DNA of 64,000 bases, taken from Prevotella sp. (GTDB lineage Bacteria > Bacteroidota > Bacteroidia > Bacteroidales > Bacteroidaceae). Shown in pieces: positions 1-64,000 of the stretch. How positions within the stretch are numbered: position 1 is the first letter of the stretch; every line of letters starts with the position of its first letter. A program made the position numbers and the translations under genes. Location of the stretch: the NCBI GenBank assembly GCA_017470055.1, contig JAFUFD010000088.1, positions 1-64,000 of the forward strand. Reading direction: 5' to 3'. A model generated the notes under the pieces. That model was given only the letters and a program-made list of their open reading frames with translations. It made no database searches and was not told the DNA's origin.

Positions 1-1
1 C

Positions 2-184
2 AACGAGCCTCACTACACGTCGCCAAACGCAAAACCCGCTCTCCGGAGCGAGACCGCCGACAGAGTTAAGTTGCAATGGCTTATGAATGCCATCCAGAAC
101 TTCAACCTCTCGCTGTCCACCCCGATGGACGCTATGCTGTTTATAGGAACGCTCCAACAACAACTGAAAGACTCTGACGACTAA
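2..184 (+). CDS. C-terminal part of an unidentified protein
   Basis: An open frame runs from the window edge to a TAA at 182-184, giving about 60 C-terminal residues that end in ...TLQQQLKDSDD. The tail looks helical, with spaced hydrophobics (LQWLMNAIQNFNL, MLFIGTL) and a polar acidic end, so it reads like a real protein terminus. I do not recognise the family. The gene points toward gdhA, which lies on the other strand, so the two are convergent. The start is outside the window. Confidence 0.6.
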   Translation, partial: NEPHYTSPNAKPALRSETADRVKLQWLMNAIQNFNLSLSTPMDAMLFIGTLQQQLKDSDD

Positions 185-275
185 TGATACTCCTGCCTAC
201 TAAGGCTTTTACACATACGGCAACCGCTGAGCGTGAACAGTCTCAGCGTGACGCTCCAGCGGGCGGTCTCCCGTG

Positions 276-401
276 AGTAGGCTCCTCACGGAAATTACCA
301 GCCTCCTCACGAGAATTAGTAGGCTCCTCACGGAAAATACCAGCCTCCTCACAAAAAATAGCAGGCTCCTCACTGAAATGAGGAGCCTGCTCATGAAAAT
401 G
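276..401. repeat. Six degenerate 21-bp tandem repeats
   Basis: Six back-to-back 21-bp units start at 276, 297, 318, 339, 360 and 381. The first is AGTAGGCTCCTCACGGAAAT plus one T; units alternate between AGTAGGCTCCTCAC and ACCAGCCTCCTCAC cores followed by an A-rich end. Because 21 is a multiple of three, both strands stay open and would spell leucine-rich heptads (SRLLTEI, TSLLTRI and similar). This sits between two convergent genes and is more likely a structural DNA or RNA repeat than a gene. Confidence 0.85.
361..390. terminator. Perfect 12-bp hairpin between convergent genes
   Basis: The last repeats form an exact inverted repeat: GCAGGCTCCTCA (361-372), loop CTGAAA, TGAGGAGCCTGC (379-390). 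It lies downstream of gdhA on one strand and of the edge gene on the other, where a bidirectional terminator would be expected. No clear T tract follows on either strand, so the terminator role is inferred from position and stem strength. Confidence 0.5.
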
Positions 402-477
402 TCCTGCCTGTCAGCGTCTCATCAACACCTCAGCAAGTGTCGCAAACGCCATTTGCGCTTCGCCCGTTTGTGTTTGT

Positions 478-1815
478 TTATACAATACCCTGGCTCATCA
501 TAGCGGAGGCAACCTTCATGAAGCCTGCCACGTTGGCACCCTTCACGTAGTTGATGTAACCGTCAGCCTGTGTGCCGTACTTCACGCAGTTCTCGTGGAT
601 GTCGTTCATGATGCGCTTCAGGTAGTTGTCAACCTCCTCGGCAGTCCATGACAGACGCTCTGAGTTCTGTGACATCTCCAGACCGGATACTGACACACCA
701 CCGGCGTTAGATGCCTTACCGGGAGCATACAGCAGTTTGTTGTCCTGGAAGATCTTGATAGCCTCAGGCAGTGAAGGCATATTGGCACCCTCAGCGACAG
801 CGATGACACCATTGTCTACGAGCGCCTGGGCCTGCTCGCCGTTGATCTCGTTCTGGGTAGCGCAAGGCAGGGCGATATCAGCCTTCTCGTGCCAAGGACG
901 CTCACCAGCGTGGTATACTGCGTTAGGATACTCCTCAGCATACTCCTTGATACGTCCACGCTCGACGTTCTTCAACTCCTTCACGTAAGCGAGTTTCTCT
1001 GCGTCGATTCCGTCTGGATCGTAGATGTAACCGTCAGAGTCAGACAGCGTCAAGGGGATAGCACCGAGTTGGATACACTTCTCTGCGGCATACTGGGCAA
1101 CGTTACCAGAACCGGAGATCAGTACCTTCTTGCCCTTGATGTCGATATTACGGGTAGCAAGCATAGAGGTCAGGAAGTATACCGTACCATAGCCAGTAGC
1201 CTCAGGACGGATCAGTGAGCCACCGAAGGGGATGCCCTTACCAGTGAGCACACCCTGGAACTGGTGGGTGAGTTTCTTGTATTGTCCGAAGAGGTAACCT
1301 ACCTCACGACCACCTACACCAATATCACCAGCAGGAACGTCCTCGTCAGGACCGATGACACGATACAACTCGTTCATGAAGGCCTGGCAGAAACGCATCA
1401 CCTCTGCGTCGCTCTTGCCACGTGGAGAGAAGTCTGATCCACCCTTGGCACCACCCATGGGAAGGGTAGTCAGTGAGTTCTTGAAGGTCTGCTCGAAGGC
1501 AAGGAACTTCAGGATACCCAGGTTCACGCTCTTGTGATAACGGAGACCGCCTTTGTACGGACCAATAGCATTGTTGTGCTGGATGCGGTAGCCCATGTTG
1601 GTCTGTACCTTACCCTGGTCGTCAGTCCATGTCACACGGAACTCCAATACACGATCGGGGATGCAAAGGCGCTCGATGAGGTTAGCCTTCTCAAACTCAG
1701 GGTGCTTGTTGTACTCTTCTTCGATCGTGGGAAGAACTTGACTTACTGCCTGGATGTACTCCGGCTCGTTGGGGAAGCGTTGCTTCAGATTCTCTACAAC
1801 TTGTGCTGCGTTCAT
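478..1815 (-). CDS. gdhA: NADP-type glutamate dehydrogenase
   Basis: Catalyses reductive amination of 2-oxoglutarate with ammonia to glutamate in the cytoplasm, the main ammonium-assimilation route in many Prevotella-like bacteria. The 445 residues match the usual length of hexameric GdhA. The substrate-binding segment PYKGGLRYH is at about 86-94, the catalytic-lysine segment PMGGAKGGSDF at 119-129, and the dinucleotide-binding GSGNVA at 235-240. The gene is monocistronic: it has its own promoter with perfect spacing and ends in the convergent repeat region. The start is the ATG at 1815, preceded by an A-rich stretch containing AGGAAAAAG. NADP rather than NAD preference is inferred from overall similarity to the biosynthetic enzymes. 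Confidence 0.97.
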   Translation of the reverse strand: MNAAQVVENLKQRFPNEPEYIQAVSQVLPTIEEEYNKHPEFEKANLIERLCIPDRVLEFRVTWTDDQGKVQTNMGYRIQHNNAIGPYKGGLRYHKSVNLGILKFLAFEQTFKNSLTTLPMGGAKGGSDFSPRGKSDAEVMRFCQAFMNELYRVIGPDEDVPAGDIGVGGREVGYLFGQYKKLTHQFQGVLTGKGIPFGGSLIRPEATGYGTVYFLTSMLATRNIDIKGKKVLISGSGNVAQYAAEKCIQLGAIPLTLSDSDGYIYDPDGIDAEKLAYVKELKNVERGRIKEYAEEYPNAVYHAGERPWHEKADIALPCATQNEINGEQAQALVDNGVIAVAEGANMPSLPEAIKIFQDNKLLYAPGKASNAGGVSVSGLEMSQNSERLSWTAEEVDNYLKRIMNDIHENCVKYGTQADGYINYVKGANVAGFMKVASAMMSQGIV

Positions 1816-1876
1816 AATCTTTTTCCTTTTTTGGTTATTATACTATTGAAATTTCTTGCTTTGTTTATTTCGGATG

Positions 1877-1907
1877 CAAAATTACATCAAAAATTTGAAT
1901 TACCAAA
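1877..1907 (-). promoter_or_regulatory. gdhA promoter
   Basis: On the minus strand TTTG (1907-1904), 19 bp, then TAATTTTG (1884-1877) matches the Bacteroidota consensus TTTG-N19..21-TAnnTTTG. The gdhA start codon is about 60 bp downstream, leaving an AT-rich leader. Confidence 0.8.
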
Positions 1908-2011
1908 CATTTTATTAAAAAAATAAAGAAAAAAGTTTCTTTTTGTCACAAATTGACGCAAATCAAGCGAAAAATGATAAAAATATGCGGTTTATATGTG
2001 TGCGAAAACAA

Positions 2012-2041
2012 CAAAGCCTGCCCTTAGATGGGCAGGCTTTG
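2012..2041 (-). terminator. Terminator of clpC
   Basis: A perfect 12-bp stem CAAAGCCTGCCC / GGGCAGGCTTTG with a 6-nt loop lies just downstream of the clpC stop. On the minus strand it is followed by a T-rich run (TTGTTTTCG), typical of an intrinsic terminator. Confidence 0.85.
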
Positions 2042-2068
2042 ACTGGTATTGGATAAGCGTAAGGGAGT

Positions 2069-4588
2069 CTAATGGGTGAACGACAGTTCCTCTTTTCCCT
2101 CCACCTTATTAATATATATGGTGTCGCCATGCTGCAAGTCGCCATTGACGATGAGTTCTGAGATACCGTCCTCGATATACGACTGAATGGCTCGTTTCAG
2201 GGGGCGGGCGCCGAACTGCACGTCATAGCCCTTCTCGGCGACGAAATGTTTCGCCTCGTCGCTCAGGTCGATGGTGTAGCCCAGGTCGCCAATGCGCTTG
2301 TAGAGTCCTTGCAGTTCCACGTCGATAATCTGCTTGATGGCGTCGAGGTCGAGTTGGTCGAAGGTGATGATCTCGTCCAAGCGGTTGAGGAACTCCGGCG
2401 AGAACTGCTTCGACAGCGCCTTTTGCACGATGCTGCGGGCATGCTCCTTGTCCTGCTCGTTGAGCATCAGGGAGCCTGAGCCGGCACTGGTGAATCCCAC
2501 GCCACGCCCGAAGTCCTTCAACTGGCGGGTGCCGGCGTTCGAGGTCATGATAATCACTGTATTGCGGAAGTCCACGAAACGTCCGTTGCCGTCGGTCAAC
2601 CGTCCTTCGTCAAGCACTTGCAGCAGCAGGTTGAACACGTTGCCATGCGCTTTCTCTATCTCGTCGAGCAAGACGATGGAGTAGGGGTGACGGCGCACAC
2701 GCTCCGTCAGTTGTCCGCCCTCCTCATAGCCCACATAGCCCGGAGGCGCACCGATCAGTCTCGACACGTTGAAAGACTCGGTATACTCGCTCATGTCGAC
2801 ACGGATAAGCGCCTCGCTGCTGCCAAACATGAACTCGGCGAGTTTCTTGGCGAGGTAGGTCTTGCCCACACCCGTAGGTCCCAGGAACATAAAGGCGCCG
2901 ATAGGATGGTTGGGGTCTTTCAGTCCCACACGGTTGCGCTGGATGGCACGTACCATCTTCTCAATCGCCTTGTCCTGTGCGATGACGTGCTGTTTCAACT
3001 CGTCTGCCATGCCCTTCAGTCGGATGCCCTCCTCCTGCGCCATGCGCTGTACGGGAACGCCTGTCATCATCGACACCACATCCTGCACCTCCTTCTCCGT
3101 CACGGTCTGGCGGTCGTCGATGTCGCCCTCCTGCCATTTGCGGTTCATCTCGGCGAGTTGTCCCTCCATCACTGTCTGGCGGTCACGGAAACCTGCGGCG
3201 AGTTCGAAGTTCTGGTTCTTCACGGCGAGTTGCTTCTTCTCCGTGATCTCCTTCAGTTCCTGCTCCATCGCCGCAATCTCGGGCGGCACCTGCACATTAT
3301 TAAGATGTACGCGTGAGCCGACCTCGTCGAGGGCATCAATCGCCTTGTCGGGCTGTTGGCGGTCACTGATATACCGGTCTGTCAATTTGACACATGCCGC
3401 CAATGCCTCATCCGTATAGATCACATGGTGGTGGCGCTCGTAATGGTCCTTGATGTTATGCAGGATCTGCAAGGTCTCCTCCGAGGTGGTGGGCTCCACC
3501 TGTACTTTCTGGAAGCGGCGCTCCAGGGCACCGTCCTTCTCTATCGAGTTGCGGTACTCGTCGAGTGTCGTGGCACCGATACACTGTATGGTGCCTCGTG
3601 CCAAGGCGGGTTTCAAGATATTTGCCGCATCCATCGACCCTGGGGTAGAGCCTGCGCCAATGAGGGTGTGTATCTCGTCGATAAAGATAATCACGTCGGG
3701 GTTCTGCTCCAGTTCCTTGATGAGTTGCTTGATGCGCTCCTCAAACTGTCCACGGTATTTCGTGCCGGCGACGACACCTGTCAGGTCGAGGGTCACAAGA
3801 CGCTTGCCGAAGAGCATGGGGGAACACTGGCGGCGGGCAATCATCTGCGCCAGTCCTTCCACGATGGCGCTCTTGCCCACACCGGGCTCACCGATGAGTA
3901 TCGGGTTATTCTTCTTCCTTCTGCCCAGGATCTCCACCACACGCTGGATCTCACGCTCACGCCCCACAACGGGGTCGAGTTTACCGTCCAGTGCCTGTTG
4001 GGTGAGGTCTGTCGAGAAGTTGTCGAGGACGGGTGTCTTCGACTTCGCTTGTTTGGTCTGTGTGGCCGTCTGACTGTTTGACGCCGTGCGCTGGCTGCCG
4101 TTGGGGGTCTCCTCTTCCTCCTCGTAGTCCTCGTCGGGCAGTCCGATGCCGTTCTTGACGCTCAGCAGCGTCAGTGTATCCTCGTAATTCATATTGTTCA
4201 TCTCTAATACTACTTTTGCTCCGTTGTCTACTTGGTCGTGCAGAATGGCGAGCAGCAGGTGCTGTTCGTCGACACGGGTGGTGCGCTGGATACGTGCCTC
4301 CAGCACCGCCAGTTTCAGGATATTGCTGGCTTTCTCGTTGAGTACCAATTCGTTGGTATTGATAGGCATGCCGATCTCGTCCTCACGCACACGTGACTCC
4401 AATGCCGTCTTCACGTTCGACAGGTTGATGGCGAGACGGCGGAACACGTCGCTGACGGGTCCGTCCTTCATGCGCATGATACCGAGCAGCAGGTGCTCCG
4501 GTCCCACGCTCCTGCTGGCGAGTCGCGCGGCTTCCTCGCGTGAGTAGGCGAGAATCTCTGATACCTTAGGTGAAAATTGACTTGTCAT
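2069..4588 (-). CDS. clpC: ClpC-type AAA+ unfoldase (ATP-dependent Clp subunit)
   Basis: Hexameric unfoldase that feeds substrates to the ClpP protease. I place the start at the ATG at 4588, where MTSQFSPKVSEIL opens a normal Clp N-domain; the frame can be extended 32 codons upstream but that adds non-family sequence. Order of parts in 839 aa: N-domain (about 1-145), acidic linker, first AAA+ domain with Walker A GEPGVGKS (233-240) and Walker B FIDEIHTL, a UVR-like middle segment (NFELAAGFRDRQ), second AAA+ domain with GPTGVGKT and LLDEIEKAH, and a C-terminal D2 small domain. A VGF loop within GRGVGFTSAG fits ClpP docking, favouring ClpC over ClpB. No clpP or mcsAB is next to it. It is divergent from gyrA across a 217-bp gap; I did not find a convincing promoter on its own side. 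Confidence 0.93.
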   Translation of the reverse strand: MTSQFSPKVSEILAYSREEAARLASRSVGPEHLLLGIMRMKDGPVSDVFRRLAINLSNVKTALESRVREDEIGMPINTNELVLNEKASNILKLAVLEARIQRTTRVDEQHLLLAILHDQVDNGAKVVLEMNNMNYEDTLTLLSVKNGIGLPDEDYEEEEETPNGSQRTASNSQTATQTKQAKSKTPVLDNFSTDLTQQALDGKLDPVVGREREIQRVVEILGRRKKNNPILIGEPGVGKSAIVEGLAQMIARRQCSPMLFGKRLVTLDLTGVVAGTKYRGQFEERIKQLIKELEQNPDVIIFIDEIHTLIGAGSTPGSMDAANILKPALARGTIQCIGATTLDEYRNSIEKDGALERRFQKVQVEPTTSEETLQILHNIKDHYERHHHVIYTDEALAACVKLTDRYISDRQQPDKAIDALDEVGSRVHLNNVQVPPEIAAMEQELKEITEKKQLAVKNQNFELAAGFRDRQTVMEGQLAEMNRKWQEGDIDDRQTVTEKEVQDVVSMMTGVPVQRMAQEEGIRLKGMADELKQHVIAQDKAIEKMVRAIQRNRVGLKDPNHPIGAFMFLGPTGVGKTYLAKKLAEFMFGSSEALIRVDMSEYTESFNVSRLIGAPPGYVGYEEGGQLTERVRRHPYSIVLLDEIEKAHGNVFNLLLQVLDEGRLTDGNGRFVDFRNTVIIMTSNAGTRQLKDFGRGVGFTSAGSGSLMLNEQDKEHARSIVQKALSKQFSPEFLNRLDEIITFDQLDLDAIKQIIDVELQGLYKRIGDLGYTIDLSDEAKHFVAEKGYDVQFGARPLKRAIQSYIEDGISELIVNGDLQHGDTIYINKVEGKEELSFTH

Positions 4589-4668
4589 ACACCGGTCTAC
4601 TTGCAAACATCGTGCCAAAAGAAAATCCGTGACTTTATAGATGGAAGATGAAATAAATCTTAATTTAT

Positions 4669-4699
4669 TTTGCGCTTTGCTCACTTATTCGTACCTTTG
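4669..4699 (+). promoter_or_regulatory. gyrA promoter
   Basis: TTTG (4669-4672), 19 bp, TACCTTTG (4692-4699) is a full match to the Bacteroidota promoter form. It leaves a leader of about 100 nt before the gyrA ATG at 4806. Confidence 0.82.
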
Positions 4700-4805
4700 T
4701 ACGCTATTTGGAAAATAGGCAAAACGCGTCAGCGGGCTTAAAAAGTGCCTTAAACGCAAAATCGTGATAAAATTGGAAAGTTTAAAAATTGAAAGTTAAA
4801 GTATA

Positions 4806-7319
4806 ATGGATCAGACTTTTGACAACGACAGAATTATCAAAATCAACATCGAGGAGGAGATGAAGTCCTCGTATATCGACTACTCCATGTCGGTTATCGT
4901 GGCTCGTGCGCTGCCTGATGTGCGTGACGGTTTCAAGCCAGTACACCGCCGTATCCTGTACGGTATGATGAACATCAACAACGTGTCGACACAGCCCTAT
5001 AAGAAATGTGCCCGCGTCGTCGGTGAGGTGCTTGGTAAGTATCACCCCCACGGCGACTCCTCCGTCTACGGAGCGCTGGTGCGCATGGCTCAGGACTGGA
5101 ACCTGCGCTATACGCTGGTGGACGGACAGGGTAACTTCGGTAGTGTGGACGGCGACTCTCCTGCCGCCATGCGTTATACGGAGTGCCGCCTCTCGAAGAT
5201 GGGTGAGCATATCATGGACGACCTCGACAAGGAGACTGTCGACATGATGAACAACTTCGACGACTCGCTGGTAGAGCCTACCGTGATGCCGACGAAGATT
5301 CCCAACCTGCTGGTGAACGGCGGCAACGGTATCGCCGTGGGTATGGCGACGAATATGCCGACCCATAACCTGGGCGAGGTGATTGACGGTTGCTGTGCCT
5401 ATATTGATAATCCTGACATCGACACGGAGGGATTGATGCGGTATATCCCGGGTCCAGACTTCCCCACAGGAGCCTATATCTATGGCTTGCAGGGAGTAAG
5501 GGATGCCTACGAGACGGGTCGTGGACGTATCGTGATGCGTGCCAAGGCTGAGATAGAGAGCGGAGAGACGCACGACAAGATCGTGGTGACGGAGATTCCC
5601 TATGGTGTGAACAAGGCAGACTTGGTGAAGTATATCGCCGACCTTGCCAATGAGCATAAGATTGAGGGTGTGGCAAACGTCAACGACGAGTCAGGTCGTC
5701 AGGGCATGCGCATCGTGGTCGACTGCAAGCGTGACGCTAATGCCAATGTGCTGCTTAATAAACTATTTAAGATGACTGCCCTGCAGAGTTCATTCTCAGT
5801 GAATAACATTGCTCTGGTGAAGGGTCGTCCCCGCTTGCTGAACCTCAAGGAGTGTGTGAAGTATTTCGTGGAGCACCGTCACGACGTGACCATCCGCCGT
5901 ACCAAGTACGACCTGCGCAAGGCACAGGAGCGTGCCCACATCTTAGAGGGATTGATTATCGCCGTGAATAATATCGACGAGGTCGTACACATTATTAGAA
6001 ATAGTAAGACCCCCAGTGATGCCCAGCATAACCTGGAGGAGCGTTTTAACCTCGACGAACTCCAATCGAAGGCTATCGTGGATATGCGCCTCGCCCAGTT
6101 GACGGGTCTGCGTGTCGACCAACTCCACCAGGAGTTTGACGACTTGCAGAAACTGATTGCCGACCTGCAGGAGATTCTCGACAACCCCGAGCGTTGCAAG
6201 CAGGTGATGAAGGACGAGTTGCAGGAGGTGAAGGAGAAATATGGCGACGAGCGTCGTACGGAGATTATTCCCTTCGACCATGAGTTCAATGCCGAGGACT
6301 TCTATCCCGATGATCCGGTGGTTATCACCATCTCGCACATGGGCTATATCAAGCGCACCAAACTCGACGAGTTCCATGAGCAGGGTCGTGGCGGTGTCGG
6401 TGCCAAGGCGGCACGCCATCGTGACAACGACTTCACCGAGTATATCTATCCTGCCACGATGCATAACACGCTGCTCTTCTTCACCCAGAAGGGGCGTTGC
6501 TACTGGCAGAAGTGCTATGAGATTCCTGAGGGCGACAAGAACTCGAAGGGTCGTGCTATCCAGAATATGCTGAACATCGACCCCGATGACGCCATCAACG
6601 CCGTACTGCGCATCAAGAACTTCAACGATACGGAGTTCCTGAACAGCCATTATGTCGTCTTCGCCACGAAGAACGGTATCATCAAGAAGACCTGTCTGGA
6701 GGCCTACAGCCGTCCACGCACCAATGGTGTCATCGCCATCAATATCAATGAGGGCGACAGGGTGGTAGGTGTCCGTCTGACCAACGGCAAGAACGAGTTG
6801 CTGCTCGCCAACCGCAACGGTCGTGCCGTCCGCTTCAATGAGGATCAGGTACGTGCGATGGGACGTGTCTCTACGGGTGTGATCGGCATGCGTCTTGACG
6901 GTGGTGACGATGAGGTCATCGGCATGGTATGTGTCAACGACCCGCAGCAGGAGACCATCATGGTAGTCAGTGAGAACGGCTACGGCAAGCGCTCCGAGGT
7001 AGAGGACTACCGCAAGACCGCTCGTGGCACGAAGGGTGTGAAGACGCTCGAAAAGACGGAGAAGACGGGTCGCCTGGTGGCCATCAAGGTGGTGACTGAC
7101 GAGAACGACCTCATGATCATCAACAAGAGTGGTATCTTGATTCGCCTAAAGGTCGCTGACGTGCGTGTGATGGGGCGTGCCACCCAGGGTGTGCGCCTGA
7201 TTAACCTGACGAAGAAGAACGACACCATCGCCTCTGTGTGCAAGGTGATGTCCAGTCAGGACGAGGAGGAATACGCCGAGAGCCCTGAGACTACAGAGAA
7301 TTCCGAGAACCAAGAATAA
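4806..7319 (+). CDS. gyrA: DNA gyrase subunit A
   Basis: Cleavage and religation subunit of gyrase, which introduces negative supercoils. It is 837 aa, in the normal range. The N-terminal winged-helix region includes [17 protein letters not shown], and the catalytic tyrosine is in AAMRYTE (Tyr124). The quinolone region reads [17 protein letters not shown] (80-96), so the E. coli Ser83 position is Ser and the Asp87 position is Gly. The C-terminal pinwheel domain carries the GyrA box QGRGGVGAK, which argues for GyrA rather than ParC. The C-terminus is short and acidic. Two TPR genes follow after 24 bp and are probably co-transcribed. Confidence 0.96.
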
Positions 7320-7343
7320 ATGTTTAACCAATATTAAAGACTT

Positions 7344-8555
7344 ATGAAAAAAGTAATGATGATGGCCTTGGCACTTGTAGCAAGTGCTACCGCCTTTGCC
7401 GGTGACAGTGACGCCTTGAAGGCTGTTAAGAAAGCGAAGACTTATGCTGATGCGGCGCAACTTGTGAAGACCTCTACTTTCGCCAACGACGAGGAGAAGG
7501 CTGCGGCATACAATAAACTGGTGGACCTCGCTCTGCAGAAGGTCACCAAGGAGACGGGTACCATCGCCCAGAACCAGGCTGCCGTACAGTTGGGCACAGG
7601 TAAGGAAGAGGCATACGACACCCTCGGACTCGGTGATGCCCTCTGCGATGCTATCTGTGCGGCTATCGAGTGTAATAAATACGACCAGTTGCCAAATGCC
7701 AAGGGCAAGGTGGCTCCTAAGTTCGACAAGAAGAACGCTGAGCGTATCTGGCCCGTGCGCAGTCATCTGGTGAATATCGGTCAGGAAGAGGCTCGTAAGG
7801 GTAATAACGCCAACGTGCTGAAATACTGGGGTGCTTTCGTTGACTCAGACGCAGACCCGCTGTTTGCCGCTCAGGACCACGAGTCAGAGAAGGGCTATAT
7901 CGGACAGGTCGCCTATTTCGCAGGACGTTATGCCTTTGAGGCTAAGGAACTGGAGCGTGCCGACAGATATTTCGACGTCGCCATGCAGGACCCCGAGCAG
8001 AAGAAAGAGGCACTGACCTTCAAACTCTATGCTGCCGGCAGCAACCTGAAGGACAGGGCAGACTCTTTGCAGTATGTGGAGAAACTGAAGGGTATCTATG
8101 CCCAGGAGCCCGATAATGACGTGATCCTCGACAAATTGTTCTCTGTCTATGACGGTATGAAGGATAAGGAAGCCCAGATAGCACTGCTCGACAACCACCT
8201 CGCTAACTATCCTAATAGTTTCGCTGCCCTTGCCAACAAGGGAATGATGGCTATTGCTGACAACAATGCCGAGGAGGGTGCCAAGTGGTTGCGTAAGGCT
8301 GCCGTGGCAAGTCCTGAGAATCCCGTGATCCAGACTTATCTGGGCACCTGCCTGAGCGTACAGGCTGGTCAGACTGACGATGCCGCACAGCGCAAGGCTC
8401 TCTATCAGGAGGCGGTGCAGGCTCTTGACAAGGCTAAGCAACTCGACCCCAACAAGGCACAGGCTAACTGGGGCTACAACCGCTATCAGGCATACTATAA
8501 CCTCTATGGCGCTGATGCTCCTGAGACAAAGGATGCTGAGTTGGACGCTAAATAA
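7344..8555 (+). CDS. Secreted TPR-repeat protein
   Basis: 403 aa with an N-terminal signal peptide (MKKVMMMALALVASATAFA, cleavage probably at AFA/GDS). The rest is alpha-helical with tetratricopeptide-like repeats, clearest at residues 270-390 (NSFAALANKGMMAIADNN, NPVIQTYLGTCLSVQAG, DPNKAQANWGYNRYQAY). It probably acts in the periplasm as a protein-binding scaffold. It follows gyrA by 24 bp and precedes a paralogous TPR protein by 19 bp. No enzymatic signature is visible and the specific role is unknown. Confidence 0.85.
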   Translation: MKKVMMMALALVASATAFAGDSDALKAVKKAKTYADAAQLVKTSTFANDEEKAAAYNKLVDLALQKVTKETGTIAQNQAAVQLGTGKEEAYDTLGLGDALCDAICAAIECNKYDQLPNAKGKVAPKFDKKNAERIWPVRSHLVNIGQEEARKGNNANVLKYWGAFVDSDADPLFAAQDHESEKGYIGQVAYFAGRYAFEAKELERADRYFDVAMQDPEQKKEALTFKLYAAGSNLKDRADSLQYVEKLKGIYAQEPDNDVILDKLFSVYDGMKDKEAQIALLDNHLANYPNSFAALANKGMMAIADNNAEEGAKWLRKAAVASPENPVIQTYLGTCLSVQAGQTDDAAQRKALYQEAVQALDKAKQLDPNKAQANWGYNRYQAYYNLYGADAPETKDAELDAK

Positions 8556-8574
8556 ACGAATTTAATACTTGCAG

Positions 8575-9783
8575 ATGAAGAGGCAAAAGACGATATCGCT
8601 GCTTCTCCTACTGCTCATGATAACACCGTGCCTGTGGGCTCAGAAAAAAGAGTTCAGTCAGGCACGGTCTTATATCAAAAGCGGCAAGGACTACGACAAG
8701 GCGGAGAAACTCATGACCGACTTGCTGGAGAAGGATGCGGCAAACAAACAGAACATCAAGATCTACGAACTGTGGTTCCAGGCTGTCACGAAACAATACG
8801 AGGCAGCCAATGAGCAACTGTATCTGAAACAGAAGTACGATACCGCTGCCTTCTTCAATCTGACACGGAGACTCTACAGTATTGCGGAGTCACTGGACTC
8901 GCTCGACTGCCGACCCGATGGGAAGGGTAGGGTGAAGCCCGCCTTCCGGAAGGACCATGCCGCACTGCTCGACCAGTTGCGCCCGAACCTCTACTTCGGA
9001 GGCACCTATTTCCTGCGGAAGGAGGATAATATGACTGCGTTCGACTTCTTTGAGACCTACCTCAGAGCCGATAGCCAGCCGCTCTTCACGGGCTATGACT
9101 ACAGCAAGACTGACAAGCGGATGGCGGAGGCTGCCTACTGGGCTGAGAGCGCAGGCTATAGGATGCAGGACGCAGAACGGACTTTGCGCTACTTCGACCT
9201 TGCCGTGGCGGACACGGCGAAAGCACGCTATGCCATGCAGTACGCCTGTGAGGCCTATCGCTGGCAAAAGGACGATGCCGCCTACCTCGCTGCCCTTAAA
9301 AGGGGCTTTGAGGCGTACCCCGACTTCCCTTATTTCTTCCCCCGGCTGATAGACTATTACAACGGGAAGGAGCAACCGGACTCCGCCCTCTATTATGCGG
9401 AGGAGGCACTAAGGACCAATCCCGATGCGGAACTGTTCTTGCTTGCCAAATCGGTGGCGCTCCTGAATCTTGAGCGTTACGATGAGTGTATCACGGTGAG
9501 CGAGAGGCTCATGGCTCTTAACGACTCTCTTGCCGAGCCCTATTTCAATATCGCCACGGCAAAACTCAACCAGGCGTTGGTGATGGACAGGGAGGATATG
9601 TCACGCAGGTATCGCAAGGAGATCCAGAAACTGTATATGGAGGCGCGACCCTATATGGAGACCTATCGGAAACTGGCTCCCAATGAGGAAAGGAAATGGG
9701 CTCCGGCGCTCTACCGCATCTATCTCAACCTGAATATGGGGAAGCAATTCGAGGAGATAGACAAGGTGATGAAGAGGCTATAA
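8575..9783 (+). CDS. Secreted TPR-repeat protein, paralogue of its neighbour
   Basis: 402 aa from the ATG at 8575; a TTG two codons earlier is possible but unnecessary. The signal peptide is MKRQKTISLLLLLLMITPC followed by LWA, cleavage probably before QKKEFSQ. The organisation resembles the preceding protein: an N-terminal helical block, an RKEDNMTAFDFFETYLRADSQPLF-type segment that mirrors the neighbour's HLVNIGQEEARKGNN...DADPLF region, then C-terminal TPR units (DSALYYAEEALRTNPDAEL, NLERYDECITVSERLMALN). The pair looks like an old tandem duplication. An intrinsic terminator follows directly, closing the gyrA-TPR-TPR unit. Confidence 0.83.
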   Translation: MKRQKTISLLLLLLMITPCLWAQKKEFSQARSYIKSGKDYDKAEKLMTDLLEKDAANKQNIKIYELWFQAVTKQYEAANEQLYLKQKYDTAAFFNLTRRLYSIAESLDSLDCRPDGKGRVKPAFRKDHAALLDQLRPNLYFGGTYFLRKEDNMTAFDFFETYLRADSQPLFTGYDYSKTDKRMAEAAYWAESAGYRMQDAERTLRYFDLAVADTAKARYAMQYACEAYRWQKDDAAYLAALKRGFEAYPDFPYFFPRLIDYYNGKEQPDSALYYAEEALRTNPDAELFLLAKSVALLNLERYDECITVSERLMALNDSLAEPYFNIATAKLNQALVMDREDMSRRYRKEIQKLYMEARPYMETYRKLAPNEERKWAPALYRIYLNLNMGKQFEEIDKVMKRL

Positions 9784-9787
9784 TGCT

Positions 9788-9835
9788 AAAAAATCGAAAA
9801 TTAATGCACACGGCGTATTAGTTTTCGATTTTTTT
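9788..9835 (+). terminator. Terminator after the TPR pair
   Basis: AAAAAATCGAAAA (9788-9800) pairs with TTTTCGATTTTTT (9822-9834), the latter ending in a T run. It sits 4 bp after the second TPR gene. Confidence 0.75.
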
Positions 9836-9837
9836 CT

Positions 9838-9845
9838 TATCTTTG
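9838..9845 (+). promoter_or_regulatory. -7 box of the phosphohexomutase gene
   Basis: TATCTTTG directly after the terminator and 49 bp before the start codon. No good -33 TTTG is present at 19-21 bp, so only the -7 element is supported. Confidence 0.55.
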
Positions 9846-9894
9846 TAAACTAATCGAATAAGGAATCTAAAACAAACTAAATATTTGTAGTATT

Positions 9895-11640
9895 ATGGAA
9901 AATAACGAACTCATTGCTCAGTGTGAGGCACGGGCGAAAGAATGGCTCTCTCCAGCCTTTGACGAGGAGACACGTAAGGAAGTACAGGCAATGTTGGACA
10001 ACCCCGACAAGACAGCCTTGGTAGACGCTTTCTATCAGAATCTGGAGTTTGGTACGGGTGGACTCCGTGGTATCATGGGTGCTGGTACTAACCGTATGAA
10101 CAAGTATATCGTAGGTATGGCAACACAGGGCTTCGCCAACTATATCCTGAAGGCGTTCCCTGGCAAGCAGTGCTCTGTAGTGGTGGGTCACGACTGCCGT
10201 AATAACGGACGTATGTTCGCAGAGACCGTTGCCGACATCTTCTCTGCTAATGGCATCAAGGTTTATCTCTTTGAGAGCCTGCGTCCTACCCCAGAGATCT
10301 CTTTCGCTATCCGTGAGTTAGGCGCACAGGCTGGTGTGAACGTCACCGCTTCCCACAACCCCCGTGAGTACAATGGTTACAAGGCATACTGGGATGACGG
10401 CGCACAGGTACTGTCTCCACACGACACTGGTATCATCGACGAGGTGAACAAGGTGACTATCAACGACGTGAAGTTTGAGGGTAATAAGGAACTCATCGAG
10501 ATTATCGGTGGTGAGATGGACTGGGACTATATCCAGGCTGTCCATGAGGCATTGATCGACCAGGAGGTCATCAACCGCCAGAAAGACCTGAACATCGTTT
10601 ACTCCGCTATGCACGGCACAGGTCGTCATATCGTTCCTATGGCACTCCGCTCTTGGGGCTTCCAGAATATCCATGTCGTACCAGAGCAGATGGTCGTTGA
10701 CGGCAACTTCCCAACGGTTGTCTCTCCAAACCCGGAGAATGCTGAGGCGATGACATTAGGTATGAAACTCGGTACTCGTCTGAATGCCGACCTCGTGATT
10801 GCCTCCGATCCGGACGCTGACCGTCTCGCTATCGTTGTTCGCAACCCGAAGGGTGAGTGGGAGATCATCAATGGTAACCAGACAGCGATGATGTTCTGCT
10901 GGTATATTATCACCAACCGTAAGAAACTCGGTCTGATGAAGGGCAACGAGTTTCTGGTGAAGACCATCGTGACCTCTGAGGTCATCGCACAGATTGCCAA
11001 GAAGAACGGTGTGGAGTTGTTCGACGAGTTCACAGGCTTTAAGTGGATCGCATACCGCATCCGTGTGAACGAGGGTAAGAAAAAGTACATCGGTGGTGGT
11101 GAGGAGAGTTTCGGCTTCCTGCCATTTGACAAGGTACGTGATAAGGACGCTCCTGCCTCTATCTGTCTGATTTGTGAGATTGCTGCATGGGCAAAGGATC
11201 AGGGCAAGACACTCTACGACCTCCTGATGGATATCTACGCTGAGTATGGCTTCTCGAAAGAGACGACCATCAACGTGGTGAAGCCAGGTAAGAGCGGTGC
11301 CGACGAGATCAAGCAGATGATGGAGGACTTCCGTAAGAATCCTCCTACGGAGATTGGCGGTTCTAAGGTTTGCGTATGGAAAGACTACCGTTCTCTGGAG
11401 CAGAAGAATGCCGATGGCAGCGTATCCAAGATTGACATGCCAGCCACCTCTAACGTGCTGCAGTGGTTCTGCGAGGATGGTACGAAGATCAGTGTACGTC
11501 CTTCAGGCACGGAGCCGAAGATTAAGTTCTACTGCGAGATCAAGGATCCTTCCTTCAAGTGCGCAGGTTGCTACGAGCGTTGCACCAATGCCGCTATGGA
11601 GAAAGTTGCCGCCATCAAGAAGAGCCTGAACTTAGACTAA
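9895..11640 (+). CDS. Phosphoglucomutase/phosphomannomutase family phosphohexomutase
   Basis: Interconverts hexose 1- and 6-phosphates through a phosphoserine intermediate in the cytoplasm. At 581 aa it matches the long PgcA/PGM2-like class of the alpha-D-phosphohexomutases. All four family signatures are visible: the phosphoserine loop TASHNPREYNGYK, metal-binding DPDADRLAIV, sugar-binding GGEESFGF, and C-terminal phosphate-binding RPSGTEPKIKFY. The gene stands alone between two intrinsic terminators. Glucose versus mannose preference cannot be read from the motifs. Confidence 0.93.
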   Translation: MENNELIAQCEARAKEWLSPAFDEETRKEVQAMLDNPDKTALVDAFYQNLEFGTGGLRGIMGAGTNRMNKYIVGMATQGFANYILKAFPGKQCSVVVGHDCRNNGRMFAETVADIFSANGIKVYLFESLRPTPEISFAIRELGAQAGVNVTASHNPREYNGYKAYWDDGAQVLSPHDTGIIDEVNKVTINDVKFEGNKELIEIIGGEMDWDYIQAVHEALIDQEVINRQKDLNIVYSAMHGTGRHIVPMALRSWGFQNIHVVPEQMVVDGNFPTVVSPNPENAEAMTLGMKLGTRLNADLVIASDPDADRLAIVVRNPKGEWEIINGNQTAMMFCWYIITNRKKLGLMKGNEFLVKTIVTSEVIAQIAKKNGVELFDEFTGFKWIAYRIRVNEGKKKYIGGGEESFGFLPFDKVRDKDAPASICLICEIAAWAKDQGKTLYDLLMDIYAEYGFSKETTINVVKPGKSGADEIKQMMEDFRKNPPTEIGGSKVCVWKDYRSLEQKNADGSVSKIDMPATSNVLQWFCEDGTKISVRPSGTEPKIKFYCEIKDPSFKCAGCYERCTNAAMEKVAAIKKSLNLD

Positions 11641-11656
11641 TCATTTAAATGATAAT

Positions 11657-11694
11657 AAAAAAGGAGGGATTGTGCGCACAATCCCCCTTTTTTT
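11657..11694 (+). terminator. Terminator of the phosphohexomutase gene
   Basis: A long near-perfect palindrome centred at 11675/11676 (arm AGGGATTGTG with CGCACAATCC) flanked by A and T runs, 17 bp after the stop codon. Confidence 0.88.
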
Positions 11695-11696
11695 AT

Positions 11697-11704
11697 TATC
11701 TTTG
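11697..11704 (+). promoter_or_regulatory. -7 box upstream of the Fic gene
   Basis: TATCTTTG overlapping the T-rich edge of the terminator, 63 bp before the Fic start. No -33 match is seen at the right distance because that region is the terminator stem. Confidence 0.5.
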
Positions 11705-11767
11705 TAGGCAATAAACAGAACCAGAACGGAAGATAGAGGCGATTATTAAAGAGTTGGGAGAATAATT

Positions 11768-12796
11768 ATGTCGCAGATGTATATACCACCTTTTAATATA
11801 ACAGAAAAAATACTGAACTTGATTTCGGAGATATCGGAGCAGGTGGGTTTGCTTCATACCCGGATAGGCAATGATGTGCCGTCGCCTCTGCTTCGTAAGA
11901 AGAACCAGATAAAGACCATCCACTCGTCACTTGCCATTGAGAACAATACGCTCACGCTGAAACAGGTGACAGACATCGTTGATGGCAAACATGTACTGGG
12001 GGCTCCTGACGAGATACAGGAAGTGAAGAATGCCATTGAAGCCTATCGCTTGATGAAGGACTTGGATGCATTTAAAGAAAAGGACTTGTTGCGGGCACAT
12101 GGTCTGATGATGAAAGACTTGGTACGCCATGCGGGACACTATCGACAGGAAGGTGTAGGGGTGTTCGACGGTAATGGCAATTGTCTGCACATGGCTCCAC
12201 CACCAGAGCGTGTTCCTGAACTGATGGGTGACCTGTTCCGATGGGTCCAGTCCTGCAAAACGCACCCGCTTATCTACTCCTGTGTGTTCCATTACGAGTT
12301 TGAGTTCATTCATCCCTTTATTGACGGCAATGGGCGAATGGGACGCTATTGGCAGACAATGTTACTTAGCCAGTGGAAAGGACTCTTTGCCTGGCTACCC
12401 GTTGAGACTATCGTAAGAAAACATCAACAAGACTACTACAGCGTGATTGCCAAGTGTGATGCTGCTGGTGAGAGTACGCAGTTTGTGGAGTTTATGCTCA
12501 GATGTCTGCTTGAGGCAATGGAAGACTACGAAGAGTCGGATGAGGAGAACATAGCAGAACTGCACGATAAACTGCACGATAAACTGCACGATAAATTTCC
12601 TGAACTCTCAGAGAAGGCATGGGGAGTACTGGATATCATAAAAGAGCATCCAGGATTCAATGCTGACGAGATAGGGGCGATGATATCACTCTCATCACGT
12701 CAGGTGAAAACATATATCACCTCTCTGAAGAAAGCAGGGCTGATTGTTCGTGTAGGTAGTAATAAAACTGGGTATTGGAAAATAAACATTGAATAA
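11768..12796 (+). CDS. Fic family protein with C-terminal winged helix
   Basis: Predicted AMP-transferase (or related NMP transferase) acting on protein hydroxyl groups. The catalytic loop HPFIDGNGRMGR is complete at 182-193. An N-terminal inhibitory motif of the [ST]xxxE[GN] type, SLAIEN at 54-59, precedes the core, so it is a class II, self-inhibited Fic protein. The C-terminus (about 285-342, AWGVLDIIKEHPGFNADEIG...SSRQVKTYITSLKKAG) looks like a DNA-binding winged helix. Between the two lies LHDK repeated three times, encoded by exact 12-bp repeats. The gene sits next to an hsdR remnant, and Fic proteins often accompany type I restriction loci. The target is unknown. Confidence 0.9.
   Translation: MSQMYIPPFNITEKILNLISEISEQVGLLHTRIGNDVPSPLLRKKNQIKTIHSSLAIENNTLTLKQVTDIVDGKHVLGAPDEIQEVKNAIEAYRLMKDLDAFKEKDLLRAHGLMMKDLVRHAGHYRQEGVGVFDGNGNCLHMAPPPERVPELMGDLFRWVQSCKTHPLIYSCVFHYEFEFIHPFIDGNGRMGRYWQTMLLSQWKGLFAWLPVETIVRKHQQDYYSVIAKCDAAGESTQFVEFMLRCLLEAMEDYEESDEENIAELHDKLHDKLHDKFPELSEKAWGVLDIIKEHPGFNADEIGAMISLSSRQVKTYITSLKKAGLIVRVGSNKTGYWKINIE
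12560..12595 (+). repeat. Three exact 12-bp repeats inside the Fic gene
   Basis: CTGCACGATAAA occurs three times without interruption (12560, 12572, 12584), encoding LHDK x3 from codon 265. The period is in frame, so copy-number change would lengthen or shorten the linker between the Fic core and the winged helix without breaking the frame. Confidence 0.95.
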
Positions 12797-12852
12797 TTGA
12801 TGAAGTATCTACTAAAGGGTTTGCTTTATTTAAAGAATTAGAAGGAGAGTAG

Positions 12853-13692
12853 GTGCTTTTCGTCGTAGACCGTAAGGACCTGGACTATCAGACGATGCGA
12901 GAGTATGACAACTTCGAGCCGAACTGTGCCAACTCCAATACCTCCGCACAGATTCTGCGCAAGCAGATGAAGGACGACCAGGCGACCATTATCATTACGA
13001 CGATACAGAAACTGTCGAACCTGCTGAAGCCAAAGATTTTCGATAATGACGAGCAGTTGCGTGACATCGTGACGAACTATATCATCAGTCATTTCACGGA
13101 GAAGACCAAGCAGAATAAGTTCAATAGCATCCTTGCCGTGGATGGCGTGAAGACTGCCATCAAGTATTATCATGAGTTCAAAAAACAACTGCAAGAGCCA
13201 GGGACTCCCCGCCTGAGGATAGCCACTATCTTCACCTACTCTGCCAACGAGGAAGAGGAGGACGAATGGGGCTTCAGCGAGGGCGAGAACCCAGAGAACA
13301 CGGAAGGGCTGGACTTGCAGTCGAGGGATGCCCTGCAAAAGGCAATCAACGACTATAACCAGATGTTCGGCACGACCTACTCGACAGAGGGAGACAGTTT
13401 CCAGAACTACTACAAGGACGTGTCGCAGAAGATGAAACGGAAGGAGTTGGATATCCTGATTGTGGTGGGTATGTTCCTGACTGGTTTCGATGCCAAGACC
13501 CTGAACACGCTATGGGTGGACAAAAACCTGAAGATGCACGGACTGCTGCAAGCATACAGCCGTACCAACCGTATCTTGAATGCTGTCAAGAACTGTGGTA
13601 ACATCATCTGTTGGATGCCATCCTATGCGTTTATAAGTCCCTATGTATTCGATGTGAAGTGCCGTTGTAACCAATCGTTACAAGCATCCTAA
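12853..13692 (+). pseudogene. hsdR: Remnant of type I restriction subunit HsdR
   Basis: The frame opens at GTG 12853 directly after an in-frame TAG and codes 279 aa, whereas full HsdR is about 1000. The first 60 residues match the segment FVVDRKDLDYQTMREY...IIITTIQKLSNL of the EcoR124I-like motor domain. The next residues jump to the region beginning DNDEQLRDIVTNYIISHF and continue through the second RecA domain (ILAVDGVKTAIKYY, VGMFLTGFDAKTLNTLWVDK, LLQAYSRTNRILN). The nuclease domain, Walker A, the DEAD-type box and the TGTP-like motif are absent, and after GNIICW (about 13612) the sequence is not HsdR. It is therefore truncated at both ends with an internal in-frame deletion near 13036. 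No hsdM or hsdS is in the window. Confidence 0.85.
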
Positions 13693-13697
13693 TCGGT

Positions 13698-13808
13698 TGT
13701 CGACTCCAGTCGACAGACCGGTTGACTCCAGTCAACCGATCGTTCGACTCTAAGTCAACCAGTCTGCCGACTCTAAGTCAACCGATTGTTTGACTCTAAG
13801 TCAACCGG
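13698..13808. repeat. Five 22-23-bp tandem dyad repeats
   Basis: GACTC recurs at 13702, 13724, 13746, 13769 and 13792. Each unit has internal dyad symmetry, clearest in GTCGACTCCAGTCGAC and GGTTGACTCCAGTCAACC, weaker in the three GACTCTAAGTC units. The array begins 6 bp after the stop of the hsdR remnant. It has no unique spacers, so it is not a CRISPR array. Confidence 0.85.
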
Positions 13809-13834
13809 TACATGGGAATGATTTGTGGTAACAA

Positions 13835-13867
13835 AAAAGCGAGCCAAAGTAAACTTTGCTCGCTTTT
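13835..13867. terminator. Bidirectional-type terminator
   Basis: AAAAGCGAG (13835-13843) pairs with CTCGCTTTT (13859-13867), with an inner CAAAG/CTTTG stem and a short loop. A- and T-rich edges would work on either strand. Confidence 0.75.
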
Positions 13868-13874
13868 CTTACAT

Positions 13875-13894
13875 TTTGTGATTCCGTAGGGATT
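13875..13894 (-). repeat. 20-bp copy of the tRNA-Arg 3' end
   Basis: TTTGTGATTCCGTAGGGATT is identical to 13989-14008, which covers the acceptor and part of the T-arm of the tRNA-Arg gene. The two copies are 114 bp apart. Duplication of a tRNA 3' end is the usual footprint of an integrative element (att site). Confidence 0.8.
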
Positions 13895-13928
13895 GAATAT
13901 CCCTATACGCTGGCGCCAGCCATCGTAC

Positions 13929-13974
13929 AAAGAAAAAAGGAACCTTAAAGATTTGAAAGTCAACTTTCATCTTT
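13929..13974 (-). terminator. Terminator of tRNA-Arg
   Basis: On the minus strand AAAGATGAAAG, loop TTGA, CTTTCAAATCTTT forms a stem with a small bulge, followed by CCTTTTTTCTTT. It starts about 20 bp past the tRNA 3' end. Confidence 0.65.
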
Positions 13975-13992
13975 AATTTCCCCTTTTCTTTG

Positions 13993-14067
13993 TGATTCCG
14001 TAGGGATTCGAACCCTAGACCCACAGCTTAGAAGGCTGTTGCTCTAATCCAACTGAGCTACGGAACC
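13993..14067 (-). tRNA. tRNA-Arg (anticodon TCT)
   Basis: A full cloverleaf can be read on the minus strand: acceptor GGTTCCG paired with CGGAATC (one G-T pair), D-arm GCTC..GAGC with AGTTGGATTA loop, anticodon arm ACAGC-CTTCTAA-GCTGT giving TCT, T-arm TAGGG-TTCGAAT-CCCTA, discriminator A. CCA is not encoded. It reads AGA codons. A 20-bp part of its 3' end is duplicated about 100 bp downstream. Confidence 0.96.
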
Positions 14068-14090
14068 GACCATATTTTTGAAACTGGCTG

Positions 14091-14122
14091 CAAAATTAAA
14101 CAAAAAAAGGGAGATAACCAAA
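14091..14122 (-). promoter_or_regulatory. tRNA-Arg promoter
   Basis: TTTG (14122-14119), 20 bp, TAATTTTG (14098-14091) on the minus strand, 23 bp before the mature tRNA 5' end. The -33 box nearly touches the stop codon of the PP2C-like gene upstream. Confidence 0.8.
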
Positions 14123-14124
14123 TT

Positions 14125-14931
14125 TTACACCTTAAATCTGATATAGGTACGGTCGTCAAACGAGTCTTGCCCTTTCATGAATGCCTTGCTGGCAAGGAAG
14201 GTGTTGATGTTCAGAGGGTCGTTCTTCTTCTGTTCCTCCAATTTCTGCTCACTCTCAGCAAGGGTGGGACAGAGAAAGGGATAGCCGTCTGTGGCAAAGA
14301 CAATCTCGTGAGGTTGGAAGTCGAGGGTGATGACTGGCACATGCTTTTCTGGAATCGGGAAGCCGTCGATGACAGAGAAGGTGACATTCTGTCTTTTCAT
14401 GCTGTCGACAATATCAGGGAGGATAAAATCACGTGCCGTGTCATGGGTCAGCAACTCATCGATCGTCATCCCCTCGGCAAGCAGTTGTTTGGCTCGATCG
14501 GCACGTTTGGCGGCATAAATCGCCTCCTCGGGTTTGGGGTTCTCCAGCAGTTGTCCGTCCAACAGGCATAGGCAGTCGCCTATCATCCATATCTGTCGTT
14601 GCAGTCGGCTATAGACGATGGCAGAGCAGGTCAGTCGCTCCTCAGGATGCTCGATGAGTTGTGGCAGGTGCGACTTCTTATAGTGTTTGCGGATAGATGC
14701 CGTGACTCCACGCAGGAACTCATGGCACGTCATCTGTTTGGGGGCATGGCGCAGGTAGCGACATACCAGCCGCATCGCCTGTCTGCCATTACTGCGAAAG
14801 AGACTATGCCGATAGGTCGTCTTCGAGGTCGAGCCGTCGATGACAGCAATGAAGTCAGGGGTGATGAGGATGCCGTCCTCGCTTTTTCTTTGAGGGTTCT
14901 TCGCGATGAGGCTTTGCTCGATGATGGTCAT
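14125..14931 (-). CDS. PP2C-like phosphatase-superfamily protein
   Basis: 268 aa from the ATG at 14931 (MTIIEQSLIAKN); the frame stays open 39 codons further but that region codes the end of ygiQ in another frame. Features of a divergent PP2C fold are the early VIDGSTSK, central WMIGDCLCLL, late IVFATDGYPF, and C-terminal DDRTYIRF. These acidic residues are where PP2C enzymes bind Mn/Mg, so phosphatase activity is plausible but unproven. It overlaps the 3' end of ygiQ by 77 bp and is the last gene of the minus operon. There is no clear Shine-Dalgarno, so translation may be coupled to ygiQ. Confidence 0.75.
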   Translation of the reverse strand: MTIIEQSLIAKNPQRKSEDGILITPDFIAVIDGSTSKTTYRHSLFRSNGRQAMRLVCRYLRHAPKQMTCHEFLRGVTASIRKHYKKSHLPQLIEHPEERLTCSAIVYSRLQRQIWMIGDCLCLLDGQLLENPKPEEAIYAAKRADRAKQLLAEGMTIDELLTHDTARDFILPDIVDSMKRQNVTFSVIDGFPIPEKHVPVITLDFQPHEIVFATDGYPFLCPTLAESEQKLEEQKKNDPLNINTFLASKAFMKGQDSFDDRTYIRFKV

Positions 14932-16735
14932 GGGAGTTATGTGGGTTATTATTACTATAGTCTTTGTTGCGTCTATTGTCCCTGTCCTCTTCCTTATACC
15001 AGAAGAAATACTGTCGCTGGGCAAGTTTCTCTTTCTGGCTATGCGCACTATACACTTTCTCCAGCGTATAGGGGTCGTAGCCCGTATACCATGTCTCGGT
15101 GGACACCGTCATGGGCGTTGGGGTGAAGTCCTGCACCTGTTCCAAGTGGAAGTTCAGTTTCTTGGTGATCTCCGCCAGTTGTGCCATGTCCTGCTCCGTG
15201 CAGCCAGGGTGGCTGGAGATGAAATAGGGGATGATCTGCTGGTTGAGATGCTCGTCCTGATTGATGCGGTCGAAGATGCGCTTGAAGTCGTAGAACTGTT
15301 GGAACGACGGCTTGCGCATCAGTTGCAGCACCCTGTCGCTGGTATGCTCTGGCGCCACCTTCAGTCGTCCGCTGACATGACGGGTAATCAGTTCATGGGC
15401 ATACTCTCTGGCGGCTTGGTTGCTTGCCTCGTCCTTGCTATGGTGAAGGATGAGGTCATAGCGCACGCCACTGCCGATGAAACTCTTCTTCACCCCGGGG
15501 ATGGCATCGACGGCACGATAGATGTCGAGAAGGGCGGAGTGGTTGGTGTCGAGGTTAGGACATATCTGCGGATGGATACAACTGGGACGCTTGCATTTCT
15601 CACACGCCTTGATGTTGCGTCCCCTCATGCCATACATATTGGCGGAGGGACCACCCAAGTCGGAGAGGTAGCCTTTGAAGTCGGGCATCTGTACGGCCTG
15701 TCTCACCTCTTTTAATATACTCTCCTTCGAGCGACAGGCGATGAATTTCCCCTGATGGGCGGAGATGGTGCAGAAGGCACAACCGCCAAAGCACCCCCGG
15801 TGGATATTGACACTGTGCTTGATCATCTCGTAGGCAGGGATGCGCTTCCCCTTGTATTTCGGATGTGGCTGACGGGTATAGGGCAGGTCGAAGGAGGCAT
15901 CCAGTTCGTCCGTCGTCATCGGAGGATAGGGTGGGTTGACGATGGCGTAGTGTCCGTCGACACCTTGTATCAGTCGTTGCGCATGAATCATGTTCGACTG
16001 CTCCTCGATATGTCGGAAGTTCTCCGCCTGTTTGCGCTTGTCACGCAGACACTCCTCATGGCTATGCAGCACGATGTCCTGCTCGTTGATACCCCCTGGG
16101 ATGTTCTGCTTGTCGGCAAGATAGACAATCTGGGGCAAGTCATGGAGTGCCTCGATGGGCTCTCCCTCGCTCAGTCGTCGTGCTATATCTAATATTGTCT
16201 TCTCGCCCATACCGTAGGATATCAGGTCGGCAGGAGCATCACAGAGGATGCAGCGACGCAGTGTGTCCTGCCAGTAGTCGTAATGCGTCAACCGTCGCAG
16301 GGAAGCCTCGATGCCTCCTAAGACAATCGGCACGTCAGGGAAGAGTTCACGTAAGATACGGCTATAAACGATGGTGGGATATTCCGGTCGCATGTCATGT
16401 CGCCCGTCAGGACTATAGGCATCCTCGGAGCGCAAACGGCGGTTTGCCGTATATTTGTTGACCATCGAGTCCATGCAACCAGGGGAGATACCAAAGAACA
16501 GGCGTGGTTGTCCCAACTTCTTGAAGTCACGGTAGTCGCCGTGCCAGTCGGGTTGCGGTACGATCGCCACTTTATAGCCTGCCGACTCCAACACCCGTCC
16601 GATAACGGCGGCACCAAAAGAGGGGTGGTCGACGTAAGCGTCACCACTAAACAGAATGACATCGACCTCCGTCCAACCACGGAGGTCGAGTTCCTTCTTT
16701 GTCGTAGGAAGAAAATCTGTCAGTCTGTACTCCAA
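14855..16735 (-). CDS. YgiQ family radical SAM protein
   Basis: 626 aa with an N-terminal cobalamin-binding-like segment (ILFSGDAYVDHPSFG) and a radical SAM core whose iron-sulfur motif is CFGGCAFC (CxxxCxxC) in HRGCFGGCAFCTISAHQG. The C-terminal region carries further cysteines (ACEKCKRPSCIHPQIC) and ends in a very basic tail (KKKRGRHPHHP). The family is widespread and its reaction is unknown to me. It starts 18 bp after the small upstream gene and overlaps the PP2C-like gene at its end. The 3' end has the lower-complexity, Asn/His/Arg-rich sequence usual for this family's tail. Confidence 0.92.
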   Translation of the reverse strand: MEYRLTDFLPTTKKELDLRGWTEVDVILFSGDAYVDHPSFGAAVIGRVLESAGYKVAIVPQPDWHGDYRDFKKLGQPRLFFGISPGCMDSMVNKYTANRRLRSEDAYSPDGRHDMRPEYPTIVYSRILRELFPDVPIVLGGIEASLRRLTHYDYWQDTLRRCILCDAPADLISYGMGEKTILDIARRLSEGEPIEALHDLPQIVYLADKQNIPGGINEQDIVLHSHEECLRDKRKQAENFRHIEEQSNMIHAQRLIQGVDGHYAIVNPPYPPMTTDELDASFDLPYTRQPHPKYKGKRIPAYEMIKHSVNIHRGCFGGCAFCTISAHQGKFIACRSKESILKEVRQAVQMPDFKGYLSDLGGPSANMYGMRGRNIKACEKCKRPSCIHPQICPNLDTNHSALLDIYRAVDAIPGVKKSFIGSGVRYDLILHHSKDEASNQAAREYAHELITRHVSGRLKVAPEHTSDRVLQLMRKPSFQQFYDFKRIFDRINQDEHLNQQIIPYFISSHPGCTEQDMAQLAEITKKLNFHLEQVQDFTPTPMTVSTETWYTGYDPYTLEKVYSAHSQKEKLAQRQYFFWYKEEDRDNRRNKDYSNNNPHNSHDHHRAKPHREEPSKKKRGRHPHHP

Positions 16736-16753
16736 TGTTTTAATGTTTAATCT

Positions 16754-17101
16754 TTAATTAAACGGAGTTCCCTGGAAGGCACGTGTTGTCATGCCGAGGT
16801 TATCGTTGCCACGGTTCTTCCAGTTGATATACAACAGGACGAGTTGCTGTAGACCGTATGCCTTCATGTTCTGGTGATAGATGACATCCAGACAGAGGTC
16901 GAGCAGGTTCTTGTCCTTGCCGGCATCTGACTCCAGCATAGAGCGGATGTTCAGTTTCAGTTTTTCGAGTACCTGTTCGTCCACATAGCCGTTGGAGTCA
17001 ATCAGGTCACGGAAAAGTTGGTACTTCTCGATGGTTTCCAAGTGCAGGTCGCTGATCTCGATAGTTCGCGTACCGCTTGAGTTTGTTTGAATCTTGTACA
17101 T
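16754..17101 (-). CDS. Small hypothetical protein
   Basis: 115 aa from the ATG at 17101 (MYKIQTNSSGTRTIEI). It has no signal peptide, membrane segment or recognisable motif; the middle is helical (VLEKLKLNIRSMLESD, NLLDLCLDVIYHQNMKAYG). The short spacing on both sides (17 and 18 bp) places it in the same operon as the amidase-like gene and ygiQ. Family not recognised. Confidence 0.7.
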   Translation of the reverse strand: MYKIQTNSSGTRTIEISDLHLETIEKYQLFRDLIDSNGYVDEQVLEKLKLNIRSMLESDAGKDKNLLDLCLDVIYHQNMKAYGLQQLVLLYINWKNRGNDNLGMTTRAFQGTPFN

Positions 17102-17118
17102 AATAATTAGGTTTTTCG

Positions 17119-20010
17119 TTATTGTTTTAATAAATAATTTAATATTCCACGCATGATAGAACCTTGTTTCTGCTCGTCTTTGATACACTCGAAGGGGAAG
17201 CCCATGGTAAAGGAACGATAATCTTTTCCTTTATATGCCACTGCCGCATCCTGTCCGTCCGCATAGCGCATCACGGGGAAGGCTGACGGCATAGGATTAA
17301 GAACATCGGCAGAGGTGGCGGCATAGTGTTCCTCGTTGAGTCTATTATAATAAGGTATCTGAGTACCCATACCCTCTACCACGTCATTCTCAGCCCTGTA
17401 CTGTCCACCATAGGCGCATTTCAAGGTCTGTTGGACAAACTGCTGCTCCTCTGTTCCAGCGACATCCGTACCGATATAGGCACCGCTGACCAGTAGGGCG
17501 CCGCCCCGTTGGGTGAAGTCTGTCAATGCCTTCCGCATGTTCTTCGTGAAAGACTTGTAGAACACGAGGCTATGTCCGTCGTTACGCTCCAGTCCCAGTA
17601 CGAGGTCGACCAGCGCATAGTTCTTCAGTCTTATCTTTCCTGTCTCTATCGCCTTGCTTGACGCACTGACAATATTATACTCCTGTGCGGAGGCAATCGC
17701 CTTGGCATGGGTGGCGACATAGTTGAACTCATTGCCGGCAATAAACATGCCTGTGAGTTCATCACTGCTCCATCCGAGGTCGTTCATCGTCTCACCTCCC
17801 ATCTGACTGCGGCTGAAGGTGCGTTGCCTGCCTACCCATCCTGCCGTTGCGCCATAGGTGACACCAGGATCCGTGTCTAAGTCAAACCCTTGCTCGTCAT
17901 CATTGTTACGGATGGCAGGAGACGACAGGCGATGGAAGCCATTGATGACCATGACCGTCTTCTTGGCACTGGGATGATAATATGCAGAGAGTGTCTCAGT
18001 AGGAAAACTACGTCCCCCCTTGTTTGCCGCTACGACCTTGAAGTGGTAGAGCATATTGGGCTCCAGTTCCGTCTCATGGCTCCTACCCTTGACATAGACT
18101 CCATTGTCAAAGTCGGCGCCTCCAATGGAGGTATATACGATATAGCCAGTCGGACTTGCTGACGGCTCCTGTGGGTCAGTCACCTCGTCCCAACTTAATC
18201 TTGCCTTGTTCTTCGACAATTCGATGCGGAAGTTATCTGGTGCCAAGGGGGTAACGACACACGCTTGGTTGTGCTGCTCGCTGATATAGCGCAGGATTGT
18301 CTTATAGATGATTCGGGCAAGAGTGAACTTGAAGTTAGGGTCGTGCCCGTATCGCATATCCGGGAAGTTCTGGTGGGACATCGTCTCTAAGATGGCACTG
18401 GGCACGGCAGGAACACGAGTCTCGGAGTAGTTGCGGTCGTAGAGTTCACGACGGTGCCATCGTCCGTATTTACTCTGCAACTCGTTGGTGACATTGGTGA
18501 GCAATGCATCAGAGAAGTCACGGGAGGCAAGACGGGAGATGCCCGCATGTAATTTCCCGTCATTATAATTTGTCGTTATGACAGAGAGTGTGCCAATCAG
18601 CCCCATTCCGTCTTTCGCATAGCCTGCGTCACTATGAACGGCGAGTGATAACTCGATAGGTACTTTCAACCCCTCGGTATTGGGAACGAAAGGAGAGCCG
18701 CCCGCCAGGTAATTCGTCATATTAGAGCGTACGTTGATGTCGTCGGCATAATCATCCTGCCCTTCTTTGCCACTATAGACGGTATAAGGCATGCCAGCCC
18801 ATTGCGCATAGTATCTGGCCCCTTCAATGGCACGAGGCAATCCACTGGTTGTCCCGCCTCGTTGGATGTTGCCCATGCCTCCTCCGAAACGGATGGCATC
18901 CGTTGTCACCACGCCGTTGCGGTCACTCTGGTTGGTGAGTGTCACACGGTTAAACTCACTATAGCCTTTGTCAAACTCAAAGGTGCCGAGGTATACCCAA
19001 GTACCTCCTCCCATCTGCTGGTTGACGTGGAAGACGGTGCGCTCGCCCTTATGCCATACGGTGTATTCTGCATTGTCGATGCTGTTGTCCATCGTCTGGT
19101 AACTCACATATACGGCATAGCGTCCTGTCTTGGGGAAATCGGGCTGATAACTCGCCAGAGAATAACGGCTCTTGCTGTTGGTCGTCTTCACCATGCGTGC
19201 CGTACCTGTGTCGAATGGATTTTCCCCATCATCGTATGCCCCCTCATGATAGGAGAAACCAGGAACGTCAGTGTCTTTCCATTTCCCATGCGATGTTGCC
19301 TCAATATAGTTGCGTTTGCTGCCGTCGTTGTCGACGATAATCTCCTCCTTCTGCCATATTCGTTCACGAGGGGTGAATACGATAGCACCCGCATTCTCCA
19401 GCATTGGGATGAGGTAGGGAACCACAATGGTCTGCGTAAACAGGTCCTCTGTCGTTCCGAAGAGTTTGGGACGTTGCCATTTCCATTGTCCCGATTTCAC
19501 GTCATAGTAGCGTCCGTGACTTGCCCATAGGGAGAGGTGCCTGCCCTGTAGCCCCTCTGAGATATCGTGGGGGTGGGATATGTTCTTGACCCAAGGAGCG
19601 CCTTTGTAGTCGATGTCTCCCCACATGCGCTCCTTGTCCTTGTGCTTCTTGAGCCGATTTGGGATCAGTTCCTGTATCTCGTAGTTGTGCGTTTTTACTT
19701 TCAGATCATACTTATTGTAGGGTGATGGTAATTCCTTCTTGATTTGTTCGTAGATGCTCTCTACGACTTGGGGAGTGAAACTCTGTTCCGCAAAGCAGTC
19801 ACTGACAATGATGGCGAGTGTCTCATCCTCGTCGTCTATCTCCAAGTCGGTCACGTGGGCGATTCTTGAGAACTGTGCCCCTTGTGGCTTGTAATTCTTG
19901 AAGTAATTCTCCAGTTTTTCCCTGAGGGCTACACTTCTGTCTTGTGCCCAAACACTGTTTCCGCAGAGCACCGCCGTCAGGAGTAACACAATTAATAAAT
20001 GTTTCCTCAT
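17119..20010 (-). CDS. Large secreted N-acetylmuramoyl-L-alanine amidase-like protein with golvesin-like and Fn3-like domains
   Basis: 963 aa with signal peptide MRKHLLIVLLLTAVLCGNSVWA. A split amidase_3-like zinc hydrolase fold is suggested by SLWASHGRYYD (about 168-178), LAVHSDAGY, and SAILETMSHQNFPDM, which supply His, His and Glu in the right order. Between the first two lies a beta-rich insert (FPKTGRYAVYVSYQ...TWVYLGTFEFDKG), typical of golvesin/xanthan-lyase-type carbohydrate-binding domains. After the catalytic part comes a fibronectin-III-like domain (TPLAPDNFRIELSKNKARLSWDEV) and a C-terminal Rossmann-like region. Such proteins are often labelled xanthan lyase; wall or glycan cleavage is more likely. 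It overlaps the acyltransferase gene by 4 bp. Confidence 0.75.
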   Translation of the reverse strand: MRKHLLIVLLLTAVLCGNSVWAQDRSVALREKLENYFKNYKPQGAQFSRIAHVTDLEIDDEDETLAIIVSDCFAEQSFTPQVVESIYEQIKKELPSPYNKYDLKVKTHNYEIQELIPNRLKKHKDKERMWGDIDYKGAPWVKNISHPHDISEGLQGRHLSLWASHGRYYDVKSGQWKWQRPKLFGTTEDLFTQTIVVPYLIPMLENAGAIVFTPRERIWQKEEIIVDNDGSKRNYIEATSHGKWKDTDVPGFSYHEGAYDDGENPFDTGTARMVKTTNSKSRYSLASYQPDFPKTGRYAVYVSYQTMDNSIDNAEYTVWHKGERTVFHVNQQMGGGTWVYLGTFEFDKGYSEFNRVTLTNQSDRNGVVTTDAIRFGGGMGNIQRGGTTSGLPRAIEGARYYAQWAGMPYTVYSGKEGQDDYADDINVRSNMTNYLAGGSPFVPNTEGLKVPIELSLAVHSDAGYAKDGMGLIGTLSVITTNYNDGKLHAGISRLASRDFSDALLTNVTNELQSKYGRWHRRELYDRNYSETRVPAVPSAILETMSHQNFPDMRYGHDPNFKFTLARIIYKTILRYISEQHNQACVVTPLAPDNFRIELSKNKARLSWDEVTDPQEPSASPTGYIVYTSIGGADFDNGVYVKGRSHETELEPNMLYHFKVVAANKGGRSFPTETLSAYYHPSAKKTVMVINGFHRLSSPAIRNNDDEQGFDLDTDPGVTYGATAGWVGRQRTFSRSQMGGETMNDLGWSSDELTGMFIAGNEFNYVATHAKAIASAQEYNIVSASSKAIETGKIRLKNYALVDLVLGLERNDGHSLVFYKSFTKNMRKALTDFTQRGGALLVSGAYIGTDVAGTEEQQFVQQTLKCAYGGQYRAENDVVEGMGTQIPYYNRLNEEHYAATSADVLNPMPSAFPVMRYADGQDAAVAYKGKDYRSFTMGFPFECIKDEQKQGSIMRGILNYLLKQ

Positions 20011-20564
20011 TCGATGTCTCCTATCGTAAAGTTCTCGGGTTTCTTGCCCTTGAACTTGCTGAAGTATAGTTTAATTTCACGCATCTGTTGGTCGATGTCC
20101 CCATTGGGGATGATGGTCTTGGTGCATTCGATATGTTTCTGTTCGTAGTCTACGCCATAGAGCAGGATGGGTATCTCCGCCTTGAGGGCGATATAGTAGA
20201 ACCCCTTCTTCCAGTCGGGATTGGGAGAGCGGGTGCCCTCTGGGGTGATACACAGACGGAAGGTCTTGGCACTCTTGGCGGTCTCTGCCAGATTGTCGGT
20301 CATACTCGTGTGCTTGGAGCGCCATACGGGGATGCCGCCTATTCGACGGAAGATAGGACCGAGGGGCCAGAAGAACCACTCCTTCTTCATCAGGAAGTTG
20401 CTGCTCAGACCTGCTGCCCCGTTGTAGAGTTGCCCGATCAGGAAGTCCCAGTTGCTGGTATGGGGAGCCAGGCAGATGATATACTTGTCGGGGTGGTCCT
20501 CTGTCACCTCAGAAGTCCACCCCATACATTTGTAGAGTAACCAGTTACAGAATGATTTCCACAT
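20007..20564 (-). CDS. Lysophospholipid acyltransferase-family protein
   Basis: 185 aa of the PlsC/LPLAT superfamily, which moves an acyl chain to a lysolipid or related acceptor at the inner membrane. The catalytic HX4D motif is in APHTSNWDFLIG, and the second block is ITPEGTRSPNPDWKKG. It is shorter than PlsC (about 240 aa), lacks obvious membrane helices, and has aromatic-rich edges, so it may act on an unusual acceptor. It starts 5 bp after the 89-aa gene and its stop overlaps the next start by 4 bp, so translation is probably coupled. Confidence 0.85.
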   Translation of the reverse strand: MWKSFCNWLLYKCMGWTSEVTEDHPDKYIICLAPHTSNWDFLIGQLYNGAAGLSSNFLMKKEWFFWPLGPIFRRIGGIPVWRSKHTSMTDNLAETAKSAKTFRLCITPEGTRSPNPDWKKGFYYIALKAEIPILLYGVDYEQKHIECTKTIIPNGDIDQQMREIKLYFSKFKGKKPENFTIGDIE

Positions 20565-20569
20565 ATTCT

Positions 20570-20839
20570 TTATAAATTATTGATATGGTCAAGAATCTCA
20601 CTGACCTCCTTGCCGAACTGCTCTTTCAGGTCACGGTAGTATTTTGAGGCAGGCATTCCCGGCTCAGGATGTGAGACGCGGCTGATGTAATTGTTTTGCA
20701 GTTTGGCAATAGAGAATAAGACAGCCTCAGCCTCTGACTGCTCATGGCTGTTACCATACAACGATGCTGCTACGAAGTCTACAAAGAGTTCCTCACAGAT
20801 CAGGTTGATTTGTTTTTTCAGTTCTCGCTTGTTTTTCAT
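20570..20839 (-). CDS. Small conserved-looking protein, first gene of the operon
   Basis: 89 aa, start at ATG 20839. This is one of the few starts in the window with a strong Shine-Dalgarno: AGGAGG 7-8 bp upstream. The sequence is charged and helical (MKNKRELKKQINLICEELF...YRDLKEQFGKEVSEILDHI) without a recognised domain. A promoter lies about 55 bp upstream, so it heads the six-gene minus operon that runs to the PP2C-like gene. Confidence 0.75.
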   Translation of the reverse strand: MKNKRELKKQINLICEELFVDFVAASLYGNSHEQSEAEAVLFSIAKLQNNYISRVSHPEPGMPASKYYRDLKEQFGKEVSEILDHINNL

Positions 20840-20891
20840 AAAATGTATCCTCCTTAGATATAATATATAATTATTTTGAACTTTTGAACTC

Positions 20892-20923
20892 CAAAGATAC
20901 GGAAAATATTTCAACGTGCCAAG
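20892..20923 (-). promoter_or_regulatory. Promoter of the six-gene minus operon
   Basis: On the minus strand CTTG (20923-20920), 20 bp, TATCTTTG (20899-20892). The -7 box is exact and the -33 box has one mismatch. Confidence 0.72.
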
Positions 20924-20994
20924 CATTCATCACAAAAAAATATTAAAAAGCAGAAAATACCCTATATTCTTTCTTATTTCTACAAGAAAATGAT

Positions 20995-21002
20995 TAATTT
21001 TG
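20995..21002 (+). promoter_or_regulatory. -7 box of the PPi-phosphofructokinase gene
   Basis: TAATTTTG, 47 bp before the start codon. No clear -33 TTTG is found at 19-21 bp upstream. Confidence 0.45.
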
Positions 21003-21049
21003 TCAGCCAATTAGTGAAATTCATTCAAACTAACAAATAAAAAGATTCT

Positions 21050-22684
21050 ATGGAAAAGAGTGCATTGCAGAAAGCAAGAGCAGCCTACCAGCCTAAATTA
21101 CCCAAGGCTCTTCAGGGCGCAGTGAAAATCAAGGAAGGTCAGCCTACCCAAAGTGTAGGTAATCAGGAGGAGATCAAGCAACTCTTCCCCAACACCTACG
21201 GGATGCCTATCGTAGAGTTTGTCCCCGCTGAGGAGGCTAACACCAAGAAGATGAACGTGGGTATCATCCTGTCGGGTGGTCAGGCTCCTGGTGGTCATAA
21301 CGTTATCACGGGTCTGTTCGACCAGATCAAGAAACTGAATCCCGAGAACCGCCTGTTCGGTTTTATCTTGGGTCCTGGTGGCTTGGTAGACCATAACTAT
21401 ATGGAGTTGACGAAGGAGATCATCGATGAGTATCGTAATACCGGTGGCTTCGACATGATCGGCTCTGGTCGTACAAAGTTGGAGAAGGTCGACCAGTTTG
21501 AGAAGGGACTGGAGATTATCCGTGAACTCGACATCAAGGCAATCGTGATTATCGGTGGTGACGACTCCAATACCAATGCCTGCGTACTCGCAGAGTACTA
21601 TGCCGCCAAGAACTATGGCGTACAGGTGATCGGTTGTCCGAAGACCATTGACGGTGACTTGAAGAACGACCAGATTGAGACCTCTTTCGGTTTCGATACC
21701 GCTTGTAAGACATACTCGGAGTTGATTGGTAATATCGAGCGCGACTGTAACTCAGCACGTAAGTACTGGCACTTCATCAAGGTGATGGGACGCTCAGCCT
21801 CTCATATCGCCCTGGAGTGCGCCCTGCAGACACAGCCGAACATCTGCCTCGTCAGTGAGGAGGTGGAGGCAAAGGAGCAGAGCCTCGATGATATCGTTAA
21901 CTATATCGCTAACGCTGTCGCTGTTCGTGCCGCAGAGGGTAACAACTTCGGAACTATCGTGATTCCTGAGGGACTCATTGAGTTTATCCCTGCTATCAAG
22001 AAACTCATCGCTCAGTTGAATGACGTTCTCGCATTGCCAGAGGCTAAGGATATCAGCCGTGACGAGCAAGTGGATTTCGCCAAGAGTCATTTGACAGAGG
22101 AGAACCTTGCCGTCTTCAACAGTCTGCCCGTCGGTGTGGCTCGTCAACTCGCCCTCGACCGTGACCCACACGGAAACGTGCAGGTATCACTCATCGAGAC
22201 AGAGAAACTGCTCTCTACGATGGTGGCTCAGAAGTTGGAGCGCATGAAGAAAGAGGGCAAGTACACTGGTAAGTTCTCTGCCCTGCATCACTTCTTCGGT
22301 TACGAGGGACGCTGCGCCGCTCCTTCTAACTTCGATGCCGACTACTGCTATGCTCTCGGTACCAGCGCAGCCCAACTGATTGCCAACGGCAAGACGGGTT
22401 ATATGGCTATCGTGAAGAACACGACGGCTCCCGCTGACCAGTGGATCGCAGGTGGTGTGCCCATCACCATGATGATGAATATGGAGCGTCGTAACGGTGA
22501 GATGAAACCCGTTATCCGCAAGGCTCTCGTAGAACTCGACGGTGCTCCCTTCAAAACTTTCGCCGCACAGCGTGACCGCTGGGCTAAGGAGACCTGCTAC
22601 GTATATCCTGGTCCTATCCAGTACTGGGGACCTACAGAGGTCTGCGACCAGCCTACTAAGACGCTTGCACTTGAGCAGGCTTAA
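21050..22684 (+). CDS. pfp: PPi-dependent fructose-6-phosphate 1-phosphotransferase
   Basis: Reversible glycolytic step using pyrophosphate instead of ATP. The 544-residue length fits the long PFP class found in Bacteroidota and plants. The phosphate-donor loop GGQAPGGHN is near residue 75. The diagnostic GGDDSNTNA has Asp where ATP enzymes have Gly (GGDGS), and the substrate motif is [10 protein letters not shown]. These two replacements define PPi specificity in this family. It is separated from the upstream minus operon by a divergent 210-bp region, and the muramidase gene follows 5 bp after its stop. Confidence 0.95.
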
Positions 22685-22689
22685 AATGT

Positions 22690-23586
22690 ATGTCGACTAA
22701 TCGCAAACCGCATCAAAAGTCGACGACAAAGCGACGTATCACGAGTCCTGTCCGCCACAAGCGGCCAGGGCTCTTTGTGCGTCTCTTACAGCATGCCCCA
22801 GGTTGGGCTTGGTGGTTGGGCGGCGGTTTGATAGTCGCATTGTATATCTTTTTCTTCTATTATATCTTCGTGGGTCCTTTCGGTTTCCGATGGCGTGCCC
22901 TCTATGGCGATGCCAGTTATCCAGAGGGCTATGAGATTCATGGCATTGATATCAGCCACCACCAAGGTCGTATTGACTGGGGTGAGTTGAAGGACAATGG
23001 CATGATCGATAAATACCCTGTGCGCTTCATCTATGTGAAGGCAACAGAGGGCGCCAGCATCATCGACGAGAACTTCCGTGATAATTTCTATCAGGCTCGT
23101 GAGTATGGCTTCACCCGTGGTGCCTACCATTTTTATAGTGTCCACTCCCCAGCGAAGAAGCAGGCGGAGTTCTTCATCAAGAATGTGAAGTTGGAGAACG
23201 GCGACCTGCCCCCTGTGTTGGATGTGGAGCATAAGCCTAAAAACCAGACCGACGAGGAGTTTAAGAATAGTGTGTTGGAATGGCTTGACATCGTTGAGAA
23301 ACACTATCATGTCAAGCCTGTTATCTATACTTATTATAAGTTTAAGACAAAATATTTAAGTGATTCTGTTTTTGATAGTTATCCATATTGGATAGCCCAC
23401 TATTATGTGGAGCAGGTCACTTACGATGGACCTTGGAAATTCTGGCAGCATACCGATAACGGACGACTTGCCGGTATCAAGGGAACAGTTGATTTCAACA
23501 TCTATAACGGCTCTTTCTACGAACTCCGCAAACTCACCATTGGAGCCCGTGAGCAGATTGGTGAGGAAGCCTATCAGGATGAGTGA
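22690..23586 (+). CDS. Membrane-anchored GH25 muramidase
   Basis: 298 aa. A basic cytoplasmic N-terminus (residues 1-35, rich in Lys/Arg) is followed by one transmembrane helix (WWLGGGLIVALYIFFFYYIF), so the enzyme faces the periplasm. The GH25 lysozyme barrel starts at GIDISHHQGRIDW and includes FIYVKATEG, GAYHFYS, and PPVLDVEHKP, with the Asp/Glu residues typical of the active site. It cleaves the MurNAc-GlcNAc bond of peptidoglycan. It is 5 bp from pfp, an unusual pairing that probably reflects co-transcription only. It is convergent with the TamB-like gene, 14 bp apart. Confidence 0.92.
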   Translation: MSTNRKPHQKSTTKRRITSPVRHKRPGLFVRLLQHAPGWAWWLGGGLIVALYIFFFYYIFVGPFGFRWRALYGDASYPEGYEIHGIDISHHQGRIDWGELKDNGMIDKYPVRFIYVKATEGASIIDENFRDNFYQAREYGFTRGAYHFYSVHSPAKKQAEFFIKNVKLENGDLPPVLDVEHKPKNQTDEEFKNSVLEWLDIVEKHYHVKPVIYTYYKFKTKYLSDSVFDSYPYWIAHYYVEQVTYDGPWKFWQHTDNGRLAGIKGTVDFNIYNGSFYELRKLTIGAREQIGEEAYQDE

Positions 23587-23600
23587 GATCCGAGGGAGTT

Positions 23601-26600
23601 TTACTTCTTCTCCTTCTTTCCTTTTTTCTCTTTCTTTTTCTTTGTGCTGAAAAGGTCACGCCAGCCATTGAAGTCTTTCTTCATGATGATACCGATGCCT
23701 TGCGTGTTGAGGCTCGACTTGGTGAAATAGCGGTCATTGGTCTGGTTATAGACTTTTAGGGCAAGGTTGCCGTTGGGGAAGAGGAGGTAGCGGATGTCGA
23801 AGTCGCCGATGAACGACGGGTTTGCCGTTGTGGCATTGTCACGATAGCCGAACTGTCCGTTGATAAGCAGTCGGTTATTGAAGAGTCGTCCACTGATAAG
23901 TCCCTCATACTCTGCGTTGTTCCAGCCCTCATCACCTGTGGAGATATTGGCACCGAAACTCCAGTCGTTGCTGTTGACGACAGACTTCAGAAGACTGTTG
24001 ATTTGTCCGGACAAGGTACCAGACAGGAGACTCTGCATGGCGAGACTGGTCTGACTTTGCTGTGTGCCCTCTGGAGAGGCGTTGTTGGCACCCTGTGGGT
24101 AGAAGCGCCCGATGGCAAGAAGGTAGACTACCTGTTGGTTCATCTCGTCCTGTGAGTTAATGAGGGAGCGTACCATCTGTTTCTCATCAGCATTAACGTT
24201 CGGCAGGTCGAGATCGAACTCCACGATAGGCTGTGCGGGCTGTCCCGTGATGTTCATGAGGCAGTTGACACGTACAGAGTTAGAGAAACTCCTGCCCACG
24301 TTCAGGTCGGAGAGCGACACGCCATTGACGACATTCACCGCCTGCAGGTTAAGGGCCGCCTCGTAGGGGTCGCCACCGAAGACAATGGTACCTCCCTCTT
24401 GGAAGGTGAAGTCTTTCTTGATGACATTCTGGATAGTCACATTATACGTGCCGTCGATGATACGGTAGGTGCCGAACATATTGAAACTTCCCTTGTTGAA
24501 CCAAGTGGCTCGTAGCACACCGTTGCCCCGCAGGTTGATATAGTCATTGGTACGGCTGTCCATCAAGAGACGCAGGGTGGCATTAGGGGTGCAGTTGATG
24601 AGGAAGTTGAGGCGGATATCCGTACGCTCCTCTTCCTGTTCCTCCGCTTTCACCACCGCCTTTCTCGAAGTCGACTGCTCCGTGATGCCCCAGTGGATAA
24701 ACTCCTGGTTGCTGACGGCATCGGGGTCAGCGGCATTATATACCAGGGTGGAGTTGTTGCGTGGCGTGACATTCATGTCGATGACCACTTCCCCAGTACG
24801 TCCGTGGATGGCAACATCCCCATCGCCATATACCGTGCCATAGAAGATGTCATCACCAAAGTCGGGGAAGTCATAGGCAAGCAGATTGTTGGCATTGATG
24901 AAGAGGTCGAACGACAGGTTGGTGAGGTAGTCATGATGGATGGCGCCTGTCACGATACCCTGTTGGTCGTGGATATCGTAGATGGGACAACTCATGAACT
25001 CTATCTCGTTAGGCACAAGGTGGATGGAGTCGTTGCGTAACTCATAGGTGCATCCCGTCGGTTTGACATGTGTCAGTCCGTTGACCACTAAGTCACCTGT
25101 CAGGTTGATATGGTTCAGTGGTCCGTAGAGTCGTAGGGCACCGTCGGCATGCCCTTCTACCTTGCTAAGGAAACTCTGTGTGAACGAGTGCATGAAATCG
25201 ATATGGGTGCCTGCCGCTTTGATGCTTAGGTCGATATTGTTATGGACGGGTGATACAAAGCCGTCGATATAGGTCATGGCGTCGGCTCCATCGTCAGCGA
25301 TGGCATGGATGTCTATCTGTTCCTTCTCCGTATTCCAGTCGACATGTGCGTCGAGAACACCCATGCGTCCGTGCTCGAACTTAAACTGGTTGACGGTCAG
25401 GTCAGCATGTGCCTGGAGTTGTTTTCCGAAGACGTTCTTGATGACGGCTTGTCCTGTGGCGAGTCCATTGAAACTGACGGCATCAAAGTTGACCAGTTCA
25501 AGGACATACGCCACATCGATGTCATGCAGGTCAGTCACCAGAGAGTCGTTACTGTTCTCCGAGGCGGTACCGTTGACCATCAGGAACTGGTCGTCGTGGT
25601 GGATATTGAGTTCGTTGATCTCCAATCGCTTTTCCGAGTAACTGATGGCACATGGCTCCACATTCCACAGGGTGTTATGGACGTTGATATGTGAGGGGGC
25701 GATGCCGACGAACGCCACCTGTTGCCCTGTGGGTGTCGTGAAGAAGTTGGCGGTACTGTTCAGGACACCGCTCATCCGTCCCTTGGCGTGATTGTCCCAT
25801 GAGAAAGAACTGACCAGGTGGTTGTCGTGCGCCCTTCCTTTCAGCCGTAGGTCGAAATGGTTGCCGTTCTCCATCATCTTGGTGATCTGGACGTCGCAGG
25901 CAAGGGAGTCATTCGGTGTCGTGATCTGTATCAGTCCGTTGCGGTAGCCACCTTCTCCGTAGTAAAAAGCAGGCAGGTGACATTCCAGGTTGATGTCCCG
26001 CATGTTGTCATTGACGAAACCTTGTAAGGTGATGGGGCGGGTGATGGCAAGGGGTACTCCGAGGAACTGTTGCAGCCAGTCACTCTTGTGGATGGTGGTA
26101 TTGATGGTGAAGTTGTTATGGGTATTGCTGTTCACCTTCGGCAGTCCTGGCAGGGTTGGCATCTGACTGGCGAGGAAGTTGGTGAAACTCTGCGTCAGTG
26201 TCTGATAGTCGAAGTCACCCCGCAACTCTGCCTGTGCGAAGTCGCTGTTCAGTAGCAGGTAGTGCGTCTGCTCGTCAAAGCCAGTCTGTATCTGCAGGTC
26301 GTTAAGTTCATAGTTCCTCTCGCTGGAGTACATGGCGAAATTTTTGACATGGAAGAAACCCTGTGCATCATTGAGGCTGGAACCTTTCAGCGTCGTCTCG
26401 ATATCAGCGGAGAAGCGTCCGTCTTTCCACTGGTCGGAGAGGTGTGTCAACTGTGGTGAGAAATCCCTGACGGAAGCCTTCATCTCGATGTCCTGTTGCC
26501 CTTCCCCTGTTTGTGCGACACCCTCCAGGGTGATGGTGGCATTGGGGTCGTCAATAGATAGTTTTCCCTCAATGAGGTCTGTCGCATAACTGCCATCCAC

Positions 26601-28013
26601 TTTGATGTTCCGATACGTGTATTTGTTGTACTCAAACTCCTCCACCATACCGTTGGCTTGTACCTTTGTATTGTTTTTCGCAAGGGAGCCTTGGAGTTGG
26701 AGGTTGGTAGCAAGTATGCCAAACCGCTCGTCGTTGAGCAGTTGTCGAAGGTTGATGCCAGTCGTCTCCACATCGCCAACGAACTCTTGTTGCGGGTTAA
26801 GGGCGAAATGGATGGTGGCATTGCCCGCTCCCGACCGCATCAGTTGACTGGCGTTTACCTGTTCCAATGCCCTTCCGCTGATGTCCCCGGAGAGATGGAT
26901 GTCGCCCAAGCGCTCAATGACGGTTGGCACCTCCGTCTGCTGTCCTCTCAGGTTCTCAGAGATGAAGTTGAGGGTCTTTGCGGAGAGGGAGAGATCCTTT
27001 AGGTCGGCATACCACTCAGGCTGTTGGTCGATATGTTTCACGAAACCGTGGGTCTGCAGGCTGATATCCCCCGTCGACGAACTGATATTCAAGGCGGGAA
27101 TCTCGATATTGCCGCTCTGTCCCTTGAAATTGGAGGCGATCGTCAGTGTGCTGTTGAAAGTCTTGAGGGAGGGTAAGAGGCACGACAGGTCGGAGAGTCG
27201 GAGGCGTGACTCGGGAATCTCTCCTTGATAGACCAGTGACTCCATCAGGAGGCGGTCACCCTCAAGGCGATAGTCAGCAGTCACGTCCTTCAGACCGAAA
27301 TCTGTTCCTGGCATCTGGATGCGCAGGTCGTTGAGTTGACTGTGCGAGCGTCCGCCCTCGAAATGCATCGAGAATTTGTCCATCCTCAGTCCCGACTGCT
27401 CAGTGAAAGCGAGTTTCTTCACGTTGACATTCAGCGTGTCAGGTGTCATTGCCTTGAGAATCACATAGGCACTGATATCCTTGACATGGAGATGAGAGGG
27501 ATTCAGTTGCCCAGGAGTCTCTGGCTCATACAGGCGGTCGAAGCGCACGCTGGAATGGCGCATGATGAGTGAGTTGATATGCAAGTCGAGCACCGTCTGA
27601 CTCGTCGTGTCTTTCGAGGCGAGTGAGTCGAGGACAAACTGGAAGTTAGGGTCGGAGTCAGGTGTTTTCTGGTAGAAGCGGGCATCGGCACGGAACACCT
27701 GTGCCGACGAGATGGATATCTTGTCGTTGAGCAGGTCCCACAGACTGATGCGCACCGCCAGTCGTCCCACGGTGAGCATGTCTTTCCCGTCATGGTCCTT
27801 GATAGTCACATCGTCAATGATGAGGCGGTTCAGGAACCCGGGGTTGACACTGCCTATCGTGACCTCAGTGCCGAGTGTCTTGCCCAGCAGTCCTGCGGTC
27901 TTGCTTCCCATATATCGCTGTATGGCAGGGACATGAAAAGAGATGATCATCAAGAGGTAGAGTCCGATGATGCCCCAGGTGATGATACCCAATATATGTT
28001 TCAGAACCTTCAC
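23601..28013 (-). CDS. TamB-like translocation and assembly protein
   Basis: 1470 aa, one of the largest genes here. An N-terminal membrane anchor (IITWGIIGLYLLMIISFHV) is followed by a very long run of short beta-strand repeats (patterns such as NLSFDLFINANN, HLSGDISGRA), as expected for an AsmA/TamB-type bridge across the periplasm that moves lipids or assists outer-membrane protein assembly. The C-terminal 300 residues carry the TamB domain features (TFQEGGTIVFGGDPYEAAL, LNLQAVNVVNGVSL, PIVEFDLDLP, DIRYLLFPNGNLALKVYN). The protein ends in a Lys-rich tail (TKKKKEKKGKKEKK). No tamA-like gene adjoins it. The start at ATG 28013 places the anchor at residues 8-28. Confidence 0.85.
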   Translation of the reverse strand: MKVLKHILGIITWGIIGLYLLMIISFHVPAIQRYMGSKTAGLLGKTLGTEVTIGSVNPGFLNRLIIDDVTIKDHDGKDMLTVGRLAVRISLWDLLNDKISISSAQVFRADARFYQKTPDSDPNFQFVLDSLASKDTTSQTVLDLHINSLIMRHSSVRFDRLYEPETPGQLNPSHLHVKDISAYVILKAMTPDTLNVNVKKLAFTEQSGLRMDKFSMHFEGGRSHSQLNDLRIQMPGTDFGLKDVTADYRLEGDRLLMESLVYQGEIPESRLRLSDLSCLLPSLKTFNSTLTIASNFKGQSGNIEIPALNISSSTGDISLQTHGFVKHIDQQPEWYADLKDLSLSAKTLNFISENLRGQQTEVPTVIERLGDIHLSGDISGRALEQVNASQLMRSGAGNATIHFALNPQQEFVGDVETTGINLRQLLNDERFGILATNLQLQGSLAKNNTKVQANGMVEEFEYNKYTYRNIKVDGSYATDLIEGKLSIDDPNATITLEGVAQTGEGQQDIEMKASVRDFSPQLTHLSDQWKDGRFSADIETTLKGSSLNDAQGFFHVKNFAMYSSERNYELNDLQIQTGFDEQTHYLLLNSDFAQAELRGDFDYQTLTQSFTNFLASQMPTLPGLPKVNSNTHNNFTINTTIHKSDWLQQFLGVPLAITRPITLQGFVNDNMRDINLECHLPAFYYGEGGYRNGLIQITTPNDSLACDVQITKMMENGNHFDLRLKGRAHDNHLVSSFSWDNHAKGRMSGVLNSTANFFTTPTGQQVAFVGIAPSHINVHNTLWNVEPCAISYSEKRLEINELNIHHDDQFLMVNGTASENSNDSLVTDLHDIDVAYVLELVNFDAVSFNGLATGQAVIKNVFGKQLQAHADLTVNQFKFEHGRMGVLDAHVDWNTEKEQIDIHAIADDGADAMTYIDGFVSPVHNNIDLSIKAAGTHIDFMHSFTQSFLSKVEGHADGALRLYGPLNHINLTGDLVVNGLTHVKPTGCTYELRNDSIHLVPNEIEFMSCPIYDIHDQQGIVTGAIHHDYLTNLSFDLFINANNLLAYDFPDFGDDIFYGTVYGDGDVAIHGRTGEVVIDMNVTPRNNSTLVYNAADPDAVSNQEFIHWGITEQSTSRKAVVKAEEQEEERTDIRLNFLINCTPNATLRLLMDSRTNDYINLRGNGVLRATWFNKGSFNMFGTYRIIDGTYNVTIQNVIKKDFTFQEGGTIVFGGDPYEAALNLQAVNVVNGVSLSDLNVGRSFSNSVRVNCLMNITGQPAQPIVEFDLDLPNVNADEKQMVRSLINSQDEMNQQVVYLLAIGRFYPQGANNASPEGTQQSQTSLAMQSLLSGTLSGQINSLLKSVVNSNDWSFGANISTGDEGWNNAEYEGLISGRLFNNRLLINGQFGYRDNATTANPSFIGDFDIRYLLFPNGNLALKVYNQTNDRYFTKSSLNTQGIGIIMKKDFNGWRDLFSTKKKKEKKGKKEKK

Positions 28014-28160
28014 TTAGTGGTCTTCGTTGAGAACGCAATCTGCCAGTCCGAGATTGCAAAATATTTCACGATGCTTGTAATTTGCCACAAAATTACGATA
28101 AAAAGTTGTGACATCGGAATATTTAGCGGGAAAATTGCGCATTTTATACCTATTTTTTAT

Positions 28161-28168
28161 TAATTTTG
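28161..28168 (+). promoter_or_regulatory. -7 box of the nqr operon
   Basis: TAATTTTG, 42 bp upstream of nqrA. The best upstream candidate (ATTG at 28134) is 23 bp away, so the -33 element is uncertain. Confidence 0.5.
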
Positions 28169-28210
28169 CACCGTTTCATTACGTTAATTCCTAAACATTG
28201 ATATATTTAG

Positions 28211-29554
28211 ATGGCAAATGTAATTAAATTGCGAAAAGGCTTGGACATCAACTTGCAAGGCAAGGCGGAGGCAAAGCGCATCCAACTGAAATCCAACGGG
28301 CAGTACGCACTGGTTCCCGATGATTTCGAGGGCGTGACACCGAAAGTCGTCGTCAAGGCAGGCGATAAGGTCAAAGCCGGGGATGCCTTGTTCGTCAACA
28401 AGCAGTATCCCGAAGTGAAGTTTGCCTCGCCTGTCAGCGGAACGGTCCGTGAGGTGGTGCGTGGTGAGCGTAGGAAAGTGCTCTGCGTGAGGGTGGAAGC
28501 CGACGCGCAACAGGAGCAGGTGGACTTTGGCAAGAAAGACGTGGCAAAGATGGACGGCAAGGCTGTCATCGATGCCCTGTTAGAGGCTGGTATCTTTGGT
28601 TTCATCAATCAGTTACCCTATGCCGTCTCGACGAATCCGTCTCAGGCGCCTAAGGCTATCTTCGTATCTGTCTTACGTGACAAACCGCTCGCAGCAGACT
28701 TCGAGTTTGAGGTGAAAGGTCAGGAAGGTGATTTCCAGACGGGGCTCTCTGCACTGTCTAAGATTGCCAAAACTTACCTGGGTTGTGGTGTGCACTCCAG
28801 TTTCGAGCATTGCAAGGACGTAGAGGTGACAGTCTTCGACGGTCCTTGCCCCGCTGGTAACGTGGGTGTTCAGGTGAATCACCTTAATCCAGTGAATAAA
28901 GGGGAAGTGGTATGGACTATCGGTGACCCCACAGTGGTGCTCTTCATCGGTCGACTGCTGAACACTGGTAAGGTGGACCTCCGTCGTACAGTGGCTCTCT
29001 GTGGCAGTGAGGTGAAGGCGCCTGCCTATGTGGATATGCTGGTCGGTGAGGAACTATCCACCCTGCTGAGCAACAGTTATGATGCCGATCATCATGTGCG
29101 TATCATCAATGGTAATGTGCTCACTGGCAAGCCAACGACCAAGGAGGGATTCTTAGGTGCCTATACCTCTGAGATTACTGTAATCCCTGAGGGTGACGAT
29201 GCCGATGAGTTCGCAGGCTGGATCATGCCTCGCTTCAATCAGTTCTCTGTGAACCGCAGTTATTTCTCATGGCTCTTCGGAAAGAGGAAATATGCGTTGG
29301 ATGCCCGTATCAAGGGTGGTGAGCGTCACATGATCATGAGTGGTGAGTATGACAAGGTGCTGCCTATGGATATCTATGGTGAGTATCTCATCAAAGCAAT
29401 CATCACGGGTGATATTGACCGTCAGGAGGCACTGGGTATCTATGAGGTAAGTCCTGAGGACTTCGCCCTTGCTGAGTTTGTTGACTCTTCTAAATTGGAG
29501 TTGCAGCGCATTGTGCGTGAGGGTTTGAACATATTACGTAAAGAAAACGCATAA
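28211..29554 (+). CDS. nqrA: Na+-translocating NADH:quinone reductase subunit A
   Basis: Peripheral cytoplasmic subunit of the Nqr complex, which oxidises NADH, reduces quinone and pumps sodium out. At 447 aa it is the normal length. It begins with the typical VIKLRKGLDINLQGKAE and has the conserved GDKVKAGDALFVNK, FASPVSGTV and VWTIGDPTVVLFIGRL blocks. It is the first of six genes in canonical A-F order with 2-8-bp gaps or small overlaps. A promoter-like element lies 42 bp upstream. Confidence 0.96.
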   Translation: MANVIKLRKGLDINLQGKAEAKRIQLKSNGQYALVPDDFEGVTPKVVVKAGDKVKAGDALFVNKQYPEVKFASPVSGTVREVVRGERRKVLCVRVEADAQQEQVDFGKKDVAKMDGKAVIDALLEAGIFGFINQLPYAVSTNPSQAPKAIFVSVLRDKPLAADFEFEVKGQEGDFQTGLSALSKIAKTYLGCGVHSSFEHCKDVEVTVFDGPCPAGNVGVQVNHLNPVNKGEVVWTIGDPTVVLFIGRLLNTGKVDLRRTVALCGSEVKAPAYVDMLVGEELSTLLSNSYDADHHVRIINGNVLTGKPTTKEGFLGAYTSEITVIPEGDDADEFAGWIMPRFNQFSVNRSYFSWLFGKRKYALDARIKGGERHMIMSGEYDKVLPMDIYGEYLIKAIITGDIDRQEALGIYEVSPEDFALAEFVDSSKLELQRIVREGLNILRKENA

Positions 29555-29558
29555 GACT

Positions 29559-30719
29559 ATGAGCGCATTAAGAAATTATCTCAATAAGATTAAGCCCAAC
29601 TTCGAACCCGAAGGCAGGCTGCACGCTTTCCGTAGCATCTTTGACGGATTTGAGACGTTCCTCTACGTGCCTAACGACACGGCGAAGACGGGTGTCAACA
29701 TCCATGATGCTATCGACTCCAAGCGTATTATGAGTATGGTGGTTATCGCGCTGATGCCTGCCATGCTCTTTGGTATGTATAACATTGGTTACCAGAACTA
29801 TCTCGCTGCAGGGACACTTGCCAGCGCATCGTTCTGGGAGATATTCTGTTTTGGCTTCCTTGCCGTACTTCCTAAGATCCTCGTATCCTATATCGTAGGT
29901 CTGGGCATCGAGTTCGCTTGGGCGCAGTGGAAAGGGGAGGAGATACAGGAGGGCTATCTTGTCAGTGGTATCCTTATTCCGCTGATCGTTCCTGTTGGCT
30001 GTCCCCTGTGGATGCTTGCCCTTGCCTGTGCTTTCAGTGTTATCTTCTGTAAGGAGATATTCGGTGGCACGGGTATGAATCTCTTTAATCCCGCCATTGC
30101 CGCACGTATGTTCCTGTTCTTCGCCTATCCTTCGAAGATGACTGGCGATCAGGTATGGGTGGCACAAGACAGTATCTTCGGACTGGGTAACACGTTGCCT
30201 GACACGTTTACTGCCGCCACCCCGTTAGGACAGATTGCACAGGGAATCACTCCCGATACCTGTATCTGTGACATGATATTCGGATTCATTCCCGGCTCTA
30301 TCGGCGAGACCTCTGTGATTGCTATCGCCATCGGTGCTGTCATCCTGTTATGGACGGGCATTGCCTCTTGGCGTACTATGCTGAGCGTTTTCGTAGGTGG
30401 TGCCGCTATGGGTATCCTCTTCGAGTCTATTGGTGCGACGGTCATGCCTTGGTGGCATCATTTCATACTGGGAGGCTTCGCCTTCGGTGCCGTGTTTATG
30501 GCAACAGACCCTGTGACCTCTTGCCGCACGGAGTGTGGTAAATATATCTATGGCTTTATCATTGGTGCCATGGCTGTCATCATTCGTGTGAAGAACGCCG
30601 GCTATCCTGAGGGTATGATGCTTGCCATCTTCTTTGGTAATATGATTGCTCCGCTGATCGACCATTTCATCGTGGAGCGTAACATCTCGAAACGCTTAAA
30701 GAGAGGAGGTACAAAATGA
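29559..30719 (+). CDS. nqrB: Na+-translocating NADH:quinone reductase subunit B
   Basis: Multi-helix inner-membrane subunit carrying covalently bound FMN and riboflavin and forming part of the sodium path. It is 386 aa. The FMN-threonine segment reads TFTAATPLG, at the position of the SGAT-like motif in Vibrio NqrB. The family blocks SKRIMSMVVIALMPAMLFG, FWEIFCFGFLAVLPKIL and MATDPVTSCRTECGKYIYG are present. Its 3' end overlaps nqrC by 4 bp. Confidence 0.95.
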   Translation: MSALRNYLNKIKPNFEPEGRLHAFRSIFDGFETFLYVPNDTAKTGVNIHDAIDSKRIMSMVVIALMPAMLFGMYNIGYQNYLAAGTLASASFWEIFCFGFLAVLPKILVSYIVGLGIEFAWAQWKGEEIQEGYLVSGILIPLIVPVGCPLWMLALACAFSVIFCKEIFGGTGMNLFNPAIAARMFLFFAYPSKMTGDQVWVAQDSIFGLGNTLPDTFTAATPLGQIAQGITPDTCICDMIFGFIPGSIGETSVIAIAIGAVILLWTGIASWRTMLSVFVGGAAMGILFESIGATVMPWWHHFILGGFAFGAVFMATDPVTSCRTECGKYIYGFIIGAMAVIIRVKNAGYPEGMMLAIFFGNMIAPLIDHFIVERNISKRLKRGGTK

Positions 30720-31330
30720 AACTGAATACCAACAATAATGCGTACATTATTATATATAGTGCTGTACTCGTTGTTATCGTTGCTTTCCTGCTTGCCTTTG
30801 TCTTCCAGGCATTGAAGCCGATGCAGGACGCTAATGTGGCGCTTGATGTGAAGAAACAGATCCTCTACTCACTGAACATCCGTGGTTTGGACGGTGCTGA
30901 GGCTGAGGCGAAATACAAGGAGGTGGTGCTTTCTGAGGACGAGAAAGACGGTCTGAAGTACTACGGATGTAAGATTGACGGACAGACGAAGTACGTGTTC
31001 CCACTGAAGGGAATGGGACTCTGGGGCGGTATCTCTGCCTTTGTTGCTGTCAACGACGACCTGAACACCATCTATGGCGCTTACTTCAACCATGAGAGTG
31101 AGACGGCTGGTCTTGGCGCAGAGATCAAGGACTCACAGGCATGGCAGGAGAAGTTCCAAGGCAAGAAGATTCTTGCCGATAATGGTGAGATCGCCATCAA
31201 TATTGTGAAAAAGGTGGAGAAACCTGAGCATGAGGTAGATGTGGTCACTGGAGCCACACTGACTTCCAATGGTGTCGCTGACATGCTCCGTGAGGGCTTG
31301 AAACCATATATAGAATTGTTAAAGAAGTAA
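30716..31330 (+). CDS. nqrC: Na+-translocating NADH:quinone reductase subunit C
   Basis: 204 aa with one N-terminal transmembrane helix (YIIIYSAVLVVIVAFLLAFVF) and a periplasmic flavin domain. The covalent FMN site is VVTGATLTSNG, where the threonine of the [ST]GAT motif carries FMN attached by ApbE. Further conserved parts are GLWGGISAFVAVN and HESETAGLGAEI. It is translationally coupled to nqrB by overlap. Confidence 0.95.
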   Translation: MKLNTNNNAYIIIYSAVLVVIVAFLLAFVFQALKPMQDANVALDVKKQILYSLNIRGLDGAEAEAKYKEVVLSEDEKDGLKYYGCKIDGQTKYVFPLKGMGLWGGISAFVAVNDDLNTIYGAYFNHESETAGLGAEIKDSQAWQEKFQGKKILADNGEIAINIVKKVEKPEHEVDVVTGATLTSNGVADMLREGLKPYIELLKK

Positions 31331-31333
31331 ACT

Positions 31334-31957
31334 ATGGCATTATTCAGTAAACAAAATAAGGAGGTTTTTACTAATCCGTTGAACCTCGACCACCCGATCC
31401 TTGGACAGGTATTGGGTATCTGCTCGGCGCTTGCCGTCACCTCGCAGTTGAAGCCTGCCATTGTGATGGGACTCGCCGTAACGGTGATTACCGCTTTCTC
31501 TAACGTAATCATCTCAATCATCCGCAACACCATCCCTAACCGCATCCGTATCGTGGTGCAGTTGGTTGTTGTTGCCGCTCTCGTGACTATCGTCTCTCAG
31601 ATTCTGAAGGCTTTCGCATACGATGTGAGTGTTCAGTTGAGCGTGTATGTCGGTCTGATCATCACCAACTGTATCCTGATGGGTCGCTTGGAGGCGTTCG
31701 CCATGATGAACAAGCCCTGGCCCTCGTTCCTTGACGGTGTGGGCAACGGTCTTGGCTATGCCATGATCTTGGTTATCGTGGGTGCCTTCCGTGAGTTCTT
31801 CGGACGTGGCTCTCTGCTGGGTTTCCAGATTCTGCCCGATAGCGTCTATGACTTCGGCTATGTGAACAACGGTATGATGACGATGCCTGCCATGGCGTTA
31901 ATTCTCGTGGGTTGTGTGATTTGGGTACATCGTGCATATTTTTATAAGGAGAAGTAA
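31334..31957 (+). CDS. nqrD: Na+-translocating NADH:quinone reductase subunit D
   Basis: 207 aa integral membrane subunit of the Nqr/Rnf DE family with about six helices. It shows the family segments [53 protein letters not shown] and a conserved cysteine in both half repeats (GICSALAV and TNCILMG). These cysteines are thought to hold an iron centre shared with NqrE. The gap to nqrC is 3 bp. Confidence 0.95.
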
Positions 31958-31960
31958 GTT

Positions 31961-32587
31961 ATGGAACACGCAATATCATTACTGTTTAGGTCGATCTTCG
32001 TCGACAATATGATCTTCGCCTTCTTCCTCGGCATGTGCTCTTACCTTGCTGTGTCGAAGACCGTGAAGACCTCTATGGGACTGGGTCTCGCCGTGACCTT
32101 TGTACTCACCGTGACCGTCCCCGTCAATTACTTGTTGCAGACCAAGGTGCTGGGTCCCGACTGTCTCGTGGAGGGTGTTGACCTCAGTTACCTGTCATTT
32201 ATCCTCTTTATCGCTGTCATCGCAGGTATGGTGCAGTTGGTGGAGATGACAGTGGAGCGTTACTCTCCATCTCTCTATGCTGCCCTGGGTATCTTCCTGC
32301 CTTTGATTGCCGTAAACTGTGCCATTATGGGCGCCTCGCTGTTCATGCAGCAGCGTATCCTGATGGACCCCTCTAACTCGCAGGCTATCACCTCCGTATG
32401 GGATGCCATCGTCTATGGCTTCGGCTCTGGTATCGGCTGGACCCTCGCCATCGTCGCTTTGGGTGCCATCCGTGAGAAGATGCAGTATTCTGATGTGCCT
32501 AAACCCCTGCAGGGGCTGGGCATCGTGTTTATCACCGTAGGACTCATGGCGATGGCTATGATGTGTTTCAGTGGACTAAATATCTAA
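31961..32587 (+). CDS. nqrE: Na+-translocating NADH:quinone reductase subunit E
   Basis: 208 aa, paralogous to NqrD with inverted topology. Recognisable blocks are [23 protein letters not shown] (first part), [27 protein letters not shown] and [16 protein letters not shown]. The paired cysteines (GMCSYL, VNCAIMG) match those of NqrD. It sits 3 bp after nqrD and 6 bp before nqrF. Confidence 0.95.
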
Positions 32588-32593
32588 AGCGTT

Positions 32594-33862
32594 ATGGGAC
32601 AGTTTATAGCAATTAGCATAGGAGTTTTCCTTTCGTTGATCATCCTCGTGGTGATTGTGCTGCTCGTGGCGAAGAAATATCTCTCGCCCAGCGGTAATGT
32701 GAATATTGAGATTAATGGCGACCGTACCATCTCCGTGGCTCAAGGTAACAGTCTGATGTCAACCTTGAACGAGAATGGGGTGTTCCTGCCTTCTGCCTGT
32801 GGTGGTAAGGCTTCCTGCGGACAGTGTAAGGTGCAGGTCTTAGAGGGTGGGGGTGAGATTCTCGACTCAGAGAAGCCTCACTTTACCCGTAAGGAGATCA
32901 AGGCTGGCTGGCGCTTGGGTTGTCAGTGTAAGGTAAAGGGCGACCTGAAGATTCATGTCGACGAGAGCATCCTCGGCGTGAAGGAGTATGAGTGTACCGT
33001 CATCTCGAACAAGAACGTCGCTACGTTCATCAAGGAGTTCAAGGTACAGTTGCCTGCTGGCGAGCACATGGACTTCCTCCCCGGCTCTTACGCACAGATT
33101 AAGATTCCTGCCTTCGACTGCATCGACTACGACAAGGACTTTGACAAGTCACTGATTGGTGAGGAGTATCTGCCCTCATGGGAGAAGTTCGGACTCTTCC
33201 CGTTGAAGTGTAAGAATCCGGAGCCTACTATCCGTGCCTACTCGATGGCAAACTATCCTGCTGAGGGTGACGTGTTCATGTTGACGGTTCGTATCGCCAC
33301 CCCACCGTTCAAGGCAGACAAGAGTGGCTTCATGGAGGTGAACCCGGGTATCGCCTCATCGTATATCTTCTCCCTGAAACCAGGCGATAAGGTAATCATG
33401 TCCGGTCCGTTTGGTGACTTCCACCCGCACTTCGACTCAAAGAAGGAGATGATATGGGTTGGTGGTGGTGCCGGTATGGCTCCGCTTCGCGCTCAGATCA
33501 TGCACATGACGAAGACATTGCATACCACCGACCGTGAGATGCACTATTTCTACGGTGCACGTGCCTTGAACGAGGTCTTTTATCTTGATGACTTCCTGGG
33601 CTTGGAGAAAGAGTTCCCTAACTTCCATTTCCACCTCGCCCTTGACCGTCCCGATCCCGCTGCCGACGCAGCAGGTGTGAAGTACACCCCGGGCTTCGTC
33701 CATCAGGTGATGCTCAATACCTATCTGAAGGATCACGAGGCTCCAGAGGATGTGGAGTACTATATGTGCGGTCCTGGTCCGATGTCTGCCGCTGTCGTCT
33801 CCATGCTTGACAGTCTTGGCGTAGAGCCCGAGTCTATCATGTACGATAACTTCGGAGGATAA
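32594..33862 (+). CDS. nqrF: Na+-translocating NADH:quinone reductase subunit F
   Basis: NADH-oxidising entry subunit. 422 aa: N-terminal membrane helix (AISIGVFLSLIILVVIVLLV), a 2Fe-2S ferredoxin domain with CGGKASCGQC and a later Cys in LGCQCKV, then a ferredoxin-reductase domain with the FAD motif RAYSMANYP and NAD-binding WVGGGAGMAPLRAQ and CGPGPM. It ends in the usual DNFGG. It is the last gene of the operon and is followed by an intrinsic terminator 21 bp downstream. Confidence 0.96.
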   Translation: MGQFIAISIGVFLSLIILVVIVLLVAKKYLSPSGNVNIEINGDRTISVAQGNSLMSTLNENGVFLPSACGGKASCGQCKVQVLEGGGEILDSEKPHFTRKEIKAGWRLGCQCKVKGDLKIHVDESILGVKEYECTVISNKNVATFIKEFKVQLPAGEHMDFLPGSYAQIKIPAFDCIDYDKDFDKSLIGEEYLPSWEKFGLFPLKCKNPEPTIRAYSMANYPAEGDVFMLTVRIATPPFKADKSGFMEVNPGIASSYIFSLKPGDKVIMSGPFGDFHPHFDSKKEMIWVGGGAGMAPLRAQIMHMTKTLHTTDREMHYFYGARALNEVFYLDDFLGLEKEFPNFHFHLALDRPDPAADAAGVKYTPGFVHQVMLNTYLKDHEAPEDVEYYMCGPGPMSAAVVSMLDSLGVEPESIMYDNFGG

Positions 33863-33883
33863 CCCTCTTCCGATACCATCAAA

Positions 33884-33918
33884 CGGCACCTGATATACCA
33901 TGTATCAGGTGCCGCTTT
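33884..33918 (+). terminator. Terminator of the nqr operon
   Basis: Perfect 12-bp stem CGGCACCTGATA / TATCAGGTGCCG with loop TACCATG, followed by CTTTTG. Confidence 0.88.
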
Positions 33919-34008
33919 TGTAGCCCCTACATCCTGCCTTCGAAGCCCGTACCTTCGACCTCCGTTGTTCCCGTTTGAACGCTTCATTCTAAAAATATCT
34001 GCTTTTTT

Positions 34009-34040
34009 GTTGGCATTTAGCGATAAAATGCGTAATTTTG
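34009..34040 (+). promoter_or_regulatory. Promoter of the ilvD operon
   Basis: GTTG (34009-34012), 20 bp, TAATTTTG (34033-34040), 34 bp before ilvD. The -7 box is exact; the -33 box has one mismatch. Confidence 0.65.
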
Positions 34041-34074
34041 CAGCCTATTATAGGTAAAAAGTAACTAAACAGAT

Positions 34075-35886
34075 ATGCAATACAAGAATCCATTACGCAG
34101 TGCGGTATGCACAGAAGGTAGAAGAATGGCGGGAGCACGTGCGCTCTGGGTCGCCACGGGTATGAAGCAGGAGCAGTTTGGCAAGCCGATTATTGCCATC
34201 GTCAACTCGTTCACCCAGTTTGTGCCTGGTCATACGCATCTGCATGAGATCGGTCAGATTGTCCGTGAGGAAATCGAGAAGATGGGCTGTTATGCCGCAG
34301 AGTTCAATACCATCGCCATCGACGACGGTATCGCCATGGGTCATGACGGTATGCTGTATTCTTTGCCCTCTCGTGATATCATCGCCGACTCGGTGGAGTA
34401 TATGGTAAATGCCCATAAGGCAGACGCTATGATCTGTATCTCCAACTGTGACAAAGTGACACCAGGTATGCTGATGGCCTCCATGCGCCTGAACATCCCT
34501 ACGGTATTCTGTTCTGGCGGACCGATGGAGGCTGGTAAGTGGCGTGGCGAGAATGCCGACCTGATTACGGCGATGATCAAGGGTGCCGACCCCTCAGTCT
34601 CTGACGAGGAGATGCAGCAGATAGAGGCATGTGCCTGTCCTGGCTGTGGCAGTTGCTCGGGTATGTTTACCGCAAACTCGATGAACTCATTGACAGAGGC
34701 TATCGGTCTCTCCCTGCCTGGTAATGGAACGATTCTTGCCACGCATACCAATCGTATCGAACTTTTCAAGCAGGCTGCTCGTCAGATTGTGAAGAACGCC
34801 TTTGCCTATTATCAGGATGGCGATGAGAGCGTATTGCCTCGTAACATCGCTACCCGTTCCGCCTTCCTCAATGCCATGACCTTGGATATTGCGATGGGTG
34901 GAAGTACGAATACGGTGCTCCATCTGCTTGCTGTGGCTCAGGAGGCTGGTGCGGAGTTCACCATTAACGATATCGACGCATTGAGTCGCAAGACACCTTG
35001 TCTTTGCAAACTGGCTCCCAACACCCAGAAATACAGTGTACAGGAGTGCAACCGTGCAGGTGGTATCCTCGGTATCATGCATGAACTCTCCAAGGGAGGA
35101 CTGATCGACAAGTCGGCACCCCGTGTGGATGGCATGACGATAGGTGAGGCAATGGATAAGTATTGTATCACGGACGGGCGTGTCGACTATGACGCTAACC
35201 GTATCTACCAGAGTGCTCCCGGCAACCGCTTCTCCACCAAGATGGGAAGTCAGAGCGAGGAGTGGGGCACCCTTGACACCGACCGTGCCAATGGCTGTAT
35301 CCGTGACCTGCAGCATGCCTATACGAAGGACGGCGGTCTTGCCGTGCTCTTTGGAAACATCGCCCAAGACGGTTGTGTCGTGAAGACGGCTGGTGTTGAT
35401 GAGGCACTGTGGCACTTCGAGGGACCAGCCGTTGTCTTTGACTCTCAAGAAGATGCCTGCGAGGGAATCCTCGGTGGCAAGGTGAGGAAAGGCGACTGCG
35501 TGGTGATCACCCACGAGGGACCGAAGGGTGGTCCTGGTATGCAGGAGATGCTGTATCCCACCTCTTATATCAAGAGTATGCACATGGGTAAGGAGTGCGC
35601 CCTGATTACCGACGGTCGTTTCTCGGGCGGTACCAGTGGACTCTCTATCGGACATATCTCTCCGGAGGCTGCCGCAGGTGGCAATATCGGAAAGATCAAG
35701 GATGGTGACATCATCGTGATAGATATCCCTAACCGTCAGATCAACGTCAAACTCTCTGACGAGGAACTTGCCGCACGCCCACAGCAGCCGCTGAAGCGCA
35801 ACCGCACTGTCAGCAAGGCACTGCGTGCCTATGCCCAGAGCGTATCAAGTGCCGATAAGGGGGGAGTGAGGATATTGACAGAATAA
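34075..35886 (+). CDS. ilvD: Dihydroxy-acid dehydratase
   Basis: Converts 2,3-dihydroxy acids to 2-keto acids in valine and isoleucine synthesis, using an iron-sulfur cluster. At 603 aa it is normal for the family. Cluster-ligating cysteines lie in [10 protein letters not shown] and [19 protein letters not shown], and the family blocks [20 protein letters not shown] and [13 protein letters not shown] are present. It is the first gene of the ilv cluster, with its own promoter and a 54-bp gap to ilvB. Confidence 0.97.
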
Positions 35887-35940
35887 TAAATAAAGACATA
35901 TTTAACATAATAACAAAATAAAAGATGTTAATCTGTTATT

Positions 35941-37668
35941 ATGTCTCAAACTGGTATTAGTATGTTAAGAGATAAGATTACAGGAGCGAAGGCGCTGATG
36001 CGGGCGTTGCAGGCAGAAGGGGTGAAGACCATCTTCGGTTACCCTGGTGGTGCCATCATGCCTGTCTATGATGCCCTTTATGACTACACACGAGGAGAGA
36101 AGAAATGTTTTGACCACATACTGGTGCGTCACGAACAGGGTGCCACACATGCCGCTGAGGGCTATGCGCGAGTCAGCGGTGAGGTGGGTGTCGCCTTGGT
36201 GACCAGCGGTCCTGGTGCCACGAATACCCTGACGGGTGTCGCTGACGCTATGATGGACTCCACCCCCATGGTGGTTATCGCCGGACAGGTTGCTATTGGT
36301 GCCTTGGGTACCGATGCTTTTCAGGAGGTAGACCTCGTGGGTGTGGCGCAACCAATCTCCAAATGGAGTTATCAGATACGTCATGCTGAGGACATCGCAT
36401 GGGCGGTCAGCCGTGCCTTCTATATCGCACGAAGCGGTCGTCCTGGTCCTGTGGTGCTCGACTTCCCTCGTAACGCACAGGTCGAGGAGGTGGAGTGGGA
36501 GCCTAAGAAGGTGGATTTCGTCCGTTCCTACGTTGCCTCTCCTAAACTGAAAGAGGAGGCTGTCCGTGAGGCGGCGGCACTGATAAATAACGCCAAGCGT
36601 CCCCTTGCCTTGGTAGGACAGGGTGTGGAATTAGGTAATGCCCAAGAGGAGTTGAGGGCTTTCTTGGAGAAGGCGGATATTCCTGCTGGTCGTACCATGC
36701 TGGGACTGAGCGCACTGCCCTCCGACCATCCGCTGAATGTGGGTATGCTGGGCATGCACGGCAACTATGCCGTCAATCTGAAAGAGCAGGAGTGCGATGT
36801 GCTGATCGCTATCGGTATGCGTTTCAGCGATCGTGTGACTGGAAATCTGAAGACCTACGCCAAGCAGGCGAAGGTGATTCATCTGGATATCGACCGTAGC
36901 GAGATAGACAAGAACGTGAAGACGGATGTCGCCGTGGTTGCCGACTGTAAGGAGTCGTTGCCAGCCATCACGGCACTGTTGAATAAGAACAGCCATCAGG
37001 AATGGCGTGAGTCGTTCAAGGTATTGGACGAGAAAGAGCGTGAGAAGGTCATCGAGCCTGCCATCCATCCTAAGCAGGGACCATTGTTGATGGGTGAGGT
37101 GGTGAATGCTGTTGCCGAGCAGGCTCCGAAGGGGACTGTTCTTGTGACGGATGTCGGTCAGAATCAGTTGTTTGCGACTCGTTATTTCAAGTATCCTGCG
37201 AAGCGTAGTATCTGTACGAGTGGTGGTCTGGGTACGATGGGTTATGGTATGCCGGCCGCTATCGGTGCCACCTTTGCCACCGACCGTACGGTAGTCTGCT
37301 TCATGGGTGATGGCGGTTTCCAGATGAATATTCAGGAGTTGGGTACGATCATGGAGCAGCAGTCGCCTGTGAAGATGATTCTGCTGAACAACAACTACTT
37401 GGGTAATGTGCGCCAGTGGCAGGATATGTTCTGGATGCGTCGTAAGTCATTCACCAAGATGATGAATCCCTGCTATGAGCAGATAGCCAAGGGCTATGGT
37501 ATCGCCTATGAGGCAGTGACCGACCGCAAGGATCTTGCCGCCGCTATCGACAAGATGCTGGCGACGAAAGGACCGTATATCCTGGAGTGTGCGATTAAGG
37601 AGGAAGACAACGTGTTGCCGATGACTCCTCCGGGAATGAATGTTGACGAAATGATGCTGGAGGTGTAA
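35941..37668 (+). CDS. ilvB: Acetolactate synthase large subunit
   Basis: Thiamine-diphosphate enzyme that condenses pyruvate with pyruvate or 2-ketobutyrate. It is 575 aa. The catalytic glutamate is in RHEQGATHAAEGYAR, and the ThDP/Mg site is GDGGFQMNIQELGTI...NNNYLGNVRQW (GDG-x..-NN pattern). The FAD-region segment GMHGNYAVN is also seen. The ATG at 35941 is used; a second Met eight codons in is possible. It is followed after 3 bp by the regulatory subunit. Confidence 0.96.
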   Translation: MSQTGISMLRDKITGAKALMRALQAEGVKTIFGYPGGAIMPVYDALYDYTRGEKKCFDHILVRHEQGATHAAEGYARVSGEVGVALVTSGPGATNTLTGVADAMMDSTPMVVIAGQVAIGALGTDAFQEVDLVGVAQPISKWSYQIRHAEDIAWAVSRAFYIARSGRPGPVVLDFPRNAQVEEVEWEPKKVDFVRSYVASPKLKEEAVREAAALINNAKRPLALVGQGVELGNAQEELRAFLEKADIPAGRTMLGLSALPSDHPLNVGMLGMHGNYAVNLKEQECDVLIAIGMRFSDRVTGNLKTYAKQAKVIHLDIDRSEIDKNVKTDVAVVADCKESLPAITALLNKNSHQEWRESFKVLDEKEREKVIEPAIHPKQGPLLMGEVVNAVAEQAPKGTVLVTDVGQNQLFATRYFKYPAKRSICTSGGLGTMGYGMPAAIGATFATDRTVVCFMGDGGFQMNIQELGTIMEQQSPVKMILLNNNYLGNVRQWQDMFWMRRKSFTKMMNPCYEQIAKGYGIAYEAVTDRKDLAAAIDKMLATKGPYILECAIKEEDNVLPMTPPGMNVDEMMLEV

Positions 37669-37671
37669 GTT

Positions 37672-38232
37672 ATGGAAGATAATAAGAAACTATATACGTT
37701 ATTGGTCTACTCCGAGAATATCGCGGGTATTCTGAATCAGGTGACTGCCGTGTTCACCCGTCGTCAGGTGAATATCGAGAGCCTGAACGTGTCGGCGTCA
37801 AGTATTGAGGGTGTGCATAAGTACACCATCACTGCTTGGAGCGACGAGGACCAGATACAGAAGATCACCAAGCAGATAGAGAAGAAGGTAGATGTCATCA
37901 AGGCAAACTACTTCACGGACGACCAGTTGTTTATCCGTGAGGCAGGACTGTATAAGTTGCAGACTGACCTGGTGATGCAGAATCCGGAGATATCTCGTAC
38001 CATCCGTCGCCATGATGGTAAGATTACTGAGGTGAACCCTACCTATATCATCGTGATGAAGAGCGGAAGAACGGAGGATATCATCTCCCTTTACCGTGCT
38101 TTGGATGAGTTCGGTTGTGTCTTGCAGTATACTCGTAGTGGACGTATCGCTGTGACCCGTGGTACGCAGGAGCAGGTCAGTGAGTTCTTGGAGCAGCGTG
38201 AACTACGTGAGCAGGAGAAGCAGCATGGATAA
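37672..38232 (+). CDS. ilvN: Acetolactate synthase small (regulatory) subunit
   Basis: 186 aa. The N-terminal ACT domain (LYTLLVYSENIAGILNQVTAVFTRRQVNIESLNV) binds branched-chain amino acids for feedback control of the large subunit. The C-terminal domain is divergent from enterobacterial IlvN but the length matches IlvH-type subunits. Its last 8 bp overlap the acyl-ACP thioesterase start. Confidence 0.94.
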   Translation: MEDNKKLYTLLVYSENIAGILNQVTAVFTRRQVNIESLNVSASSIEGVHKYTITAWSDEDQIQKITKQIEKKVDVIKANYFTDDQLFIREAGLYKLQTDLVMQNPEISRTIRRHDGKITEVNPTYIIVMKSGRTEDIISLYRALDEFGCVLQYTRSGRIAVTRGTQEQVSEFLEQRELREQEKQHG

Positions 38233-38971
38233 GGTAGGATGCTATCCCTTTATGGCAGAGCCGTTCCACTGTGACTTCAGTGGCAGACTCTTTATGGGAC
38301 ATTTAGGCAACCACATGCTCAATGCCGCCGACTTCCATTCCACTGACCGTGGTTTCGGCATGCGCTATCTCCTGACCATTCAGCGCTCGTGGGTGTTGTC
38401 ACGCCTCGCTATCGAGATGGACGAGATGCCCAAGATGTACACCAAGTTTAATGTGGAGACGTGGGTGGAGAGTGCCATGCGCTATTTCACCTCCCGTAAC
38501 TTCGCTGTTGTCGGTGAGGCTGGTAAAGTATATGGCTATGGTCGCTCCATCTGGGCGATGATAGACACGGAGAGTCGTCAACCGACAGATATCTATGCTA
38601 TCGACAATGGTGCCATTGATAAATGGATTGTCAAAGACAAGGAATGTCCCATCGACAAGGGTGGGCGAGTGAAGATGTCGGACGATGCCGAACGGGTGCG
38701 CACTATCGACACCTATTATAATGATGTGGACATCAACGGACATATCAATTCCGTGAAGTATATCGAGCATGTGCTCGACCTGTGGGACCTCGACTGGTAT
38801 CGGGAGCATCAGATCAAGCGTTTCGAGATAGCCTATGTCGCAGAGGCGCATGCTGGCGACCGCCTGTCGTTCTATGTGGAGAAGGAGGAGGAAGACACCT
38901 TCAACATCCGTATCTGCAAGGGCGATGATGTCGAAGTATGCAGAAGTAAGGTTAAATTTATTAAAGTCTAA
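38225..38971 (+). CDS. Acyl-ACP thioesterase
   Basis: 248 aa from the ATG at 38225, which overlaps the end of ilvN; a start further upstream would lie inside ilvN in another frame. It is a double hot-dog fold protein of the FatA/FatB type that releases fatty acids from acyl carrier protein. The catalytic block is DVDINGHINSVKYIEHVLD, containing the N-x-H pattern. Placement within the ilv operon is a recurrent arrangement in Bacteroidota and may link branched-chain keto-acid supply to branched fatty acids; that link is inference. Confidence 0.9.
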   Translation: MDKVGCYPFMAEPFHCDFSGRLFMGHLGNHMLNAADFHSTDRGFGMRYLLTIQRSWVLSRLAIEMDEMPKMYTKFNVETWVESAMRYFTSRNFAVVGEAGKVYGYGRSIWAMIDTESRQPTDIYAIDNGAIDKWIVKDKECPIDKGGRVKMSDDAERVRTIDTYYNDVDINGHINSVKYIEHVLDLWDLDWYREHQIKRFEIAYVAEAHAGDRLSFYVEKEEEDTFNIRICKGDDVEVCRSKVKFIKV

Positions 38972-38978
38972 TAGAATA

Positions 38979-39010
38979 TTTGGCTGTTTGGTGATAAATT
39001 GTTACCTTTG
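38979..39010 (+). promoter_or_regulatory. ilvC promoter
   Basis: TTTG (38979-38982), 20 bp, TACCTTTG (39003-39010), a full consensus match. It leaves a leader of about 130 nt (39011-39144) with no obvious peptide; AGCCCT and AGGGCT near its ends could pair. I cannot assign a riboswitch class. Confidence 0.8.
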
Positions 39011-39144
39011 TGCCCAATTATCAGTTAAGCCCTCGTCAGTGTTTCGTGTAAGCGCTGAGCAGACTAACAAAACGACGGCTCTCGGGTTAGGGCTGGCAAG
39101 GTCGGCAAGGGATATGTATAACATTTAAACAACAATTTGCAATT

Positions 39145-40194
39145 ATGGCAGAAATGAATTTTGGTGGCGTTATCGAGACTGTAGTCACCAGCAAGGAGTT
39201 CTCATTGGAGAAAGCGCGTGAGGTATTGAAAGATGAAGTCATCGCCGTGATCGGCTATGGCATTCAGGGACCTGGTCAGGCTTGTAACCTGCGTGACAAT
39301 GGTTTCAACGTTATCGTAGGACAGCGTCAGGGTAAGACCTATGAAAAGGCTGTTGCCGACGGATGGGTTCCGGGTAAGACCCTGTTCTCTATCGAGGAGG
39401 CTGCCGAGAAGGGTACTATCCTCTGCATGCTGCTCTCTGATGCTGGTCAGATTCAGGTATGGCCGACTATCAAGCAATATCTGAAGGCTGGTAAGACCTT
39501 GTATTACAGTCATGGTTTCGCTATCAACTGGAGTGATCGTACAGGTGTTGTTCCTCCCGCTGATGTCGACGTGATCATGGTGGCTCCTAAGGGTTCTGGC
39601 ACCTCTCTCCGCACGATGTTCTGCGAGGGTCGTGGTCTGAACTGCTCTTATGCTGTCTACCAGGATGCCTCTGGTAAGGCTAAGGAGAAGACACTTGCCT
39701 TCGGTATCGGTATTGGTGCCGGTTATATGTTTGAGACAACCTTCCAGCGTGAGGCAACCTCCGACCTGACAGGTGAGCGTGGCTCACTGATGGGTGCTAT
39801 CCAGGGCTTGCTGCTTGCCCAGTATGAGGTACTTCGTGAGAACGGACATACTCCTTCTGAGGCTTTCAATGAGACTGTTGAGGAGTTGACCCAGAGCCTT
39901 GGTCCGTTGTTCGGTGCTAAGGGTATGGACTGGATGTATGCTAACTGTTCCACCACTGCTCAGCGTGGTGCCCTCGACTGGGCTCCTCGTTTCCACGATG
40001 CAGTGAAGCCTGTGATGGAGTGGCTGTATTACTCTGTGAAGACTGGTAACGAGGCTCAGATCTCTATTGATGCCAACTCTAAGCCTGACTATCGTGCCGG
40101 TCTGGAGAAGGAACTGGAGGCTATGCGCAACCAGGAGATGTGGCGTGCTGGTGAGACCGTCCGCAAACTGCGTCCAGAGAATCAGGAAGACTAA
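39145..40194 (+). CDS. ilvC: Ketol-acid reductoisomerase
   Basis: NADPH- and Mg-dependent isomerisation and reduction of acetohydroxy acids, the step between IlvBN and IlvD. It is 349 aa, close to the short class I form. The Rossmann motif is GYGIQGPGQACNLRDNG with the cofactor loop VGQRQG. The catalytic region includes the Mg-binding SDLTGERGSL and a long C-terminal knotted domain. It has its own promoter after the thioesterase and its own terminator, so it can be expressed separately from ilvDBN. Confidence 0.96.
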   Translation: MAEMNFGGVIETVVTSKEFSLEKAREVLKDEVIAVIGYGIQGPGQACNLRDNGFNVIVGQRQGKTYEKAVADGWVPGKTLFSIEEAAEKGTILCMLLSDAGQIQVWPTIKQYLKAGKTLYYSHGFAINWSDRTGVVPPADVDVIMVAPKGSGTSLRTMFCEGRGLNCSYAVYQDASGKAKEKTLAFGIGIGAGYMFETTFQREATSDLTGERGSLMGAIQGLLLAQYEVLRENGHTPSEAFNETVEELTQSLGPLFGAKGMDWMYANCSTTAQRGALDWAPRFHDAVKPVMEWLYYSVKTGNEAQISIDANSKPDYRAGLEKELEAMRNQEMWRAGETVRKLRPENQED

Positions 40195-40216
40195 TTGACT
40201 GATTGATTATAAGAAG

Positions 40217-40253
40217 AACACCTCCCCGATGGTTTCATCAGGGAGGTGTTTTT
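40217..40253 (+). terminator. Terminator of ilvC
   Basis: AACACCTCCC (40217-40226) pairs with GGGAGGTGTT (40241-40250), with an inner GATG/CATC stem and a TTTCTTT tail. Confidence 0.9.
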
Positions 40254-40269
40254 CTTTCCTTATCGGTGA

Positions 40270-40380
40270 TTATTTGCTTCGCTCAATGTAGTCCATGATA
40301 ATCGCTACGACATCATCTTCCGTATGACCATCTTGCTTAAGGTTATTCGATTTTTTAATCCTTATTGCTTTTAATAGTAA
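40270..40380 (-). pseudogene. Possible C-terminal remnant of a protein
   Basis: On the minus strand a frame ending at TAA (40272-40270) reads protein-like for about 35 codons: LKQDGHTEDDVVAIIMDYIE followed by RSK. No start codon or complete gene is present; the frame runs back into the 22-bp repeat array and meets a stop there. It may be the tail of a gene lost when the array expanded. Family unknown; low confidence. Confidence 0.3.
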
Positions 40381-40461
40381 ATACACTGAATTTATTTAGT
40401 AAACACACTGAATTTAAACATTAAATACACTGAATTTACTTAATAAACACACTGAATTTAC
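40374..40461. repeat. Four 22-bp direct repeats upstream of the HU-like gene
   Basis: Four contiguous units start at 40374, 40396, 40418 and 40440. Each contains ACACTGAATTTA at the same place, with alternating AAATACACTG and AAACACACTG variants. The array ends 8 bp before the -33-like box of the HU-like gene. A 22-bp period is two helical turns, so the units face the same side of DNA, as in operator or iteron arrays. Confidence 0.92.
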
Positions 40462-40469
40462 TTAAACAG

Positions 40470-40502
40470 ATTGCATTAATTGAAATTTTATTCGTATCTT
40501 TG
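40470..40502 (+). promoter_or_regulatory. Promoter of the HU-like gene
   Basis: ATTG (40470-40473), 21 bp, TATCTTTG (40495-40502), 40 bp before the start codon. The four 22-bp repeats lie directly upstream. Confidence 0.72.
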
Positions 40503-40542
40503 TAACTTGAAAATAATAATTTCTAATTAAAACATCACTATT

Positions 40543-40983
40543 ATGAGTATTAAGTACAGATTGTTGCAAAACAAGATTAGGAGCAGTAAGAACTACGGGA
40601 AGTATTATGCCCACACAGTGAAGTCGGGTGAGGTGACGTTGGAGGAGATAGAGCGCATGATCGAGCAGAGTTGTACGGCAAAGGCTTCTGATGTACGTCT
40701 GGTGGTTAAGGAATTGTTTGACGCCATTCGTCACTATATGCAGGCTGGCTATGTGGTGAAGTTGGGTGATCTGGGTCGATTCTATATCTCCGTGAAGAGT
40801 GTATGTGTGGATGACCCAAAGGCATTCCGTGCAGACAAGCACCTCAGTGGTTTCAAGTGTAACTATACCCCTGCAGGTCATCGTTACAAGCCGGGAAGTG
40901 GTTCTCTTTCCCATCATGTATATCGCGACTTGTTAGAAGGCTGCGAGGCAGAGGAGACCCATTTTCTGCTAAAAAATAGATAG
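40543..40983 (+). CDS. HU/IHF-fold DNA-binding protein
   Basis: 146 aa of the HU-like family with extensions common in Bacteroidota. The core is AHTVKSGEVTLEEIERMIEQ...DVRLVVKELFDAIRHYMQAG, followed by VKLGDLGRFYISVKS, which matches the HU beta arm entry. The last 35 residues form a charged tail. Such proteins bind and bend DNA and may act as nucleoid proteins or regulators. Its promoter is overlain by a regular 22-bp repeat array, which could be its own binding sites; that is inference. It is convergent with the TonB-receptor gene. Confidence 0.85.
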   Translation: MSIKYRLLQNKIRSSKNYGKYYAHTVKSGEVTLEEIERMIEQSCTAKASDVRLVVKELFDAIRHYMQAGYVVKLGDLGRFYISVKSVCVDDPKAFRADKHLSGFKCNYTPAGHRYKPGSGSLSHHVYRDLLEGCEAEETHFLLKNR

Positions 40984-41015
40984 CGTGCTGTTGCATGATA
41001 TACTTCTCTTGCGTT

Positions 41016-43574
41016 TTACAGTCGGTTCTTCTCTTCATTACCGGCACCCGTGCCCTTGTACTTCGAGCGGGTGGCATTGAAGTTGTATTGCAGCGATATG
41101 CCGATGTCCCTTGAATACTGGTAGGCATCGCGGGTCAGAACCTCTACAGGATAGTAGCCTTCCCATTTGTTATGGAGCGTTCGGAAGATGTCGTTGGCAA
41201 AGAGTACTGCCGTGAGTTGGCTTTTCAGGAAAGTCTTCTGCAGACGGGCGTTCACGTTGAACTCATGGTGATAGTGGCTGAAACCATAGTCGTGGGTGGT
41301 GGCGTAGTGGATATAGACCATCGCCTTGGCGGTCTTGCCCAGTGCCAGCCAGTTGCGCAGGTTGATGCTCCACTCCGGTCTGTTGAGGCTGTGATCTATA
41401 CCGTATTGCTTTACATCGAAGAACTGCTGGAAGTAGCCGAGGGTGAGCGTTGGGGTGTAGATACCCCATTTAGGTGAGGCTACTATCGAGGCATGGCAAC
41501 AATTGAAATCGTCGAAGTTCTCGTTGCGCCACATGATGATGTCCCTGCCCTGCTGATAGAGGCTACTGAAGTTCAGAATCTTGTCGCTATAGTGCTCGAA
41601 GCCAGCGTTTAGACTGAGCCATGAGTAGGTGGCGCTGAAGTCGATGTCCTGACGGATGGCTGGGCGCAGCATCGGATTGCCACCCTCCACCTGATAGCGG
41701 GAGTCGTATTGCACGAAATTACTCAGCGAGTGATAACTGGGTCGGTTGATGCGCTTGGTGTAACGGAGTTGTAGGCCCCACTTATCCTTCTGCCAGCCAG
41801 CAGAGAGGTTTGGGAAGAGGTCGTTATACGACCGACTCGGTTCTGGCTGTATGTCGCTGCGGATGCTTAGCGACTCGTAGTCGGCGTTTACGTGCTCATA
41901 GCGCAGCCCTGCATCGAGGCTCCAGTGTCCTAACTGTACTTCGTACTCGGCAAAAGCGGCCAGATTGTTTTCCTTGATATGGGTTTCAGAGCCAGGCACC
42001 CATCCCTCAATGTTCTCACACATGCCGTTGCTGTGGGTGCTGGTGGTCTCAGAGCCGACGCTCAGTTCACCTTTCCATACGGGGTAGGAGAGTACGAGTT
42101 TGGCTGCCAGCATCCGGTTGCGGTCTTCAGCATTGGTATGGATGTCGCGGTCGTCCAATTCCGTACTTCTTTCCGTCGCGACATCCCAGCGGACGGTCTT
42201 CTGCCAGTGCCAGGTGCCATTGAAGTCAATGCCAAGTTGGCCTATCTTGCCTACATAATAGATGTTGGCATCATGGGCGGGTATCGTCCTGTCGTTTACC
42301 TTCATCCATTGGTTCACCTTCCCCTCTAACTGCCCGTTACGATAGATTGTTTGCGAACCGTTCATTTCGCCGTTACTGTAGAGATCGCCAAAGCAACTGT
42401 ATGTCATTCCTATGGAGTTGTTCTCATCGAAGTCGTAACTGAGTCCTACCTTTCCAGACATGGCAGTAAACCATACAGAATTGGGGGCACCCTGGTCGAT
42501 ATGGATGAGGTTGTTGTCGAACAGAAGTTCCGATGAAAGCGCTGGGTCTTCCGAGTAATGATTGTTGTAGAAAGTACCCGTGCCAAAGACCTCCAACCCG
42601 CCAGCACGGTATCTGACGGTGAAATCATCGTAATTTGTCCACCAGTCGTTGTACTTTGTTTGGGTGTAAGCCTCTACGCTCAGTCCGTCGTCTTGCCGCT
42701 TGATGGTCTTGATGCGGATGACGGCACTAACCTCTGCATTGTATTTGGCACCAGGCGAGGTGATGATATCGACACTCTTGATGTCTGAGGATTTGAGTTG
42801 TTTCAGTTCCTTTGCGTCGCGTACCTTCTTGTTATTGATATAGATTTCTGGCTCGCCCTTGGCAAAGACGGTGAACTTGCCGTCGCTGCCCTCCACACGA
42901 GGCAGCATCGAAAGCAAGTCGTCTGCCGTACCGATGTCTTTCAGGATGGAGTTCTGTATCTCAACGGTCATGCCGCCTGTGGTGGCTTTGTACTGAGGAA
43001 TCTCGCCCTTCACCACGACATTTTTCAGTACGATGGCATCACGGCGTAGGCGAATGTTGCCAACCTCGCCGACGGTGCATGGCTGATAGTGGGTCTTATA
43101 GCCGACAAATGATACACGGATGAGCATACTTCCAGGGCGACAGGGAATCACGAAGTCACCATTGGCATTACTCACACCGCCATTGAGGAACGTCGAGTCA
43201 GTGGCGTTAAGCAATGCTATGTTGGCAAACTCCACGGGCTGTCCCTGTTCGTCAATCACCCGTCCAATTACCTTCTGTGTCTCTTTTTGGATACACTCTA
43301 CGGTAATCAGACTATCGCTTTCTGTAATCTTCATCGGATAGAAGCCCACGACCTGTCGCACCGCATCGCCAATAGTCCGATTTCGGAAACTGATGGTGAC
43401 GGTAAAGTCCTCCAGTTCGTCGTAGATGAAACTAATGCGTCTGTCCGTCTGTGTACAGTTCAGGTCGACGAGTACATCGGAGAGTGAAGTCTCAGTGTAA
43501 CTCTTACTTAATTTCTGTGCTTGTGCTTCGACTAAGCCGAGGCACATAATAATAAGGTATAATGTGTGTCTCAT
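41016..43574 (-). CDS. TonB-dependent outer-membrane receptor with STN domain
   Basis: 852 aa with signal peptide (MRHTLYLIIMCLGLVEAQAQ). Domains in order: a secretin/TonB short N-terminal (STN) domain (LSDVLVDLNC...FIYDELEDFTVTISFRN), a carboxypeptidase-regulatory-like domain (VIGRVIDEQGQPVEFANIAL), a plug (LKDIGTADDLLSMLPRV), and a C-terminal beta-barrel of the Bacteroidota outer-membrane family. STN receptors signal to an anti-sigma factor, and the two upstream genes are exactly a DUF4974 anti-sigma and an ECF sigma. No SusD partner is present, so a siderophore, cofactor or peptide is as likely as a glycan as the ligand. Confidence 0.88.
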   Translation of the reverse strand: MRHTLYLIIMCLGLVEAQAQKLSKSYTETSLSDVLVDLNCTQTDRRISFIYDELEDFTVTISFRNRTIGDAVRQVVGFYPMKITESDSLITVECIQKETQKVIGRVIDEQGQPVEFANIALLNATDSTFLNGGVSNANGDFVIPCRPGSMLIRVSFVGYKTHYQPCTVGEVGNIRLRRDAIVLKNVVVKGEIPQYKATTGGMTVEIQNSILKDIGTADDLLSMLPRVEGSDGKFTVFAKGEPEIYINNKKVRDAKELKQLKSSDIKSVDIITSPGAKYNAEVSAVIRIKTIKRQDDGLSVEAYTQTKYNDWWTNYDDFTVRYRAGGLEVFGTGTFYNNHYSEDPALSSELLFDNNLIHIDQGAPNSVWFTAMSGKVGLSYDFDENNSIGMTYSCFGDLYSNGEMNGSQTIYRNGQLEGKVNQWMKVNDRTIPAHDANIYYVGKIGQLGIDFNGTWHWQKTVRWDVATERSTELDDRDIHTNAEDRNRMLAAKLVLSYPVWKGELSVGSETTSTHSNGMCENIEGWVPGSETHIKENNLAAFAEYEVQLGHWSLDAGLRYEHVNADYESLSIRSDIQPEPSRSYNDLFPNLSAGWQKDKWGLQLRYTKRINRPSYHSLSNFVQYDSRYQVEGGNPMLRPAIRQDIDFSATYSWLSLNAGFEHYSDKILNFSSLYQQGRDIIMWRNENFDDFNCCHASIVASPKWGIYTPTLTLGYFQQFFDVKQYGIDHSLNRPEWSINLRNWLALGKTAKAMVYIHYATTHDYGFSHYHHEFNVNARLQKTFLKSQLTAVLFANDIFRTLHNKWEGYYPVEVLTRDAYQYSRDIGISLQYNFNATRSKYKGTGAGNEEKNRL

Positions 43575-43577
43575 GGC

Positions 43578-44105
43578 TTACTCGATGATTAGCGTGTCGT
43601 TGATGAGTGTCAAGTGTACTTTCTCGAATCGGTTCAGTTCCTCGACGACCTGCTGAAGTGGCATTTGCGGATTCCACGGATAATAGAGGCGCAAGGCGGC
43701 AGTCTCGTCACTTCTGATTGCTACGGTTATGTGATAAACCTCTGCCAGTTTTGTGGTGATGTCCTTGAGGGGGACGTTCTCAAAGGTCTTGACAGAGGGA
43801 TTCTCGGTGTATGTTGTGGCAACGTAGATGCGAGATGTATCTGGGTCAGAAATAGTCTCGTGCCCTCTGACCTCCGTACCTTCTTGCCCCTGTGCCTGTC
43901 GTATTGTGTAAAAGGCAGCATAGGCGATGCCTGACAGCATCAACACACCGATAAAGAGTGCCGCAATCTGCATCCATCCCTGAATCTTGCGTTCTGGGGT
44001 AAAGTGTTTCACCTCGAATTTCCGCCATTCCTCATCGAGGTTCACCTGTGGCTCCTTGGCATACATCTGCCGAAGTAGTTCCTCTAACTTGTCATTTGAT
44101 TCCAT
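43578..44105 (-). CDS. FecR-like anti-sigma factor with DUF4974
   Basis: 175 aa. The N-terminus is cytoplasmic (MESNDKLEELLRQMYAKEP), followed by one transmembrane helix (IAALFIGVLMLSGIAYAAFY) and a periplasmic DUF4974 domain (FENVPLKDITTKLAEVYHIT...PLQQVVEELNRFEKVHLTLI). It is shorter than classic FecR (about 320 aa). It should hold the ECF sigma until the STN receptor signals. It overlaps the sigma gene by 14 bp, and the receptor gene starts 3 bp after its stop. Confidence 0.88.
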   Translation of the reverse strand: MESNDKLEELLRQMYAKEPQVNLDEEWRKFEVKHFTPERKIQGWMQIAALFIGVLMLSGIAYAAFYTIRQAQGQEGTEVRGHETISDPDTSRIYVATTYTENPSVKTFENVPLKDITTKLAEVYHITVAIRSDETAALRLYYPWNPQMPLQQVVEELNRFEKVHLTLINDTLIIE

Positions 44106-44580
44106 AACCTAAGGATTTTAAATGTTCTTTAATTCGTTTGAGTGACTGTGACAGATGGTTGTGAACGGTGACTTCGCTGACCTGAAGTTCTTTGGCAATC
44201 TCCCTGTACTTCAGTCCTTGCTGGTAACGCCGACGGAGTACCTGTTGGGAGAGGGGAGGCAGTTCGTTATTGACAAAGCGATAAATCATCTCCAGCAGTT
44301 CCTCATCCACCTCGGTTGTCATGGAATTCAAGTCTGCTATAACCGCTTGTGTCCGTTGCTGGTGAGCCAGCATGTTGATACAACGGTTGCGCACACTGGT
44401 AAGCAAGAAACCTTGGAGGGTTACGGAGTGGAGGTCGACGGTGCTGTTCAGCAGTTGGGTGAACACTTCGCTCACCACGTCTTTGCTATCCGCCTCGTCA
44501 TGGAGCATACGCAAAGCAAAAGCGTACATCCCTTTGTAATAGTGTCGGAATACATCCTCAAACTCTTGCTTGTCTTTCAT
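44092..44580 (-). CDS. ECF sigma-70 family RNA polymerase sigma factor
   Basis: 162 aa. Region 2 is FEDVFRHYYKGMYAFALRMLHDEADSKDVVSEVFTQLL, and region 4 is LPPLSQQVLRRRYQQGLKYREIAKELQVSEVTVHNHLSQSLKRI, with a typical helix-turn-helix. It belongs to the FecI-like sigmas paired with DUF4974 anti-sigmas in Bacteroidota. It starts the sigma/anti-sigma/receptor unit on the minus strand, downstream of recQ by 70 bp. The promoter was not clear. Confidence 0.93.
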   Translation of the reverse strand: MKDKQEFEDVFRHYYKGMYAFALRMLHDEADSKDVVSEVFTQLLNSTVDLHSVTLQGFLLTSVRNRCINMLAHQQRTQAVIADLNSMTTEVDEELLEMIYRFVNNELPPLSQQVLRRRYQQGLKYREIAKELQVSEVTVHNHLSQSLKRIKEHLKSLGYGIK

Positions 44581-44650
44581 CTGTCACTTAGTCTTTTACT
44601 CTATATACAAACGAGTCCCGGCTTTTCCTAAGCAAAAAGACGAAAAATGA

Positions 44651-46555
44651 TTAGGGAATCATCAGATAGCCGTCCTGTTGTACGATATACTCCTCATGTA
44701 AGAGGTAGGTGAGGGCAGCGTCTATTTCCTCATTAGGTTGTTGTAGACGCAGGAGTTCCGTGACGTGGTGACGCTGGCGGTCGGATAGTAAGGTGAGGAT
44801 TTGCTGTTGTGCCTGTTTGGTATCATGAGGGTGGTTGGACTGGCAGACATCACACTGTCCACAGTCCTTGGTGCCTTTCTCCCCAAAATACTCCAATAAC
44901 TGGCGACTGCGACACTTGCCATCGTTCTTGGCATAACGTAGCATCGCCTCGATGCGTTGGCGGTATTGTGCCAACCGTTCAGCATAGACGGCAGGGGGTA
45001 GTGATACGTGCTCGCTGTCCTCCCGTCGCTGCATATAACGGATATACGGCACTTGTTTGCGAGGGATGAAATGGATGATGTGCTTCATGGAGAGCACCTT
45101 CAGCACTTGGTATGCGTCATTCGGTTTCATGCCACATTGCTGGGCTATCAGGCTCTCGTCAATAAAGCCGTAATCGGCAAACAATCCCCCATAGTTGCGG
45201 AGCAAGGCGATGATGACACGCTCCTCGTCGGGAGAGTCACCACGCAGGCGATACAGGTCGTCACGCCCCACCAGGAATTTTACACGAGCCTGGTTGTCCT
45301 GCTCCTCCGTGTACTCGATATAGCCTGCCCGTTGCAGAATCTGCAAAGCGGAGTGTACACGGATGGGGAAGTGGTTGAACTTATGGCAGAAATCATCAAT
45401 GTTAAACTCTCGTGACACGCCATAGCCGTCGCCAGTGGCTATCTGGTAATAGTAGGCAAGATGGTCGTACACCTTGCGGATATAGTCTTTCTCGGGGAAG
45501 GTATCGCTGATGCGCTTGTTGAGTTTCGGCTCGTCAGCAGCGTTATATAATAGGATCGCGCGTGAAGGTTGTCCGTCACGCCCCGCGCGACCAGCCTCCT
45601 GGAAGTACGCCTCGATGGAGTCGGGACAGTCGTAATGGGCAACAATACGCACGTCGGGCTTGTCGATACCCATGCCAAAGGCATTCGTGGCAACCATGAT
45701 ACGCACACGGTCGTGCTGCCAGTCACGCTGTCGCTGGTCTTTCTGAGCATGGTCGAGACCTGCGTGATAGAAGGTGGCGCTGAGTCCTGCGTCCGTCAAC
45801 AACTCGGCAATCTCACGGGCATGGCGACGGCTGCGGACATAGACGATGGCTGCCCCTTGCTCTCCTTCCAACAGTCGAATCAACTCCGTCCGCTTGTCCA
45901 TCGCATGGTGGACGAGGTAAGTCAGGTTCTTCCGCTCGAACGACATGCGGAAAATGTGGAATGGGTGTTGGGTGTCAGCCTTTGGGCAGTGGGTGAGTTT
46001 GGCGCAAATGTCCTCCACGACTTTGGGAGTCGCTGTTGCCGTGAGGGCAAGGATGGGGACATCAGGGCAGATACGGCGGATGTCCGCAATCTGGAGATAG
46101 GAAGGACGGAAGTCATAGCCCCATTGAGAGATACAGTGTGCCTCGTCCACCGTGATGAAACTCACCTGCATGTGTCGGAGTTTCGTCTGGAACAGTTCAC
46201 TGCCCAGTCGCTCTGGTGAGACATACAGGAGTTTAGTGTTTCCTAAGATACAATTCTCTAACACTCGTAGAATGTCATCCCGTTGCATACCGCTATAGAC
46301 CGCAGCCGCCATGATGCCCCGTTGGCGTAGGTGGTGTACCTGGTCTTTCATCAAGGCGATGAGTGGGGTGATGACGACACATACTCCCTCCATGGCAAGG
46401 GCAGGAACCTGAAAGGTAATGGATTTGCCACCACCCGTCGGCATCAGTCCGAGGGTGTCATGACCAGCACCGATAGACTCGATGATTTCCCGTTGGATAC
46501 CACGGAAGTCATCGTAGCCCCAGTACTGCTTAAGAATTTGCTGATAGTTGCTCAT
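44651..46555 (-). CDS. recQ: ATP-dependent DNA helicase RecQ
   Basis: 3'-5' DNA helicase of recombination and repair. It is 634 aa. Walker A is in LMPTGGGKSITFQVPA, the DEAH box in VDEAHCISQWGYDFRPSY, motif III in LALTATATPKV, and motif VI in QEAGRAGRDGQPSRAIL. The RQC zinc site shows C-x..-C-x2-C in CRSRQLLEYFGE and KDCGQCDVCQSN. The C-terminus resembles a winged helix (EEIDAALTYLLHEEYIVQQDG) rather than a standard HRDC. Its start overlaps the end of recJ by 26 bp, suggesting coupled translation. Confidence 0.95.
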   Translation of the reverse strand: MSNYQQILKQYWGYDDFRGIQREIIESIGAGHDTLGLMPTGGGKSITFQVPALAMEGVCVVITPLIALMKDQVHHLRQRGIMAAAVYSGMQRDDILRVLENCILGNTKLLYVSPERLGSELFQTKLRHMQVSFITVDEAHCISQWGYDFRPSYLQIADIRRICPDVPILALTATATPKVVEDICAKLTHCPKADTQHPFHIFRMSFERKNLTYLVHHAMDKRTELIRLLEGEQGAAIVYVRSRRHAREIAELLTDAGLSATFYHAGLDHAQKDQRQRDWQHDRVRIMVATNAFGMGIDKPDVRIVAHYDCPDSIEAYFQEAGRAGRDGQPSRAILLYNAADEPKLNKRISDTFPEKDYIRKVYDHLAYYYQIATGDGYGVSREFNIDDFCHKFNHFPIRVHSALQILQRAGYIEYTEEQDNQARVKFLVGRDDLYRLRGDSPDEERVIIALLRNYGGLFADYGFIDESLIAQQCGMKPNDAYQVLKVLSMKHIIHFIPRKQVPYIRYMQRREDSEHVSLPPAVYAERLAQYRQRIEAMLRYAKNDGKCRSRQLLEYFGEKGTKDCGQCDVCQSNHPHDTKQAQQQILTLLSDRQRHHVTELLRLQQPNEEIDAALTYLLHEEYIVQQDGYLMIP

Positions 46556-48272
46556 CTTCCGAAGGTCGGATATCCTCTATCTGCAACTGTACCTCCCCAC
46601 GCTTGTAGGTGTTCTCCTCGATGGTGTAGACGATATCGAAGGAGTGCTTCGACTTGATATAACGTGCCTCGGCGCTCTGTCCAAAAGCGATACCGTTCAT
46701 GACGACAGCCGATTTCGAGTCAACGAGTTCCAGTTTGATATGCTCCTGATGCTTACCTACCACTTTCGAGGTGCCATAGTCATATACATTACGGGTCAGG
46801 AACAATGGCTTTGGATTGTCAGGACCATGAGGAGCCAGCCGGCGCAATTCGTTGTGCAGTTTCTTGGAAATATCCTTGAAGTCGACCATCTCGTCGATCT
46901 CTAAGGTCGGCAGGGTCTGCTCGGGAAGGATATGCCAGCTGACATACTCTTGGAAGCGGCGGCGGAACTCGGGGATATTCTCCTGTCTTAGCGTCAGTCC
47001 AACAGCATAGGTATGTCCTCCGAAGTTCTCCAACAAGTCACGGCAACTCTTAATGGCATCATAGATGTCAAAGCCTGCCACGCTGCGTGCAGAGCCAGAG
47101 GCAATGCCGTCGATGATTGTCAGGACAACGGTAGGGCGGAAATAGAGTTCCGTCAGGCGGGAGGCGACAATGCCCACCACGCCTTTCTTCCATCCTTCAT
47201 CATAGAGCACGATAGACTGCATATGCTGCTGACTCTCCAGACGAGCCACAATGTCGTTAGCCTCCTTGGTCATCTCCTTGTCGACATCCTTGCGCTGCTC
47301 GTTATACTCATTGATGCGGTTCGCCTCAGTGAGTGCCTTTTGCAAGTCTTTCTCCACTAACAGTTCTACAGCCTCCTTGCCATTCTGCATACGTCCGCTG
47401 GCATTGATGCGGGGACCAATCTTAAAGACGATATCACTCATTGTCAACTCACGACCAGTGAGTCCGCAGATATCGATAATCGCCTTCAGTCCTATAGATG
47501 CGCTCTGGTTCAGTTGCTTCAGTCCGTGGAACGCAAGGATGCGGTTCTCGCCCGTCACAGGGACGAGGTCGGCGGCGATGCTGACGGCACAAAGGTCGAG
47601 TAGGGGAATCAGACGGGCAAAGGGAATGCCGTTGTTCTTGGCAAATGCCTGCATCAACTTAAAGCCCACGCCACATCCGCACAGGTCTTTGAAAGGATAG
47701 GTAGAGTCCTTACGCTTAGGATTCAGGATGGCAACGGCTGGTGGCATCACCTCGTCCGGCACATGGTGGTCGCAGATGATGAAGTCGATGCCCTGCTCCT
47801 TCGCATAGGTAATCTCCTCGATAGCCTTGATACCGCAATCGAGGACAATAATCAGTTTTACACCAGTTTCCTTCGCATAGTCTATTCCCTTGATGCTGAC
47901 ACCATACCCCTCTTCCTCACGGTTGGGGATATAGTACTCAATATTGGAATAGAACTGCTGCAGGAACTTGTATACCAGTGCCACCGCTGTACACCCATCG
48001 ACATCATAGTCGCCATATACCATGATACGCTCCTTGCGTCCCATTGCGTCATTCAGACGGTCGACGGCCACGTCCATGTCGTTCATCAGGAAAGGGTCGA
48101 TGAGTTCGTTCATCATCGGTCTGAAGAACCGTTTCGCCGCACTCTCCGTTTTGATGCCTCGCTGGATGAGCAGGTCGGCAACGATTGGGCTCATTCCAAT
48201 CTTCTCCGCCAGTTCTTTAGCCGCTTGCTGTCTTTCGGGTGTAGGTGGTTCGTAATTCCATTGATAGTGCAT
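46530..48272 (-). CDS. recJ: Single-stranded-DNA-specific exonuclease RecJ
   Basis: 5'-3' single-strand exonuclease that works with RecQ in gap and fork processing. It is 580 aa. The DHH-family motifs are MVYGDYDVDGCTAVAL (motif I), LDCGIKA, ICDHHVPDE (DHH), and C-terminal DHHA1-like FGGHTYAVGLTL. It lies directly after the peptidase gene (start adjoining its stop) and overlaps recQ, so recJ and recQ form a functional pair in one operon. Confidence 0.95.
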   Translation of the reverse strand: MHYQWNYEPPTPERQQAAKELAEKIGMSPIVADLLIQRGIKTESAAKRFFRPMMNELIDPFLMNDMDVAVDRLNDAMGRKERIMVYGDYDVDGCTAVALVYKFLQQFYSNIEYYIPNREEEGYGVSIKGIDYAKETGVKLIIVLDCGIKAIEEITYAKEQGIDFIICDHHVPDEVMPPAVAILNPKRKDSTYPFKDLCGCGVGFKLMQAFAKNNGIPFARLIPLLDLCAVSIAADLVPVTGENRILAFHGLKQLNQSASIGLKAIIDICGLTGRELTMSDIVFKIGPRINASGRMQNGKEAVELLVEKDLQKALTEANRINEYNEQRKDVDKEMTKEANDIVARLESQQHMQSIVLYDEGWKKGVVGIVASRLTELYFRPTVVLTIIDGIASGSARSVAGFDIYDAIKSCRDLLENFGGHTYAVGLTLRQENIPEFRRRFQEYVSWHILPEQTLPTLEIDEMVDFKDISKKLHNELRRLAPHGPDNPKPLFLTRNVYDYGTSKVVGKHQEHIKLELVDSKSAVVMNGIAFGQSAEARYIKSKHSFDIVYTIEENTYKRGEVQLQIEDIRPSEDEQLSANS

Positions 48273-49475
48273 TTATAGTCCGAGTTTCTTGCGGATATTC
48301 TTGGGAATCGCATTCTTATTGACGGTATAGTCCATGGTGTTGGCGGCGATGAAGGTCTTGGTCATATACCAGATACCTTTGTAGTCGCCACTCTCACCCC
48401 ATGAGTTCTTCACCATATAATACTCTTTGCCGTTCTGGTCCTTGGCGATACCGTAGATCAGCATGCCGTGGTCGTCGGTCAACTCCCAGTTGTCGTAACG
48501 CTCCTGGCGCTGCTCCTGTGTGGGAATGATCTCTGGGACGGTGCAACCGAGTGAGTCGATGAGGTCACGCTTTTTGGCGGCAGAGAGTTTCAGCCAGCGA
48601 GCCATGTCAGAGCCCTGCAGACTCTCCGTCTTCTTGGTGTCGATAGCATAGGCGAGTCCCTTGCGGGTGAAGCCATCCTCAGAGACATCACCACCCCATG
48701 CTACGGTATAGCCCTGCATGATGGCATTGTCGATAATCTGCATCATCTCGTCCATCGGCACATTATAACTGAGCGGGTTACGCCAGTTGTCCTGTACCTC
48801 AACAGCGAAAGCGGTATAGAAGGGATGGTGGGTATAACTGGTGATGCTTACATAGTCGTTCCAGTCAAGACCCAGACTTTCGGCGAAGGTCTTCGGGGTA
48901 TAGGTCTTGCCCTCATAGGTGAAGGTCTCCGGGCACTTGCCGAGATAGGCGTCGAGGATGCCCTGCAGACCGACTTTCCACTGGGGAGATATCTTCTTTG
49001 CCTTGTTCTTTGCCACTGCGTCCACGTATGGCTCCAACAGGGAGAAGAACTCATTGAAGTTGTTGAGGGAGTCGCCATACAGAGAACCAGGGAAAGGCAT
49101 AGCGTCCTCAGGACAGATACCATAGTTCTGCAGTACGTAATGCACATCGTAAGCGGAGCCTCCCTGTGCAAACTGGCAGTCACCATGCAGACGTACCACC
49201 TGAACGGCACGGTCCATATAAGTCTTGTTAGCCACGAAACTCTCGCAGAGGTCATACGTCTTACCTGTCTTCTTCAGAATCTCAGCCTCGAAATAGGAGA
49301 GGGTAGAGTAGTCCCAGCACGTCCCAGAGCGGTTTTGGTCCTTGATAGAGGTGATAGGGTTCTCCTTCACAACCGTGAACACGGGCTTGTTCTTGTTTTC
49401 GGAGTCTTTCTTATCCTCCGCTTGTGCGCCTACTGCCACAAAGGCAAGCAGGGCAAGGGTTAAAATCTTTCTCAT
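48273..49475 (-). CDS. Secreted C1-family (bleomycin hydrolase-like) peptidase
   Basis: 400 aa with signal peptide MRKILTLALLAFVAVGAQAE. The papain-fold triad is visible: Cys in RSGTCWDYSTLSYFE, His in DDHGMLIYGIAKDQNG, Asn in MVKNSWGESGDYKG. It matches the PepC/bleomycin hydrolase group, but the signal peptide places it in the periplasm or outside. It follows an aminopeptidase-P-like gene by 14 bp, making a peptide-degradation pair, and runs straight into recJ. Confidence 0.92.
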   Translation of the reverse strand: MRKILTLALLAFVAVGAQAEDKKDSENKNKPVFTVVKENPITSIKDQNRSGTCWDYSTLSYFEAEILKKTGKTYDLCESFVANKTYMDRAVQVVRLHGDCQFAQGGSAYDVHYVLQNYGICPEDAMPFPGSLYGDSLNNFNEFFSLLEPYVDAVAKNKAKKISPQWKVGLQGILDAYLGKCPETFTYEGKTYTPKTFAESLGLDWNDYVSITSYTHHPFYTAFAVEVQDNWRNPLSYNVPMDEMMQIIDNAIMQGYTVAWGGDVSEDGFTRKGLAYAIDTKKTESLQGSDMARWLKLSAAKKRDLIDSLGCTVPEIIPTQEQRQERYDNWELTDDHGMLIYGIAKDQNGKEYYMVKNSWGESGDYKGIWYMTKTFIAANTMDYTVNKNAIPKNIRKKLGL

Positions 49476-49489
49476 TGTCTTTTTTATTT

Positions 49490-50887
49490 TTAATTATTAC
49501 TCATATATTCTTCCAGTTCGTGGGGATGGTACGGAATACGCTTCGTACCCAAGAAACGGCAACCGTCCTTCGTAATCAGCACGTCATCCTCGATACGGAT
49601 ACCGCCAAAGTCCTTGTAGGTCTCTAACTTGTCGAAGTCCAGGAACTCCTTGCAATGTCCACTTGCCTTCCATTCATCGATGAGGGCAGGAATGAAATAG
49701 ATGCCTGGCTCGTCGGTGACCACAAAGCCCTCCTTTAGTCGGCGCCCCATGCGCAGACAATTGGTGCCAAACTGCTCAAGGTTAGGACGGGTCTCCTCAT
49801 CGAAGCCCACATAGATTTGTCCGAGACCTTCCATGTCGTGAACATCCATTCCCATCATGTGTCCTAATCCGTGGGGCAGGAACATCGCATGGGCTCCAGC
49901 ACGTACAGCCTCGTCGGTATCGCCCTTTATGAGTCCAAGTTCTTTCAGCCTCTCCGTCATCATGCGGCATACGGCAAAATGCACGTCCATATACTTCACA
50001 CCGGGTTTCGCCACCTCTAATACATAGTCATGGCATGCCTCTACGATAGAATAGATCTCCAGTTGACGCTGGTCGAACTTACCGTTGACAGGCATCGTAC
50101 GGGTATGGTCGCTGCAATAGTCGTCCAACTCACAGCCTGCGTCACAGAGGGCAAGGCGACCAGCCTCCAGTTTTGCGTCCGAGGGATTGCCATGCATGAT
50201 CTCACCATGCTGTGAGAAGATGGTGGCGAAACTCGTGCCGCTTGCCAGTGAACGGGCAATACCGTCTACCTGTCCGCCAATGAAGCGTTCTGTCACTCCT
50301 GGTTTGATAAGGAGTTGGGCGGTGGTGTGCATGGCATAGCCAATATCACAGGCACGGTCAATAGCGGCTATCTCCTGTGGTTCCTTTGTGGCTCGCATCT
50401 TCACGACGGCATGTATCAGTTTGAGTGATGCCGCCTCCTTTTGCTTTGCAGGATGGATGCCTAACAGGTCCATGATTTGTATCTTGGTGTCATGGCGATA
50501 GGGAGGCAGGAAATGGATGGTCCTTTGTGTCGCAATGGCATTATGGCATACGGAGGTAAGGGCTTCCATTGGCGCTGTCTTCGTGATGCCTACCTCAGCG
50601 GCAAGGTCTGCGACAGACGGGGTAAATCCCATCCATACGATATCCTCTACGTCGATATCATCTCCAAAGAGTGTCTCTTTGTCGTTGTCAATATCAATGA
50701 CTCCCACCAGTCCGTCACGGTGTTGTCCGAAATAATATAGGAACGACGAGTCCTGACGCATAGGGGCATAACTATTGGCTGGATAGTTGCATGGTGCCTC
50801 GTTATTACCAAAGAGCACGACGATGCCTTCACCTACCAGTTTCTTGAGTTCAGCACGACGCTGAATGTATGTATCTTTGCTAAACAT
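49490..50887 (-). CDS. Aminopeptidase P family Xaa-Pro aminopeptidase
   Basis: 465 aa, pita-bread metallopeptidase removing N-terminal residues before proline. The N-terminal creatinase-like domain is followed by the catalytic domain: metal ligands in LCDAGCELDDYCSDHTRTMP, LPHGLGHMMGMDVHD, VVTDEPGIYFIP, and GGIRIEDDVLIT. No signal peptide is seen. It is the first gene of a minus unit with the C1 peptidase, recJ and recQ. It is divergent from the patatin-like gene. Confidence 0.93.
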   Translation of the reverse strand: MFSKDTYIQRRAELKKLVGEGIVVLFGNNEAPCNYPANSYAPMRQDSSFLYYFGQHRDGLVGVIDIDNDKETLFGDDIDVEDIVWMGFTPSVADLAAEVGITKTAPMEALTSVCHNAIATQRTIHFLPPYRHDTKIQIMDLLGIHPAKQKEAASLKLIHAVVKMRATKEPQEIAAIDRACDIGYAMHTTAQLLIKPGVTERFIGGQVDGIARSLASGTSFATIFSQHGEIMHGNPSDAKLEAGRLALCDAGCELDDYCSDHTRTMPVNGKFDQRQLEIYSIVEACHDYVLEVAKPGVKYMDVHFAVCRMMTERLKELGLIKGDTDEAVRAGAHAMFLPHGLGHMMGMDVHDMEGLGQIYVGFDEETRPNLEQFGTNCLRMGRRLKEGFVVTDEPGIYFIPALIDEWKASGHCKEFLDFDKLETYKDFGGIRIEDDVLITKDGCRFLGTKRIPYHPHELEEYMSNN

Positions 50888-50924
50888 ATATCAATATTTC
50901 GGTTTGATTGTCCAAATAACCTTG

Positions 50925-50932
50925 CAAAGTTA
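50925..50932 (-). promoter_or_regulatory. -7 box of the Xaa-Pro aminopeptidase gene
   Basis: TAACTTTG on the minus strand, 38 bp before the start codon. The -33 region is not convincing. Confidence 0.5.
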
Positions 50933-50954
50933 CATATTATTTATGAAATTATAC

Positions 50955-50962
50955 TACCTTTG
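50955..50962 (+). promoter_or_regulatory. -7 box of the first patatin-like gene
   Basis: TACCTTTG, 20 bp before the start codon at 50982. No TTTG at 19-21 bp upstream. Confidence 0.45.
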
Positions 50963-50981
50963 CATCATAAAAAGCATTAAA

Positions 50982-51830
50982 ATGCAAATAACATCCAACA
51001 CAGGACTGGTTCTTGAGGGTGGAGGCATGCGTGGAGTCTTTACCTCTGGAGTACTTGATGCACTGATGAAGCATGAGGTGTATTTCCCTTATGTCGTCGC
51101 CGTATCGGCTGGTGCCTGCAATGGTTTGTCGTATATGAGCCACCAGCCCCGACGAGCCCGTTGGTCGAATATCGACATGCTGCAGAAATACGACTATATC
51201 TCATTGAGGAGTCTGATAGTCAATGGCAGCATCTTCGACCCTAATATCCTCTACGAGCGTTTCCCCAACGAGATAGTACCCTTCGACTATGATGCCTATG
51301 AGCGTAATCCTGCCGTGTTCGAGGCTGTAACGACGAATTGCAAGACAGGACGTGCCATGTATCTCTCAGAAAAACATGACCATCAGCGATTGACACAGAT
51401 TGTGAAGGCTTCGAGTTCGTTGCCTTTTGTAGCGCAAATTACTATGGTTGACGGTGTTCCGATGTTGGATGGTGGTATCGTTGACAGCATTCCTATTGTG
51501 CGTGCCATCGACACAGGACATCAGGAGAACGTGGTGGTGCTGACCCGCAATCGTGGTTATCGCTCCTCTGAGCCCGATGTTAAAATACCTAAGTTTATCT
51601 ATCGGAACTATCCCCGTCTGCGTGTGGCACTGAGTCGTCGGACGGAGGAATATAACAAACAACTCGACCTGATAGAGCGCATGGAGGACTGGGGCGAGAT
51701 TATCGTTATTCGCCCAGAGCGTCCCTTGGAGGTGGGGCGTATCTGTGAGGATGTGGAAAAACTGGAACGCCTCTACGAAGAGGGGTTCCAGTTAGGTGAG
51801 CGTTTTATTCTCTCAGAAGGTCTGGTCTGA
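50982..51830 (+). CDS. Patatin-like phospholipase, first copy
   Basis: 282 aa from the ATG at 50982 ([18 protein letters not shown]); a longer frame upstream would overlap the promoter. The oxyanion loop is GGGMRGVF and the catalytic Asp is in [11 protein letters not shown]. The nucleophile elbow reads AVSAGACNG, so the first Gly of GxSxG is Ala. It resembles YjjU-like cytoplasmic patatins acting on lipids. Its last 26 bp overlap the end of trmD on the other strand, and a paralogue lies on the far side of trmD. Confidence 0.9.
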
Positions 51831-52482
51831 GCCGTTTTGTGCGTTCCATTGCCTGTTCTAATTCCCAGTTTCGTATTTTCGCCTCATTACCTGAGAGCAG
51901 TATCTCTGGTACCTTCCACCCCTTGTAATCGGCAGGGCGGGTGTAGATGGGAGCGGCGAGGAGATCGTCCTGAAAGCAATCGGACAATGCCGACTGCTCG
52001 TCACCAATGACACCAGGTACAACCCTGACGATGGCATCGGCTATCATTGCCGCTACTAACTCGCCTCCTGTCAACACAAAATCTCCAATTGATATCTCCT
52101 TGGTAATCAGATGCTCACGTACTCTTTGGTCAACTCCTTTATAATGTCCTGCGAGGATGATGAGGTTACCCTTTAGCGATAGTTCATTAGCCATGTGTTG
52201 GTCGAAGCGATCGCCGTCAGGTGAGGTGAAGATGACCTCGTCGTAGTCACGCTCTGCTTTTAGTGCCGTGATACAGCGGTCGATAGGCTCACACTGCATT
52301 ACCATACCTGCCGAGCCTCCATAGGGGTAGTCGTCTACACGTCGCCATTTGTCAAGGGTGTAGTCACGTAGATTGTGTAGCCGAATCTCGGCAAGTCCTT
52401 TCTTCTCGGCACGAGCCAGTATACTCTCATGAACAAAGCCCTCCAGCATTTCGGGCAATACAGTGATGATGTCTATTCTCAT
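51805..52482 (-). CDS. trmD: tRNA (guanine-N1)-methyltransferase
   Basis: Methylates G37 next to the anticodon, preventing frameshifts. It is 225 aa, of the SPOUT trefoil-knot class. It starts [16 protein letters not shown] and has the signature [23 protein letters not shown] and [15 protein letters not shown]. Only a 4-bp overlap separates it from the second patatin gene upstream, so they are co-transcribed. The usual partners rimM, rpsP and rplS are not here. Confidence 0.96.
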
Positions 52483-53324
52483 TGGTAAAACTCCTTGATC
52501 TGTTCAATATAACGTTCGCCGACCGCTCGCCCTATCTCATAGACATGGCGCATCTCCTCTGGGTTGTGGGATATATGTCCGATGGGAATCTTCTCGTCAG
52601 GACGAATGACAAGGCAGCGTCCTTCCTCCTCTGCCTTTGCCACATATGCTAATTCTTGGTTGTACATGATATGCCGTTCTGCCATCGCCTTAATCATATT
52701 CGGGTATTTTCGCAGGGCGATACGCATAATGGGCATCAGTTTGTTAGGCTCCTTGACAAATCCTTTTGGTTGGGTGAGGATGACCACATTACGGTCATAG
52801 CCCAGTGACTCGAAATATTCTAAGGGAATGGAGTCGGCAACTCCACCATCTAACAGTTTCCTGCCTCCCAGTTCAATCACTTTCGAGGCAAGCGGCATCG
52901 AGGCAGAGGCACGTATCCACTCATAGGTGTCATAGTCGGCTTTCGTCAATGGTTGATACACCGCCTCTCCTGTCTCTACGTCCGTACATACCACGATAAA
53001 TTCCATAGGGTTCTGCTCGAAAGCGTCATCGTCGAAGATGTCATATTGCTTAGGTACGATGTGGTAACCGAACTCCGCATTGAAATAGTCTCCACTTTTG
53101 ATTAACGAGCACAGTCCACTATAGCGTGGATCTTTGGCAAAACGGGTGTTGTAGCGGATGGCACGACCTATCTGTCGTGACTTGATATTACAGCCAAAGG
53201 CGGCTCCTGCTGACACACCAATCAGACCATCGGGCTCCAATTGATGCTCCATCATTACATCCGTCACTCCTGCGGTCCATAAACCACGCATGGCACCGCC
53301 TTCTAACACCAGTCCTTTCCTCAT
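52479..53324 (-). CDS. Patatin-like phospholipase, second copy
   Basis: 281 aa with complete patatin motifs: [17 protein letters not shown] (GxSxG), and [14 protein letters not shown]. It is clearly paralogous to the protein encoded at 50982-51830 (shared [13 protein letters not shown]-type region, [26 protein letters not shown]). It is placed between a DUF4923 lipoprotein gene (6 bp) and trmD (4-bp overlap). No signal peptide is seen. Confidence 0.92.
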
Positions 53325-53330
53325 CTTTTG

Positions 53331-53945
53331 TTACTTCTTCATGTCGAAGCCGAGGCGAATGCCGTCATAATTCTTCGAGAGGTCGCCTACTTTCTGAACG
53401 GTATCATTACCACTCATGGCAGCAAGTACCTGAAGGACGTTAAGTAGTTTCTTCGACTCGAAGAGCAGGGCAATACCGCCATATTCACGTTTAGCGTAGC
53501 AGTTAATGGTGAGCAGAAGGGTTTTCATGGTGACCTTTGCCGTTGACTCCTCAAGAGTCCACGTGCCACTGAACGACTTGCCGGCAATAGAGGCGGTGAA
53601 CTTACCGTCCTCATTGAAGGTGACATAGGTGTTCTGGGCTGTCAGTCCTGTCTTGTCGAAATAGGGCTTCAACTCCTGTTCTATCTTGGTGGCTGCCACC
53701 TCACCGCCCGCCTTTGCCAGTAAGTTCTCGCTGGTAAAGGCACAGCCTGGGCCGTCGTACTTCCAAGTACCTACAAGTCCACGTTGAGTGACTTTATCAA
53801 GTCCGATAACGCTGGTGAAGGCATTGGCAATAGTGCCTCCGCTACCAAGGGTTTGCAACAAGGTTCCTGCTCCACATGATGTCACCACGATGCCTGCTGT
53901 GATAAGCAGGGCAGCGGCTACGAGGGTCGTTTTGATTCTTTTCAT
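53331..53945 (-). CDS. DUF4923-type lipoprotein
   Basis: 204 aa. The signal peptide ends in a lipobox-like TSCGAG (LLITAGIVVTSCGAG), so it is probably a lipoprotein. The body has a lipocalin/DUF4923-like pattern: LVGTWKYDGPGCAFTSENLL, NTYVTFNEDGKFTASIAGKSFSG, TWTLEESTAKV. The function is unknown; such proteins are envelope components in Bacteroidota. A full consensus promoter lies upstream, so it heads the lipoprotein-patatin-trmD operon. Confidence 0.85.
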   Translation of the reverse strand: MKRIKTTLVAAALLITAGIVVTSCGAGTLLQTLGSGGTIANAFTSVIGLDKVTQRGLVGTWKYDGPGCAFTSENLLAKAGGEVAATKIEQELKPYFDKTGLTAQNTYVTFNEDGKFTASIAGKSFSGTWTLEESTAKVTMKTLLLTINCYAKREYGGIALLFESKKLLNVLQVLAAMSGNDTVQKVGDLSKNYDGIRLGFDMKK

Positions 53946-53992
53946 AATCGTTTGTTTATATATAATATGTATAATATGTCAAAGTTATCCTG

Positions 53993-54023
53993 CAAAGATA
54001 CGTATTTCTTTTGAAATGACAAA
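53993..54023 (-). promoter_or_regulatory. Promoter of the DUF4923-patatin-trmD operon
   Basis: On the minus strand TTTG (54023-54020), 19 bp, TATCTTTG (54000-53993). A second -7-like TAACTTTG lies at 53987-53980. Confidence 0.8.
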
Positions 54024-54040
54024 AATTATTGTTACCTTTG
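54010..54040 (+). promoter_or_regulatory. Promoter of the ABC transporter genes
   Basis: TTTG (54010-54013), 19 bp, TACCTTTG (54033-54040), 36 bp before the start. It overlaps the divergent promoter on the minus strand, so the two may compete. Confidence 0.82.
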
Positions 54041-54076
54041 TGCCGACATACGGTTATAAGTCATAAATAATGTGAG

Positions 54077-55246
54077 ATGATGAGAAGTATGAAACGGAAG
54101 ATATATGAAGGGGTAGTGCTTATACTGTCCGTGTTATTAATGGCCTGTGGTGGTAAGAGTCCTGCAGGTGGAGTCAATGAGGGTTCTTTTACAGGAGACT
54201 CTATAAGTTTGATTCGTCCGCAGTATGCCAAAGGGTTTACTGTGAAATACTTGGAGAATGGTGTTCGTCTGGTGGATGTGGAGGATCCGCAGAAAGATGA
54301 GGATAAGATGCCTGTGAGTTATCAGTTCGCTTTGGTGACGAAGGGTAGTGAGGCAGAGATACCAGAGGGCTACACCAAGGTGGAGGTACCTGTAGAGCGT
54401 ACCATTGTGATGACAATGCTGCAACTCTCCAACTTTACCGCACTTGACGCACATGATATTGTCAAGGGTATCACAGGAACGAAGAACCTGTATAACAAGG
54501 ATATCAAGAAACGGGTAAAGGATGGCGATATCGTGAAGATAGGTATGGAGGGTAATTTCGATACCGAGTTGATACTTGCCGCCAATCCAGAACTGATTTT
54601 CATCTCTCCTTTCAAGCGTGGTGGCTATGAGGCGATCAAGGAGACGGGTATTACCCTTGTCCCCCATTTGGGGTATAAGGAACTCGACCCGTTAGGGCAA
54701 GCCGAGTGGGTGAAGTTCGTGGGTATGTTCTTAGGAAAGGAGAAGGAGGCCAATGACTGCTTTAAAGGTATTGAGCAACGATATAACGATGCGAAGGCTC
54801 TTGCCGCCAAGGCGGTATCTCGTCCCACCGTGTTTAGTGGTGAGATGCATGGTGGCAACTGGTATGCGGTAGGTGGTAAGAACTTCCTCGCCCAGTTGTT
54901 CCGTGACGCTGGTGCCGACTATATCGTGAAGAATGACGATACAGGTGGCTCCAATATTGAGTTTGAGCAGATGTATGCTATGGCGGCGAATGCTGACTAC
55001 TGGCGTATCCTGAACAGTTATCCGGATGAGTTCTCGTATGATGCGCTGAAAGCATCGGAGCCTCGCAATGAATTGTTCAAGGCTTTCAAGGAAAAGCATG
55101 TCATCTATTGCAATATGAAGCAGACGGCCTATTATGAGTCTACACCTGTCGAGCCTGATATGGTGTTGAAAGACCTGCTTGCTATCTTCCATCCGGAGTT
55201 GGTTGGGAAAGACTATCAACCGAAATATTATCAGTTGCTGCGATGA
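54077..55246 (+). CDS. Periplasmic-binding lipoprotein of an iron/cobalamin-type ABC transporter
   Basis: 389 aa of the PF01497-type binding proteins for siderophores, haem or cobalamin. The N-terminus MKRKIYEGVVLILSVLLMACGG has the lipobox LMAC, so it is tethered to a membrane; the annotated ATG 54077 gives MMRSMKRK and an in-frame ATG three codons later is equally possible. Two lobes are seen: VERTIVMTMLQLSNFTALD...PELIFISPFKRGGYE and RPTVFSGEMHGGNWYAVGGKNFLAQLFRDAGADY. Ligand not deducible. It overlaps the permease by 4 bp. Confidence 0.88.
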   Translation: MMRSMKRKIYEGVVLILSVLLMACGGKSPAGGVNEGSFTGDSISLIRPQYAKGFTVKYLENGVRLVDVEDPQKDEDKMPVSYQFALVTKGSEAEIPEGYTKVEVPVERTIVMTMLQLSNFTALDAHDIVKGITGTKNLYNKDIKKRVKDGDIVKIGMEGNFDTELILAANPELIFISPFKRGGYEAIKETGITLVPHLGYKELDPLGQAEWVKFVGMFLGKEKEANDCFKGIEQRYNDAKALAAKAVSRPTVFSGEMHGGNWYAVGGKNFLAQLFRDAGADYIVKNDDTGGSNIEFEQMYAMAANADYWRILNSYPDEFSYDALKASEPRNELFKAFKEKHVIYCNMKQTAYYESTPVEPDMVLKDLLAIFHPELVGKDYQPKYYQLLR

Positions 55247-56277
55247 GAAGCCACGTCGTCTCCTATCTGTTGCTGTTCTTGGGCATTGTCCTCTTGTTTG
55301 TGCTCAACCTGTTGTTAGGTACCGTCAAAATACCTGTTGGTGAGGTGGTGGCAACACTTATAGGTAGTCAGGAGGTATCGGAGATACATCGTAATATCAT
55401 CTGGAGTTCACGAGTGCCACAGGCATTGACGGCGATGGTGGCTGGTGCTGGTCTTGCGGTGAGTGGTCTACAGATGCAGACGGTTTTCCGCAACCCGCTT
55501 GCTGGTCCTTCTGTATTGGGTATCTCCAATGGTGCCTCCTTAGGTGTCGCTTGTGTCGTCTTGATGTCTGGCTCATTAGGCGGTGTAGCCTTGAGCCGTT
55601 TAGGGTATCTGGGGGATGTCGCCATGTCGATAGCCGCCATCATCGGTTCTCTTGCTGTGATGGCTTTGATTCTCTACGTGTCACAGAAAGTGAAAGGGAA
55701 TGTCACCTTATTAATAATAGGTGTGATGATAGGTTATCTCGCCACCGCCATCATTGGCGTATTGAAGTTCTTCTCCGCTGAGGAGGATATCAAGGCGTAT
55801 GTGGTGTGGGGGTTAGGTTCTTTCTCTCGTGTGTCAGGCAACCAGATGGTTCTCTTTGTCATTTTGATGGCAATCCTGTTGCCTTTGAGTATGCTGTTGG
55901 TGAAGACGATGAACCTGTTGCTTTTGGGAGATGGCTATGCCCGCAACTTAGGGTTGAACATCCGTCGTGCCCGTATGCTGGTCATCCTCTGCTCTGGTGT
56001 GCTGGTGGCTATTGTCACCGCCTATTGCGGACCGATTATGTTCATCGGACTTGCCGTGCCTCATCTTTGTCGTACTATCTTCAACAGTAGTGACCATCGT
56101 ATTCTGATGCCAGGCACCTTATTGGCTGGTGCCGCACTCGCCCTGTTATGTAACCTGATAGCCCGTATGCCTGGTTTCGAGGGAGCCTTGCCCGTCAATA
56201 GTGTTACGGCATTGGTGGGAGCCCCTGTTATTGCCAGTGTCCTGTTCCGTCGCAGGAAGGATGAGATGGGGGAGTAA
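55243..56277 (+). CDS. FecCD/BtuC-type ABC transporter permease
   Basis: 344 aa with about ten transmembrane helices (LLLFLGIVLLFVLNLLLGTV, LPLSMLLVKTMNLLLLGDG). Family blocks are SRVPQALTAMVAGAGLAVSG, QMQTVFRNPLAGPSVLGISNGASLG, GLGSFSRVSG, and FIGLAVPHLCRTIFNSSDHR. It moves iron-siderophore, haem or cobalamin through the inner membrane with the preceding binding protein. The expected ATP-binding gene does not follow. Its 3' end is duplicated at 59718-59746. Confidence 0.93.
   Translation: MRSHVVSYLLLFLGIVLLFVLNLLLGTVKIPVGEVVATLIGSQEVSEIHRNIIWSSRVPQALTAMVAGAGLAVSGLQMQTVFRNPLAGPSVLGISNGASLGVACVVLMSGSLGGVALSRLGYLGDVAMSIAAIIGSLAVMALILYVSQKVKGNVTLLIIGVMIGYLATAIIGVLKFFSAEEDIKAYVVWGLGSFSRVSGNQMVLFVILMAILLPLSMLLVKTMNLLLLGDGYARNLGLNIRRARMLVILCSGVLVAIVTAYCGPIMFIGLAVPHLCRTIFNSSDHRILMPGTLLAGAALALLCNLIARMPGFEGALPVNSVTALVGAPVIASVLFRRRKDEMGE
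56245..56273 (+). repeat. Permease 3' end, copy 1 of a 29-bp direct repeat
   Basis: The last 29 coding bases of the permease gene (encoding LFRRRKDEMGE) recur exactly at 59718-59746, 3473 bp downstream. Upstream of both copies the string CCCCTGT is also shared but at different spacing, which indicates a diverged longer duplication. Confidence 0.92.
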
Positions 56278-56297
56278 CTATATCTTATTTATTATAT

Positions 56298-56963
56298 ATG
56301 AAAGTGATTGTTTCACAAGAGATAGAGACCGTTTGTCCTGGGTTTGTCGGGGCATGTCTGGAGGCAGACGTGGTGAATACCCCATACTCACAAGGGTTAT
56401 GGGATGAGATTCATGCGTTATCGGAACGCTATCGCAAGGAATTGACGACCGAGAGCCTGAAAGAGATGAGTGGTATCGCTGCTACTCGCCGTGTCTATAA
56501 AGGATGTGGCAAGGATCCCTCTCGCTATCGTCCTGCCTCTGAGGCCTTGATTCGTCGGATGCTACAAGGAAAGGAACTCTACCAGATAGATACATTGGTC
56601 GACCTTATCAACCTTGCCTCTATTGCCTATGGTTACAGCATTGGTGGTTTCGATGCTGATAAGTTTGTGGGGGATACGCTGACTTTGGGAGTTGGTCGTG
56701 AGGGAGAACCTTATGAAGGTATCGGACGTGGCATCATCAATATCCATGGACTACCTGTCTATCGGGATGCAGAAGGTGGGGTAGGAACTCCCACCAGTGA
56801 CCATGAGCGTACGAAGATAGGCATCAATACCCGTCATCTCCTTGTCCTTATAAATGGTTATGATGGGGATGAGCAGCGTGTCACGGATAACGCCCGATTC
56901 ATCCAGCAACTCCTTCGCAAGTATTGCCAAAGTGACGGAGGCACTTTCTTCGTGTACCGTTGA
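56298..56963 (+). CDS. B3/B4 tRNA-binding-domain protein
   Basis: 221 aa resembling the B3/B4 domain of the phenylalanyl-tRNA synthetase beta subunit, found in stand-alone proteins. Typical blocks are SGIAATRRVYKGCGKDPSRYRPASEALIRR and LYQIDTLVDLINLASIAYGYSIGGFD. Related proteins may edit or bind aminoacyl-tRNA or D-aminoacyl groups; I do not claim a specific role. It starts 20 bp after the permease, where an ABC ATPase might be expected. The end is followed by the AraC promoter region. Confidence 0.85.
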   Translation: MKVIVSQEIETVCPGFVGACLEADVVNTPYSQGLWDEIHALSERYRKELTTESLKEMSGIAATRRVYKGCGKDPSRYRPASEALIRRMLQGKELYQIDTLVDLINLASIAYGYSIGGFDADKFVGDTLTLGVGREGEPYEGIGRGIINIHGLPVYRDAEGGVGTPTSDHERTKIGINTRHLLVLINGYDGDEQRVTDNARFIQQLLRKYCQSDGGTFFVYR

Positions 56964-56990
56964 CCAATATCATGAACATCATTATAAGCA

Positions 56991-57024
56991 GTTTCTGTAA
57001 AAATGCAAAGTGAATCCGTAAAAT
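56991..57024 (+). promoter_or_regulatory. Predicted AraC operator, site A (araC promoter)
   Basis: GTTTCTGTAA (56991-57000), 10 bp, TGAATCCGTAAAAT (57011-57024). The halves contain TCTGTAA and TCCGTAA 21 bp apart in direct orientation, the geometry of AraC-family sites. The same element is found at 60757-60790. Site A ends 28 bp upstream of the TAACTTTG box. Confidence 0.75.
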
Positions 57025-57052
57025 GTGCAACGGTAGTTTAATGTAAAATTTG

Positions 57053-57060
57053 TAACTTTG
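57053..57060 (+). promoter_or_regulatory. -7 box of the AraC-family gene
   Basis: TAACTTTG only 4 bp before the annotated start, so the transcript would be nearly leaderless, or translation starts at a later codon. No -33 box is seen; the operator-like site A takes its place. Confidence 0.6.
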
Positions 57061-57064
57061 CAAC

Positions 57065-57961
57065 ATGATTCAGAATATAGAGACAATTGAGCAGTACAAC
57101 AATTTGTTTGGCGTTGAGACCAAGCATCCTTTAGTGACGGTAGTGGAAGTGAGAGATTATGCTCCACATGCTGATGAACTGACACAGACAGTGAAATATG
57201 GACTCTATGCTTTGTTCTTGAAACAAGGTGTAGGCTGTCGCCTCCGCTATGGGCGTAAGCAGTACGACTACCAGTCTGGTAGTATTGTAACGATGGCTCC
57301 TGGTCAGGTGGTGGCAACTGAGTTTATTGAAGGGGAGCATAGTAGTTGGAAGGCATTGTTGTTTCATCCAGACTTATTATATGGCAGCCCTTTGGCAGAA
57401 CGTATTCGTGAATACTCCTTTTTTGGTTACGATCAGCATGAGGCTTTGCATGTGTCTGATGACGAACGTCGTACTATTGAGGATACTTTTCTGCATATTA
57501 GCGAAGAATTGGACCATGCCATTGATAAACATTCCTCACAGTTGCTGACAGTTTATATACAATTGGTTCTTGACTATTGTCTGCGTTTCTATGACCGTCA
57601 GTTCATCACTCGCCATAAGGTAAATTCATCCCTTATTAGCCGATTTGAAAAATTAGTGGACGACTACCTTCAGGACGATCAGTTGTTGATGGAAGGACAA
57701 CCAACAGTATCATGGTGTGCCAGTGAGTTGTGTCTTTCTGCTAATTATTTTGGTGACTTGGTGCGAAAGGAGTTAGGTAATACTGCCAAAGAATTCATCA
57801 CAAAGAAAATCATTGCAAAGGCGAAACAAGAGTTGCGAGGTACAGACACGCCTATTACGATAGTCAGCGAACGACTGGGTTTCAGTAGTGTGAGCCATTT
57901 TACTCGTCTGTTCAAAGCACATACAGGATATACACCGTCGAACTACAGAAGAAGTGCATAA
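57065..57961 (+). CDS. AraC-family transcriptional regulator
   Basis: 298 aa. The N-terminal two-thirds is a cupin-like sensor region (YGLYALFLKQGVGCRLRYGRKQYDYQSGSIVTM, beta-rich). The C-terminal AraC DNA-binding domain has two helix-turn-helix units: WCASELCLSANYFGDLVRKELG and PITIVSERLGFSSVSHFTRLFKAHTGYTPSNYRR. It probably binds the paired elements at its own promoter and at the SDR promoter. The next gene starts 4 bp after its stop. Base composition is lower in GC than the ilv and nqr genes, as in the two genes that follow. Confidence 0.93.
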   Translation: MIQNIETIEQYNNLFGVETKHPLVTVVEVRDYAPHADELTQTVKYGLYALFLKQGVGCRLRYGRKQYDYQSGSIVTMAPGQVVATEFIEGEHSSWKALLFHPDLLYGSPLAERIREYSFFGYDQHEALHVSDDERRTIEDTFLHISEELDHAIDKHSSQLLTVYIQLVLDYCLRFYDRQFITRHKVNSSLISRFEKLVDDYLQDDQLLMEGQPTVSWCASELCLSANYFGDLVRKELGNTAKEFITKKIIAKAKQELRGTDTPITIVSERLGFSSVSHFTRLFKAHTGYTPSNYRRSA

Positions 57962-57965
57962 TAGT

Positions 57966-58532
57966 ATGGTACGAAAATTCACAACACATCTGTTGGTGAC
58001 ATTATTATTGTTCATAACTGCCTGTTCAACAGAAGAGGCTCAGGCACAATCATCATCGAATATGGAAATTATCATTACTGTGGGTGGCAAGACTTTTACT
58101 GCCACTTTAGAAGACACAGAGACAGGACGAGCCTTTTACAACCGACTGCCTCTTACACTCAACATGTCAGAGTTGAATGGCAATGAAAAGTATTATTATC
58201 TTGATGAGGCATTACCAACAGCCTCACAATATTACAGCACAATTCATGCTGGTGATTTAATGCTATATGGTAATTCCTGTGTAGTCTTGTTCTATGGTGA
58301 GGCGGGAGGTTATAGTTATACACGACTCGGAAAACTGAATAAAACAGAAGGACTTGTATCAGCAGTAGGCATTAGTAGTGTTAGTGTCACTTTCTCAAAG
58401 GTAACGAGTGACCTCAGTGAAACTGTGCTTACAAAGAAGGACAAAAAAATCTATGTACTTAATGGTTCCATGTTAAAGGGAGAGCCATCAAAAGGAATAT
58501 TTATTAAAAATGGAAATAAAGTTGTAAAATGA
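57966..58532 (+). CDS. Cyclophilin-like-fold lipoprotein
   Basis: 188 aa from the ATG at 57966 (a GTG 12 bp earlier overlaps araC). The lipobox is FITACST, so it is a lipoprotein. The body matches the small cyclophilin-like fold family: IIITVGGKTFTATLEDTETG, AFYNRLPLTLNMSELNGNEKYYYLD, IHAGDLMLYGNSCVVLFYG, SYTRLGKLNKTEGL. No catalytic role is established for this family. It sits 4 bp after araC and overlaps the hydrolase gene by 4 bp, so the three form an operon. Confidence 0.85.
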   Translation: MVRKFTTHLLVTLLLFITACSTEEAQAQSSSNMEIIITVGGKTFTATLEDTETGRAFYNRLPLTLNMSELNGNEKYYYLDEALPTASQYYSTIHAGDLMLYGNSCVVLFYGEAGGYSYTRLGKLNKTEGLVSAVGISSVSVTFSKVTSDLSETVLTKKDKKIYVLNGSMLKGEPSKGIFIKNGNKVVK

Positions 58533-59656
58533 ATAAACTTATATACACAGCATTACTGTTGGGTGGAATGCTAACAGGATGTACACAGAAAGCAACAAAT
58601 GAAAAAGGAGATAAAGAAATGATGAAGTTGGAATTAACACAGGAGTGGGACAAAGTTTTCCCGTTGAGTGAGAAAGTCAACCACAAGAAAGTAACGTTTG
58701 AGACCCAATACGGTCTGATATTGGCAGCAGATCTCTATACACCAAAAGTCGCACAAGGAAAGTTGCCCGCCATCGCTGTGAGCGGTCCTTTTGGTGCTAC
58801 AAAAGAGCAATCGAGCGGACTCTATGCGATGAAAATGGCTGAGCGTGGTTTCGTGGCTCTCGCTTTTGATCCTTCATACACAGGAGAGAGTAGTGGTGAG
58901 CCTCGTCGTACGGCCTCACCAGATATCAATACAGAAGACTTTATGGCTGCTGTTGACTTTCTGTCAAAGCAGGATGATGTGGATGCAGACAAGATAGGAA
59001 TCATTGGCATCTGTGGATGGGGTGGTATCGCTCTCAACGCTGCCGCCGCAGACACTCGCATCAAAGCGACCGTTGCAAGCACCATGTATGATATGACTCG
59101 TGTGAGTGGTAATAATTACAATGATGCTCTCGATGTTGAAGAGGCTCGTCATACTGCTCGTGAAACTCTCTCTAAACAGCGTCTCACTGACCCGATGGCA
59201 ATGGCTGGTGGCGTGGTAGATACCGTACCTTATCAAGCACCTCAGTTTATCAAGGACTACCATGATTATTATAAGACCCCGCGCGGCTATCACATTCGCA
59301 GTGGTAACAGTAATGACGGATGGCGAACAATAGGTACCCAGGCTTATGCGAATACCCGTTTCCTTTATTATATAAATGAGATTCGCTCAGCGGTTCTCGT
59401 TATGCATGGTGCCGATGCCCACTCTCGTTACTTTGGAGAAAGCGCCTACCATTATATGGTTGAAGGGAAGGCAGAGGGTTATCATTTCGTAGGAAATCCC
59501 AATCCTAATCCACAAAATAAAGAACTGTTGATTATCCCTGATGCGTCTCATTGTGACCTCTACGATGGTGGATGGACAGAAACTGCAGGAAAGGGTGAAC
59601 CCAAGAATCTTATTCCTTGGGATAAACTTGCTGATTTTTTCAAAAAGAACTTGTAA
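58529..59656 (+). CDS. Lipoprotein alpha/beta hydrolase with Cys nucleophile
   Basis: 375 aa. Lipobox MLTGC (LLLGGMLTGCTQKA) anchors it in the envelope. The alpha/beta hydrolase core shows AVSGPFGATKEQSSG, FVALAFDPSYTGESSGEPR, and the elbow IGICGWGGIAL, in which Cys replaces the usual Ser, as in dienelactone hydrolases and YcjY-like proteins. The acid and histidine are probably in VMHGADAHSRYFG and IPDASHCDLYDG. An esterase or lactonase role is plausible; the substrate is unknown. It overlaps the preceding lipoprotein gene by 4 bp and is the last gene of the araC operon. Confidence 0.88.
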   Translation: MNKLIYTALLLGGMLTGCTQKATNEKGDKEMMKLELTQEWDKVFPLSEKVNHKKVTFETQYGLILAADLYTPKVAQGKLPAIAVSGPFGATKEQSSGLYAMKMAERGFVALAFDPSYTGESSGEPRRTASPDINTEDFMAAVDFLSKQDDVDADKIGIIGICGWGGIALNAAAADTRIKATVASTMYDMTRVSGNNYNDALDVEEARHTARETLSKQRLTDPMAMAGGVVDTVPYQAPQFIKDYHDYYKTPRGYHIRSGNSNDGWRTIGTQAYANTRFLYYINEIRSAVLVMHGADAHSRYFGESAYHYMVEGKAEGYHFVGNPNPNPQNKELLIIPDASHCDLYDGGWTETAGKGEPKNLIPWDKLADFFKKNL

Positions 59657-59717
59657 TTATAGGAATCTTATAGTCGCATAATTCTTAAAAATCAGTTACC
59701 GACTGACCCCTGTACTC

Positions 59718-59746
59718 TTCCGTCGCAGGAAGGATGAGATGGGGGA
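59718..59746 (+). repeat. Permease 3' end, copy 2 of the 29-bp repeat
   Basis: Exact 29-bp copy of 56245-56273, in frame with a diverged upstream stretch reading LTPVLFRRRKDEMGE before the stop is lost. It is a decayed tail of a permease gene, just before a terminator. Confidence 0.9.
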
Positions 59747-59750
59747 ATTA

Positions 59751-59789
59751 AAAAGGATAGCATCTTTATTACGTAGATGCCATCCTTTT
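59751..59789. terminator. Bidirectional terminator
   Basis: AAAAGGAT-A-GCATCT (59751-59765) pairs with AGATGC-C-ATCCTTTT (59775-59789) with one mismatch and a 9-nt loop. It can serve both the plus hydrolase gene and the minus gene at 59792. Confidence 0.82.
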
Positions 59790-59791
59790 AA

Positions 59792-60184
59792 TTATAGTAT
59801 ATTTGCTACCAAATCGGCTTGCTGGTCCTCATAGAACTTAGGTCCAGTGATTGCCGAATAACTGAAGTCTGTGAAGCGGAACAGTTGCAGTGCGAGGAAA
59901 TGCCGGTCTCTTGCCAATGCTATCTCCAGTCTCAGGTGTCCTACGGGTACACTGACTAATTGTCCTTTCTTCACCTCAGTTTCCAGTTTGTCGGCAGGTG
60001 CATTCAATAATTGTACCAGTCGGCTTTCTGCGTCTGGTGTGTATTCCTGTACTGTGAGGTCGACAACAGCATTGGTTGGTGTATAAATCACAGTCTTGGA
60101 AAGTCCAAGGAATCCCTTTTTGATGTTTATATGTTGGTGTTGGGAGAGGGCAGAGGCCATCTCCATATTATTTAAACTTGCCAT
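59792..60184 (-). CDS. Small hypothetical protein
   Basis: 130 aa, no signal peptide or membrane segment. It is beta-rich with SKTVIYTPTNAVVDLTVQEYTPDAE and GQLVSVPVGHLRLEIALARDRHFLALQLFRFTDF. An internal Met (residue 7) could be the start. The family is not recognised. It ends at a bidirectional terminator and lies between the two parts of the proposed AraC regulon, on the opposite strand. Confidence 0.6.
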   Translation of the reverse strand: MASLNNMEMASALSQHQHINIKKGFLGLSKTVIYTPTNAVVDLTVQEYTPDAESRLVQLLNAPADKLETEVKKGQLVSVPVGHLRLEIALARDRHFLALQLFRFTDFSYSAITGPKFYEDQQADLVANIL

Positions 60185-60243
60185 AATATATTGCTTTTAA
60201 TTGTTTCTTTTAATAATAATCTCTGAGGAAAAGAAACAGGCAA

Positions 60244-60642
60244 CTAACGAAGAAGATGCCTCAATGCTATTATATAGTAATGGCATGAGACAGTCAATGG
60301 ATGAGGGGCAGACTCCAGTCTACACCTTCCATCAGATATATGAAGTTTTGAGGATGAATAATGTTTTTGTGTATCTTGTGCTACTCGCACAGTTGTGCGA
60401 TGTGGCTGTTGCCTGAGACTCTGGGGAGGTTGTATGCGTTGAGGACGTGGGTTACATACCCGATACACTTCAAGCCCGTCGCTTAACACTGCCTCAGATG
60501 CCTGATGTTCCAACGCATTGTTGTCATACAACATGTCGTATGACTGTCTGTCCTCCAAACGGATAGAATCAGCATGGATATCTGTCTGCCAGCCAACGAC
60601 AGACAGGAGAATGAGGAATAATATCTTTGTCATGCGATTCAT
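60244..60642 (-). CDS. Small putative secreted protein
   Basis: 132 aa (or 129 from the Met at residue 4). An N-terminal signal peptide (MTKILFLILLSVVGWQTDIHA) is followed by SIRLEDRQSYDMLYDNNALE and a Pro/Arg/Gln-rich, compositionally odd tail that may be a degraded or frameshifted C-terminus. A full consensus promoter lies upstream, which supports expression. No family recognised. Confidence 0.5.
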   Translation of the reverse strand: MNRMTKILFLILLSVVGWQTDIHADSIRLEDRQSYDMLYDNNALEHQASEAVLSDGLEVYRVCNPRPQRIQPPQSLRQQPHRTTVRVAQDTQKHYSSSKLHISDGRCRLESAPHPLTVSCHYYIIALRHLLR

Positions 60643-60673
60643 GTGACAAGTGACGATGTTATGATTAGGCTTG

Positions 60674-60704
60674 CAAAGTTACTAATTTTATTTTAATGTA
60701 CAAA
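60674..60704 (-). promoter_or_regulatory. Promoter of the small secreted-protein gene
   Basis: On the minus strand TTTG (60704-60701), 19 bp, TAACTTTG (60681-60674), 31 bp before the start codon. It is divergent from the SDR operon. Confidence 0.75.
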
Positions 60705-60756
60705 ATGATGGAGAATTTTACACAAAAGAGAAGAGTCTTTTAGTGGACTAATGGTT

Positions 60757-60790
60757 GTTTCTGTAATTTTGGTAAATGAATCCGTAAAAT
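60757..60790 (+). promoter_or_regulatory. Predicted AraC operator, site B (SDR promoter)
   Basis: GTTTCTGTAA (60757-60766), 10 bp, TGAATCCGTAAAAT (60777-60790), identical to site A in both conserved blocks and in spacing. It ends 28 bp before the TATCTTTG box, also identical to site A. Confidence 0.75.
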
Positions 60791-60818
60791 TTATACAAAA
60801 AGATTGGGGAATTCTTCG

Positions 60819-60826
60819 TATCTTTG
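60819..60826 (+). promoter_or_regulatory. -7 box of the SDR operon
   Basis: TATCTTTG, 26 bp before the SDR start. No -33 TTTG at 19-21 bp upstream; the operator-like site B lies 28 bp upstream instead. Confidence 0.7.
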
Positions 60827-60852
60827 CACTATAAAACTATAATAATACAAAA

Positions 60853-61692
60853 ATGGCAAAGAAAGAAGTATCAGTTCTGATTGGTGCAGGAAGTATCGGA
60901 CAGGCAATTATCCGCCGAGTATCGGCAGGTAAGCACGTTGTGCTTGCCGACTATAACATAGAGAACGCTGAGCGGACAGCCAAGATATTGGAAGATGCAG
61001 GTTTTGAGTGTTCGACGATTAAGTGTGACCTCGGCTCTAAGGAGGACATCCTAAGATTGGTGGGGTTCGCCACCAGTAAGGGGGAGGTAAAGTACTTGGT
61101 GAATGCCGCAGGCGTATCGCCCTCACAGGCTCCAGTAGCAGAGATTCTGCGTGTGGATCTCTATGGGACGAGTGTGCTGATGGAGGAGTTTGGCAAAGTG
61201 ATTGCCGAGGGAGGTAGTGGTGTCATTATCTCGTCGCAGAGTGGTCACCGCCTGCCCGCACTGCCACAAGAGGAGAACGATGCACTTGCCATGACACCGT
61301 GTGATGAACTATTGGAAATCCCTTTCATCAAGGCGATTGACGACACGCTGAAGGCATATCAGTACTCAAAGCGCTGCAACGTTTTGAGAGTGATGTATGA
61401 GGCAACCCGCTGGGGGCGTCGTGGTGCAACCATCAACAGCATCAGCCCAGGCATCATTATCACCCCGCTTGCCAATGACGAGTTACATGGTCCACGCAAA
61501 GAGGGATATCTGAAGATGATAGAGGGAATGCCTGCCCGTCGTGCCGGCACCCCCGATGAGGTGGGCGACCTTGCCGAGTTCCTGATGTCCTCTCGTGGTC
61601 GTTTCATCAGTGGTGCAGACCTGCTCATTGATGGTGGATGTACCGCCAGTTACTGGTATGGCGACCTGCAATATCTTAAAGCAACACATTAA
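60853..61692 (+). CDS. Short-chain dehydrogenase/reductase
   Basis: 279 aa, NAD(P)-dependent oxidoreductase. The nucleotide motif is VLIGAGSIGQA (GxGxxG) rather than the classic TGxxxGIG. Other SDR parts are VNAAGVSP (NAAG), ISSQSGH (Ser region), AYQYSKRCN (YxxxK), NSISPGIIITPL (PG motif), and SGADLLIDGGC at the end. An unusual insert (residues about 140-165, rich in Glu/Asp) precedes the catalytic Tyr. The substrate is not deducible. It is the first gene of the operon under site B and is followed by 3 bp and the cupin gene. Confidence 0.9.
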   Translation: MAKKEVSVLIGAGSIGQAIIRRVSAGKHVVLADYNIENAERTAKILEDAGFECSTIKCDLGSKEDILRLVGFATSKGEVKYLVNAAGVSPSQAPVAEILRVDLYGTSVLMEEFGKVIAEGGSGVIISSQSGHRLPALPQEENDALAMTPCDELLEIPFIKAIDDTLKAYQYSKRCNVLRVMYEATRWGRRGATINSISPGIIITPLANDELHGPRKEGYLKMIEGMPARRAGTPDEVGDLAEFLMSSRGRFISGADLLIDGGCTASYWYGDLQYLKATH

Positions 61693-61695
61693 GAA

Positions 61696-62868
61696 ATGAG
61701 AAAGATTCTAATAACCATCATCACTTTCATAACGACAATAAATATGAATGCACAGGAAGTAGATTTTAACGTATGGCCTAAAGGGGAGTTGAACACTGCC
61801 TACGCCCAGTATTTTATCGGTAACAGTTATCTGGCTCCACTCGATGCACAGAACGGCGGACCAGTGAATGTGACCTTTGAGCCACGTTGCCGCAATAACT
61901 GGCACATCCACCATAAGTCGGTGCAGGTGCTTATCTGTGTCGCTGGTCACGGCTGGTATGTGGAGGAGGGTAAGGCTCCTGTTGCGATGCGTCCAGGTTC
62001 TGTAGTGGCAATCCCAGCCGAGGCAAAGCATTGGCATGGTGCGGCAAAGGACTCGTGGTTTCAGCATCTGACCTACATGACAAAGGTTGAGGAAGGTTCT
62101 TCCACCACATGGTTGGAACCTGTCGTTGACGAGGAATACGACAAACTGCCAGCCAGTCAGCAAATGCTAAATACTACAGACCCGGAGTTTACGGAACGTT
62201 TCGAGGCATTTGCCTACGATGAAGTTGTCAATCAGGTAAAAGCAAAACTTGATGACCATACCCGTCATATATGTTATCTGGCAACACTGCTTGGTTGTCA
62301 GGGTATCGATGAATATCGTGAGATACTGCCTAAAGCCCTTGATAATGGGGTAACACCCGTCGAGGTAAAGGAAATTGTCTATCAGGCTACTGCCTATCTT
62401 GGGTTAGGTCGTGTACGTCCGTTCCTGACTGCCACCAATGAGGTCCTCGGTCTGCGTGGCATCGCTCTGCCGCTGCCCTTGCAGGCACAGACTACGCAGG
62501 AGAACCGTCGTGAGGCTGGTACTCAGGCGCAGGTCGACTGTTTTGGTGAGGGGATGCGTGACTTCTGGAAGTCGGGTCCTGAGGACAGCCGTCATATCAA
62601 CTACTGGCTTGCCGACAATTGCTTTGGCGACTACTACACCCGTAAGGGACTGGACTTGAAGTACCGTGAACTCATCACCTTCTGCTTCCTTGCAGCCCAG
62701 GGCGGTTGCGAGCCCCAGTTGAAGGGTCACATCGCAGGTAATTACCATGTCGGCAATGACAAGGATTTCCTCATCGCCGTTATCTCGTCAAACCTTCCCT
62801 TCATTGGCTATCCTCGTACGCTGAATGCTCTGAACTGCATCCGTGAGGTAGAGGCTGTAAAAAAATAA
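61696..62868 (+). CDS. Secreted cupin plus double carboxymuconolactone decarboxylase-like protein
   Basis: 390 aa with a signal peptide (MRKILITIITFITTINMNA, cleavage near AQE). A cupin domain (about 25-140) has the metal motif WHIHHK and PGSVVAIPAEAKHWHG. Two carboxymuconolactone-decarboxylase-like domains follow: DHTRHICYLATLLGCQG and KYRELITFCFLAAQGGCEPQLKGHI, with the Cys and His expected of this AhpD-like fold. Its neighbours are an SDR and an iron alcohol dehydrogenase. A peroxide, aldehyde or lactone detoxification role is possible; the reaction is not known. Confidence 0.88.
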   Translation: MRKILITIITFITTINMNAQEVDFNVWPKGELNTAYAQYFIGNSYLAPLDAQNGGPVNVTFEPRCRNNWHIHHKSVQVLICVAGHGWYVEEGKAPVAMRPGSVVAIPAEAKHWHGAAKDSWFQHLTYMTKVEEGSSTTWLEPVVDEEYDKLPASQQMLNTTDPEFTERFEAFAYDEVVNQVKAKLDDHTRHICYLATLLGCQGIDEYREILPKALDNGVTPVEVKEIVYQATAYLGLGRVRPFLTATNEVLGLRGIALPLPLQAQTTQENRREAGTQAQVDCFGEGMRDFWKSGPEDSRHINYWLADNCFGDYYTRKGLDLKYRELITFCFLAAQGGCEPQLKGHIAGNYHVGNDKDFLIAVISSNLPFIGYPRTLNALNCIREVEAVKK

Positions 62869-62889
62869 TGATTTATTAAATAGTTAACT

Positions 62890-64000
62890 ATGCAGAATTT
62901 TGATTACATGACCCCGACTCGACTCATCTTTGGTAAGGAGTCGATTCAGAAACTGCCAGAGGTAATGCGTCCTCTTGGCAAACGTGTTTTGCTGACCTAC
63001 GGTGGTGGCAGCATTAAGAAGTTAGGTCTTTACGACCGAGTGAAGGAACTGCTTGCCGACTTCGAGATTCTCGAACTCTCAGGCATTCAGCCTAACCCGA
63101 AGTATGACCCCAGTGTTCTTGACGGTGTCCGCATCTGCAAGGAGCAACAGGTGGATGTCATTCTTGCTGTAGGTGGTGGTAGCGTGCTCGACTGCTCGAA
63201 GGCTATTGCCGCTGGTGCCAAATACGATGGTGATGTCTGGGATTTGATTACCTACAAGGTAAAGGCACAGGCAGCGTTGCCTATCGTAGATATCCTGACA
63301 CTTGCCGCTACTGGCTCGGAATATGATTGTGGAGGCGTAATCTCACGTACAGAGACCAATGATAAGATTGGTTACATGGATCCATTGCTCTTCCCTGTAT
63401 GCTCCATTCTCGATCCTGTCTATACGTTCAGTGTGTCGAAGAAACAGACTGCCGCTGGTTGTGCGGATGCGATGAACCACACCATGGAGCAGTATTTCGC
63501 AGCAGACACCACATTACTAAATGATGGCTTCTGTGAGTCGATGTTGAAGAGTCTGATGGTGAATGCCCGTAAGTGCTTAGACAATCCAGAGGATTATACC
63601 GCCCGTGCAGAGATGATGCTTTGTTGCACCTATGGCTGCAATGGCATCCTGTCGTTGGGTAACAGTCACAGTGGTTGGCCCTGCCATGGTATCGAGCATG
63701 CCCTGAGTGCCTATTATGACATCACACATGGTGAGGGACTCGCCATCATCACCCCACGTTGGATGCGCCATATCCTAAGTGACAAGACCATTGACCGTTT
63801 CGTGAAATATGGTATCAACGTATTTGGCATTGATGCCTCACTGCCTAAACAGGAGATCGCCGAGAAAGCCATTGATGCTACCTATGCGTTCTTCGAGAGC
63901 ATCCATATCCCGATGCATCTGCGTGAGGTCGGAATCGACGATAGCCGTATCGATGAGATGGCGCATCATATTGCTGTCAACGAAGGTCTGGAGAATGCCT
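62890..64000 (+). CDS. Iron-containing alcohol dehydrogenase (incomplete at window end)
   Basis: About 370 residues are visible and the frame is open to the edge; the family is about 385-390 aa, so little is missing. It is YqhD/BDH-like: MQNFDYMTPTRLIFGKESI, NADPH loop AVGGGSVLDCSKAIA, LAATGSEYDCGGV, and metal ligands Asp and His in GCADAMNHTMEQY, then HGIEHALSAYYDITHGEGLAI. Such enzymes reduce short aldehydes with NADPH. In E. coli the AraC-type activator YqhC controls yqhD; here an AraC gene shares an operator with this operon. It starts 21 bp after the cupin gene. Confidence 0.95.
   Translation, partial: MQNFDYMTPTRLIFGKESIQKLPEVMRPLGKRVLLTYGGGSIKKLGLYDRVKELLADFEILELSGIQPNPKYDPSVLDGVRICKEQQVDVILAVGGGSVLDCSKAIAAGAKYDGDVWDLITYKVKAQAALPIVDILTLAATGSEYDCGGVISRTETNDKIGYMDPLLFPVCSILDPVYTFSVSKKQTAAGCADAMNHTMEQYFAADTTLLNDGFCESMLKSLMVNARKCLDNPEDYTARAEMMLCCTYGCNGILSLGNSHSGWPCHGIEHALSAYYDITHGEGLAIITPRWMRHILSDKTIDRFVKYGINVFGIDASLPKQEIAEKAIDATYAFFESIHIPMHLREVGIDDSRIDEMAHHIAVNEGLENA

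Follow-up and report, generated by a model that had tools for sequence, protein, structure and literature searches.

The window, by which we mean the whole stretch of 64,000 nucleotides that was analysed, carries two copies of a bipartite sequence whose position, conservation and neighbourhood are those expected of operators for AraC-type activators. Taken as a whole, the reading that we favour, and consider likely, is that both are class II operators, that araC1 is autoregulated, that the SDR operon answers to the paralogue AraC2, and that the sites serve a regulon of carbonyl and redox enzymes. The features concerned are the following.

56991-57030, forward strand: operator of araC1, with A boxes TCTGTAA (56994-57000) and TCCGTAA (57015-57021) and B boxes TGCAA (57004-57008 and 57026-57030); kept in two orthologous promoters
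57053-57060, forward strand: -7 box TAACTTTG of the araC1 promoter, 31 bp past the second A box, without a -33 TTTG
57065-57961, forward strand: araC1, AraC/XylS-type regulator (HTH_18, weak AraC_binding), second recognition helix SSVSH
57966-58532, forward strand: cyclophilin-like protein gene (PF18050), 4-bp gap to araC1
58529-59656, forward strand: alpha/beta hydrolase gene, overlapping the cyclophilin-like gene, same putative operon
60757-60797, forward strand: operator of the SDR operon, with A boxes TCTGTAA (60760-60766) and TCCGTAA (60781-60787) and B boxes GGTA (60771-60774) and TATACA (60792-60797)
60819-60826, forward strand: -7 box TATCTTTG of the SDR promoter, 31 bp past the second A box, without a -33 TTTG
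60853-61692, forward strand: SDR family oxidoreductase gene, leading the putative SDR operon
61696-62868, forward strand: cupin and carboxymuconolactone-decarboxylase-like gene
62890-64000, forward strand: iron-type alcohol dehydrogenase gene, continuing to 64053 beyond the window

The block GTTTCTGTAA-N10-TGAATCCGTAAAAT occurs at 56991-57024 and 60757-60790 with 24/24 identity in both. No further copy was present in the window at up to three mismatches and none was expected there (100 shuffles); in the whole genome a version of the block without its first and last base matched at two places only at the same tolerance. At both sites TCTGTAA and TCCGTAA lie 21 bp apart from start to start, and 28 bp separate the end of the block from the TAnnTTTG box, which is TAACTTTG at araC1 and TATCTTTG at the SDR gene. 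The sequence-only reading had described the blocks, the N10 spacer, the 21-bp repeat, the 28 bp to TAnnTTTG and the missing -33 TTTG correctly in every detail. An additional box was found directly downstream of the block (57026-57030 at araC1 and 60792-60797 at the SDR gene). The full site thus appears to be about 37 bp long, the reported block being its larger part, and the 10-bp spacers, though different, appear to hold a second recognition box rather than neutral filler, namely TGCAA at araC1 and GGTA/TATACA at the SDR gene, as at araC2.

A looser form of the element, TCHGTAA-N14-TCHGTAA-N31/30-TAnnTTTG, also precedes a flavodoxin gene, an NTF2-like gene and araC2 just beyond the window; araC2, the paralogue of araC1, lies at contig position 68855-69790, and its site has N30 between the second A box and the -7 box. 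The composite pattern gave four matches in the own genome against none in the control at up to two mismatches, and five against two at up to three, the fifth being a repeat array. The A-box repeat alone, with two mismatches, was at control level (140 versus 176 in the control).

The position of the sites relative to the promoter core is in line with an activation that takes over from the -33 contact. TTTG stood at one exact offset in 21 of 25 sites that had been found without using the -7 box, and in 22 of 31 once six left-out sites (L083-L086), judged chance-like from sequence and with TTTG at the offset in one of the six, were included. None of the 39 operator promoters with distinct spacers had a -33 TTTG, against 2.8 expected from shuffles in which the B-box part of the spacer was shuffled too. 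Of 12 TAnnTTTG sequences found elsewhere ahead of window genes, six had one. The operators are found with TAnnTTTG at -7 and no TTTG at -33, and by arithmetic the second B box falls at the -33 position. Two features of a class II operator are present, a 21-bp direct repeat of half-sites and a fixed position abutting the upstream core element. Class II AraC activation replacing the -33 contact is therefore well supported as a prediction from these promoters, as is the earlier view that an activator substitutes for this contact. Two other explanations were discarded: an RNA element, since Rfam gave no match at gathering score in 55000-64000, and sigma-70-type promoters, the sigma-70 scan not being informative for Bacteroidota.

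The C-terminal domain of AraC1 has two helix-turn-helix motifs (HTH_18, 73 bits against a Pfam cut-off of 33.6) and could be aligned by sequence to AraC (2k9s) and MarA (1bl0), with SoxS also among the matches. The N-terminal ligand-binding domain was barely over its Pfam cut-off (AraC_binding, 23.7 versus 21.1 bits). AraC_N (PF06719), which we take to be the N-terminus of the E. coli regulator YqhC, was not among the Pfam matches of AraC1 at E 0.001. The cyclophilin-like gene is probably co-transcribed with araC1. Both araC1 orthologues found (86% and 84% identity) keep the operator, and between operator and -7 box the sequence has diverged in these promoters. Because of this retention autoregulation of araC1, as the sequence-only reading had proposed, is a well-supported prediction.

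That AraC1 also activates the SDR operon, the other half of that proposal, fared less well. AraC1 binding both sites on its own, with autoregulation, activation of the SDR operon and irrelevant B-box differences, is a reading that shares its class II part with the one we favour, so that their odds overlap, and it would account for A boxes, flanking bases and spacing that are identical in sites 3.8 kb apart. The B-box differences, however, go together with the change in the second helix. This helix reads SSVSH in all three AraC1 orthologues known, and among 26 further homologues with a site 25 have a YPQH-like one; of 26 non-AraC1 sites 25 carry TA at one or both of the expected B-box places, and none of the three AraC1 sites does; and the second box at the SDR site is of the type found at the araC2 and NTF2 promoters. 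The correspondence has exceptions: L003 has an AraC1 orthologue with GGTA in the upstream spacer, at L129 the downstream box is TGCAA although the homologue is of the YPQH type, and L157 combines the odd helix QSPQS with TA boxes. The genome G162, which may be incomplete, keeps the SDR operon, its operator and AraC2 and has no AraC1 match, although this comparison of SDR operators covers two close species only (the own genome and G162) in which the whole core promoter is alike. Conversely, the two other AraC1-bearing genomes lack a close SDR orthologue, the best in G127 having 43% identity and the possibly incomplete L003 genome having none at E 1e-60. In 19 further genomes SDR orthologues at 24 places, mostly operon-internal genes, had no site within 300 bp upstream. 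Since the second boxes in the spacers differ, the second helix of AraC1 is altered and G162 shows the pattern described, we regard AraC1 as a doubtful driver of the SDR operon, and the reading in which it acts alone as unlikely; AraC2 is the likelier activator. Cross-regulation, in which AraC1 and AraC2 would each recognise all five sites by the common A boxes and B boxes would tune the strength, also shares the class II part and overlaps in its odds. It fits the near-identity of the A boxes and of the first-recognition-helix region among site-bearing members (SANYFGDL in AraC1, SPNYFGDL in AraC2), but TGCAA is kept in the downstream box of all three araC1-orthologous promoters and, in two of these, in the upstream box as well, a pattern suggestive of selection to keep the regulators apart. 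We therefore consider such cross-regulation rather unlikely, though a good deal less so than AraC1 alone.

A repressor or an unrelated factor at the sites, such as a two-component regulator whose output domain is of the AraC type, is improbable, somewhat more so than AraC1 acting alone. Direct repeats are known for other regulator families too, according to the part of PMC3870299 available, but the operator adjoins an AraC2-like gene in several orders, and its position and the missing -33 element match activation. That the two sites are alike by chance, or that one promoter was recently copied from the other, is hardly credible. The small number of sites in the own genome would agree with it, but the shuffle and reversed-pattern controls contradict it, the footprint is conserved in orthologues, and spacers and flanks differ; it was rejected on the controls and the differing spacers, in agreement with the original remark that the conserved blocks are not simply a recent copy.

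Besides the two matches in the own genome, sites adjoin AraC homologues in several other orders of Bacteroidota. None of 28 paralogous araC loci (about 45-52% identity) had a strict site within 400 bp upstream (44 bp only for L031). Most of these site-less loci have the YPQH helix, and nine of the 23 paralogous araC genes with a retained ORF sit close behind a same-strand gene, the other five loci having been dropped from the ORF list and checked by coordinates. Of 38 homologues of all kinds that lack a strict site, 14 have a degenerate one that exceeds the 99% null. Within the genus, 125 of 299 genomes contained the looser composite pattern, with 243 matches in all; the reversed control gave 35. 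The reported blocks, at up to two mismatches, matched in 121 of 393 genomes across the order, from which eight matches outside the own genome, with one mismatch or a like spacer, were fetched for context. At the scale of the phylum the strict pattern was found in six of 395 genomes, own included (seven matches, two of them own, and one control match). Among 13 named relatives eight had a strict site and five had none (L004, L005, L007, L013 and L015).

Homologues of regulon genes lay within 1.5 kb of a zero-mismatch site at 18 of 20 loci (the exceptions being L145 and L155), or at 17 of 19 if L142 is set aside, its one match being to the reference taken from L142 itself, compared with seven of 19 distant windows of those loci and three of 29 chance-pattern loci, the latter mostly from other genera and only 3 kb long. 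The 20 loci belong to 24 zero-mismatch places outside the own genome, among the matches listed; three of the other four, chosen partly in the knowledge that an AraC gene lay nearby, were kept out of the count.

In the mechanism that we propose, an AraC-type activator would bind each site as a dimer. A half-site would span about 17 bp, its A box TCYGTAA being followed about 10 bp on by a B box, and the two half-sites form a head-to-tail repeat with a period of 21 bp. The one nearer the promoter would extend to the -33 place, 31 bp lying between the second A box and TAnnTTTG, and the bound activator most likely gives the contact otherwise supplied by the -33 element. The araC1 site would then serve autoregulation of the araC1, cyclophilin-like and hydrolase operon, and the SDR site most likely answers to AraC2, the two regulators having a common first helix-turn-helix (A box) and a different second one (B box). 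Both sites would belong to a regulon of carbonyl and redox enzymes that extends over several orders of Bacteroidota and probably responds to reactive carbonyl or electrophile compounds, the presumed inducers. More tentatively, with chances that we put a little short of even, there may be a Bacteroidota-wide carbonyl and electrophile-stress regulon in which AraC-type activators act where the -33 element was lost, and in which paralogues are separated by a fixed first helix-turn-helix and A box and a changing second helix-turn-helix and B box.

A site with a fixed -7 distance beside its likely regulator gene in several orders offers a promoter set for testing replacement of the -33 contact, the AraC1/AraC2 pair is a small, testable case of diverging duplicated regulators, and the enzyme set hints at a response to reactive carbonyls. 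The open-access library searched yielded no description of such a regulator in Bacteroidota; PMC10434189, in the part available, deals with fldA under low iron and has nothing on these regulators.

Several known systems can be compared. AraC-family direct-repeat operators with 21-bp periodicity, including a predicted one for Bacteroides RhaR, are described in the available part of PMC3870299, and are alike in the 21-bp direct repeat, the AraC-type regulator and the inclusion of a Bacteroides member. The targets described there are rhamnose genes, whereas ours are carbonyl and redox enzymes; the likeness to the Bacteroides RhaR operator as described there lies in the layout, and unlike in that part of the paper the -7 distance and the missing -33 element were here measured over many promoters. 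The araC1 gene stands before the cyclophilin-like and hydrolase genes, with the iron-type alcohol dehydrogenase gene about 5 kb away, and in relatives aldo-keto reductase homologues adjoin AraC homologues and sites. In E. coli AraC and RhaS class II promoters the half-site nearer the promoter lies against the upstream core element or overlaps it; the placement here is alike, but the core is of the Bacteroidota -33/-7 type without the -33 TTTG. The E. coli glyoxal system, in which the AraC-type activator YqhC acts on the aldehyde and aldo-keto reductase genes yqhD and dkgA (PMC8249747 and PMC5297802, as far as available), is similar in that the likely targets here include an iron-type alcohol dehydrogenase and, in relatives, aldo-keto reductases. 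It differs from ours as described in those parts, since here there are several sites instead of one, a different promoter class, and SDR, cupin-carboxymuconolactone decarboxylase, flavodoxin, cyclophilin-like and hydrolase genes.

The sequence-only reading had recognised one bipartite operator at two promoters, that of the AraC-type regulator gene araC1 (57065-57961) and that of the SDR operon (first gene 60853-61692), and the pair was borne out: both sites match without a mismatch, and no third copy with three or fewer mismatches was found elsewhere in the window (none expected, 100 window shuffles) or, with the block trimmed by one base per end as query, elsewhere in the genome. The 21-bp direct repeat of the A box (a TCYGTAA-type heptamer) is present at both sites, as is the 28-bp distance from the block to the -7 box TAnnTTTG (TAACTTTG or TATCTTTG). 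Three further sites lie on the contig beyond the window.

56991-57024, operator before araC1, GTTTCTGTAA-N10-TGAATCCGTAAAAT, zero mismatches
60757-60790, operator before the SDR operon, GTTTCTGTAA-N10-TGAATCCGTAAAAT, zero mismatches
65365-65392, minus strand, before the flavodoxin gene, TCHGTAA-N14-TCHGTAA, beyond the window
65405-65432, before the NTF2-like gene, TCHGTAA-N14-TCHGTAA, beyond the window
68785-68812, before araC2 (the paralogue of araC1), TCHGTAA-N14-TCHGTAA, beyond the window

The flavodoxin and NTF2-like names were read off translations rather than taken from a family search. Their sites (contig 65365-65432; 5365-5432 of fetched locus L076) are two back-to-back operators, 12 bp apart, between divergent genes; in the genus genome G162 the NTF2 side is occupied by the araC2 gene itself.

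Alignment of the five promoters shows a constrained spacer: the first A box is followed by TGGTAA or TGATAA, and the second by TTTATACA or TTGGTATC, in all but the araC1 promoter, which has TGCAA at both positions. Together with the consensus TCCGTAAAAnTGGTAGnTnAATCCGTAAAnTGTnTAC from 26 operators adjoining other AraC homologues, this makes the site a pair of half-sites of about 17 bp, repeated at 21 bp; within each, an A box is followed roughly one helical turn later by a second recognition box (B box).

From the second A box to TAnnTTTG there are exactly 31 bp at four of the five contig sites and 30 at araC2. Of 25 sites whose detection did not involve the -7 box, 21 have TTTG at offset 35 and one (araC2) at 34; with six previously left-out sites added, it is at the offset in 22 of 31. 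At -33 (spacer 17-23) TTTG was found at none of 39 distinct operator promoters (2.8 expected after shuffling) and TTG at two (7.5 expected), against a -33 TTTG in 6 of 12 further TAnnTTTG sequences that precede window genes. By arithmetic, the second B box coincides with the -33 position. The fixed offset, the missing TTTG and this coincidence support class II activation, in which the regulator would replace the -33 contact as had been proposed; activation itself we infer from the geometry.

The composite pattern (operator, spacing and TAnnTTTG; up to two mismatches) occurs in 125 of 299 genus genomes, our own included, with 243 matches versus 35 for the backwards pattern. The five matches in G169 were rejected as operators, being tandem-like repeats around GTAAAGTGGCACTTTG and false positives of the pattern. 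Around zero-mismatch sites 20 loci were fetched (20 of the 24 among the matches listed outside our genome), and 18 of them have a regulon-gene homologue within 1.5 kb, eight an AraC homologue. The references were AraC1, AraC2, SDR, cupin-CMD, Fe-ADH, alpha/beta hydrolase, cyclophilin-like, flavodoxin, NTF2-like, aldo-keto reductase, amidohydrolase and two further proteins; the aldo-keto reductase and amidohydrolase (L149) and one protein (L142) come from loci among the 20, and with L142, which matches no other reference, left out the count is 17/19. As controls, homologues were present at 3/29 chance-pattern loci and in 7/19 remote 3-kb windows of the fetched loci; regulon genes do cluster.

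The expectation that the element adjoins araC genes in related genomes held for 8 of 13 named relatives, with a strict site upstream of an AraC homologue: the one at the AraC1 orthologue of L003 and divergently oriented ones in a Chitinophagaceae MAG, two Mucilaginibacter, Cnuella, a Bacteroidetes MAG, Leeuwenhoekiella and a Catalimonadaceae genome, these seven presumably representing four different orders. Three of these relatives, and two of four class-level loci, have an aldo-keto reductase homologue on the far side. The strict pattern with GGTA is not common across the phylum, as only 6 of 395 genomes, our own included, have it. Nor does the rule hold beside every relative: at 28 paralogous loci (~45-52% identity) no strict site was found up to 400 bp upstream, although most of the 28 have the YPQH helix. 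Of the 23 retained in the ORF list, 9 sit close behind a same-strand gene. Across all 38 homologues that lack a strict site and have enough upstream DNA, a degenerate site scores above the 99% null in 14. Three genus genomes (G227, G157 and G058) have seven to nine operator matches (up to two mismatches) and four to seven AraC1 homologues each, a hint that regulator and operator were repeatedly duplicated together.

AraC1 orthologues are rare: among the 299 genomes G127 alone besides our own has one (86%; next match 52%), and a further one is in RUG11822 (84%, L003). In both, the operator upstream is kept while the stretch to the -7 box has diverged, which gives good support to the predicted autoregulation of araC1. 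A 36-nt direct repeat (94%), made up of the permease gene's end, brackets about 3.4 kb with a B3/4-domain gene, araC1, and cyclophilin-like and hydrolase genes.

56238-56273, first copy, end of the permease gene
59711-59746, second copy

The block may be an inserted cassette, which would fit the rarity of AraC1; no relative with an uninterrupted locus was found in 10 genomes tried.

That AraC1 also activates the SDR operon, as the earlier reading predicted, is disfavoured. We assume, from AraC and MarA work, that the first HTH contacts the A box and the second the B box. When 68 AraC homologues are aligned, the region of the first recognition helix (SxNYFGDL) shows little variation between members that have a site, which agrees with the constancy of the A boxes. 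The second helix region reads SSVSH in all three AraC1 orthologues, and it is in these three that the B boxes deviate; of the 26 other homologues with a site, 25 are YPQH-like there (QSPQS in L157). Exceptions are a GGTA in the upstream spacer of the L003 site and TGCAA together with a YPQH helix in L129. At the SDR site the B boxes are of the araC2 type. In G162 the SDR operon (95%) is present together with its operator, as are AraC2 (97%) and the flavodoxin operator, but the sole hit for AraC1 at E 1e-50 is AraC2 (of 25 first-look candidates, 7 were scored there); G127 has AraC1 and a best SDR homologue of 43%, and the L003 genome has AraC1 and no SDR homologue at E 1e-60. AraC1 and the SDR operon can thus each be found without the other. 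The likelier activator of the SDR operon is AraC2, an assignment limited by incomplete genomes and by small numbers: AraC1 has three orthologues here, and the two SDR promoters are close.

Likely targets are SDR, cupin-CMD and Fe-ADH in our genome, and aldo-keto reductases and flavodoxins in relatives. The best NCBIfam model for Fe-ADH is PRK15138, which we take to be the YqhD model, scoring 291 bits where the cut-off is 645. The likely targets are alike in kind to those of the E. coli YqhC-yqhD/dkgA system as described in two reports (PMC5297802, PMC8249747). AraC1 itself is ruled out as YqhC by a domain test. As inducer we would guess at reactive carbonyls or electrophiles, with the regulon a response to them. 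The half-site layout is the form of AraC-type operators, and direct repeats of such regulators at 21-bp periodicity, the Bacteroides group included, are described in a comparative study of rhamnose regulons (PMC3870299).
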